Assembly (NCBI GenBank): GCA_018896215.1
Contig: JAHINB010000003.1
Span: 67,776 to 101,841, forward strand
Direction of reading: 5' to 3'
Origin: Patescibacteria group bacterium
Lineage (GTDB): Bacteria; Patescibacteriota; WWE3; 0-14-0-20-40-13
DNA length: 34,066 bases
A model generated the notes under the pieces. That model did not search any database and was not told the origin of the DNA. It worked only from the letters and a program-made list of their open reading frames with translations. Both the position numbers and the translations under genes were made by a program. Below are positions 1-34,066 of this stretch, in pieces. Position 1 is the stretch's first letter. Each line of letters begins with the position of its first letter.

Positions 1-1014
1 TTGCACAATAACGGTTTTAGCCATTATTTCGGCTTGGGTTTCGGCATCCTTTACAAGTTCTCCTCCTTGATACCTTCTATAAGAATTGGTTTTGGGGTCG
101 TATTCCCACTTTACATTGTATCCTGACATATTTGACCAAAAATCAAATTCCAAGACACCTTTTGCTGGTCGTTGTTCTACCTTTAAATCATCTTTAAATT
201 TCCAAGAATCGAACGACGGAACTTGTCTCCAGTCGCTTTCAGGATATTTGGTAACATAAGCCTCCCAGAGTTTTGTGGTAGACGCATATCCAGTATGTTC
301 TGTAGCTTTTCCAGGTCGATCAACCCTAAAATAAGCCATGTCACCAATCCACATTTGGTCCAAATCTGGCATGTTAAGCTCGTTGACTTTAAGATAAGCG
401 TCGGCTTCGGGGTAGGTAACACTGGGGTCGTTGGGGTTCTGATACGCCGCTCCCCAGTGGGCATAAAGTCCCTGATATTCGGCATTCCAATCCTCGTAAT
501 AAACTCGAGCGCTTCTTACCGGTCCCAATTTTTCGCAATCTTTAGTTTGGTAAATTGCCAAAAAGCGGGTTATTCCTCCTTCAGCAACAGCCTCATAAAC
601 AATATCGGCATTATTTAAGCACGATTGAGGTCTGGCTTCTGTATGGTTGTTGATCATTACCCCCAGAGGGCGTCTTTTTGTCCAAATATCCTCCTGCTCT
701 TTTGTGGTGTAAGTGCCGTTTATTGGTGAGGGGATATTGCCAAAATTGCCACCCGCCAACAAGTTGTCGTTTTGAACTTGAGTATTTTGCTCACTTCCTG
801 TTTTGGCAACAGGTGATAGAGGCTGTTTTCCTTTCCAGTATCCAAAAGAAGTTAACGCGTAGATAAGGGCGGAAAAGATAGCTAAAAACCCAAAAACCAC
901 AATGGCAATTATTAACAGCTTGTCCTTGGGTTCCTTTCCCCCTTCTTGGGGGTTCTGGTCAATAGGCACCTCCTTTTGCATTCCGGTATCCAAGAGAGTA
1001 TTTATTTGGGGCAT
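1..1014 (-). CDS. DUF3048 (YerB-like) membrane-anchored protein, 3' end outside the window
   Basis: I translated the reverse strand directly. An ATG at 1014 opens 338 codons that run off the left edge, so the C-terminus is missing. Residues about 33-54 form one membrane helix after a short charged N-terminus. The linker after it is low-complexity, and from about residue 105 the sequence matches the DUF3048 N-terminal domain, with RPLGVMINNH, ARPQSCLNNADIV and GGITRFLAIY, followed by GPVRSAR. The family, typified by Bacillus YerB, consists of anchored extracellular proteins of unknown biochemical role. The gene is divergent from the next one, with 54 bases between starts. A TATTTT box lies 9 bases before the ATG. 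The family call is firm; function is not known. Confidence 0.88.
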   Translation of the reverse strand, partial: MPQINTLLDTGMQKEVPIDQNPQEGGKEPKDKLLIIAIVVFGFLAIFSALIYALTSFGYWKGKQPLSPVAKTGSEQNTQVQNDNLLAGGNFGNIPSPINGTYTTKEQEDIWTKRRPLGVMINNHTEARPQSCLNNADIVYEAVAEGGITRFLAIYQTKDCEKLGPVRSARVYYEDWNAEYQGLYAHWGAAYQNPNDPSVTYPEADAYLKVNELNMPDLDQMWIGDMAYFRVDRPGKATEHTGYASTTKLWEAYVTKYPESDWRQVPSFDSWKFKDDLKVEQRPAKGVLEFDFWSNMSGYNVKWEYDPKTNSYRRYQGGELVKDAETQAEIMAKTVIVQ

Positions 1015-1068
1015 ATGTTTTTTAAAATATCCAAAACTAATAATTAAGTTTATGGTATCATAAAAAAT

Positions 1069-1350
1069 ATGTCTAAGAAAAGGCACAAAAACGAAATTAA
1101 AAAACTGCGGGCAAAAATAGAAATGTTAAAGTCGCAAGTATCACCGGAGGTGCTTAAGCAGGTAGAGCCCAATCTTATTACATCCGATAACAAAATAGAT
1201 TCTTTGCCTAAAATATCAGAGGTCGTAACTTACGATATGACTACATTTATTGTGGCGGATTTTAGAAAATCGGTTGTAATCTCAATTTTGCTATTTGGAA
1301 TAATAATATACCTATGCCTTTTTGGAGATAATCCGTTCACAAATTTCTAA
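1069..1350 (+). CDS. Small coiled-coil, single-pass membrane protein
   Basis: A 93-residue protein that I do not recognise. Residues 1-30 are very basic and helical with a coiled-coil look (many K, E and L), the middle is polar, and residues about 68-86 form one hydrophobic helix near the C-terminus. The layout suggests a tail-anchored inner-membrane protein with a cytoplasmic N-terminus. Its stop codon ends exactly one base before the stop of the convergent yifB gene begins, so there is no spacer between the two genes. The composition, with no frame disruption and no longer overlapping reading frame, supports it being real. No function is proposed. Confidence 0.6.
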   Translation: MSKKRHKNEIKKLRAKIEMLKSQVSPEVLKQVEPNLITSDNKIDSLPKISEVVTYDMTTFIVADFRKSVVISILLFGIIIYLCLFGDNPFTNF

Positions 1351-2889
1351 TTACTCTGCTCGTAATCTAAACCCCAACGCTTCGTTTAGCGAATCCACTT
1401 CAATTCTATCTTGTCCCTTTAGGTCGCTTACAGTTTGAGCAACTTTAATTATTTTAAAGTAACTTCTTGCCGAAAGCCCATATTTAGAAACCGCCAAATT
1501 TAAAACGGCTTTTGCTTCGGTGGACAAAACACAGTAATTTTTGATATCTTTAGTAGTCATATCGGCATTGCAAACAATTTTTGTGCCCTTAAATCTTATT
1601 TTTTGAATATCGCGAGCTTTTTGGACCTGTTTTTTAATTTCTTTGGAGGATTGAGATTTGGAGTTATTGGGAGAATTAAGTTTGTCTGGTTCAACCGAGG
1701 GGACTTGGGCATGAATATCAATACGGTCCCAAATTGGACCACTGACTCGCTTTTTATAATTTCTAATTTGGTTGGGGGAGCAAATGCAGGCGACTTTTTG
1801 TCGGCCTAAATTTCCGCAGGGGCAGGGGTTGGAGGCAGCAACTAGGGTAAAACGGGCTGGAAAAGAAAGCGTTCCCGAGGCACGGCTAATGGTTACGACA
1901 CCATCCTCCAAAGGTTGTCTTAAAGACTCCAAAACATGGCGGGGAAGTTCAGGAAATTCATCCAAAAATAAAACACCCCTATGAGCCAAACTTATTTCTC
2001 CGGGGTTAATTGTAGAACCACCGCCAATAAGACCGACACGAGATGTTGTGTGGTGGGGACTTCTAAAGGGTCTTTTGGAAACAATTGGAGTTTTGGGACC
2101 AAGAATTCCACAAACGGAATAGATTTTTGTAATTTCCAGCGCTTCATCCAGTGTTAAGTTAGGCATTATAGATGGAAGGGCACGGGCAAGCATGGTCTTA
2201 CCACTTCCCGGAGGTCCTGACATGCTGACATTGTGACCGCCAGCAGCCGCAATTTGCACTGCTCGTTTAGCTTGCTCTTGCCCTATAATATCCGCAAAAT
2301 CGGTTTCTATTTCGTCCTCGTTATTTAGGATTTCCTCAAAGTTGATGTTTTTCTCGGGATAAATTATCTTGGTACCTTCAAGATGTTCAAAAATGGAAGT
2401 TAAATTTGTGACAGAAATGGTGTTAATCCCAACAACCACAGATGATTCCTTGGCGTTGTCGGTCGGTACATAGATATGGGTAAAATTTTTGTTTTGGGAA
2501 AAAATACTGATTGGCAATACTCCAGAAATTTGTCTTAAAGACCCGTCAAGCGATAATTCCCCCACAAACATTTTGGATTTAAGGTCTGCAGTCATGGGAT
2601 GCTCTTTGCTTGCAGCTAAAATTCCAATGGCAATTGCCAAATCAAACGCGCTTCCTTTTTTTGGTAAGTCGGCTGGGGCTAAGTTAACAGTTATTCTGTG
2701 GTCGGGAAAAACCATGCCAGAGTTTTTGATAGCGCTTTTAACGCGCTCTTTTGACTCGTCTACCTCTCGTGATGGTAAACCAACAATTGTAAAAGAAGGA
2801 AAACCGCGCTCCTCTAAATTTACTTCCACGGTCACGGGAAATGGGTCAAGACCCACAACTGTAGCAGAATTAACCTTGGCAATTGGCAT
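1351..2889 (-). CDS. YifB/ComM family Mg-chelatase-like AAA+ ATPase
   Basis: The 512 residues match the usual length of ComM/YifB proteins. The N-terminal ~170 residues form the Lon-protease-like ChlI domain. The AAA+ core follows, with Walker A GPPGSGKT near residue 224 and Walker B VLFLDEFPE near 308. A C-terminal Mg-chelatase domain has a cysteine cluster (NPCPCGNLG...CICS). In competent bacteria ComM is a hexameric helicase that helps branch migration during integration of incoming DNA. That role is established for ComM and only inferred here. A TATATT box lies 8 bases upstream of the ATG, so the transcript may be leaderless. The gene is convergent with, and abuts, the small membrane protein gene to its left. 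Confidence 0.93.
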   Translation of the reverse strand: MPIAKVNSATVVGLDPFPVTVEVNLEERGFPSFTIVGLPSREVDESKERVKSAIKNSGMVFPDHRITVNLAPADLPKKGSAFDLAIAIGILAASKEHPMTADLKSKMFVGELSLDGSLRQISGVLPISIFSQNKNFTHIYVPTDNAKESSVVVGINTISVTNLTSIFEHLEGTKIIYPEKNINFEEILNNEDEIETDFADIIGQEQAKRAVQIAAAGGHNVSMSGPPGSGKTMLARALPSIMPNLTLDEALEITKIYSVCGILGPKTPIVSKRPFRSPHHTTSRVGLIGGGSTINPGEISLAHRGVLFLDEFPELPRHVLESLRQPLEDGVVTISRASGTLSFPARFTLVAASNPCPCGNLGRQKVACICSPNQIRNYKKRVSGPIWDRIDIHAQVPSVEPDKLNSPNNSKSQSSKEIKKQVQKARDIQKIRFKGTKIVCNADMTTKDIKNYCVLSTEAKAVLNLAVSKYGLSARSYFKIIKVAQTVSDLKGQDRIEVDSLNEALGFRLRAE

Positions 2890-2897
2890 TGGTTATG

Positions 2898-2903
2898 AAT
2901 ATA
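2898..2903 (-). promoter_or_regulatory. Predicted -10 box of yifB, leaderless spacing
   Basis: On the minus strand TATATT is followed by 8 bases and then the ATG at 2889. A transcript starting about 7 bases after the box would begin at or next to the start codon. No Shine-Dalgarno sequence is present. Confidence 0.5.
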
Positions 2904-2929
2904 CCCAAAGTTGAGATAGGGGTAAAGGT

Positions 2930-3694
2930 TTAAATTTTAAGAATCCCTTGTGCAGATTCGAGGTACATATCTAACGAACGGTCAACAGCATTGTCAATAA
3001 GGTCTAAAAAATCGTTAAGATTGCCTCCAAGTTGTGCCTTTTCGATAGCGTTTATATATTGCATGCGATCTTCTTTTCTAATAACAGCTGGTGGGTATCC
3101 CATCTGAACTAAAAGTAGATTCATTAAAATTCGAGCTGTTCTGCCGTTACCATCTACAAATGGGTGAATGCTTACTAACTTAAAATGAGCAAGAGCAGAA
3201 ATTGTGGCTGGGTGAGAACTATTTTCTGCTTTTAGCCACAATATAAATTCCTCCATCAAATCTGGAACTTTAAAAGGGTTGGGCAATGCAACGGTTGATC
3301 CTGCAATTCTAACAGGTACATTCCGATATCTACCGGCATTATTGTCGTCAATTTTTGTTAAAATAAGTCTGTGAATATCTAAAATATCCGCCTCGATTAT
3401 CTCCTGCCTCTTTTTGCTTTCGATTGATTTAATAAAATCAAGGGCATTAGCATGGTTAATAGATTCCTGGTGTTCTTGTAGCGTCTTACCTTTTATAGTA
3501 ATACCTTTTTCTACTACTAATGCGGTTTCTGCCCTAGATAGCGTGTTACCCTCAAGGGCATTGGATGTATAAGTAAGCTCAATTTTATACCACTCTTCCA
3601 AATTTTTAACCAATTCTGGCGGGAACGGTTTGTAGGAATCTAGTAATTGCTTCTTTTTTGTAAGTTGCGTTAGTGTTTCGTCTAAATTTGTCAT
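2930..3694 (-). CDS. Fic/DOC family protein (AMPylase-like), class II with N-terminal inhibitory motif
   Basis: 254 residues. The Fic core motif HPFVDGNGRTAR is complete at residues 177-188, including the catalytic His and the GNGR phosphate-binding loop. Upstream, SNALEG at 44-49 fits the class II autoinhibitory motif (S/T)xxxE(G/N), in which the Glu blocks ATP binding. GRYRN near 121-125 fits the flap region. Known Fic proteins of this layout transfer AMP to hydroxyl side chains of a protein target. The target here is unknown. The ATG overlaps the stop of the upstream Nudix gene by one base (TAATG), so translation is probably coupled. It could act as a toxin-like regulator, but no separate antitoxin is seen; the inhibitory helix is in cis. 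Confidence 0.9.
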   Translation of the reverse strand: MTNLDETLTQLTKKKQLLDSYKPFPPELVKNLEEWYKIELTYTSNALEGNTLSRAETALVVEKGITIKGKTLQEHQESINHANALDFIKSIESKKRQEIIEADILDIHRLILTKIDDNNAGRYRNVPVRIAGSTVALPNPFKVPDLMEEFILWLKAENSSHPATISALAHFKLVSIHPFVDGNGRTARILMNLLLVQMGYPPAVIRKEDRMQYINAIEKAQLGGNLNDFLDLIDNAVDRSLDMYLESAQGILKI

Positions 3695-4113
3695 TAAATG
3701 ATTTCTTCTAACTTGTGAATTGAGTTAATAATACTAATGTCTTTGATTAGAGATAAAGCCGCCTTTGGAGTTGTCCATTTATAGGCAATTTGTTCCTTAT
3801 CGTTTAATGCAATCTCCCCCGAAACATATTCACAAAGAAAGCTTACACCCAAATGCTCCGCCTTTTCAGGACCTCTAAAAAAGTGAAAGGTATTAAATGG
3901 TTGCAATGGCTCAACAACTAAATTTACCTCCTCTTTAACTTCTCGTTTTAGAGCTTCTTCAAAAGTTTCCCCTTGATCAACCCTTCCTGTAATAATTTCC
4001 CATTCACCGGGGGCATGCGACCGCTCGAATGATCTTTGAGTGATTAGTACCTTTCCATTTTTTACTATTACAGCTTCTACTGCCACATTAAATATTCCTG
4101 GAAGTTTGCCCAT
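3694..4113 (-). CDS. Nudix hydrolase
   Basis: 139 residues, a single Nudix domain. The Nudix box runs from residue 43 to about 65: G43, E49, then the REVKEE core at 57-62, matching Gx5Ex7REUxEExGU apart from the last Gly, which is Asn here. The family hydrolyses nucleoside diphosphates linked to another group, using Mg2+. The substrate cannot be told from the sequence. It is the first gene of a two-gene unit with fic. Since Fic proteins use ATP and make AMP conjugates, a nucleotide-cleanup role is conceivable but unproven. The start is supported by a TACAAT box ending 6 bases before the ATG. Confidence 0.88.
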   Translation of the reverse strand: MGKLPGIFNVAVEAVIVKNGKVLITQRSFERSHAPGEWEIITGRVDQGETFEEALKREVKEEVNLVVEPLQPFNTFHFFRGPEKAEHLGVSFLCEYVSGEIALNDKEQIAYKWTTPKAALSLIKDISIINSIHKLEEII

Positions 4114-4119
4114 ATTTGT

Positions 4120-4125
4120 ATTGTA
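4120..4125 (-). promoter_or_regulatory. Predicted -10 box of the Nudix-fic unit, leaderless spacing
   Basis: TACAAT on the minus strand, then six bases, then the ATG at 4113. This is the same geometry as at mgtA, rlmN, dnaG and the antitoxin gene in this window. Confidence 0.55.
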
Positions 4126-4211
4126 GCAAAATTTAAATAAATTACCTAATGTTTACGCCAAAAGATTCAAGTCCTTTTAATGGTGTGAGTACGCTGTTAG
4201 AATGTCTTTCT

Positions 4212-4250
4212 ATGCTTAAAGCGTATAAAACATTCTATAACAAGATTTAA
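4212..4250 (+). pseudogene. Relic of a duplicated ABC-transporter gene start
   Basis: ATG at 4212 opens a 12-codon frame, MLKAYKTFYNKI, then TAA. The intact ABC transporter 100 bases downstream begins MLEAYKTFYKFI. Eight of the first nine residues agree, while several codons differ only at silent positions (CTT/TTA, TAT/TAC, AAA/AAG). This looks like the remaining 5' end of an old paralogue whose body was deleted. The match is short, so chance cannot be fully excluded. Confidence 0.5.
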
Positions 4251-4271
4251 GAAGAATTTTCCGATTAATTT

Positions 4272-4288
4272 CCCCGCCTATGGCGGGG
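4272..4288. repeat. Short GC-rich palindrome in an AT-rich spacer
   Basis: CCCCGCC and GGCGGGG form a perfect 7-bp stem around a TAT loop. There is no T-run on either side, so an intrinsic terminator is not supported. It stands out from its AT-rich surroundings and may be a dispersed repeat. Confidence 0.5.
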
Positions 4289-4351
4289 GCGTTACATAAT
4301 GTCCGGAGTAGAAATTTAGTTAATAATGATATAAGGGGTTTCTAAAAAATT

Positions 4352-6082
4352 ATGTTAGAGGCGTACAAGACATTCTACAAATTTATCTTTAAATACAAGC
4401 TTCGCTTTGCGGGGTTTTTAGTGGCACTTACTATTTTAGGTATTGCGGAAAGTATTCAGCCCTATTTTTATAAACTCTTTATCGATGAAATCGCTAAACC
4501 CGGATTAGGCAAAGTGTTTGTAGTTTTGGTGTGGTTTTTTTCAGTAAGACTTGCTCAAGCATTTGCCAATGTTGTAACTCATCAATTAGGTGATTGGGTT
4601 GTTCTTCCAGCATCTCGCGATGCGCGAAGTGCGGTAATTAAAAAAATCCAAGATCTGGACATGGCTTTCCATCTTTCTAAAAGTACTGGGTCGTTAATTA
4701 GCGTTATCAAACGCGGAGACAGTGCATTTTTTGATACCTTTGATAATTTACACTTTGGAATTGTGCGGGTTGCCATAAATCTTATTGTGACTTTATGGGC
4801 TTTTAACAGCATCAGCCCCTTTTTTGTTGTAATTACACTTACCGTTTTTATCGCCAATTTATTTATCGCCAAAGGTTTGATTGCTGTTAATTTAAAGGCT
4901 CGTAAAGAATTTAATGAGGAGGAAGACAAGCTCTCAGCTTTAATTGTGGATAACCTTTTAAACTATGAAACGGTGAAGCTTTTTGCTAAAGAAAAAAGGG
5001 AGGAACAGCGCCTAAAAGACCATTTTGTAGTTTGGCTCAAAAAGTTTTGGGGATATGCCAATTCTTTTAGAATGTTGGAACTTACTCTTGGAATTTTGGG
5101 AAATCTAGGATTTATTGTTGTTTTGTATCTAACAGCAAAAAGAACTTTGTCTGGCGCTTATTCCCCAGGGGATTTTGTCTTAGTGGTTGGTTTTATGGTC
5201 GCGTTCTATTCTAGATTTTTTGACTTTGTCTGGAGGCTTCGCTCAATTTTTAAAAATCAAGTCGACATCGAAAAGTATTTCGGAATTTTTGAAAATAAGA
5301 CACTTGTGATTGATCCAGATATTCCCGTTACAATTAAAGATATTAAAGGAGAAATAGAGTTTAGAAATGTTGCTTTTTCGTACCCTGAAGGAAAAAGAGA
5401 CGCGTTAAAAAACTTTAATTTAAAAGTTAGGGTAGGACAATCTGTGGCCTTGGTTGGGGAATCGGGCGCTGGAAAAACCACGGTTGCCAAACTGCTGATG
5501 CGTTTTTACGATACTGATGAAGGTACAATTACAGTAGATGGCGTAGATATCCGTGATATGGAAAAGTCGTATTTGCGATCAAATATTGGAGTTGTGCCAC
5601 AAGATCCAATTTTGTTTAACAATACTGTGGCTTTTAATATTGGTTATGGGTTAGATAACCCAACTCAAGACCAGATAGAGGGTGCATCCAAAATGGCAAA
5701 TTTGTACGATTTTATAAAAAGTTTACCTAAAGGTTACCAAACGGAAGTGGGGGAACGAGGGGTAAAATTATCTGGTGGTCAAAAGCAACGCTTGGCAATT
5801 GCGCGAATGATGCTTGCTAATCCCGAAATCGTGATCTTGGATGAGGCCACAAGTCAGCTGGACTCCGAAACCGAGGCTAAAATTCAGGAGGCTTTTTGGA
5901 AAGTGGCCAAAAATAAAACCACTCTAATTATTGCTCACAGGCTCTCAACGGTAATGCGAGCCGATAAAATTGTGGTGATAGGGGAAGGGGAGGTAAAAGA
6001 AGAGGGGCCACATAAGGTTTTGGTTGCAAATCCAAAGAGTTTATATAGTAGATATTGGAAGTTACAGTCTAAGGCGTATTGA
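4352..6082 (+). CDS. ABC transporter, fused permease and ATPase (Atm1/HMT1-like half transporter)
   Basis: 576 residues, the usual length of a type I ABC exporter half-molecule. The N-terminal ~310 residues hold about six membrane helices and contain NYETVKLF near 204-211, a stretch typical of the Atm1/ABCB7/HMT1 branch. The C-terminal ATPase has Walker A GESGAGKTT (369-377), Q-loop Q417, signature LSGGQ (473-477), Walker B IVILDE (493-498) and switch His529. It should work as a homodimer in the cytoplasmic membrane. Atm1-like proteins export glutathione- or sulfur-linked compounds in other organisms, but the substrate here is unknown. A relic resembling its own first codons lies just upstream. 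A palindrome, not a clear terminator, follows it. Confidence 0.93.
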   Translation: MLEAYKTFYKFIFKYKLRFAGFLVALTILGIAESIQPYFYKLFIDEIAKPGLGKVFVVLVWFFSVRLAQAFANVVTHQLGDWVVLPASRDARSAVIKKIQDLDMAFHLSKSTGSLISVIKRGDSAFFDTFDNLHFGIVRVAINLIVTLWAFNSISPFFVVITLTVFIANLFIAKGLIAVNLKARKEFNEEEDKLSALIVDNLLNYETVKLFAKEKREEQRLKDHFVVWLKKFWGYANSFRMLELTLGILGNLGFIVVLYLTAKRTLSGAYSPGDFVLVVGFMVAFYSRFFDFVWRLRSIFKNQVDIEKYFGIFENKTLVIDPDIPVTIKDIKGEIEFRNVAFSYPEGKRDALKNFNLKVRVGQSVALVGESGAGKTTVAKLLMRFYDTDEGTITVDGVDIRDMEKSYLRSNIGVVPQDPILFNNTVAFNIGYGLDNPTQDQIEGASKMANLYDFIKSLPKGYQTEVGERGVKLSGGQKQRLAIARMMLANPEIVILDEATSQLDSETEAKIQEAFWKVAKNKTTLIIAHRLSTVMRADKIVVIGEGEVKEEGPHKVLVANPKSLYSRYWKLQSKAY

Positions 6083-6096
6083 TTAGTTGATTAATT

Positions 6097-6124
6097 CGGG
6101 ACAGTCCCAAATGGGACTGTCCCG
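6097..6124. repeat. Perfect GGGACAGTCCC-type palindrome
   Basis: Two 13-base arms (CGGGACAGTCCCA and its complement) surround an AA loop. It lies between the ABC transporter and the metallopeptidase gene and has no T-run after it on the plus strand. Palindromes of this style resemble REP-like elements. A transcription-ending role is possible but not shown. Confidence 0.65.
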
Positions 6125-6132
6125 TATGAAAT

Positions 6133-6513
6133 ATGGTTGGATACAAGTTTGATCCTACAATCAAAGATCGTCTTGATAAAATTATCACCAAAGCTAACTT
6201 TACTAATATCAAGCCCGAGATGGTTCAGGTAATTGTAAGTGGTGGCACAAAAACTCGAGCCGTTGCCCGTATTTACTCATTTCCTCGCATTCATCAAGTA
6301 GCTTTTAATCTGGCACCTCGCTATGTAATAGAAATAATTTCGGAAAAGTTTTTTAAATATTCGGTGGAGGGGCAAGATAAGGTTTTAATTCATGAACTGA
6401 TGCATATTCCAAAAACATTTAGCGGAGCCTTGGTTCCCCATAAGTGTTTTGGAAAAAAGGTAGTTTGCGCTAAAACTGTCAATGCCCTTTGGGAAAAGAT
6501 GCAACAGGGTTAA
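6133..6513 (+). CDS. Small predicted zinc metallopeptidase (PhageMetallopep-like)
   Basis: 126 residues. HELMH at 87-91 is a clear HExxH zinc site followed by IP, as in the putative phage/archaeal metallopeptidase family PF18894. H103 in the segment LVPHKCFGKK is a candidate third ligand. There is no signal peptide or membrane helix, so it is probably cytoplasmic. Proteins of this type are small HExxH enzymes without a well-defined substrate. The stop lies 14 bases before the preferred start of mgtA; a -10 box for mgtA overlaps this intergenic stretch. Domain family is a recall-based call; the HExxH motif itself is certain. Confidence 0.75.
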   Translation: MVGYKFDPTIKDRLDKIITKANFTNIKPEMVQVIVSGGTKTRAVARIYSFPRIHQVAFNLAPRYVIEIISEKFFKYSVEGQDKVLIHELMHIPKTFSGALVPHKCFGKKVVCAKTVNALWEKMQQG

Positions 6514-6515
6514 TG

Positions 6516-6521
6516 TATAAT
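6516..6521 (+). promoter_or_regulatory. Consensus -10 box of mgtA, leaderless spacing
   Basis: A perfect TATAAT is followed by GTTTTT and then an ATG at 6528. It begins three bases after the stop codon of the upstream gene. The position favours the ATG at 6528 over earlier in-frame starts at 6489 and 6513. Confidence 0.6.
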
Positions 6522-6527
6522 GTTTTT

Positions 6528-9050
6528 ATGATTGCCCCCGAGATAATAAATCAAAGCTTAGAATATTTTTCTAGATTGGATTCTGCGGAATTACTTGCCA
6601 AACTTAAATCGTCTCCCGAAGGACTTTTGGATTCCGAGGCTAGAAAGCGCTTGGTGTTGTACGGAAAAAACTTAATTAAGCAAGAAAAAAAACACCACCT
6701 GATACTGCAATTTTTGTCTAATTTTAAAAATCCCTTAATTTTGATCCTAATGGTTGTTTCCGTGATCTCAATTATTTTGGGGGATAGATTTCAAGCCAGC
6801 ATCGTGCTTGTTATAGTTGTCATGAGTGTGGCGTTAAACTTTGTTCAAGAGTACAAAGCAAATTTGGCTTCGGAAAAATTAAAAAGCAAGTTGGCTTACA
6901 CAACGGCAATTATAAGAAATGGTGTAAAAAAAGAAATTGCCACAAAAAATGTCTGTTTGGGAGATATTGTGGAGCTTAATGCTGGAGATATGATTCCAGC
7001 CGATTGTCGCATTTTAAAAAGTACAGATGTTTTTGCCAACCAATCTACAATAACTGGAGAGTCATTTCCCGCGGAAAAACATGCCGAGGAACAAAACCCC
7101 AAGGGAAAAAATTCTTTTGAGCTGACAAACATTCTTTTGCACGGTAGCAGTATTATTTCGGGTACAGCGGTTGTTCTTGTCATTAGAACTGGTAGTCGCA
7201 CGGAATTTGGAAAAGTCGCTCTAAATCTTTCCCAAAATGTTACCGAAAACGAGTTTACCAAGGGAATTCTCTCTTTTAGCCTTTTTATTTCTAAAATTAT
7301 TCTTGTTTTTGTCCTTTTTATCTTTTCGTTTACCGCTCTAGTTAAGTTTGACTTTATTAACTCTCTGATGTTTTCTGTGGCAATTGCGGTTGGTCTTACA
7401 CCGGAATTTTTGCCTATGATCATGTCGGTCTGTATGAGCAAGGGGTCACTTAACATGGCAAAAAAGGGCGTCATCGTAAAAAGATTGTCGTCCATTCCAA
7501 CTCTCGGAAGTATGGATGTCTTGTGTACCGACAAAACTGGAACGCTGACTGAAAATAAAATTAAACTCATTAAGTATATCGATCTGGCTGGTAACCATTC
7601 CGAAAAGGTGTTGTTTCACTCTTATTTAAATAGCTTCTTTCAGACGGGAATTAACAATATTATGGACGAGGCGGTCTTAAGTTTTAAAGAAGTTGATATT
7701 GCGGGGTATAAAAAAATAGACGAGATTCCCTTCGATTTTAAAAGAAAGAGAATGACAGTTGTAGTTGAAGATAAAAATAAAAATCACTTTCTTATTACAA
7801 AAGGAGCTCCCGAGGAAATATTTAAACTAGCCAGTAATATTGTAAATACAGCCAATCTTGCGGATAGGTATAAACAACTAAGTAACGAGGGTTTTAGAGT
7901 ACTTGCTGTAGCAATTAAAAAGCAACAAGTTATTAAAGAGAGGTATAGCACAAGCGACGAGTGCGATATGGAGCTCATTGGATATCTGGCATTTTTAGAT
8001 CCGCCCAAAAAAGATGTTACAAGAGTCCTTCGTGATTTGGAAAATCTTGGGATAGAAATAAAGATTATTACTGGTGACAACGAGCTTGTGGCTAGCAGAA
8101 TTTGCCAAGAGGTCGATCTTAAAGTTAAGGGTATTTTATTAGGTTCCGAAATAGATGAGATGTCCGAAGACGCGTTGTTGCAAAAAGTTAAAAACACCAC
8201 AATTTTTGCCGAATTTTTGCCCGAAGATAAAACAAAAATAATTCTAGCTCTTAAAAAAGGTGGTTTTGTTGTGGGTTATTTGGGAGATGGAATAAACGAT
8301 GCCCCTTCCTTAAAAACTGCCGATGTTGGAATATCGGTATCAAACGCCGTAGATATAGCAAGAGAAATGGCAGATATGGTTATGACTGCAAGAGGGTTAA
8401 ATCAGCTAAAAGATGGAGTTTTGGAGGGGCGCAGGACTTTTGGAAATACCATGAAGTATGTCATGATGGGAATAAGTTCCAATTTTGGTAATATGTTTAG
8501 CGTTTTGGGAGCCGTAATTTTTCTGCCTTTTTTGCCTATGCTTCCTATCCAAATTCTATTAAATAATTTAATCTACGAAACCTCGCAAGTTACCATACCG
8601 ACAGACAATGTAGACGAGGAATATCTGAACAAACCAAAAAGATGGGATGTAGGGAATATAAAAAAATTTATGCTGACATTTGGACCCATAAGCTCGCTGT
8701 TTGATTTTATTTCGTTTTTTGCTTTGTATCTATTTTTTAAAAATTCTCCCACGGGTTTTCAAACCGGGTGGTTTATGGAGTCTTTAGCTACACAAACTCT
8801 GGTTATTCATATCATTAGAACCCGAAAAATACCTTTTATTCAAAGTAGAGCAAGCAAGTATCTTATTCTTACGAGTTTAGCTGGAGTTTTAGTTGGATGG
8901 GTAATACCATTTACGCCAATTGGCAGGATTTTTAGCTTTAGCCCTTTGCCTGTCGGGGTTCTGTCAATTTTGATTGTGGTGGTAGTTTGTTATCTTGCTA
9001 CGGTTGAGATTGTAAAAAGATACGCCTTTAAAAGAAGTTTTATTTCGTAA
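6528..9050 (+). CDS. mgtA: Magnesium-translocating P-type ATPase (MgtA/MgtB type)
   Basis: 840 residues from the ATG at 6528, chosen because a TATAAT box lies 6 bases before it. The actuator motif is TGES, the membrane motif is GLTPEFLP, the phosphorylation site is DKTGTLT, and the hinge and nucleotide motifs are ITGDN and GDGINDAPSLK. The C-terminal membrane part is what marks the Mg2+ branch: LLNNLIYETSQVTIPTDNVD, GPISSLFDF, and GWFMESLATQTLVIHIIRT followed by IPFIQSRAS, all close to MgtA/MgtB. The protein imports Mg2+ at the cost of ATP in the cytoplasmic membrane. No Mg2+-sensing leader is possible if the transcript is leaderless, unlike enterobacterial mgtA. Its stop codon lies inside a tandem repeat. 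Confidence 0.93.
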   Translation: MIAPEIINQSLEYFSRLDSAELLAKLKSSPEGLLDSEARKRLVLYGKNLIKQEKKHHLILQFLSNFKNPLILILMVVSVISIILGDRFQASIVLVIVVMSVALNFVQEYKANLASEKLKSKLAYTTAIIRNGVKKEIATKNVCLGDIVELNAGDMIPADCRILKSTDVFANQSTITGESFPAEKHAEEQNPKGKNSFELTNILLHGSSIISGTAVVLVIRTGSRTEFGKVALNLSQNVTENEFTKGILSFSLFISKIILVFVLFIFSFTALVKFDFINSLMFSVAIAVGLTPEFLPMIMSVCMSKGSLNMAKKGVIVKRLSSIPTLGSMDVLCTDKTGTLTENKIKLIKYIDLAGNHSEKVLFHSYLNSFFQTGINNIMDEAVLSFKEVDIAGYKKIDEIPFDFKRKRMTVVVEDKNKNHFLITKGAPEEIFKLASNIVNTANLADRYKQLSNEGFRVLAVAIKKQQVIKERYSTSDECDMELIGYLAFLDPPKKDVTRVLRDLENLGIEIKIITGDNELVASRICQEVDLKVKGILLGSEIDEMSEDALLQKVKNTTIFAEFLPEDKTKIILALKKGGFVVGYLGDGINDAPSLKTADVGISVSNAVDIAREMADMVMTARGLNQLKDGVLEGRRTFGNTMKYVMMGISSNFGNMFSVLGAVIFLPFLPMLPIQILLNNLIYETSQVTIPTDNVDEEYLNKPKRWDVGNIKKFMLTFGPISSLFDFISFFALYLFFKNSPTGFQTGWFMESLATQTLVIHIIRTRKIPFIQSRASKYLILTSLAGVLVGWVIPFTPIGRIFSFSPLPVGVLSILIVVVVCYLATVEIVKRYAFKRSFIS

Positions 9051-9086
9051 GAAACAAACTTGTTTATTTCGTAAGAAACAAACTTG
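9039..9086. repeat. Two perfect 24-bp tandem copies at the end of mgtA
   Basis: The 24-base unit (TTTATTTCGTAA then GAAACAAACTTG) occurs twice without a mismatch and the first bases of a third copy follow. The mgtA stop codon is in copy one. Each unit contains AAACAA and TTGTTT across the junction, an inverted repeat able to form a small hairpin. Confidence 0.85.
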
Positions 9087-9128
9087 TTTATTGAATAAGA
9101 CTACCTTTTCTTCCGCTTTCTCCTGCTG

Positions 9129-9134
9129 TATAGT
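9129..9134 (+). promoter_or_regulatory. Predicted -10 box of rlmN, leaderless spacing
   Basis: TATAGT is followed by six bases and then the ATG at 9141. No -35 box is convincing at 17 bases upstream. Confidence 0.5.
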
Positions 9135-9140
9135 GTGGGT

Positions 9141-10181
9141 ATGGAAAAAACAACGACAAACAGACCTATACAAATTAAAACCCTTCTTAAAGAAAACAAA
9201 GTTAAAGATTTTCAAATTAAATATGTTCTTGATGCAGTGTTTAAAAGGGGCATTTTGGATTTTGAGAAAATTACCACCATCCCCAAAGAAATAAGAAGTC
9301 TTCTAAAAGAAAACATCGTCCCTTTTTCCTTAACAACAGTTTCTCGTTTAAAAGGTCAGCAAACCGAAAAGGTTTTCTTTAAGACGGTAGATGGCAACCC
9401 AGTAGAAAGTGTTTTGATGAGATACCTTAAAAAAAGAGAATCACGATACTCTCTTTGTGTTTCGGTGCAATCAGGCTGTGCCATGGGATGCCAATTTTGT
9501 GCCACGGGAAAAATGGGGTTTATTAAAAATTTAACAGTGGACGAAATTGTAGATCAAATGCTGTATTTTAAAAACCTTGGAAAAGAAGTAGACACAATTT
9601 CTTTTATGGGTATGGGCGAGCCGTTTTTAAATTTGGAAAATGTTCTTAAATCAATTGATATTTTGACGGATCCCGATCTTGTGGGTTTAAGCCCTAAGCG
9701 TATTAATGTTAGTACGGTTGGAATAATTCCTGGAATAAAAGCCCTTACAAAAACTCACCCTAGGGTCAATTTGGCTTTTTCTTTGCACTCACCTTTAAAT
9801 CCACAACGCCGAAGTTTAATGCCAGTCTCCAAAATTCATGCCATAGAAGATGTTTTTGTGGCTCTTGATGAACACATTTGGAAAACCCACAAAAAGGTTT
9901 TTATTTCTTATATTTTGTTAAATGGAGTTAACAATAGCGATCAACACGCCAAAACTTTGGTGCAGCTTATAAAAAATCGTGGCAAATACGCTTACCTTTA
10001 TCATGTAAATTTAATTCGTTGCCACCAAACAGGCGGCTCTTTTGAGGCGCCAAGCCCGCAAAGCGTTGCTTCGTTTATGAATGTTTTGACTGTCAACGGA
10101 ATTGCCTGTTCTTTGCGCAAATCTTTTGGAGAAGACATCGGCGCTGCCTGTGGGCAGTTAGGATTAGCTGCAAAGGCGTAA
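9141..10181 (+). CDS. rlmN: Dual-specificity 23S rRNA/tRNA adenine C2-methyltransferase RlmN
   Basis: 346 residues from the ATG at 9141; a GTG two codons earlier is possible but the -10 box sits 6 bases before the ATG. It is a radical SAM enzyme: CAMGCQFC gives the CxxxCxxC cluster ligands C113, C117 and C120, and GMGEP lies near 158-162. C337 in AACGQLG is the C-terminal cysteine that carries the methyl group in E. coli RlmN. The enzyme methylates A2503 of 23S rRNA and A37 of some tRNAs in the cytoplasm, improving decoding accuracy. Length and all catalytic residues are normal. It lies directly upstream of the RNase P RNA gene, which has its own promoter at the end of rlmN. Confidence 0.95.
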   Translation: MEKTTTNRPIQIKTLLKENKVKDFQIKYVLDAVFKRGILDFEKITTIPKEIRSLLKENIVPFSLTTVSRLKGQQTEKVFFKTVDGNPVESVLMRYLKKRESRYSLCVSVQSGCAMGCQFCATGKMGFIKNLTVDEIVDQMLYFKNLGKEVDTISFMGMGEPFLNLENVLKSIDILTDPDLVGLSPKRINVSTVGIIPGIKALTKTHPRVNLAFSLHSPLNPQRRSLMPVSKIHAIEDVFVALDEHIWKTHKKVFISYILLNGVNNSDQHAKTLVQLIKNRGKYAYLYHVNLIRCHQTGGSFEAPSPQSVASFMNVLTVNGIACSLRKSFGEDIGAACGQLGLAAKA

Positions 10182-10185
10182 TTTG

Positions 10186-10194
10186 TGATAAAAT
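10186..10194 (+). promoter_or_regulatory. Extended -10 promoter of rnpB
   Basis: TGATAAAAT is a TGn-extended -10 box. Five bases follow before the first base of the RNase P P1 helix at 10200. Because the 5' end of this RNA is fixed by its helix, the site calibrates the box-to-start distance in this genome. Confidence 0.65.
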
Positions 10195-10199
10195 CAAGC

Positions 10200-10585
10200 T
10201 TGGCGGGAAGCAGGACCCTTACTCCCGAACTAAATTCGTGGAGAGGAAAGTCCAGACTGCATAAAAGCAAGGGACGGAGTGTAAGCTCCGAGTGGTAACA
10301 CCTGGTGTTCCCATGCCGAAAGGTGTGGGGGACAAATTCTGAATTAACAGAATTTGAGAGCAACAGAGACGACCCTTCGACTAAGCTCAGGGCAGGTCCT
10401 CAAAAACCTACCTTTGAGTATGTTGGAGGTATGAAACGGGCAATCCCACCTGCAGCAATCCACGAAGATACCCTCAAAAGCCAGCTTTGGCAACATGGGT
10501 ACAAAGATGGAGCGTAGATAGATTAGGGTCAATCCCGACCTAAAGTCGCGGACCAACAGAATCTGGCTTATTCGCTTCCCGCCAA
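10200..10585 (+). ncRNA. rnpB: RNase P RNA, bacterial type A
   Basis: The catalytic RNA of RNase P, which trims the 5' leaders of tRNA precursors. About 386 nt. The ends pair as helix P1 (TTGGCGGGAAG with CTTCCCGCCAA). Conserved segments appear in the right order: GAGGAAAGTCC (10243-10253), ACAGAGACGA (10363-10372), GAAACGGGCAA (from 10433), and ACAGAATCTGGCTTA at the 3' side. An insertion-like palindrome of a dispersed repeat family occupies a variable helix region at 10373-10392. No protein is encoded here; frames across it are spurious. Confidence 0.95.
10373..10392. repeat. Dispersed CTTCGAC/GAGCTTAGTCGAA-type repeat inside rnpB
   Basis: CCCTTCGACTAAGCTCAGGG has CCCT/AGGG ends. Its complement reads CTGAGCTTAGTCGAA, one base different from the CTGAGCTTGTCGAA inserted at 32692-32705. 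It falls in a variable helix region of the RNase P RNA, where extra sequence is tolerated. Confidence 0.55.
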
Positions 10586-10593
10586 ATTTACCG

Positions 10594-10602
10594 TGTTAAA
10601 AT
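10594..10602 (+). promoter_or_regulatory. Extended -10 promoter of the GT-C-like gene, leaderless spacing
   Basis: TGTTAAAAT, then six bases (CATCCC), then the ATG at 10609. It begins nine bases after the end of rnpB. Confidence 0.6.
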
Positions 10603-10608
10603 CATCCC

Positions 10609-11979
10609 ATGTCAAAGTACGAGGCAACCCTCTTTTTTTGTTTTGCAGTTTCTCTTTTATTTTTGTTTCTTCTTCCCCACCCCGACAATGATTTTGGTTG
10701 GCACTATAGATGTGGCAAAGATCTAATTGAACTTGGTAAAACTTGTTCCCAAAATAGATATTCTTACTTTCTACCTAACTATATTTGGTCTTACCCAAGT
10801 TTTATTTATGATGTATTAATCTTTGCGACATTTAATAGCTTTGGATTTTTAGGATTAAGTGTAATTGGTAACTTAGTTTTTACTTCTACGATTTTACTTT
10901 TATATTTTTCATCTAAAGCTCCTGCTTTCATCAAAATCTGCCTTTTATATGTGGGAATTTATTTATCTTGGAGTATTTTTTCTCTTGGGTTTAGATCGCA
11001 AATAGTAACACTTCTGCTTTACTCATTGTTTATCTTTGTTTTGACCAAACATCAAAAGAAAGCTTTGTATATTTTGCCTTTCCTATCACTTTTTTGGGCA
11101 AATACCCACGCGGGATTCTTTTTAGGGATAATATTAGTGGCGATTAAACTCCTTTCATCTCAAAAAAATCACTGGAGATATTGGTTTTTGGTTTCGTTGT
11201 TTTGTCTTATAGCAACATTTATTAACCCCTTTTCTTACAAGATTTATCTTGAGGTTCTAAATCACTTTACGACTAATCTTTCGGGACTTATTGCAGAATG
11301 GGTTCCGCCACTAGATTATCAAAGAGTACTTGTTGCAGTATCCTGGCTGATTCTAGTTCTTTTAAATACCTTCTTTAGGAAGAACACATTTAATGTGATT
11401 TTGATATCTTTCCTGGCTGTTTTTGCTGTAATGGCAAGAAGGAACTTGCCACTGTATTTTCTGACCATTCCAGTTTTGATATCAGAGATAGAATGGAGAG
11501 AATGGACAAGACATCCTTTTCCAGTCTTAGGTCTTGGGTTGTATATCTGTTTGTTTACTGTCCTGCTTGCACCAAAAGCAATTACAAAAATTACCAATTT
11601 CTCTCAAAACTACTGCGATGTTGGCTATGTTCATTATCCCTGTAAAGGGGTGGAATTCTTAAGAAACGCTACAGGAAATATTTTTAATACTTACGAATGG
11701 GGCGGATTTTTAATTTGGAAATTACCCAATTTAAAAGTATTTGTGGATGGAAGAATGCCAGCGTGGAAGGGGGAAAATAATGAGAGTCCTTATACCTCGT
11801 GGCTTAACATTTTGCAGGCGCAGGAAGGTTGGGATAAAAAACTTAAAGCATTAGATACAAAATATATTTTTATCTCCGAAGGAACATTCTTGGATCTAGA
11901 GTTAAAAGATAATCCCAGTAAGTTTGGCTATAAGGAGCAATTTCGTGAGGGCGGATCCGTTATCTACGGGGCTATTTGA
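10609..11979 (+). CDS. Multi-pass membrane protein, GT-C glycosyltransferase-like
   Basis: 456 residues with about ten hydrophobic helices up to residue ~330 and a soluble C-terminal domain. The first loop after helix 1 has HPDNDFGWHYR with D26, D28 and H32, placed like the acidic loop residues of GT-C enzymes that use lipid-linked sugars. The C-terminal part contains NTYEWGGFLIWKLPNLKVFVDGR, here split for clarity as NTYEWGGFLIW and KVFVDGR, a pattern seen in uncharacterised bacterial membrane proteins of this kind. A role in transferring a sugar from a polyprenyl carrier at the cell surface is inferred, not shown. The 3' end overlaps the convergent aminopeptidase gene by 16 bases. Start supported by the upstream -10 box. 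Confidence 0.7.
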   Translation: MSKYEATLFFCFAVSLLFLFLLPHPDNDFGWHYRCGKDLIELGKTCSQNRYSYFLPNYIWSYPSFIYDVLIFATFNSFGFLGLSVIGNLVFTSTILLLYFSSKAPAFIKICLLYVGIYLSWSIFSLGFRSQIVTLLLYSLFIFVLTKHQKKALYILPFLSLFWANTHAGFFLGIILVAIKLLSSQKNHWRYWFLVSLFCLIATFINPFSYKIYLEVLNHFTTNLSGLIAEWVPPLDYQRVLVAVSWLILVLLNTFFRKNTFNVILISFLAVFAVMARRNLPLYFLTIPVLISEIEWREWTRHPFPVLGLGLYICLFTVLLAPKAITKITNFSQNYCDVGYVHYPCKGVEFLRNATGNIFNTYEWGGFLIWKLPNLKVFVDGRMPAWKGENNESPYTSWLNILQAQEGWDKKLKALDTKYIFISEGTFLDLELKDNPSKFGYKEQFREGGSVIYGAI

Positions 11980-13061
11980 CCGTCTATTAAAATTTTCTTG
12001 CCATCTACTTCCACAAAAGATCCTTTAATTCTGGTGTCTTTAATTAAATCCCAATGAATGGCTGATTCGTTTCCGTTTGTGGGTGCCCCGCCCAGCTTTT
12101 CTTTATAAGACCTTCCAAGAGCCAAATGGACTGTACCGCCAATTTTTTCGTCAAAAAGCGTATTTTTCATCCCCCGTTTTATGTTGTAATTTGCTCCTAT
12201 GGCAAATTCTCCAACTCTAAGCGCCCCTTCGTCAGTTTGTAAAATTTTGTGTAAATGCGCCTCACCTTTTTCTGCTTTTGCCTCTACAACTTTTCCCTTC
12301 TTAAATTCGAGATACACTCCCCCCATCTCGTGATTCAGGTATTCCGTTGGAAATTCAAAATAAACTTTCCCGTTAAGGGAATTTTTTATTGGCGCTAAAA
12401 ACACTTCGCCATCGGGAATGTTTCTTTGCCCAAAGCAGGCGCATGACAACCTTTCTTTTGCCGAAAGGGTCAAATCTGTATTTTTCCCAACAACGCGAAT
12501 TTTGTTGGCATCATCCAAAATCTTTTTTAGACCTAAAAGCTGTTTTTCCATTTTTTTATAATCTACAATGCAAGAGTCAAAGTAAAAGTCGGTTAAAAAA
12601 TCCAGCGAAACCCCAGCTTGTTGTGCCATGGAATAGGAGGGAAACTCGGTTAAAACCCAGCGATCTGAATCCACAATTTCATCGGATAGGGGTCTTAAGA
12701 GTTTGGTTCTTGTTGTAATAATTTTAGGGTCAATTTGGCTTAATTCTTTGGAGTTATCCTCGGAAAAAATTCGGACATAGGCGTCCGCCCAATTTATTTT
12801 TGCTTTAATAACCTCTTTTGGAATGTAACTAAGTTGCCAGTTGTTTGCCAAACGGTAAAAGTTGTAGTTAAGTCCAGAAATGGAAGACTCGTCCATTAAG
12901 GGGTAAGCACCCACCTTTAATGCTTCTATAAACACGGCTTTAGCTAGCAAAAAAGCATGGGGGTTGGAAACAGTAATCAACACCTTTTCTTTGGGTTTAA
13001 TCCTAAGCGAATGATTAACAATTATTTTTGCCAGCGCTTCCTCGCGACTTTGGTGTTTCAT
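11964..13061 (-). CDS. Metallo-aminopeptidase, M29 family (AmpS/AmpT type)
   Basis: 365 residues, somewhat shorter than the ~410 of characterised members. The C-terminal metal site is complete by comparison with AmpS/AmpT: Glu219 in IPDGEVF, Glu285 in GEFAIG, His312 in VHLALGRSY, Tyr319, His336 and Asp338 in IHWD. These enzymes are cytoplasmic dimers with two metal ions that remove N-terminal residues from peptides, which fits amino-acid salvage in an organism with poor biosynthesis. There is no signal peptide. It overlaps the convergent GT-C-like gene by 16 bases at the 3' end. The TGATAAAAT box ends 6 bases before the ATG, supporting the start. Confidence 0.92.
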   Translation of the reverse strand: MKHQSREEALAKIIVNHSLRIKPKEKVLITVSNPHAFLLAKAVFIEALKVGAYPLMDESSISGLNYNFYRLANNWQLSYIPKEVIKAKINWADAYVRIFSEDNSKELSQIDPKIITTRTKLLRPLSDEIVDSDRWVLTEFPSYSMAQQAGVSLDFLTDFYFDSCIVDYKKMEKQLLGLKKILDDANKIRVVGKNTDLTLSAKERLSCACFGQRNIPDGEVFLAPIKNSLNGKVYFEFPTEYLNHEMGGVYLEFKKGKVVEAKAEKGEAHLHKILQTDEGALRVGEFAIGANYNIKRGMKNTLFDEKIGGTVHLALGRSYKEKLGGAPTNGNESAIHWDLIKDTRIKGSFVEVDGKKILIDGQIAP

Positions 13062-13067
13062 GGGGGT

Positions 13068-13076
13068 ATTTTATCA
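13068..13076 (-). promoter_or_regulatory. Extended -10 promoter of the M29 aminopeptidase gene, leaderless spacing
   Basis: TGATAAAAT on the minus strand, six bases (ACCCCC), then ATG at 13061. The box is identical to that of rnpB. Confidence 0.6.
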
Positions 13077-13115
13077 GATTGGCAAAAAACTGTAGACTAA
13101 AAGACTATCTTTGTG

Positions 13116-13121
13116 TATTAT
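13116..13121 (+). promoter_or_regulatory. Predicted -10 box of the DsbA-like gene
   Basis: TATTAT, seven bases, then the ATG at 13129. The box argues against the longer frame that opens with a TTG at 13111, since that codon would lie upstream of the transcription start. Confidence 0.5.
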
Positions 13122-13128
13122 TCACCCT

Positions 13129-13986
13129 ATGTCAGAAGAACAAACACCCAAAGCCCCCCGTTCTGGTTCTAATTATTTAACCCCTATGGCAATTTTAATG
13201 GCGGGAATTTTAATTGCGGTTGCGGTAGTAGTAAAAGACAACTCGCAAATTTTGGGTCTAAAATCACCTGAACCCCAAACTACAGAGACAGCGGTTGCTC
13301 AAAATCCCGCGCCTTCCGCTCCAAAGCCACTTCCGGCATTATTTGCGGATGTAGATTTAGGTACAAGCGCAATTGAGGGGAATAAAGATGCGCCAGTAAC
13401 CATGGTCGAAGTCTCCGATTACGAATGTCCTTATTGCAAAAGACACGCTCTTACAGGAGCCGGACCAGAAATTAAATCCAAATATATTGATACTGGTCAA
13501 ATAAAGTTGGCTTTTATTAATTATCCCTTGTCTTTTCATGATCCAGCGGCAACCAAAGAAGCCGAAACAGCCGAATGCGTAAGAGCGCAGGGTGGGGATG
13601 CAGCATTTTTTAAATTCTATACCAAATTGTTTGAGACCTCTGCTGGAAATGGTGCGGGAATAGAGGATGTAAAACTTTACGATTTGGCAACCCAAGTTGG
13701 GGTTAATTCTACCGCTGTCAAATCGTGTGTAACTGCAGGTACTAAAAAGGAATCCGTTGCAGAGGATCTTGCCAAAATAAACACTATTGACCAAAATCTG
13801 CGTACTCAAGTTGCCGATCTGATAGCCAAAGGTGAAGTAGACTCTTCTTGGGCGGATCAGGTAGGAATTGGAACGCCAACATTTTTTGTAGGAAAATCAT
13901 CTGATACTGGAACAATTAAAGGAGAGTGGATTTCTGGAGCCCAGCCAATTAGTGAGTTTGATAAGGTCATAGAAAAATATCTTTAG
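13129..13986 (+). CDS. Membrane-anchored DsbA-like thiol oxidoreductase
   Basis: 285 residues from the ATG at 13129. Residues about 17-36 form a signal-anchor helix, followed by a Pro/Ala/Thr-rich linker and a thioredoxin-fold domain. The active site is CPYC (C100, C103) within SDYECPYCKRH, and the late cis-Pro loop is IGTPTFFVG. This matches the DsbA/thioredoxin_4 group that makes or rearranges disulfides in exported proteins. Two further cysteines (in AECVRA and KSCVTA) may form a structural pair. The downstream glycosidase-like gene starts at the very next base, so the two are one unit, and that secreted enzyme also contains cysteines. Its redox partner is not adjacent; VKOR or DsbB is not seen here. 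Confidence 0.9.
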   Translation: MSEEQTPKAPRSGSNYLTPMAILMAGILIAVAVVVKDNSQILGLKSPEPQTTETAVAQNPAPSAPKPLPALFADVDLGTSAIEGNKDAPVTMVEVSDYECPYCKRHALTGAGPEIKSKYIDTGQIKLAFINYPLSFHDPAATKEAETAECVRAQGGDAAFFKFYTKLFETSAGNGAGIEDVKLYDLATQVGVNSTAVKSCVTAGTKKESVAEDLAKINTIDQNLRTQVADLIAKGEVDSSWADQVGIGTPTFFVGKSSDTGTIKGEWISGAQPISEFDKVIEKYL

Positions 13987-15186
13987 GTGAAGCTAGATAT
14001 TAAGGCACCCTTTATTGTATTTTCCATTTTTATTGCTCTTGGAAGTTGGTTTGCCTATGCAAACCGCGGTTTTTTGTACTCTAAAATTCCCTCAATTACA
14101 ATTTTTGGCAGACCTATTTATGTAAAAAGTTTAAATGTTTTAAACTTACCTTCTGGTGATTACAAAACTCCCTGCGTAGAAAAACCCTTTAAATACAATA
14201 ATAATTTGGGAGAGATACAAAAAAACATTGGTTATCAAAATAACAAATTTGGTCTTTATATCTATGCCGAAGAAGATTATGTAATCTATGCTTCTGACTT
14301 GGTAAATTCCAATGGTGGGGATTGGGGGTATGTTTTAATTCCGATTAATGTTAAAGATTACGAATCTCAAAAATGGAATAAAATTTTTGCGCTTTTGGAA
14401 AAATATCACCTTATTCCAATTATGCAATTATGGGATTTAACTAAAAAAGAAGAGAAAGAGCAAATTTACCAATCAGCCTACTTTTTAAATTCCCTTAAAT
14501 GGCCAATAAGACAGCGATTCGTAAGTGTTTATAACGAACCTAATGACGATAAATTTTGGCGGGATAGAGCAGATCCCGTTACTTACGCAGAAATTTTACG
14601 AGACACCATAAGAGTGTTTAAATCGGTAAACCCCAATTTTTTTATGCTTAATGGGGCATTTAATGCTTCGGCGCGTGGTGGGGATGGATACATGGACGAA
14701 GAAGCGTTTTTAATTGAAATGGACAAGACAGTTCAGGATATTTTTAAAATGCTTGATGGTTGGGCGTCTCATCCCTACCCCCAGCCAAACTTTACAGGAA
14801 GTCCCCAAGGGTGGGGGAGAGATAGTGTGCGGGCTTATGAGTGGGAGCTTGGGATTTTGGAGAAAAATTTTGGGGTCAAAAACCTGCCTATTTTTATTAC
14901 CGAGGCCGGTTGGCCCCATCAAGAAGGCGAAGATGTAGATAAACGCTATCTTGATCAAGAAACTGTGGCAAATTATTATAAGACGGCTTTTGAAAATGTA
15001 TGGCTACCGGACGATCGAATTGTTGCCGTAACACCGTTTACTATTAAATATCCTCCCCCCGACGATCACTTTTCGTGGCTTGATGCTGATGAAAAGCCTT
15101 ATTTGCAGTATAAAGTTATTCAATCCCTGCCAAAAACAGCAGGTCTCCCGCCTTTTGTGATAGAAAGAGGGGAAGCCTGCGACTAA
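13987..15186 (+). CDS. Exported clan GH-A glycoside-hydrolase-like protein
   Basis: 399 residues starting at GTG immediately after the DsbA-like stop codon. Residues about 7-25 form a signal anchor. The rest looks like a (beta/alpha)8 barrel of clan GH-A: VYNEPND with Glu184 is the expected acid/base, and FITEAGWP with Glu306 the nucleophile. Aromatic and polar residues around SHPYPQP and the HFSW loop fit a sugar-binding cleft. Such enzymes cut beta-linked glycans with retention. The family number (GH5, GH39 or a neighbour) and the substrate cannot be assigned by eye. It could act on the cell's own surface glycans or on those of a host. A related protein is encoded at 21530. Confidence 0.78.
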   Translation: MKLDIKAPFIVFSIFIALGSWFAYANRGFLYSKIPSITIFGRPIYVKSLNVLNLPSGDYKTPCVEKPFKYNNNLGEIQKNIGYQNNKFGLYIYAEEDYVIYASDLVNSNGGDWGYVLIPINVKDYESQKWNKIFALLEKYHLIPIMQLWDLTKKEEKEQIYQSAYFLNSLKWPIRQRFVSVYNEPNDDKFWRDRADPVTYAEILRDTIRVFKSVNPNFFMLNGAFNASARGGDGYMDEEAFLIEMDKTVQDIFKMLDGWASHPYPQPNFTGSPQGWGRDSVRAYEWELGILEKNFGVKNLPIFITEAGWPHQEGEDVDKRYLDQETVANYYKTAFENVWLPDDRIVAVTPFTIKYPPPDDHFSWLDADEKPYLQYKVIQSLPKTAGLPPFVIERGEACD

Positions 15187-15212
15187 AGAAATGTTGATTT
15201 ATCAGCCACCTT

Positions 15213-15237
15213 TTCTTCCACTTCGGAGGTGGAAGAA
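15213..15237. repeat. TTCGG-loop hairpin between convergent genes
   Basis: TTCTTCCAC pairs with GTGGAAGAA, extended by a G-T and a T-A pair around a CGG loop. It lies between the ends of the glycosidase gene and infB, where a two-way terminator would be expected, but has no T-run on either strand. Two relatives occur at 30684 and 30742. Confidence 0.6.
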
Positions 15238-15287
15238 ACTCAACAGGGAAGATACTAAAAATTGGATTTTGAAAATTGGAATTTCGC

Positions 15288-16748
15288 CTAATGCTTGTGG
15301 ATGATTTGGTTTACCGAGGCTTCTTTAAATTGAGGATCGAACAAAAATCCATAGTTTTTGCCAGCTGGAGCGTTATCTACAAAATTCTTTTCCAACTTTA
15401 ACTTTTTAACCTTAGTTTCAAAAAGCGGGCGAAGCTCTGATTTTTTAGGATCTCGTAGAAACTCTTTAAGATGGTCTTCGGAATCCCAAATGGCAATTTT
15501 GTCTCCGACTTTAAATCTCCCGGCGAAAACAAAAGCTCCGTAGATAATATCTCCCGATGGTAAATTAAAAATAGCTACAATTTCGGCTCGACCTTTAATC
15601 TTTTCCTCTTCTAGCTCCAACATGCCTTGGAGAGCGCCTGTTAACTCCTCGATTAATTCGTAAATTATATGGTAGGTTCTAACAATTGTTTTGCGGGATT
15701 TGGCAAAAAATTCCACATCCGAAAGATAGTCAACATTGAATCCCATAACAATGCCACCTGCGGAGCTTGCAAGCAGAATATCTCCCTGGGTAATGCTTCC
15801 CACCCCAGCATAAAGTAAATTTACCTGCGACTCGGTGTTTGTTAATTTAGCGATTGAATACTGTAGCGCTTCCAGGGTTCCTTGGGTATCTGCTTTTAAC
15901 ACCAAATTTAGTATCTTAATATTTTTATCCAGCTCTTTTTTTTGAGAAATTTCAACAGACTCGGAGTTGGTTTTTTGGTGGGATAAGATGGAGCCTACTT
16001 GGGGTACAGATTTAAATCCCAAGATTTCCACTGGGGTTGCAGGACCTGCCTCTTTTACTGGCTTTCCGTTAAAACCGATTAGAGCCTTAACTTTGCATTC
16101 GGTATCAAAGGAAAAAATGGTATCCCCAACAGAAAGAGTCCCCTTTTTAACAATTACCGAAGCTAGCGGTCCCCGTCTTTTATCCAAAAGAGATTCAATT
16201 ACAACCCCCTCAAAATCATTTTGGCTAAGATCCTCGACCTTTTCCATTTCCCAGGTTAATACGATTGTTTCAAGAAGATCCGTAATACCTTTGTTCTCTT
16301 TTGCCGAAAGAGGCACCGCTACAGTATCCCCCCCATATCCTTCTAGCAACAGCTCTTTTTCGGCCAAATCTTTCTTAATTTTTTCCAGAGAGACACCGGG
16401 CAAGTCCGTTTTTGTAAGAGCGACAATTATAGGAACTTGCGAAGCTTTAGCGTGTAAAATTGCCTCAATTGTTTGGGGCTTTACTCCCTCGTTTGTTGCC
16501 ACAACTAAAATTATAATGTCAGCAACCTTGCCACCGCGAGCTCGCATTTGGGTAAACGCCTCGTGTCCTGGGGTATCAATAAAGGTTAAAAGATTATCTT
16601 TGTAGGTTACTTGGTAGGCGCTAACATGTTGTGTGATTCCTCCAAACTCCTTTTTTGCCACATTTGTTTTGCGGATAGCGTCCAGCAGGGTTGTTTTACC
16701 ATGGTCAACATGCCCCATAATTGTGATCACAGGCGGTCTTTTTTGCAT
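15288..16748 (-). CDS. infB: Translation initiation factor IF-2, short form
   Basis: 486 residues. The G domain begins at once: G1 GHVDHGKT (12-19), G3 DTPGH (58-62) and G4 TKTD (112-115), where most IF-2 proteins have NKxD. Domain II, the linker domain and the C-terminal fMet-tRNA-binding domain follow. The long N-terminal region of E. coli IF-2 (about 400 residues) is absent. IF-2 is a GTPase that brings fMet-tRNA to the 30S subunit and promotes subunit joining. It follows nusA by 14 bases in the usual nusA-infB order. With many leaderless messages in this genome, IF-2 would be important for start selection, which is inference. Confidence 0.96.
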   Translation of the reverse strand: MQKRPPVITIMGHVDHGKTTLLDAIRKTNVAKKEFGGITQHVSAYQVTYKDNLLTFIDTPGHEAFTQMRARGGKVADIIILVVATNEGVKPQTIEAILHAKASQVPIIVALTKTDLPGVSLEKIKKDLAEKELLLEGYGGDTVAVPLSAKENKGITDLLETIVLTWEMEKVEDLSQNDFEGVVIESLLDKRRGPLASVIVKKGTLSVGDTIFSFDTECKVKALIGFNGKPVKEAGPATPVEILGFKSVPQVGSILSHQKTNSESVEISQKKELDKNIKILNLVLKADTQGTLEALQYSIAKLTNTESQVNLLYAGVGSITQGDILLASSAGGIVMGFNVDYLSDVEFFAKSRKTIVRTYHIIYELIEELTGALQGMLELEEEKIKGRAEIVAIFNLPSGDIIYGAFVFAGRFKVGDKIAIWDSEDHLKEFLRDPKKSELRPLFETKVKKLKLEKNFVDNAPAGKNYGFLFDPQFKEASVNQIIHKH

Positions 16749-16762
16749 TTTTCTTAAGGGAA

Positions 16763-17854
16763 TTACTCCTTAGCTTTCGGTTTAGTTTTAATAGACTTCT
16801 TTTTTAGGGGTTTTTTCTTAGCAGGTTTTGCTTTTTTTGCGATTTTCTTTTTTGCAACTTTTTTTTCTTTAGTTTTTTCTTTAGGCGCAACCTCCTCTTT
16901 TTTATGGGCTCCTTTTATATCTATTTTCCACCCTGTAAGTTTTGCTGCCAATCTAACATTTTGACCATCGCGACCAATAGCAAGCGAGAGCTGGTCCTCT
17001 CCAACTTCAATTGTGGCAGTTTTAGTTTCTATATCAAGAAGGACATCTTTAACTTTGGCGGGGGCTAAACTTGCGGCTACAAACCTTTCTTTATTAGAAG
17101 AAAAGGGAATAACATCTATCTTTTCGTCTCCTATTTCGGCAATTACATTGGTAACTCGAACACCTTTTTGTCCTACGCAAGAACCAACAGGGTCGATTTT
17201 TTCGGAATTTGATGATACTGCCATTTTTGTTCTTGACCCAGCTTCCCGGGCTATTGCCTCTATCTTTACGGTATTGGATGGAATCTCTGGCACCTCTAGC
17301 GCAAAAAGCTCCGAGATAAATTTGGGATCGGATCGGGAGAGAATAATCTCCTCGCCTTTTGGTCCCTCGGATATTTCTTTGACTAAAACTTTTAGCCTTT
17401 GATTAATATAGTAGCGCTCCTGCGGAATTTGCTCCATTTGTGGCAATACACCTTGAGCCTTACCTAAGTCAATAATAGAAGTGCCTCTTTCCATCCTAAA
17501 AATATGACCTGCTACAATGGATCCAATTTTTTTACGATACTCTTCCATAACAGCATCTTTTTCTTCCTCTCTAATTTTTTGCAATATTACCTGTTTTGCG
17601 GTTTGCGCTGCAATTCTCCCAAATCCTGGGGGAGTTATATCTTGGAGTGTGTTGTCCTCTAACATTTTATAAATTCTGGTTTCGCCACTTTCTCTATCTA
17701 CTTCGGTAGTTAAATCAATACTGGCTGTCTCGGGAAAATCTTTTTTATAGGCCGCAATTACCGCTATTTTTATGGCATCCAAAACAGAATCGGGAGAGAT
17801 TCCCCTCTCGGAGCAAACTTGGTTTAAGGCCGATGAAAATTCGGTTATTGGCAT
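16763..17854 (-). CDS. nusA: Transcription termination/antitermination factor NusA
   Basis: 363 residues. The N-terminal RNA-polymerase-binding domain covers about 1-125, followed by an S1 domain (GSIVAGHIFRMERG onward), then KH1 (DPVGSCVGQKGVRVTNV) and KH2 with GRDGQNVRLA. From about residue 320 the protein ends in a lysine/proline-rich tail, replacing the acidic repeats of E. coli NusA. It binds RNA polymerase and nascent RNA and controls pausing and termination. First gene of nusA-infB. A possible Shine-Dalgarno AAGGA lies 7-8 bases before the ATG, in contrast to the leaderless genes nearby. Confidence 0.95.
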   Translation of the reverse strand: MPITEFSSALNQVCSERGISPDSVLDAIKIAVIAAYKKDFPETASIDLTTEVDRESGETRIYKMLEDNTLQDITPPGFGRIAAQTAKQVILQKIREEEKDAVMEEYRKKIGSIVAGHIFRMERGTSIIDLGKAQGVLPQMEQIPQERYYINQRLKVLVKEISEGPKGEEIILSRSDPKFISELFALEVPEIPSNTVKIEAIAREAGSRTKMAVSSNSEKIDPVGSCVGQKGVRVTNVIAEIGDEKIDVIPFSSNKERFVAASLAPAKVKDVLLDIETKTATIEVGEDQLSLAIGRDGQNVRLAAKLTGWKIDIKGAHKKEEVAPKEKTKEKKVAKKKIAKKAKPAKKKPLKKKSIKTKPKAKE

Positions 17855-17976
17855 AGATTAAATCCTTAAAATTTACTTAAATACAGCGGTAGTCTAACAA
17901 AATATATCCCCACGCGCAAGAACCACAAAAGTATAGATACCCGTCCATATATCATCTTGCCAGAGGTGCAGTATTT

Positions 17977-17985
17977 TGATAAATT
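17977..17985 (+). promoter_or_regulatory. Extended -10 promoter of the thioredoxin-like operon, leaderless spacing
   Basis: TGATAAATT, six bases (AGGCAG), then ATG at 17992. The rest of the 137-base gap to nusA shows no other clear feature. Confidence 0.55.
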
Positions 17986-17991
17986 AGGCAG

Positions 17992-18366
17992 ATGAAATTT
18001 AGCTCAATTGTAACTCCAATTGTGGCAATTGCCCTTTTTGTTGGGATATTCCTGCTGCTTCAAGCAAATCGTCCTAAACTTCCATCATCCGATAAGGTAA
18101 TCTTGTATTTTGGAAACACTTGTCCCCATTGTAGGGATGTGGAAGAATATATTACCGAGAATAAAATAAAAGAAAAGGTAGATATAGAGGAAAAAGAGGT
18201 TTACCAAGATAAAATCAACTCTGCCGAATTGGCTTTAGTCGCGTTATCTTGTAACATTGCAAGTGACCAAATCTTTGTGCCGTTTATGTACGCAGAGGGG
18301 AAATGTCTGGTTGGGGTGGAGGAAATAAAACAACTGCTAAATAGTAAGGCGGGATTAGTAAATTAA
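17992..18366 (+). CDS. Membrane-anchored thioredoxin/glutaredoxin-like protein
   Basis: 124 residues. Residues about 7-25 form a signal-anchor helix. A small thioredoxin-fold domain follows with active site CPHC in FGNTCPHCRDVE, and a cis-Pro-like loop at IFVPFMYAEGKCLVG. The length and the single short domain resemble glutaredoxin-like proteins rather than full DsbA. It probably shuttles thiol/disulfide electrons on the outer face of the membrane. It is the first gene of three: the next encodes a membrane protein with a CPVC motif 30 bases downstream. CxxC motifs in both suggest an electron-transfer pair, which is inference. An additional cysteine pair (in ALSCNIA and GKCLVG) may be structural. 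Confidence 0.82.
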   Translation: MKFSSIVTPIVAIALFVGIFLLLQANRPKLPSSDKVILYFGNTCPHCRDVEEYITENKIKEKVDIEEKEVYQDKINSAELALVALSCNIASDQIFVPFMYAEGKCLVGVEEIKQLLNSKAGLVN

Positions 18367-18396
18367 CCTATTAGTTTAAAATTAGAAATTTTTGTT

Positions 18397-18912
18397 ATGA
18401 CGTTTAAACCGTTATCGACTCTTCTCACAGTAATCACTTTACTAGCAACAATCAAATCCTCCGCTCTTGCTGTTTGTCCTGTTTGCACGGTAGCGGTTGG
18501 AGCAGGGGTCGGGCTGTCCCGCTATTTTGGAGTTGATGATTTAATCTCGGGAGTTTGGGTTGGAGCATTAATTGTCTCTATGTCTCTGTGGGTTGTAGAG
18601 GCGCTTGCCAAAAGAAAAATCCGATACAAATTCCTTCCAATGGTTGTTTTTTTGATAACATTTGCGTTTACCGTTTTTCCTTTACAGTACACTGGGATTG
18701 TCGGTCACCCAGACAACAAATTGTTTGGTGTTGACAAATTGTTGCTTGGGATATTTCTTGGAGCGATTTTATTTTTGGGCGGAGTGTTGCTAGATAAGAT
18801 TTTGCGCAAAATTAATCAAAACAAAATTTTCTTTTATTATCAAAAAGTAATTGTCCCAGTAACTCTTTTACTTATTGCAAGTGTTGTCATATACTTGGTC
18901 ACACATGGATAA
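18397..18912 (+). CDS. Polytopic membrane protein with N-terminal CPVC motif
   Basis: 171 residues with about five hydrophobic helices: a signal-like first segment (about 8-26), then helices near 49-67, 77-96, 108-128 and 150-168. Right after the first segment comes AVCPVCTVAVGAGVGLSRYFGVDD, whose CPVC cysteines would sit at the outer membrane face. I recall similar proteins in Patescibacteria and some archaea but know of no established function. A redox partner for the thioredoxin-like protein encoded just before it is the most economical idea. It is not a recognisable DsbB, VKOR or CcdA. Its stop overlaps the next gene's start by eight bases. Confidence 0.65.
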   Translation: MTFKPLSTLLTVITLLATIKSSALAVCPVCTVAVGAGVGLSRYFGVDDLISGVWVGALIVSMSLWVVEALAKRKIRYKFLPMVVFLITFAFTVFPLQYTGIVGHPDNKLFGVDKLLLGIFLGAILFLGGVLLDKILRKINQNKIFFYYQKVIVPVTLLLIASVVIYLVTHG

Positions 18913-19447
18913 AGAAATTCAATCCTTTTTAGATAAAATTAAAAAATTAGAAAAAAGCGAAAAACTAGACCTATCCTCGGGCGAAGATTTGTCTATTGGG
19001 ATAATGAATTTAATTAGTTTAGAGGAACATTTGTTTTTTTCATGGGGAAAAACAAAAGCCAAAAAATATCTTGAAATTTTAAATGATGTCAGAAGCATGC
19101 GAAAGGATCTTTTAAAAAGAATTATCAAGGATTATGAAGGCGAAGTTTGGTGCATGAGTAAGCATTTGTTGGCGGCAAGTATGCGACTCATCGAGGTGGG
19201 GACAAAAATGTTGTCCAAAGGAGGTGAAAAAGAAGCCGAAGAAATGTTTAAAAAAGCTTACGATCTATACTCTCTTTTTTGGGGTCTAAATTTAAATTTA
19301 GTAGACACAAAAAACCTTAAAGCGGATGATGAAAAAAAGCTCAATTTTCTTTCTGAAAATATAAATGAAAATTATGTTAAAAAAGTAAGTATTTTTGATA
19401 AATTAGGCGCTATCGTTAAAAGCGCGGTAGATTGCTGTAAAGAGTAA
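18905..19447 (+). CDS. Helical cytoplasmic protein of unknown function, Cys-Cys tail
   Basis: 180 residues from the ATG at 18905, which overlaps the end of the preceding gene (ATGGATAA); an earlier in-frame ATG at 18875 would overlap more and is less likely. The protein is almost wholly alpha-helical and charged, has no membrane segment and ends in VDCCKE. I do not recognise a domain. Conservation of the operon with two CxxC proteins suggests that the terminal cysteine pair may matter, but this is only context. The overall shape recalls helical-bundle adaptor proteins. Confidence 0.65.
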   Translation: MDKEIQSFLDKIKKLEKSEKLDLSSGEDLSIGIMNLISLEEHLFFSWGKTKAKKYLEILNDVRSMRKDLLKRIIKDYEGEVWCMSKHLLAASMRLIEVGTKMLSKGGEKEAEEMFKKAYDLYSLFWGLNLNLVDTKNLKADDEKKLNFLSENINENYVKKVSIFDKLGAIVKSAVDCCKE

Positions 19448-19465
19448 TTCCTCAAAAAATATCTA

Positions 19466-19494
19466 TTGACTCTTGGTATTTTTGGTTCTTAAAT
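19466..19494 (+). promoter_or_regulatory. Sigma-70-type promoter of the lysine-peptide unit
   Basis: TTGACT (-35), a 17-base spacer and TTAAAT (-10). A start near 19501 gives a leader of about 54 bases, unlike the leaderless genes elsewhere in the window. Confidence 0.6.
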
Positions 19495-19554
19495 TTAATC
19501 ATTGAGAATGGATTAATTTTGAGTCTCAAATATTGTTTGAGGAGGTGAGTAATT

Positions 19555-19605
19555 GTGGCTGCAAAGAAAAAGAAAACAAAGAAAGCAAAGAAGGGCAAAA
19601 AGTAA
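19555..19605 (+). CDS. 16-residue lysine-rich peptide with a strong Shine-Dalgarno site
   Basis: GTG at 19555 opens MAAKKKKTKKAKKGKK, in which 10 of 16 residues are lysine, then TAA. GGAGGTGA lies six bases before the start, the strongest ribosome-binding site in the window. The frame has its own promoter upstream and a clear intrinsic terminator 25 bases after the stop, so it forms a separate mono-gene unit of about 170 nt. The sequence resembles lysine-rich histone-H1-like tails. It may bind nucleic acid or ribosomes, or the RNA itself may be the product with the peptide as a by-product. Expression level and role are unknown. Confidence 0.6.
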   Translation: MAAKKKKTKKAKKGKK

Positions 19606-19630
19606 CCACTTTCCAAAAATGCCCCCTAAG

Positions 19631-19671
19631 GAAAGCGGTGCATGTTTAAAATGTCGCCGCTTTCTTTTTTT
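19631..19671 (+). terminator. Intrinsic terminator of the lysine-peptide unit
   Basis: GAAAGCGG (19631-19638) pairs with CCGCTTTC (19657-19664), with some extra pairing inside, and seven T residues follow. It is the best intrinsic terminator in the window. Confidence 0.85.
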
Positions 19672-19688
19672 GTGGATATGATTTAGAC

Positions 19689-19720
19689 TTAACTCCAATT
19701 AATAGGAGTTAAATTTTTTT
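19689..19720 (+). promoter_or_regulatory. Hairpin with T-run just before the SIMPL gene; its 3' arm holds the ribosome site
   Basis: TTAACTCC pairs with GGAGTTAA across an eight-base loop, then seven T residues run to 19720, two bases before the ATG at 19723. The 3' arm contains the only Shine-Dalgarno-like sequence (GGAG). It may be a terminator, an attenuator, or a structure that hides the ribosome site. Confidence 0.5.
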
Positions 19721-19722
19721 CT

Positions 19723-20481
19723 ATGTTTAAAATTATGTTTCCCATGAGAACCGTAATGTCTCGTCTTTTTATTATTGGCTTAATCCTTCTGACTTTCTAT
19801 TTTTTTCCTTGGAAGAATATTAATTGGGGTCGTGTAACCTTTAATGCTCAACAAAGCATTGCGGTAACAGGAACCTCCGAATTAAAAGTTTCCAATCAAA
19901 CCGCTTCTTTTTCTGCGGGAGTTACTGCCTACAATGACAATAAAGAAATTGCTATTAAAGGGGTTAACGACAAAATTGCCAGCATTATAGGCGCTGTAAA
20001 ATCTTTTGGAGTTTTGGAAGAAGATATTAAAACCCAAAGTTTAAGCATTTATCAAAATTCCGATTATGTTTATGAAGGCGATCGCCAAAAGCAAAAACCA
20101 GGGCAATGGAATGTAAGTAACACCATCGAAATTAATTTGAAAGATATTTCCAAAGCCTCCGATTTGGCAACACTTTTAGCCTCAACTGGGGCAACCAATG
20201 TTTATGGTCCCAATTTTTCGTTGGATGACAAGAAAACTAGAGATACCGAAAAGACACTGCTTAGTGAAGCAATTGCGGATGCAAGGAGTAAAGCGGAAAT
20301 AATTGCTAAATCTGCAGGTAAAACGCTGGGTGGAATTGTCACAGTCTCCGAAAGCGGTTCTTACTCTCCCTCTCCGCTTTATAGAATGGATAGTGGTATA
20401 GGTGGTGGTGGGGGAGCGCCAGTAGAACCCGGATCGTCTACCATCCAAAAAACAGTTTATGTAACCTTTGAGCTTAAATAA
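19723..20481 (+). CDS. SIMPL (DUF541) domain protein, membrane-anchored
   Basis: 252 residues. A hydrophobic segment at about 13-29 anchors the protein, and the rest matches the SIMPL/DUF541 fold: SIAVTGTSELKVSNQTASF at the start, FGVLEEDIKTQSLSIYQ in the middle and AIADARSKAEIIAKSAGKTLG toward the end. These proteins occur in the periplasm or on the surface of many bacteria (for example BP26/Omp28 in Brucella) and can form channel-like oligomers; function is not settled. A glycine-rich stretch lies near the C-terminus (GIGGGGGAP). The next gene starts eight bases downstream and is likely cotranscribed. Confidence 0.88.
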   Translation: MFKIMFPMRTVMSRLFIIGLILLTFYFFPWKNINWGRVTFNAQQSIAVTGTSELKVSNQTASFSAGVTAYNDNKEIAIKGVNDKIASIIGAVKSFGVLEEDIKTQSLSIYQNSDYVYEGDRQKQKPGQWNVSNTIEINLKDISKASDLATLLASTGATNVYGPNFSLDDKKTRDTEKTLLSEAIADARSKAEIIAKSAGKTLGGIVTVSESGSYSPSPLYRMDSGIGGGGGAPVEPGSSTIQKTVYVTFELK

Positions 20482-20489
20482 GGCTTCGC

Positions 20490-21530
20490 ATGAAAAGGAT
20501 AGCAATCTTAACTGGAGAAGCAGGTCAAGGTCACTTGTCAGCCGCCCGAGCGTGGAGTTCGTGGGCAAAAGATTGGGGGTTTAAATGTACCATTGTTGAT
20601 GTTCTCCCTCGTGTAAATGAAGTCTATAAAATAACAAGCAAGTCTCCTAAAAGCTACGAATCCTTGTTTAAAATTTTAAAACAGCCGGTACTTTCGAGAA
20701 TCATGGTAGAGGGAATGATGTTGGAGGTAAAAAGAAAGCTTCGCCGTCAAGAGGTACATTTAGACGATTTTGATATTGTGATCTCTACCCACCCACTAAT
20801 TCATCCAAAATGTCGTGGCAAAAAAATTTTATTGCTACTTGATCCTGTTGTTCATACTTCATATCTAGTAAAACCGTTTTTAGATTATTATGTTGCCTAT
20901 TGGAAACAAGCTTATGATAGAGCAATAAATTTTGGAATGTCCAAAGATAAAGTGGTTTTTTTGGGATCGTTAGCCCGCGAAAGTTTTTACAAAAATATTA
21001 AAGTAGCTAAAGACCCTCACCAGATCTTAGTTATTGCTGGAGGAGAGTGGATAGAAAAATCAAAAAAATATTTAGACACAATAAGAGATGTTTTTGGCGG
21101 GACTAAATACCGTTTTGTTTTTGTTTGTGGAAAGAACCAAGAATTTTTGGAAAAATATAAGCAAAAATACGCGGATTGTAGCAATATGGAGTTTATTGGA
21201 TGGGCAGGGGAGCAGGAGATGGCAAAGCTTATGAAGGAATCTTTGTATAGTTTAACCTTCTCCATTGGATCACAGGTTACTTGTGAGCTTGGGTTATCGC
21301 AGACTTTTGTGTTTATCGCGGGTTACATTCCCGGTCAGGAGGATGAATATAAAAATATTATTAGCGAGAAAGGAGTGGGAATTTTACTGCACGGAAAAGC
21401 TCAAGAGAAAATAATGGAATTAAAGCACATTTTAACAACTTCAAAAGTCAACGAAGAAAATCTTAAAGAATGGAAAGAGGAACTTGTAAAAGCCCCAGAA
21501 AATATTAGAAAATTTCTTCAGAACATCTAA
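20490..21530 (+). CDS. GT-B glycosyltransferase, MGDG-synthase/MurG-like
   Basis: 346 residues. The N-terminal loop GEAGQGHLSAA (9-19) matches the glycine-rich sugar-acceptor loop of the GT28 group (MurG, MGDG synthase, UgtP). A two-domain GT-B layout is evident, with VVFLGSLARE near the domain hinge and a C-terminal nucleotide-sugar region around SIGSQVTCELGLSQTFVFI. Such enzymes transfer a sugar from a UDP donor to a lipid or lipid-linked acceptor on the inner face of the membrane. The acceptor here is unknown. It is translationally coupled (TAATG) to a secreted glycosidase-like protein, so the pair may make and trim a surface glycolipid or glycan. Confidence 0.75.
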   Translation: MKRIAILTGEAGQGHLSAARAWSSWAKDWGFKCTIVDVLPRVNEVYKITSKSPKSYESLFKILKQPVLSRIMVEGMMLEVKRKLRRQEVHLDDFDIVISTHPLIHPKCRGKKILLLLDPVVHTSYLVKPFLDYYVAYWKQAYDRAINFGMSKDKVVFLGSLARESFYKNIKVAKDPHQILVIAGGEWIEKSKKYLDTIRDVFGGTKYRFVFVCGKNQEFLEKYKQKYADCSNMEFIGWAGEQEMAKLMKESLYSLTFSIGSQVTCELGLSQTFVFIAGYIPGQEDEYKNIISEKGVGILLHGKAQEKIMELKHILTTSKVNEENLKEWKEELVKAPENIRKFLQNI

Positions 21531-22534
21531 TGCCAAGACCCATTCTAATCGCAGGAATTATATTTTTATTGGTTTGCAAGATGACTAAAGAATCCTGCGC
21601 TCAAGAAGGGAACATTTCTTACGGAGTTAATTTTAGCTCTAAATACGCCCAAAACGATTTAAATTTAAATTGGAGGGAAACTTATCTTAAAATTCTTGAT
21701 GATTTAGAGGTTAAAAAATTAAGGTTAATGGCGTATTGGGACGAAATAGAAAAGGAAGAGGGAGTTTACGATTTTTCCGATCTGGATTTCCAAATTACCG
21801 AAGCGCAAAAAAGAGGCGTGGAGGTAATCTTGGTTTTAGGAAGAAAGGTTCCCCGCTGGCCCGAGTGTCACGACCCAGCGTTTCTTAGTTCCAAAACCAG
21901 CGAGGATGTTAAAGACCAACTGCTAAATTTGCTTACGGAGGAAGTAAACCACTTTAAAAGTTTCTCAAATATCACAACTTACCAAGTAGAAAACGAGCCG
22001 TTTTTTCCCTTTGGCAAATGTTCAAGATTAATTGCAAATCCGATCTTCGTTAAAAAAGAAATAGATCTAGTAAAAAAACTCGATCCCTCTCGTTCCGTTT
22101 TAATTCAAGACAGTGGAGAAATTGGAATCTGGCCAATAACAGCAAGACTTGGAGATATCTTAGGAATTTCTCTGTATCGGCATGTAGTCTTCACACTTCC
22201 AATTCTAAATAAGGGTTTTTATGTGACCTACCCGTTCTCCCCAAGTTGGTATTTGGCCAAAGCCAAATTTTTTAGAATTAATCCCAATGATATTATTATC
22301 ACCGAGTTACAGGGAGAGCCTTGGGGAACCAAGCCGGCTTTGCAAATGTCTCCGGAAGAAATTAATAAAACCATGAGTCCGGATAAATTTGTGGAAATTG
22401 TCAAGTACGCCCAAGATTCTAAAATAACCACCCAGTATTTTTGGGGCGTGGAATGGTGGTATAGGGAATATCTAAACGGCAATCCCTTTTACTGGATCAC
22501 TGCAAAGCAACTTTTTAAGACAAGTAGTCTCTAA
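21530..22534 (+). CDS. Secreted clan GH-A glycoside-hydrolase-like protein
   Basis: 334 residues; the ATG overlaps the stop of the glycosyltransferase gene by one base. Residues 1-24 form a signal peptide (IAGIIFLLVC core, then SCAQ). The barrel has LRLMAYWDEIEKEEGVYDF, a strand-2 pattern common in GH-A enzymes, then YQVENEPFF with Glu156 as probable acid/base and IIITELQGEPW with Glu259 as nucleophile. Both catalytic residues are present. Substrate and family number are not assignable by eye. It is a distant relative of the 399-residue protein at 13987, sharing the NEP and ITE layout only. The 3' end is 12 bases from the convergent vapC-like gene. Confidence 0.75.
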   Translation: MPRPILIAGIIFLLVCKMTKESCAQEGNISYGVNFSSKYAQNDLNLNWRETYLKILDDLEVKKLRLMAYWDEIEKEEGVYDFSDLDFQITEAQKRGVEVILVLGRKVPRWPECHDPAFLSSKTSEDVKDQLLNLLTEEVNHFKSFSNITTYQVENEPFFPFGKCSRLIANPIFVKKEIDLVKKLDPSRSVLIQDSGEIGIWPITARLGDILGISLYRHVVFTLPILNKGFYVTYPFSPSWYLAKAKFFRINPNDIIITELQGEPWGTKPALQMSPEEINKTMSPDKFVEIVKYAQDSKITTQYFWGVEWWYREYLNGNPFYWITAKQLFKTSSL

Positions 22535-22546
22535 GTTTATTAATTT

Positions 22547-23011
22547 TTAATTACGAATTATGTTGAAAGTTAGAGATACTTTGGTAAGTGGTAAAATTGG
22601 TATTTCCTTAAATTTTAATAAATCTTTATCGTTGGTAATAAAAACATCAAACTCTCCAATAACAGCAGATGCCAAATGAATTGAATCGGGAGTAGAAAAT
22701 CCATACTCTGCCCTAATACTACCTGCCTTTAGTGCAACTTCTTTAGTTAGATCAATAATCCGCAAAAACAATGGTGAGCAGTCTAGCGAACTATAAATCG
22801 CTAAAATCTCCTTGTTCTTTGTTTTAAATATTGGAGGTGTTATTTCGGAAAACAAAATTGCCGAACACCCAATTACAGCATTCTCCTGTTCCGCAACATT
22901 AAAAATTGTTGTGGTGTAAGGAGAAAATTCTTTATTGTTTTCGAAGTGGTAAATAAAGATACTCGAATCTAGGTAGAGGTTTTTACCTTTTATTCCAGGT
23001 TTTTCTTTCAT
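22547..23011 (-). CDS. PIN-domain toxin, VapC-like
   Basis: 154 residues. The acidic residues of a PIN nuclease are in place: D15 in YLDSSIFIYHF, E56 in LFSEITPP, D109 in STPDSIHLA and D128 in FITNDKDLL. The family cuts RNA, often tRNA or rRNA, with Mg2+. It overlaps the preceding antitoxin gene by 29 bases, the usual VapBC arrangement with the antitoxin first. The N-terminus has a short basic extension (MKEKPGIKGK) before the first strand. The overlap and domain pair make a toxin-antitoxin role likely. Target is unknown. Confidence 0.88.
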   Translation of the reverse strand: MKEKPGIKGKNLYLDSSIFIYHFENNKEFSPYTTTIFNVAEQENAVIGCSAILFSEITPPIFKTKNKEILAIYSSLDCSPLFLRIIDLTKEVALKAGSIRAEYGFSTPDSIHLASAVIGEFDVFITNDKDLLKFKEIPILPLTKVSLTFNIIRN

Positions 23012-23231
23012 TCTTTAGATAGTTTGCGCCACCGCCAACAGCTTTATAGATATTTTTAGCAATACCGGAGGTTTGTTTTGCCCAAGACTTTTTAGCAGGG
23101 TACATTCGCACTTCGTTATCTTCTAAGGAAACTAAGACACAATCGCCAGCCACAACCCCCAGAGCTTCCCTAATTGGGGTTGTAATAGTGACTTGATTTT
23201 GAGAGGAGAGCTTTAAAGATTCTGTGATCAT
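22983..23231 (-). CDS. AbrB/MazE-type antitoxin, VapB-like
   Basis: 82 residues. The N-terminal ~45 residues are a SpoVT/AbrB swapped-hairpin DNA-binding domain: LSSQNQVTITTPIREALGV, GDCVLVSLEDNEVRMYP. The C-terminal part is basic and likely wraps the toxin. The two chains normally form a complex that represses its own promoter. Here the promoter is exceptionally clear (TTGACA, 17 bases, TTAAAT) and ends six bases before the ATG, so repressor binding and a leaderless start would coincide. The reading frame overlaps the toxin start by 29 bases. Confidence 0.88.
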   Translation of the reverse strand: MITESLKLSSQNQVTITTPIREALGVVAGDCVLVSLEDNEVRMYPAKKSWAKQTSGIAKNIYKAVGGGANYLKNERKTWNKR

Positions 23232-23237
23232 CCTTTA

Positions 23238-23266
23238 ATTTAACCACCATCATTTACTTTTGTCAA
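23238..23266 (-). promoter_or_regulatory. Near-consensus promoter of the vapBC-like operon
   Basis: On the minus strand: TTGACA (23266-23261), a 17-base spacer ending in TGG, and TTAAAT (23243-23238), then six bases and the ATG at 23231. It is the clearest full promoter in the window and implies a leaderless mRNA. Confidence 0.8.
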
Positions 23267-23292
23267 AGTGGTTTAGATATTTTAGAATGCAA

Positions 23293-24519
23293 TCAAGATA
23301 AATAGTCTCTAAGTTTGCGACTGCGGGAGGGGTGGCGAAGCTTGCGTAGAGCCTTTGCCTCAATTTGCCTAATTCTTTCGCGGGTTACTCCAAATTCTTT
23401 TCCTACTTCTTCTAAGGTTCTAGGTCTATTATCCACTAAACCAAAACGAAGCTCCAAAACTTTTTGTTCGCGAGGCGATAGGGTAGATAGAACATCACCA
23501 ATATGACCTTTAAGAAGTTCATAACTTGCAATTTCATCTGGCGCTTTGCTGGCATCGTCAGGGATAAATTCCTTTAACCTACTGTCCTCCTCTTTTCCGA
23601 CGGGAGTTTCGATAGATGTTGGCTCTTGGGAGATTTTTACAATTTCGCGAGCTTTTTCGCCTTCTATTCCCATGGCTTTACCTACCTCCTCTGGGGAAGG
23701 CTCTCTCTCGTACTCTTGCTCCAGTTCTCTTTTGGTTTTTTTATATTTATTAATGGTCTCAATCATGTGGACCGGAATTCTAATGGTACGGGCTAAATCG
23801 GCAATTGCTCTTGTAATTGCCTGTCTGATCCACCAAGTAGCGTAAGTAGAGAATTTAAAACCTCGTCTCCAGTCAAACTTATCCACAGCCCGCATTAATC
23901 CCAAGTTACCCTCTTGAATTAAATCCAAAAACGGCAAGCCCCGCCCAATGTATTTTTTGGCAATAGAAACAACCAACCGCAAGTTGCAACGGATTAGCTC
24001 TTGTTTTGCTATGGCAATCTCACTTAATCTTTCTTCTTTTTGTAACTTCTCTTTCAACTTTATCACCCCATTCATTTGTTTAGTATCCAACCCCATTATT
24101 TTGGCAATAATTCTTTTATCGGTTCTTTCGCCTTTATCTTTAAGAGAATCAAAAATTTTTAGGTATTTTCCCACCTCGCATTTTTGTGCGTAGTCTACTT
24201 CTTGCGCTGCTGTTAAAAGCTTAACTTTACCAATTTCTCGCAAATACATTCTTACAGGATCGCTGGTGATGGAAGTGTCTAAAAAGGAAGTTATTTCTAT
24301 CTTTTCCAACTCTTCTTTGCGTTTTTCTTCTTCGGCTTCTGTGGCGGTATCAAAAACATTTACTCCAGATTCAATAAAAATTGTGTAGAGCTCGTCTAAC
24401 ACCTCTATTTTTTCTTCAGCCTCGGGAAATGCCTTTAATACCTCATCTTGAGTTATATATCCTCTTCTTTTTCCAAGAATTGTAAGCTCCTTTAGTTTTG
24501 GGTTTTCTTTAAGCTGCAT
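23293..24519 (-). CDS. rpoD: Primary RNA polymerase sigma factor (sigma-70)
   Basis: 408 residues. Region 1.2 begins near [15 protein letters not shown]; region 2 has [38 protein letters not shown] and [18 protein letters not shown], which recognise the -10 box; region 3 follows; region 4 has [15 protein letters not shown] and the helix-turn-helix [20 protein letters not shown], which recognises the -35 box. A short N-terminal domain replaces the long region 1.1 of E. coli. The start overlaps the end of dnaG by 28 bases, as in the classical dnaG-rpoD arrangement. Its region 2.4/3.0 would read the extended TGnTAAAAT boxes noted across the window. Confidence 0.96.
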
Positions 24520-26276
24520 ATTTTTTGCGAGTAATCGTGAGAGAGTGTTTTAATCTCCTCTAGGTTTCCTTTAACTTCTGCCTCTTTAATTTTACCACTG
24601 ATTACAGAAAGTTCTCTTTTTATGCGCTCCTGCTTAGTCTTTTCCAAAGCGCTGTTTAACACTTTTTGCAAACGGTCGCTATCTTCCAAAATGTTTTCAA
24701 TTTCCAAAAGATATAAATTTAAAACCAAATCTCGCGATGCTGGCTGTATTGTACTGATAAATTTGCGAATATCAAGGGGGCGTTTTCTTGTTGCCAAATA
24801 ATCTTTTAAAACTGTAAAAATCTCTTTTAATGTTTCGTTATGCTCAAAATCCGCAATACCTAACTTATAGAGATATTTGTTGGCAGTATCTGTTGGGCAC
24901 TTCAATAGCACCGCAATTATAAATTCCTGTGGCGAAAGCTTTGACATGGCTGGCTTTTCTTCAATAAATTCACGACTCCCCCCCAATTTTTCTTGATTTT
25001 CGACATCTTTTAACAAATCCCAGATAGAATTCAAAGAAGTATCTAAAAGCGTCGCCAATTTTTTGGCGTAATGCTCCTTCTCGATGGGGTTTTTAATTTT
25101 GTATAGTTGCTTTGCCACAAATATCCCGGCTTTTTTTTTGGCAACAGCGTCGGTTAAGTTGTAAGTTTGTTGGGCCTGGTCAAGATAAAAATCGTAGATA
25201 GAAACGGCATTTTTTATGGCCTCAAAAAACACTTTTTTGTCTTTTCTTACAGCTTCGTCGGGGTCTTTAAATTCTGCAGGCAGCACACCAATTTTTACAT
25301 TTAAATCCTGGTTTTGGGCAAGCTCTATTCCCCTTACAGCTGCCGACTTTCCCGCAAAATCTGTGTCAAAAAAAAGAATTACAGTATCGCTAAGATTTTT
25401 TATTAAAGAGATTTGGTTTTGGGTTAAGCTGGTTCCTTTAGAGGCTACAATATTAGAAACCCCCGCTTGAAAAGGCGAAATCATATCAAACTCGCCTTCG
25501 ACTACAATCGCAACGCCGGTCTTTTTTATGGCGTCTTTGGCCAAATTTAGTCCAAACAAGAAAGCTTCTTTCTTGAAAATTTCGGTTTCGGCGGTGTTAA
25601 TATATTTTGGCTCTTCGTTAAAGATCGTCCTTCCGGCAAAGCCAATCACTCTTCCCCTTATATCTTTTAGCGGAAACATTATTCTTCCTCGAAACATATC
25701 AAAAAACCCACCGCCCCCTTGTCTTGGTTTAACAAGCCCTCCTGCCACCAAGTCTGGCAAAAAATAACCTTTCTTGAGTAAAAAGTTTCCTAAACTATTC
25801 CAAGATTTTGGAGCGTAACCGATTTGAAATGTTTTAATGGTGGAATCTTTAATTCCCCGATCTTTTAAGTAATCGCGGGCGGTTTTTCCAAATTTGTGCT
25901 TGGTTAATATATAGTTATAGAATTCTGATGCCAGTAAGTTGGCTTCAAAAATTTTGGTTTTGCGGGTTTTTTCTTGAGGGTTTTGGCCCGATCTTATCAA
26001 TTTTATCCTAGCCTTTTCAGCAAGGATTTCTAGAGCGTCGACAAATTCTACATGTTCGAATTCTTTAACAAATTCAAAAATGTCACCGGCTTTTTGACAA
26101 CCAAAACACTTAAAAATGTTAAGTTCGGGGCTTACAATAAAAGAGGGGGTTTTTTCGCTATGAAAAGGACAACTGGCTTTATAGTGGCGACCAGCTTTAG
26201 TAAGCTTGATGTAAGAGCCTACAACAGAAACAATATCCAGCTTATTTTTTATTTCCTCAATTTGATTTTCCCCCAC
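24492..26276 (-). CDS. dnaG: DNA primase DnaG
   Basis: 594 residues starting at GTG (26276). The N-terminal CHC2 zinc ribbon has C36, H39, C57 and C60 (CPFH...CFGC). The catalytic TOPRIM core follows, with VVEGEFDM near 258-265 and [12 protein letters not shown] further on. A C-terminal helicase-binding region of about 150 residues is divergent. The enzyme makes RNA primers for lagging-strand synthesis. The start is supported by TGGTAAAAT ending six bases before the GTG, an unusual leaderless GTG start. It is the first gene of a dnaG-rpoD unit. Confidence 0.96.
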
Positions 26277-26282
26277 ACCCGT

Positions 26283-26291
26283 ATTTTACCA
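26283..26291 (-). promoter_or_regulatory. Extended -10 promoter of dnaG-rpoD, leaderless spacing
   Basis: TGGTAAAAT on the minus strand, six bases, then GTG at 26276. A TTAAAC/GTTTAA inverted repeat (26292-26307) lies directly upstream and could be an operator. Confidence 0.55.
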
Positions 26292-26316
26292 TTAAACCCG
26301 TGTTTAAGTGTGCCAG

Positions 26317-26392
26317 TTGATTTTTAATCTAAAATGGAACATAATACTGGCAAGAAGTCGGTATATGTGCTTAGAGCCATGACCGGCTTTTT
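26317..26392 (+). other. Possible tiny plus-strand transcription unit (promoter then terminator)
   Basis: TTGATT (26317-26322), 17 bases, CATAAT (26340-26345) is a good promoter on the plus strand. Seven or more bases on, AAGTCGGT (26355-26362) pairs with ACCGGCTT (26382-26389) before TTTTT. No gene fits between. The RNA would be about 40 nt. It may instead be the outward half of a spacer terminator; low certainty. Confidence 0.3.
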
Positions 26393-26395
26393 GTT

Positions 26396-27133
26396 TTATC
26401 TGAGTATTAAAAAATTGGAATTATCTTTGTGGACCTTTCTATTTATAAAACGCAATTTCTTTCTTTCCACATTGTTAATTTTCTCCTTTGACTTTTTATA
26501 TTCCAGACGGTATTTAAGCCTAATAGACGATCCCAATAAATCAGCTAGTTCGATTTCTGGATCTAGGTTCCTCTTGTTCACAAAAGATAAACAGGTAATT
26601 TTTTCCCAATAACCCCTTCCTGTAAGATTACATTCTTTTATTCCCTGGGCTTGGTAAGTGTTGTGTACCTTTGCTAAATATGTATCTTGAAAACAATCAG
26701 ATTCGGTAATTATTTTTCCTTTTTCGTTCCTCTGCAAACTGCATACATACATTTTTATTAGAGATAGATAGGATTTATGAACTATCGTTTTATCTAACCA
26801 ATTAGCTTTTTGTGAATTTGCCTTATCGACCAAAGTAAATAGGTATGAGATATTTGAATTATTCAGAATAGCAAGAATATCACACCAGAATTTAACTTCT
26901 ATTCCTTTGTCCCTTAAGACACTAAATACATTTCGTTTTCTAGATATCTCACTATAGTGAAGTACAATCTCAGAATCCTTAAAATACCTGGCTTTTATTT
27001 TTTGCAACTTACTAAAAAGCTTTGGTTTAAATTTTTCATTAATTACAACTCCCATTAAAGCAAATTCCTTTGAAGGATGGTTGTAGGAAGCCTTTCCAGA
27101 TTCATCAATAGATAATATTTTGTATGTTGCCAT
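26396..27133 (-). CDS. DUF3800 family protein
   Basis: 245 residues. The N-terminal strand holds the family hallmark DESG (10-13), H59 in IVLHYSE and D198 in ELADLLG follow, a layout seen in DUF3800 proteins with a predicted RNase H-like fold. The acidic and histidine residues suggest a metal-dependent nuclease, not proven. These genes are often accessory and found near mobile or defence loci. It starts five bases after the end of the helicase gene on the same strand, so the two are probably cotranscribed. No other family is as good a match. Confidence 0.8.
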   Translation of the reverse strand: MATYKILSIDESGKASYNHPSKEFALMGVVINEKFKPKLFSKLQKIKARYFKDSEIVLHYSEISRKRNVFSVLRDKGIEVKFWCDILAILNNSNISYLFTLVDKANSQKANWLDKTIVHKSYLSLIKMYVCSLQRNEKGKIITESDCFQDTYLAKVHNTYQAQGIKECNLTGRGYWEKITCLSFVNKRNLDPEIELADLLGSSIRLKYRLEYKKSKEKINNVERKKLRFINRKVHKDNSNFLILR

Positions 27134-27138
27134 TTTTC

Positions 27139-28578
27139 TTAACCAGTATCGGTTTTGGTTATTTTTACAGTCTTCATAAATTCTATAATTGTTGGGTCTA
27201 CAATAATATCTCGAATCAAAACTTCTCTTTTTAGATACAATCTCTCAAGACTTTCGCAACGACTTAAGGCAACATAGGTTTGACCGTGTGCAAACGCACC
27301 AGAACCCATATCTACAGCTACTGTTTCGTAGGTTTGACCTTGAGATTTGTGTATTGTTATTGCCCAAGCTAATTTAAGTGGAAACTGTGTAAAGGAACTT
27401 ACAACTTCTTCCTCAACTTTACGAGTACCTTGATTGTAAAAATACTTTATCTTGCTCCATGTTTCTTGCGGTACAGAATATGGAATATTATCTACTTTAA
27501 CCCTAATCTCATCTTCCGTTAAAGATTCAACAAAACCTACTGTTCCGTTTGCCCATCTTTTTTGTTTATCGTTTTTTAAAAACATAACTTGTGCACCTTT
27601 TTTTAACTGCAAAAGTTCCTCTGTGGGATATACGGAACGCTCTAAATCACCACTTATTCTTGCCTTATACTCAGAAGCATTCCCTTTAAGTTTAGCTAAT
27701 TTATAACTATTTATTTCTCTGGATGTGTTATTGGTTGTGGTTAAAGTAATAACCCCATCCTCTGGAATAGCCGTATTAGCCCTTTTGTTTAACATATTTA
27801 GAGTATTGTCATTTACAGAACCGGTTCTAATTTCATTCAGTAGCAATTTAAAAATTTCGTCTTTTTGCCTAAAAATAGTTGTTAATTCGTATATATTTAA
27901 GGGAGTATTTTCCCAAACATTCGCATTAAAAAAGTAAAATCCGCCAAAATTGTCGGCAAAATATTTATGCAACTCTCTATCTTCTACAACAGGCGGTAGC
28001 TGATATAAATCCCCAAACATAATTATTTGAACCCCACCAAAAGGCAAGTTACTTCCTCTTGCAGTCTTGAGGATATGATCAACCGCATCCATTAAATCCA
28101 CCCTAACCATGGATATTTCGTCAATTACAACGGCATCAATATTTTTAAGTAAAAGGGTGGTTTTGCCGTCTGGTTTTAATTTAGATGTTGTTACAAAAGC
28201 AGGTGGGATTTTAAATAACGAGTGTATAGTTTGACCACCTACATTTAAAGCTGCTACTCCAGTTGGTGCACATACCACAACTTTTTTGGTAGTCTTTTGT
28301 CTAAAATATTCCAATAAAGCCGATTTTCCAGTTCCCGCTTTTCCTGTTATAAAAGCATTTTCGTTAGTATTTTCTATAATATCAAAAATAGCCTTTTGCT
28401 CTTCACTTAATGTAAGGTCACTAATATCAACTCTTTTTACATTTATTCTTGTGTTTGAGATAGAAGTATATTTTGTTTTTAGATCAGCTAAAGTAGACTC
28501 GCTCGGTTTTTTATTATGGTATTTGGTGTGTAACCAATAAACCACATAAGCAATTACTAACAGTATTATTAGCTCCAT
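27139..28578 (-). CDS. PIF1/RecD-like superfamily 1 helicase with N-terminal membrane helix
   Basis: 479 residues. Residues about 2-17 are a hydrophobic helix, followed by a ~40-residue polar linker. Helicase motifs then begin: Walker A GKAGTGKS (79-86), PIF1-type APTGVAALNVGGQTIHSLF, motif II DEIS (153-156), GDLYQLPPV, and C-terminal IHKSQGQTYETV and YVALSR. PIF1 helicases unwind DNA 5' to 3', including G-quadruplexes. A helix before a cytoplasmic helicase is unusual and would tether it to the membrane. No internal Met gives a plausible start without that segment. It probably heads a unit with the DUF3800 gene downstream. Confidence 0.88.
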   Translation of the reverse strand: MELIILLVIAYVVYWLHTKYHNKKPSESTLADLKTKYTSISNTRINVKRVDISDLTLSEEQKAIFDIIENTNENAFITGKAGTGKSALLEYFRQKTTKKVVVCAPTGVAALNVGGQTIHSLFKIPPAFVTTSKLKPDGKTTLLLKNIDAVVIDEISMVRVDLMDAVDHILKTARGSNLPFGGVQIIMFGDLYQLPPVVEDRELHKYFADNFGGFYFFNANVWENTPLNIYELTTIFRQKDEIFKLLLNEIRTGSVNDNTLNMLNKRANTAIPEDGVITLTTTNNTSREINSYKLAKLKGNASEYKARISGDLERSVYPTEELLQLKKGAQVMFLKNDKQKRWANGTVGFVESLTEDEIRVKVDNIPYSVPQETWSKIKYFYNQGTRKVEEEVVSSFTQFPLKLAWAITIHKSQGQTYETVAVDMGSGAFAHGQTYVALSRCESLERLYLKREVLIRDIIVDPTIIEFMKTVKITKTDTG

Positions 28579-28604
28579 ATTTGTTATTGGTATAAATCCC
28601 CATT

Positions 28605-28946
28605 CTAACTTTTCAATTTATTTTCTCTATCTTCTATCTCTTTACCTTTTTTCAATAAATACGAAAATAATGGGAGAAATAATACCCTTTCCACTAAAGG
28701 ATCGAATACTATGCGACAGGTTAAAACACCAATAACAAATAGTAAAATTGCCAGTTTCCAACTATAAATAAACAGAGCAATTGTTGAAATAAGAAACAAA
28801 ATAAAGAAAAGGTTTAGAATGCTTTCAATAAGAATAGAGGTGTACATTAACGGCTTTTCTCCAATACCTAACTTGCCGACCCGCCCATGAATTGAGGTAA
28901 ATCCCCAAAGTATTAAATAAAGAAAAGAGATTAAATAAATTATCAT
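28605..28946 (-). CDS. Small multi-pass membrane protein
   Basis: 113 residues with about three hydrophobic helices (near 2-17, 32-62 as one or two helices, 66-82) and a charged C-terminal tail (KKGKEIEDRENKLKS). I do not recognise a family. It lies 26 bases upstream of the helicase on the same strand and may be cotranscribed with it; that helicase itself has a membrane helix. A TATGTA box six bases before the ATG could be a leaderless promoter. Confidence 0.6.
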   Translation of the reverse strand: MIIYLISFLYLILWGFTSIHGRVGKLGIGEKPLMYTSILIESILNLFFILFLISTIALFIYSWKLAILLFVIGVLTCRIVFDPLVERVLFLPLFSYLLKKGKEIEDRENKLKS

Positions 28947-28996
28947 AGAAAGTACATAAAACTTAAATTCTTACTTGATGTTGCAAAATTTTCACA

Positions 28997-29032
28997 GCAC
29001 TTTCGATTGTTCCAGATTAAACCCGAAAGTGC
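28997..29032. repeat. Hairpin in the 183-base spacer
   Basis: GCACTTTCG (28997-29005) and CGAAAGTGC (29024-29032) form a 9-bp stem. On the minus strand it follows the 29959-29130 gene pair and could end their transcript, but no good T-run follows. The rest of the spacer shows no gene. Confidence 0.4.
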
Positions 29033-29129
29033 AAGGGTCAGATTGTGTTGATTTATAATCCCAAATTTTTCCACCTCTAAAGCAGAAGAAACTTCATTAC
29101 AGGAAAACTGCCCCTCTAGCTAAAACAAC

Positions 29130-29564
29130 TTAAGTTGTGTAGAGCTTAAAATATACAAATACGATACTTGCAAATAAATTAATGATGATTAGTACCAATA
29201 TTGCGTGTATTAGAAAAGAGACTAGTTTGGTTTGAAATGCTGTGCCACCCAATTGACCTTCGTAAGGCATGCTGGTTTCTCGTATTTTATTCGTATAGAG
29301 TTTTCCTTTATTATCTGCGATAAGAAAATAAGCGTACCGCTCAATTAAGGAAAGTAAAACTATCAACATACTTGTTACTGCAACAACAAAAAATGAGGTT
29401 TTTTCTGTGCAGTCGTTAAATTTCAAGTTTGTAGATAACAAAAACAAACCCGAGCTAAGTGCTGTATAGATTGTTAATGCAGTTGCCGAAAAGGCAAGTC
29501 TACTTTTGTCAGCCTCTTCTACCAACTCGTTAAATTCCTTTGCTACTTGAGTTAAATCAGACAT
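29130..29564 (-). CDS. Four-helix membrane protein of unknown function
   Basis: 144 residues. A polar N-terminal ~23 residues (EFNELVEEADKSR) is followed by hydrophobic helices near 24-44, 58-74, and 112-138. I see no known motif. The layout, with a short helical cytoplasmic segment before a membrane bundle, is shared by many accessory membrane proteins. It lies 11 bases after a second membrane protein gene, so the two form a unit. Function is not proposed. Confidence 0.6.
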   Translation of the reverse strand: MSDLTQVAKEFNELVEEADKSRLAFSATALTIYTALSSGLFLLSTNLKFNDCTEKTSFFVVAVTSMLIVLLSLIERYAYFLIADNKGKLYTNKIRETSMPYEGQLGGTAFQTKLVSFLIHAILVLIIINLFASIVFVYFKLYTT

Positions 29565-29575
29565 TTTGACTAGAA

Positions 29576-29959
29576 TTAAGGGTGAAAATTTGCTAAACCA
29601 ACAGCTAGGGCAAATTTAAGAAAAACTTTGTCTTCTGAACACTGTTTTAAAATATATTTCTTCGCCAATTTTCGGTTAAGCATGCTAACAACTATCGAAG
29701 CCACAAAAAGAAAAGGTGAAATCGTCCAGTTGATGAAAATAAAAACGATCATCCCAACGAAACCTATTACAGAAATGTTTTGAATCCACTTTAGTTGGGT
29801 ACTGTATTTTCTCTCCATCTGATTAAGATAGAGCAATAACTTACTATCATCTATGATCAAATTAATGTTACCAGAAGCAACACTCTCTCTGATTTTTTCC
29901 ACTTCTCCGAAGTCCATCTCATGATATTTTGGATTTTTTATTTCAGGAAGGTTACTCAT
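29576..29959 (-). CDS. Two-helix membrane protein of unknown function
   Basis: 127 residues. The N-terminal half is soluble and charged, with LPEIKNPKYHEMDFGEVEKI, and two helices lie at about 61-80 and 82-96. No recognised family. The gene begins 64 bases or so after a TATAAT box on the minus strand and comes before the membrane protein at 29564. An inverted repeat surrounds the promoter region. The second helix is followed by basic residues (RKLAKKY), suggesting cytoplasmic termini. Confidence 0.6.
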   Translation of the reverse strand: MSNLPEIKNPKYHEMDFGEVEKIRESVASGNINLIIDDSKLLLYLNQMERKYSTQLKWIQNISVIGFVGMIVFIFINWTISPFLFVASIVVSMLNRKLAKKYILKQCSEDKVFLKFALAVGLANFHP

Positions 29960-29979
29960 ATTATCTCTTTGGTTTAAAT

Positions 29980-30041
29980 GGTTACATTAAAATATTGCCA
30001 ATAGTTTCCCACGGTTGATAACATTATACCTCAATGTAACC
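29980..30041 (-). promoter_or_regulatory. Promoter with flanking inverted repeat upstream of the two-gene membrane unit
   Basis: TATAAT on the minus strand at 30028-30023 lies between GGTTACATT (minus, 30041-30033) and AATGTAACC (minus, 29988-29980). The 9-bp arms are perfect. A dimeric regulator or an RNA hairpin in the ~57-base leader are both possible. Confidence 0.45.
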
Positions 30042-30100
30042 AACCAATAATTCCACCTGAGTTTGCATTATAATCCTAACGCCCGATATAAAATGCAGAT

Positions 30101-30583
30101 TCATTTTTTCTCTTTTTTTGTCTCGATTTTTAGACGCTCGAGACCGTATTTTTCAAATTCCTCGTAAAACGAATCTACGCAATCTGATAACTTAAAAAAC
30201 CATTCTTTTTGGCTAAATTTAGCTAATTCTTGTGGAGAGTAGCTTTTTCTAAATTTAAGTTCGCCTAATCTTTCGGCTAGCTCGTCCCAAAGAGTTTCCT
30301 CGTCGTATTCATCGTGCCTTATGTGAACATCTGTGATTTCCTCAAAAAGACTTGTTGGATAGTACATATCACCATCTGTTTCTTCATGATCCATATATTT
30401 TTCCAATCCAAAAAGAGGGGCTTTGGAAAATACATAATTTTCTATGTCTTCGTAGTCTTTAATATGCTTTTTATCTCTATAAGCATTGGCCACCCAATTA
30501 CCTAAATAAACAGCTTTTAATAAAGCCACAAATTGCTTTTTAGTAAATATGATTGTTTGCTCTTTGCTTGTTTGCTTACTCAT
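30101..30583 (-). CDS. Soluble acidic protein of unknown function
   Basis: 160 residues from the ATG at 30583, chosen because TGATAAAAT lies 8 bases upstream. The longer frame to 30748 would read through two hairpins. The protein is rich in Glu and Asp and aromatic residues (YDEETLWDELAERLGEL, KEWFFKLSDCVDSFYEEFEKY) and appears globular and helical, with no membrane helix. No family recognised. It lies upstream of the membrane-protein unit and downstream of a strong palindrome. Confidence 0.6.
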   Translation of the reverse strand: MSKQTSKEQTIIFTKKQFVALLKAVYLGNWVANAYRDKKHIKDYEDIENYVFSKAPLFGLEKYMDHEETDGDMYYPTSLFEEITDVHIRHDEYDEETLWDELAERLGELKFRKSYSPQELAKFSQKEWFFKLSDCVDSFYEEFEKYGLERLKIETKKEKK

Positions 30584-30591
30584 TACGAATG

Positions 30592-30600
30592 ATTTTATCA
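30592..30600 (-). promoter_or_regulatory. Extended -10 promoter of the 160-residue protein gene
   Basis: TGATAAAAT on the minus strand, eight bases, then ATG at 30583. Identical to the rnpB and aminopeptidase boxes. Confidence 0.55.
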
Positions 30601-30618
30601 TAAAGACATTAGAAAAAT

Positions 30619-30648
30619 GGGGTGAGACCCAAATTTGGGTCTCACCCC
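30619..30648. repeat. Perfect 30-base palindrome, GGGTGAGACCC type
   Basis: GGGGTGAGACCCAAA and its exact complement form a 15-bp stem with almost no loop, flanked by an A-run and TTTT. It may end transcription in either direction or be a REP-like element related in style to the one at 6097. Confidence 0.75.
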
Positions 30649-30683
30649 TTTTCGTACCTTTTCGTACTTTCACATTAGGGTTT

Positions 30684-30706
30684 AACCCAACTTCGGAGGT
30701 TGGGTT
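30684..30706. repeat. TTCGG-loop hairpin, copy 2
   Basis: AACCCAAC pairs with GTTGGGTT, extended by two pairs, around a CGG loop, with TTTT at the end. The core ACTTCGGAGGT is shared with 15213-15237. Confidence 0.6.
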
Positions 30707-30741
30707 TTGATATGCACCTCCTTTAGTAGAGCACCAAAATT

Positions 30742-30762
30742 CTTCCACTTCGGAAGTGGAAG
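30742..30762. repeat. TTCGG-loop hairpin, copy 3
   Basis: CTTCCACTT and AAGTGGAAG form a perfect 9-bp stem around CGG. It is nearly the same as the hairpin at 15213-15237, differing at one stem position, although the loci are 15 kb apart. Confidence 0.65.
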
Positions 30763-30818
30763 TTGGTGGAAGTTGTGATTCTAATCAAATGATGGGTGTT
30801 ACATTGATAAGTTTAGGT

Positions 30819-30824
30819 TATAAT
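30819..30824 (+). promoter_or_regulatory. -10 box of the tRNA-Gln gene
   Basis: TATAAT lies 15 bases before the first tRNA base, leaving a short precursor leader for RNase P. The -35 box is not clear. Confidence 0.5.
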
Positions 30825-30839
30825 ACAGGCTAGAAGCAT

Positions 30840-30914
30840 TGCCGGGTGGTGTAGTGGTAGCATGTTGCGCTCTGAACGCAAAGATCCTAGGTTCGAATCC
30901 TAGCCCGGCAGCCA
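30840..30914 (+). tRNA. tRNA-Gln (anticodon CUG)
   Basis: 75 nt with an encoded CCA. Acceptor TGCCGGG/CCCGGCA with U1-A72 and G73, typical for glutamine tRNA. Anticodon stem TTGCG/CGCAA encloses CTCTGAA, so the anticodon is CUG, reading CAG. T arm CTAGG-TTCGAAT-CCTAG. The last six bases (CAGCCA) are also the outer end of a 105-bp inverted repeat that bounds the recombinase element, so the tRNA is its integration site and remains intact. The antisense strand of its 3' part encodes the last codons of the recombinase frame. Confidence 0.96.
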
Positions 30915-32408
30915 GTAAAGAGAAGAAAACCACCGAGGGGTAGCACTTTCCGCGCCCGCCTCCGCAGAAAGCGCGTCAAATCCGCCTTTTTTGAAACTTG
31001 CGGACAGCCGCCGATCCTTTAAAAAGAAGTTCGAGCCGACAGTTTTTGCCATGATTGATAAATCATGGCAACTATTTTTTGCGCGCGCGATTTTGTGCGC
31101 TGAAAGCGCACTATTTACGAATTCTTGAAAAGGTTCGAGCCACTCAACGCCGTTTTGCGAAATTTCCTTAATTTTAGAGTTAAGAAGCGATTTTGTCTCG
31201 ACCAATTCATTCTTTTTCTTTTGATAATCTTCCGGAGAAATAACTTTGTCTAAATATCCTTCGAGCAATCGGTCTGTTTTTTCTTCTGTTTCTTTAAGTT
31301 GCAGCTGATAAGTTGAAACAATCCCTGTTGATTTTTCTTTTTCATTGTTTGCGTCTTTTTCCGCCCATTCAAGAAACTTTTTAGCGGCGTGCGGCGGCAG
31401 AGAAGCTTGCAAAACAATTTCTTTTAACTGCATTTCAATTTTTTCCTTATCAATATATTTTTGCGAGCAATTACCCATTTTTTTGGAACAACGGTAGTAA
31501 ATATATTCAACCGTTCTATTTGTTCGCTTGTAATACTTGATATGTTTTTCAGCGGTAATTGCGCCGCCGCATTCGCCGCACTTGGCTAAACCCAGAAAAT
31601 CAAATAGATGTTTATTGTTTTTAACTTTGCGACTTTTCAGCTTGACTACTTCCTGGCATTTATCAAAAAGTTTCTTGCTGATTAAAGGCGGGTGTTTTCC
31701 TTCATATAGTTCGCCGCAAAATTTCATCACTCCATAATAAAACGGATCGGTCAAAATTCTTTTGATTTTATCCAGATGAAGTTCATGGCCACTTTTGTTG
31801 TAAATTTTGTTTTGGTTGAAAAATTTGCGAATGTCCGCATATCCGTAACCGCCGGTGGCAAAAAGCTGAAAAGCTTTTTGCACATACTTGGCTCTTTTTT
31901 CATCAACCTCAATTTTCTTGTTAATATTTAGATAACCAAACTGCGCTTGATTGGGCCACTCACCGCGACGAAGTTTTTGTCTGTTGCCTCGCTTTACATT
32001 CTCGGAAAGATTATCAACATAATACTTAGACTGATTAAAAGCCATGCCTAACATAAACTTGCCTTGTGGGGTATTTTCAAACCAAAAGCTGGGAAATTTT
32101 AGATCAAGCAATTTTCCGGTATCCAGTAAATAGATAATCTTTCCGCCATCAACAGAATTTCTGGCCAAACGGTCAGGGTGCCAAGAGAGAATACCGGCGG
32201 CTTCGCCGTTTTCTATTTTTTCCAAAACCTCCGCAAATTTTTCTCTCCCCGGTTCTTTAGCGGTTTTACTCTCGGTAATAAAAGAAATGATCTTTAATCC
32301 TTCTTTCGCGGCGTGTTCTTCTAGTTCTGCAACTTGCGCCTCAATGGACAGAATTTGTCTATCCGGTTCATCTGTAGATTTTCTGCAATAAGCAATATAT
32401 TTGATCAT
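30900..32408 (-). CDS. Large serine recombinase (site-specific integrase)
   Basis: 502 residues. The N-terminal resolvase domain has the catalytic Ser11 in YCRKSTDE and SWHPDRLARNSVDG. The recombinase domain follows (GYLNINKKIEVDEKRAKYVQKAF), then a zinc ribbon with CGECGG and CSKKMGNC, and a long coiled-coil region. Such enzymes integrate and excise DNA circles by a covalent phosphoserine intermediate and, without a directionality factor, usually only integrate. The C-terminal ~35 residues are encoded by the left inverted repeat, and the stop (30902-30900) lies inside the tRNA gene on the other strand, so the frame's end is supplied by the target. AGGAG lies 15 bases before the ATG. Confidence 0.93.
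   Translation of the reverse strand: MIKYIAYCRKSTDEPDRQILSIEAQVAELEEHAAKEGLKIISFITESKTAKEPGREKFAEVLEKIENGEAAGILSWHPDRLARNSVDGGKIIYLLDTGKLLDLKFPSFWFENTPQGKFMLGMAFNQSKYYVDNLSENVKRGNRQKLRRGEWPNQAQFGYLNINKKIEVDEKRAKYVQKAFQLFATGGYGYADIRKFFNQNKIYNKSGHELHLDKIKRILTDPFYYGVMKFCGELYEGKHPPLISKKLFDKCQEVVKLKSRKVKNNKHLFDFLGLAKCGECGGAITAEKHIKYYKRTNRTVEYIYYRCSKKMGNCSQKYIDKEKIEMQLKEIVLQASLPPHAAKKFLEWAEKDANNEKEKSTGIVSTYQLQLKETEEKTDRLLEGYLDKVISPEDYQKKKNELVETKSLLNSKIKEISQNGVEWLEPFQEFVNSALSAHKIARAKNSCHDLSIMAKTVGSNFFLKDRRLSASFKKGGFDALSAEAGAESATPRWFSSLYWLPG
30909..31013 (+). repeat. Left 105-bp inverted repeat of unit 1
   Basis: Identical to the complement of 32507-32611 except for one base (30945, A here; C on the plus strand at 32575, so G in complement). 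It begins CAGCCAGTAAAGAGAAG. It encodes the recombinase C-terminus on the minus strand. Confidence 0.95.
31029..31045 (-). repeat. 17-bp segment shared with the left arm of unit 2
   Basis: The complement reads AAACTGTCGGCTCGAAC and recurs exactly at 32729-32745 on the plus strand. In the recombinase it encodes KTVGSN. Confidence 0.85.
31051..31069. repeat. Palindrome inside the recombinase coding region
   Basis: TTGCCATGATT and AATCATGGCAA (about 31046-31071) form an 11-bp inverted repeat with a four-base loop within the frame. In unit 2 the two segments that flank this palindrome are instead separated by the unit itself. Confidence 0.55.
31072..31090 (-). repeat. 3' module of unit 1
   Basis: The complement of CTATTTTTTGCGCGCGCGA. 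An inverted copy is at 33925-33943 after the last gene of unit 2. Here it encodes part of the recombinase (ARAKNS). Confidence 0.8.
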
Positions 32409-32429
32409 ATTTTTTTATCTTATCTCCTA

Positions 32430-32496
32430 AAAGTTCTTTAAGCGAACGATAGTGAGTAGTCCCGCCACTGCGGGACAATTTTTGCGTTTTTTCTTT
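32430..32496 (-). repeat. 5' module of unit 1
   Basis: On the minus strand AAAGAAAAAACGCAAAAATT (32496-32477) and TTAAAGAACTTT (32441-32430) lie just before the recombinase start. Both recur upstream of the first gene of unit 2. A 35-base insert with the hairpin GTCCCGC/GCGGGAC (32459-32476) separates them here. Confidence 0.75.
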
Positions 32497-32506
32497 CTTC
32501 TTTTTC

Positions 32507-32611
32507 CGGCGGCTGTCCGCAAGTTTCAAAAAAGGCGGATTTGACGCGCTTTCTGCGGAGGCGGGCGCGGAAAGCGCTACCCCTCGGTGGTTTTCTTCTC
32601 TTTACTGGCTG
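32507..32611 (-). repeat. Right 105-bp inverted repeat of unit 1
   Basis: Inverted partner of 30909-31013, 104 of 105 bases the same. Its last ten bases, TTACTGGCTG, are also the first ten of the unit 2 left repeat. Confidence 0.95.
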
Positions 32612-32728
32612 GCCGTTTACAAAAAATGTCGAACTTCATTTGATTAGCTCGCCGCTTCGCGGCTCGCTTGCTCCAGCGCGGCGCCTTTATACTGAGCTTG
32701 TCGAATGTGCCCACCCGCCGCGCCTCCG
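32602..32728 (+). repeat. Left inverted repeat of unit 2, with a 24-bp insertion
   Basis: Without 32686-32709 it is 103 bases long and matches the complement of 33944-34046 with about eight mismatches, counted by eye, most in one cluster near 32638-32646. Confidence 0.9.
32686..32709. repeat. 24-bp insertion containing CTGAGCTTGTCGAA
   Basis: Bases present only in the left arm: GGCGCC and CCCACC are adjacent in the right arm but separated here by 24 bases. The insert is related to the repeat inside rnpB at 10373. Confidence 0.75.
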
Positions 32729-32767
32729 AAACTGTCGGCTCGAACAATCCCGATGAAATCGGGATCA

Positions 32768-32800
32768 AAAGAAAAAACGCAAAAAATTTTAAAGAACTTT
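32768..32800 (+). repeat. 5' module of unit 2
   Basis: AAAGAAAAAACGCAAAAAATT, here split as AAAGAAAAAACGC and an A-run, then TTAAAGAACTTT (32789-32800). It is the plus-strand counterpart of 32430-32496 without the hairpin insert and precedes the membrane protein gene. Confidence 0.75.
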
Positions 32801-32811
32801 CTATCATTTCA

Positions 32812-33666
32812 ATGATGTATTATAAGTCTCTATGGACTAATAGTACAACAGTAGATAAAATAAAACAAGTAGATTTAACCAATACAAATATGACTTCTAT
32901 AACTAAAGCAATACTTACATTTACGGTTTTAATTATTCTGTTCTTCGTATATGCGTATGGTGTCTTTTTTCAAATTCCCATATTTAATGGATACCCACTA
33001 ACTTTACAGCATGTCTTTGAACCAATATTTTATGTCTTTATATTTGCAATTGGTAACTACTATATCTATAAATCTGTTTATTTTCGTAAAATACGAAGCG
33101 ATAAAAATAATGATAAACAAAGTATCGTTGTTCCGACTTTTCTTCTTCTACTATTTTTAGGTATTGGTTTTGGTGTTCATACGACTGCTCAATTAATTGA
33201 GGATTTCCTTGGACACCAAAACGAAAGCCTTTTATATCAAATTGTATTCTTTCTCGACGAAGGACCTGGGCATTGGCTCGTTTCTATACCACTTCTTCTG
33301 CTTTATTTCTTTCTTCTTAAAATTGAGCTAAATCGGGAAAAGAACAAAGTTAACAATATAGACAAATTCTTTATTATTTTTTGTTCTTTAATAATTGGAC
33401 TCGGGCTTGGGATATCCGGTTTTGAAGGAAATTTTAACGGCTTTGCCCAGCATTTTTTAATGACACCTATAATTATTGGTATCCTCTATAAAATATACAG
33501 GTATAGAGAAAATAAACTTTTCAAATTTTGGATATATCCTTTTACTACTTTTTTAGTTTTAACATTTAGTATTTATTTAATATTTACTTTGGTATTTGGT
33601 TTGTCATTGGGATTTACAATTAATCCCGATGCAGACTTGAGATGGATAATTAAACTGCCGTTTTGA
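32812..33666 (+). CDS. Seven-helix membrane protein of unknown function (cassette cargo)
   Basis: 284 residues from the ATG at 32812 (or the next ATG at 32815). The open frame extends back to 32668, but that part is repeat DNA and lies upstream of a likely TATCAT box. About seven hydrophobic helices: near 31-52, 67-90, 106-123, 155-173, 187-204, 216-232 and 243-270. Polar groups in or near helices include HVFEP, GVHTTAQLIEDF and DEGPGHWL, a pattern of His and acidic residues that might bind a metal or cofactor. I know no matching family. It is followed by an XRE regulator 12 bases later. Confidence 0.65.
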   Translation: MMYYKSLWTNSTTVDKIKQVDLTNTNMTSITKAILTFTVLIILFFVYAYGVFFQIPIFNGYPLTLQHVFEPIFYVFIFAIGNYYIYKSVYFRKIRSDKNNDKQSIVVPTFLLLLFLGIGFGVHTTAQLIEDFLGHQNESLLYQIVFFLDEGPGHWLVSIPLLLLYFFLLKIELNREKNKVNNIDKFFIIFCSLIIGLGLGISGFEGNFNGFAQHFLMTPIIIGILYKIYRYRENKLFKFWIYPFTTFLVLTFSIYLIFTLVFGLSLGFTINPDADLRWIIKLPF

Positions 33667-33678
33667 TGGCTAAATATT

Positions 33679-33900
33679 ATGTTGATAACGAAAAGTAAAA
33701 ACATTTCAAAAATATTTGGGAAAAACTTAAAAAAACTTAGAGTGGAAAAACAAATGTCTCAAGGTGATATTGCACGAGCTTTAGGTGTGCATCGCTCTTA
33801 TATCAGTGGTCTGGAAAGAGGAGTTAGAAATCCTACACTAATCAATATTGAACGCATAGCTAGGGCAATGGGTGCTGAAATAAGAAAATTATTAGAGTAA
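33679..33900 (+). CDS. XRE-family helix-turn-helix regulator (cassette cargo)
   Basis: 73 residues, almost entirely a Cro/C1-type domain: FGKNLKKLRVEKQMSQGDI, then ALGVHRSYISGLERGVRNP and a final helix IERIARAMGAEIRKLL. SQGDIARALGVHRSYISGLE is the DNA-binding helix-turn-helix. It probably binds its own promoter. It lies 12 bases after the membrane protein gene, as in a two-gene cassette. It might control the cassette, the membrane protein, or the recombinase of unit 1. A hairpin (GCTCGGC/GCCGAGC, from 33903) follows its stop. Confidence 0.88.
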   Translation: MLITKSKNISKIFGKNLKKLRVEKQMSQGDIARALGVHRSYISGLERGVRNPTLINIERIARAMGAEIRKLLE

Positions 33901-33924
33901 AGGCTCGGCGGAGCCGAGCAAAAT

Positions 33925-33943
33925 TCGCGCGCGCAAAAAATAG
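33925..33943 (+). repeat. 3' module of unit 2
   Basis: TCGCGCGCGCAAAAAATAG, the exact inverted copy of 31072-31090, just after the XRE gene. It is a remnant of recombinase coding sequence (ARAKNS in one frame). Confidence 0.8.
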
Positions 33944-34046
33944 CGGAGGCGCGGCGGGTGGGGGCGCCACGCTGGAGCAAGCGAGCCACGAAGCGGCGAG
34001 CTAGCACATTGAAGTTCGACATTTTTTGTAAACGGTCAGCCAGTAA
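33944..34046 (-). repeat. Right inverted repeat of unit 2
   Basis: 103 bases, inverted partner of 32602-32728 without its insertion. It ends at CAGCCAGTAA (34037-34046), a third boundary copy in the same orientation as at the tRNA. Confidence 0.9.
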
Positions 34047-34066
34047 GAAGAAGAAAGCCGCGAAGA
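34047..34066 (+). other. Possible start of a third unit
   Basis: After the boundary, the bases AAGAAGAAAGCC resemble the start of the unit 1 repeat (13 of 20 positions agree). Too short to say more; the window ends here. Confidence 0.35.

Follow-up and report, generated by a model that had tools for sequence, protein, structure and literature searches.

Organization of the Recombinase Locus

The analyzed stretch of DNA (the window) has a length of 34,066 nucleotides and harbors, close to its right end, a tRNA-Gln gene followed by two adjoining inverted-repeat units (Table 1). The first unit is framed by 105-nt inverted arms, which match at 104 of 105 positions (99% complementary), as given in a preliminary description of the locus, and are separated by 1,493 nt. 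A match of this length and identity is far beyond random expectation and a chance match is excluded. Within the whole 772-kb assembly, the 105-mer is present only at its two positions in the window. The sole long open reading frame between the arms encodes a large serine recombinase (LSR), in agreement with the same description, and the protein contains Resolvase, Recombinase and zinc-ribbon domains. The reading frame crosses the left arm and stops within the tRNA-Gln gene. Since the tRNA predicted by ARAGORN ends at position 30914, the outer arm starts with the last six tRNA bases, which had likewise been recognized before.

The 1,703-bp recombinase unit of the preliminary description is real, but it represents only half of the object: a second inverted-repeat unit (32589–34046), which carries the cargo, directly abuts it. 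The arms of this cargo unit are 89% identical. The end of the window is also the end of contig C3 and lies inside the next repeat. A third unit was found on contig C19 (locus L014; 3,205 bp), whose 137-bp inverted arms are identical and include the X motif, and contig C1 (locus L012) terminates in the same b arm, resulting in the array order C3-C19-C1. At the junctions of this array, an a half (or the related arm of C19) meets a b half or the tRNA around the core CAGC. Other multi-unit arrays are clear in L044 and L091 only and possible in L082 and L157.

The layout of the window, starting from the tRNA, is tRNA/a-recombinase-a'/b'-cargo-b/chromosome. The locus is hence an integrated LSR element that carries one additional attP (a'b'), complete and inverted, upstream of the recombinase gene.

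Three further observations were made in this genome. The C19 unit is chimeric and combines cargo-type X motifs at both ends with arms of the a type, as would result from a swap of half-sites. On C1 (L012:7857–9390), a truncated PHP/ATPase gene and a truncated RidA gene are fused immediately ahead of the b arm, which suggests a deletion at the far end of the array. A perfect 24-bp tandem duplication is located at positions 9039–9086 of the window near the end of a P-type ATPase gene.

Table 1. Position, strand and basis of the features at the recombinase locus (coordinates of the window).
Feature	Position	Strand	Basis or remark
tRNA-Gln (CTG)	30840–30914	+	ARAGORN; integration target, whose 3' end forms the non-element half (t) of attL
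Core CAGC of attL (t.a)	30909–30912	+	In relatives such as L030, one core for the t.a, a'.b' and b.c sites
Outer a arm, also coding for the recombinase C-terminus	30909–31013	+	Inverted-repeat match; open frame in relatives
Large serine recombinase, 502 aa	30900–32408	-	PF00239, PF07508, PF13408; PHROG 95 integrase
Y motif, outer end of recombinase unit	31072–31094		Inverted copy at 33921–33943
X motif, inner end of recombinase unit	32477–32499		–
Inner a' arm	32507–32611	-	Inverted-repeat match
Core of internal inverted attP (P2 = a'.b')	32608–32611	-	4-bp overlap of two repeat pairs, commonest case among relatives
Inner b' arm of cargo unit, including core and overlap with a'	32589–32685	-	Inverted-repeat match
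X motif, inner end of cargo unit	32763–32805		–
Cargo: predicted membrane protein	32668–33666	+	EpsG match is weak; translation probably starts downstream of listed TTG
Cargo: small XRE/HTH_3 regulator	33682–33900	+	PF01381, 3e-16
Y motif, outer end of cargo unit	33921–33943		Inverted-repeat match
Outer b arm	33963–34059	+	Inverted-repeat match
Next core and first bases of the a-type arm of the third unit	34037–34066	+	Continues in C19 (L014), then C1 (L012)

Recurrence of the Element Among Relatives

A total of 166 distinct recombinase genes were analyzed. They came from eighty relatives retrieved out of a genome collection, from a survey covering 380 Patescibacteria genomes and from further loci. 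In the survey, 71 of the 380 genomes were positive at E ≤ 1e-110. The testable set comprised 94 recombinases with at least 41% identity (41–93%) and enough flanking sequence. The a-arm inverted repeats were identified in 85 of these, with a median length of 103 nt and a median identity of 99% (calculated for all 86 repeat-bearing genes). The 94 recombinases include 62 with an adjoining b-arm pair (median 107 nt, 99%) and 78 that lie directly next to a tRNA gene. The overlap of the two repeat pairs at the internal site is most often 4 bp. At least 18 kinds of tRNA gene serve as targets and the hosts are Patescibacteria and a few other phyla. The arm, which the preliminary description proposed to look for beside recombinase genes of other genomes, does occur there.

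Of ten LSRs with lower identity (<41%), seven are located next to a tRNA, but repeats of any kind were found in only one; the majority of those without repeats belong to the class of the window and show 31–37% identity. Because the distant LSRs mostly abut tRNAs and yet lack the repeats, the inverted attP and its repeats are a derived trait of this clade. Eight relatives are 91–93% identical to the recombinase of the window, mostly from metagenome-assembled genomes (MAGs) that bear the names of different Microgenomates groups (Gottesman-, Roizman-, Chisholm-, Levy-, Collier- and Blackburnbacteria). Such identity across differently labelled MAGs points to a recent spread. No relative was found in IMG/VR, and the plasmid and phage collections contained only distant LSRs with at most 28.8% identity among the matches listed.

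Contigs often break at these repeats, as would be seen with the terminal inverted repeats of an ordinary transposon or with an assembly artefact, the latter having been named before as what might explain the arms. Either explanation is extremely unlikely. The layout recurs at about 85 other recombinase loci, and the repeats are not an assembly fault since they are present inside complete or one-contig genomes, among them CP011210 with three elements (L036/L123, L074/L125 and L126). At tRNA ends, moreover, the a and b arms, which differ from each other, invariably alternate around a 4-bp core, and the LSR is the only conserved gene.

Attachment Sites and Proposed Mode of Integration

Each element contains three sites with one common core, namely L (tRNA.a), P2 (b.a, in inverted orientation within the element) and R (b.chromosome). 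The core is CAGC for the tRNA-Gln elements and GCAC for tRNA-Leu in L030. The L030 element sits exactly between tRNA-Leu(GAG) and tRNA-Val, which are 24 bp apart in L028, where no element is present. The attL and attR sites share the short core with the attP halves b and a and with the host attB halves, the attB being deduced at the tRNA-Leu/Val site of L030. The integration itself is of the ordinary LSR type with attP = b.a. The locus had been suggested to differ from the usual integrated circle. This applies to its modular structure and the extra inverted attP, but short direct 4-bp cores (t.a and b.c) are present. The a arm of the Gln elements was additionally observed to supply an encoded CCA (G-CCA) to the tRNA (window 30909–30920), whereas the deduced empty site of L030 (CAGC-ACACG) is without CCA.

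P2 is always located just upstream of the recombinase gene. As a second complete inverted attP, it places an a half at both ends of the recombinase unit and a b half at both ends of the cargo unit, which results in the long inverted arms. In 96 of 97 elements, the recombinase frame stays open through the outer a arm, compared to 42 and 34 for the other two frames; this arm hence codes for the recombinase C-terminus. Its inner counterpart is a non-coding copy.

The object is an integrative element driven by an LSR at the 3' end of tRNA-Gln, with the integration attP (P1 = b.a) split into attL (tRNA.a) and attR (b.chromosome). Its second, inverted attP would probably serve to link the modules, and the arms would be maintained by copying. 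The element would leave as one circle via attL x attR and integrate through P1; closed circles were not detected among 25 short contigs. Recombination with the inverted P2 would flip a module but could not delete one, so that the recombinase and its cargo may stay linked while the modules remain exchangeable. Where P2 is reversed or absent, the cargo would form an ordinary a...b cassette, which could be inserted by a recombinase in trans.

Cargo Units and Recombinase-Less Cassettes

The cargo units span 0.6–7.4 kb inside the arms with a median of 2.2 kb. The DNA methylase family PF01555 was matched by 7 of the 87 cargo proteins scanned. Other matches included NgoPII, Mrr, LexA-like proteins, a carbamoyltransferase, a P-type ATPase and a vitamin transporter. 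The cargo is varied and includes restriction-modification, transporters and others, with no conserved phage or conjugation genes among the listed cargo families.

Cargo-only a...b cassettes were found without a cognate recombinase; their a half is next to the tRNA and their b half at the opposite end. L217 is such a cassette of 1,425 bp at tRNA-Gln in a one-contig genome, in which the best recombinase is only 42% identical, and L218 is located at tRNA-Glu. In L220, most of the recombinase gene is lost and the leader and the C-terminus are kept. These findings support the earlier suggestion of a cassette-like element, which is modular and of which cargo-only forms exist.

Orientation of the Modules

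A tRNA lies at the 3' end of 115 recombinases (at least 41% identity), all of which are oriented into it. Only two of 117 point away from it (L063 and C15), and both are cut by contig ends. The L063 recombinase runs away from tRNA-Glu, and the one on C15 (L015), which is the second recombinase of the window's genome and 66% identical, runs away from tRNA-Ser. The latter (L015:1–850) may be an inverted module or the result of an integration through P2. Of 43 elements that could be scored clearly, 42 have the X motifs of the cargo unit at P2 and its Y motifs on the outer side; 21 others were uninformative or had background scores. The single clearly inverted cargo unit is that of L062, which carries a vitamin/queuosine-type transporter.

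The inversion of modules thus seems to be possible but rare, or rarely survives. The unit was previously suggested to be possibly self-inverting, which the fixed orientation of both modules (115 recombinases into the tRNA and two away from it; 42 of 43 cargo units in one orientation) does not bear out. The near-identical inverted sites and the three inverted examples (L062 for the cargo, L063 and C15 for the recombinase) are what a switch would leave behind, in which genes would be turned on and off through regular inversion of the recombinase module or the cargo module by the recombinase. Such a switch is very unlikely, given that the ratios of 115:2 and 42:1 do not support regular inversion and that the domain content is that of an LSR and not of the small invertase type. 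For the integrative element favored here, the orientation also poses a difficulty: many integrations through P2 would be expected if P1 and P2 were biochemically equal, but these would account for at most 2 of 117 cases. Some distinguishing factor must therefore exist, such as the X/Y flanks, transcription or selection.

A Pseudoknot Leader RNA Upstream of the Recombinase Gene

Many cargo units contain a pseudoknot (about 105 nt) at their P2 end, which follows a TATATT box and points to the recombinase gene. It occurs at L030:7002–7130, L114:1376–1482, L014:2853–2957 and several dozen other loci. In L114, L117, L136 and L144 it is found directly upstream of the recombinase ORF. The cargo unit of the window itself has no pseudoknot leader, but C19 has one. 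In the two helices, 99.5% of the cells are paired, and 89 double changes were counted compared to 28 in shuffles; all slid controls were far lower. No Rfam family matches the leader. A model search was positive in 23 of 286 Patescibacteria genomes, mostly beside LSRs. The leader represents a new, covarying pseudoknot RNA upstream of many of these Patescibacteria recombinases.

Many elements carry the leader in their cargo unit, and an invertible-promoter role of P2 was considered for this reason. This role was rejected as a general one because P2 is located upstream of the promoter in other elements.

The position of P2 could also be explained by an operator function. The recombinase would bind P2 upstream of its own gene, usually between the promoter with the leader RNA and the ORF, and repress itself once integrated, while the identity of the arms would result from the binding constraint and ordinary gene conversion. 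The constant position of P2 just upstream of the recombinase gene is in line with this, as are the leader RNA and the −10-like box beyond P2 in most leader-carrying elements and the fact that P1 is destroyed by integration whereas P2 survives. An operator nevertheless appears unlikely. Identity over about 100 bp per side is more than a binding site needs, P2 is found upstream of the promoter and leader in some elements (L136 and L144), and a binding constraint leaves the wide divergence of the arms between sister elements, with matching copies in each, unexplained.

Identity and Concerted Evolution of the Arms

This divergence is considerable. Between elements whose recombinase DNA is 85–93% identical, the arms share 57–97% identity. 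For L170 and L172, the genes are 92.7% and the arms 71.1% identical, and within each element the copies match at 100%. Over the 76 nt next to the core, the median identity of the two a copies within an element is 100%, and 88 of 115 pairs reach at least 97%. The arm copies of one element thus evolve in strong concert. Since both copies change together and faster than the gene, a copying process is needed. In the integrative element with a linking P2 favored above, this would be P1–P2 copying, either by gene conversion or by fold-back synthesis. The mismatches between arm copies are commonest 10–30 nt from the core, which argues against a simple conversion model, as this does not predict such a peak. 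In L035:1–1162, the recombinase 5' region is repeated as a perfect inverted copy of 448 bp on the opposite side of P2, which may be a long copying tract or an assembly fold-back.

The arms could also be required in a folded form. A single strand, e.g., taken up by competence, would pair P1 with the strand of P2 and form one double-stranded attP between two single-stranded loops. With P2 as the internal complement of P1, the long identity, the change in lockstep and the near-fixed orientation would be explained. Both halves would have to match over their full length, as observed, and P2 is hardly ever used alone. The longer P2-centered inverted copies (the 137-bp arms of C19, including X, and the 448 bp at 100% in L035) would fit as well. 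Serine recombinases cut both strands of both sites and are not known to use a single-strand route. Joining of a folded site would consequently leave hairpin-ended chromosomes, and this explanation is considered improbable. We attach similarly little probability to the broader view that the element moves via a single-stranded or folded intermediate in which the copies pair into one site, as a serine counterpart of integron attC recombination with the arm identity renewed at each move.

Comparison With Known Systems

The element is a variant of the LSR integrative elements and not an integron or an invertase system. It shares with phage integrases and the TnpX, CcrA/B and XisF types the Resolvase, Recombinase and zinc-ribbon domains, the circle-type integration, the short common core and an attP that lies partly inside the 3' end of the integrase gene. 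It differs in its second complete inverted attP, the arms of about 100 bp that are kept identical, the many tRNA species used and the lack of a conserved phage, conjugation or excisionase gene. A single attP is a usual, though not strictly defining, trait of LSR elements, whereas most elements described here carry a second one.

Similar to integrons, there are one recombinase, small varied cargo units, recombinase-less cassettes and occasional multi-unit arrays. In contrast to them, the recombinase is a serine and not a tyrosine enzyme (no IntI was found at the locus, only the serine recombinase), the site orientations alternate, the sites lie in tRNA genes, and attC-type sites are not among the features established here. 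Inverted recombination sites also flank the recombinase gene in the Hin, Gin and Cin inversion systems, but here the enzyme is an LSR of about 500 aa and the orientation is almost fixed. Genomic islands in tRNA genes likewise insert at the 3' end, with the gene being reconstituted by the element. Compared to these, the element is very small (about 3–10 kb) and has two opposed modules and an inverted internal attP. Unlike in prophages, ICEs and plasmids, no capsid, conjugation or replication genes are among the listed cargo families. No description of the element was found in the open PMC full text, which is consistent with the undescribed system proposed in the preliminary description.

Patescibacteria have tiny genomes with few recognized mobile elements. 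In 71 of the 380 sampled genomes, a compact mobile element is now found that crosses lineages at 91–93% protein identity and uses many tRNA targets. Its LSR enzymes come with att sites that can be read directly from the genomes. The mirrored attP copies raise the testable question of why, and how, two inverted copies are kept identical.
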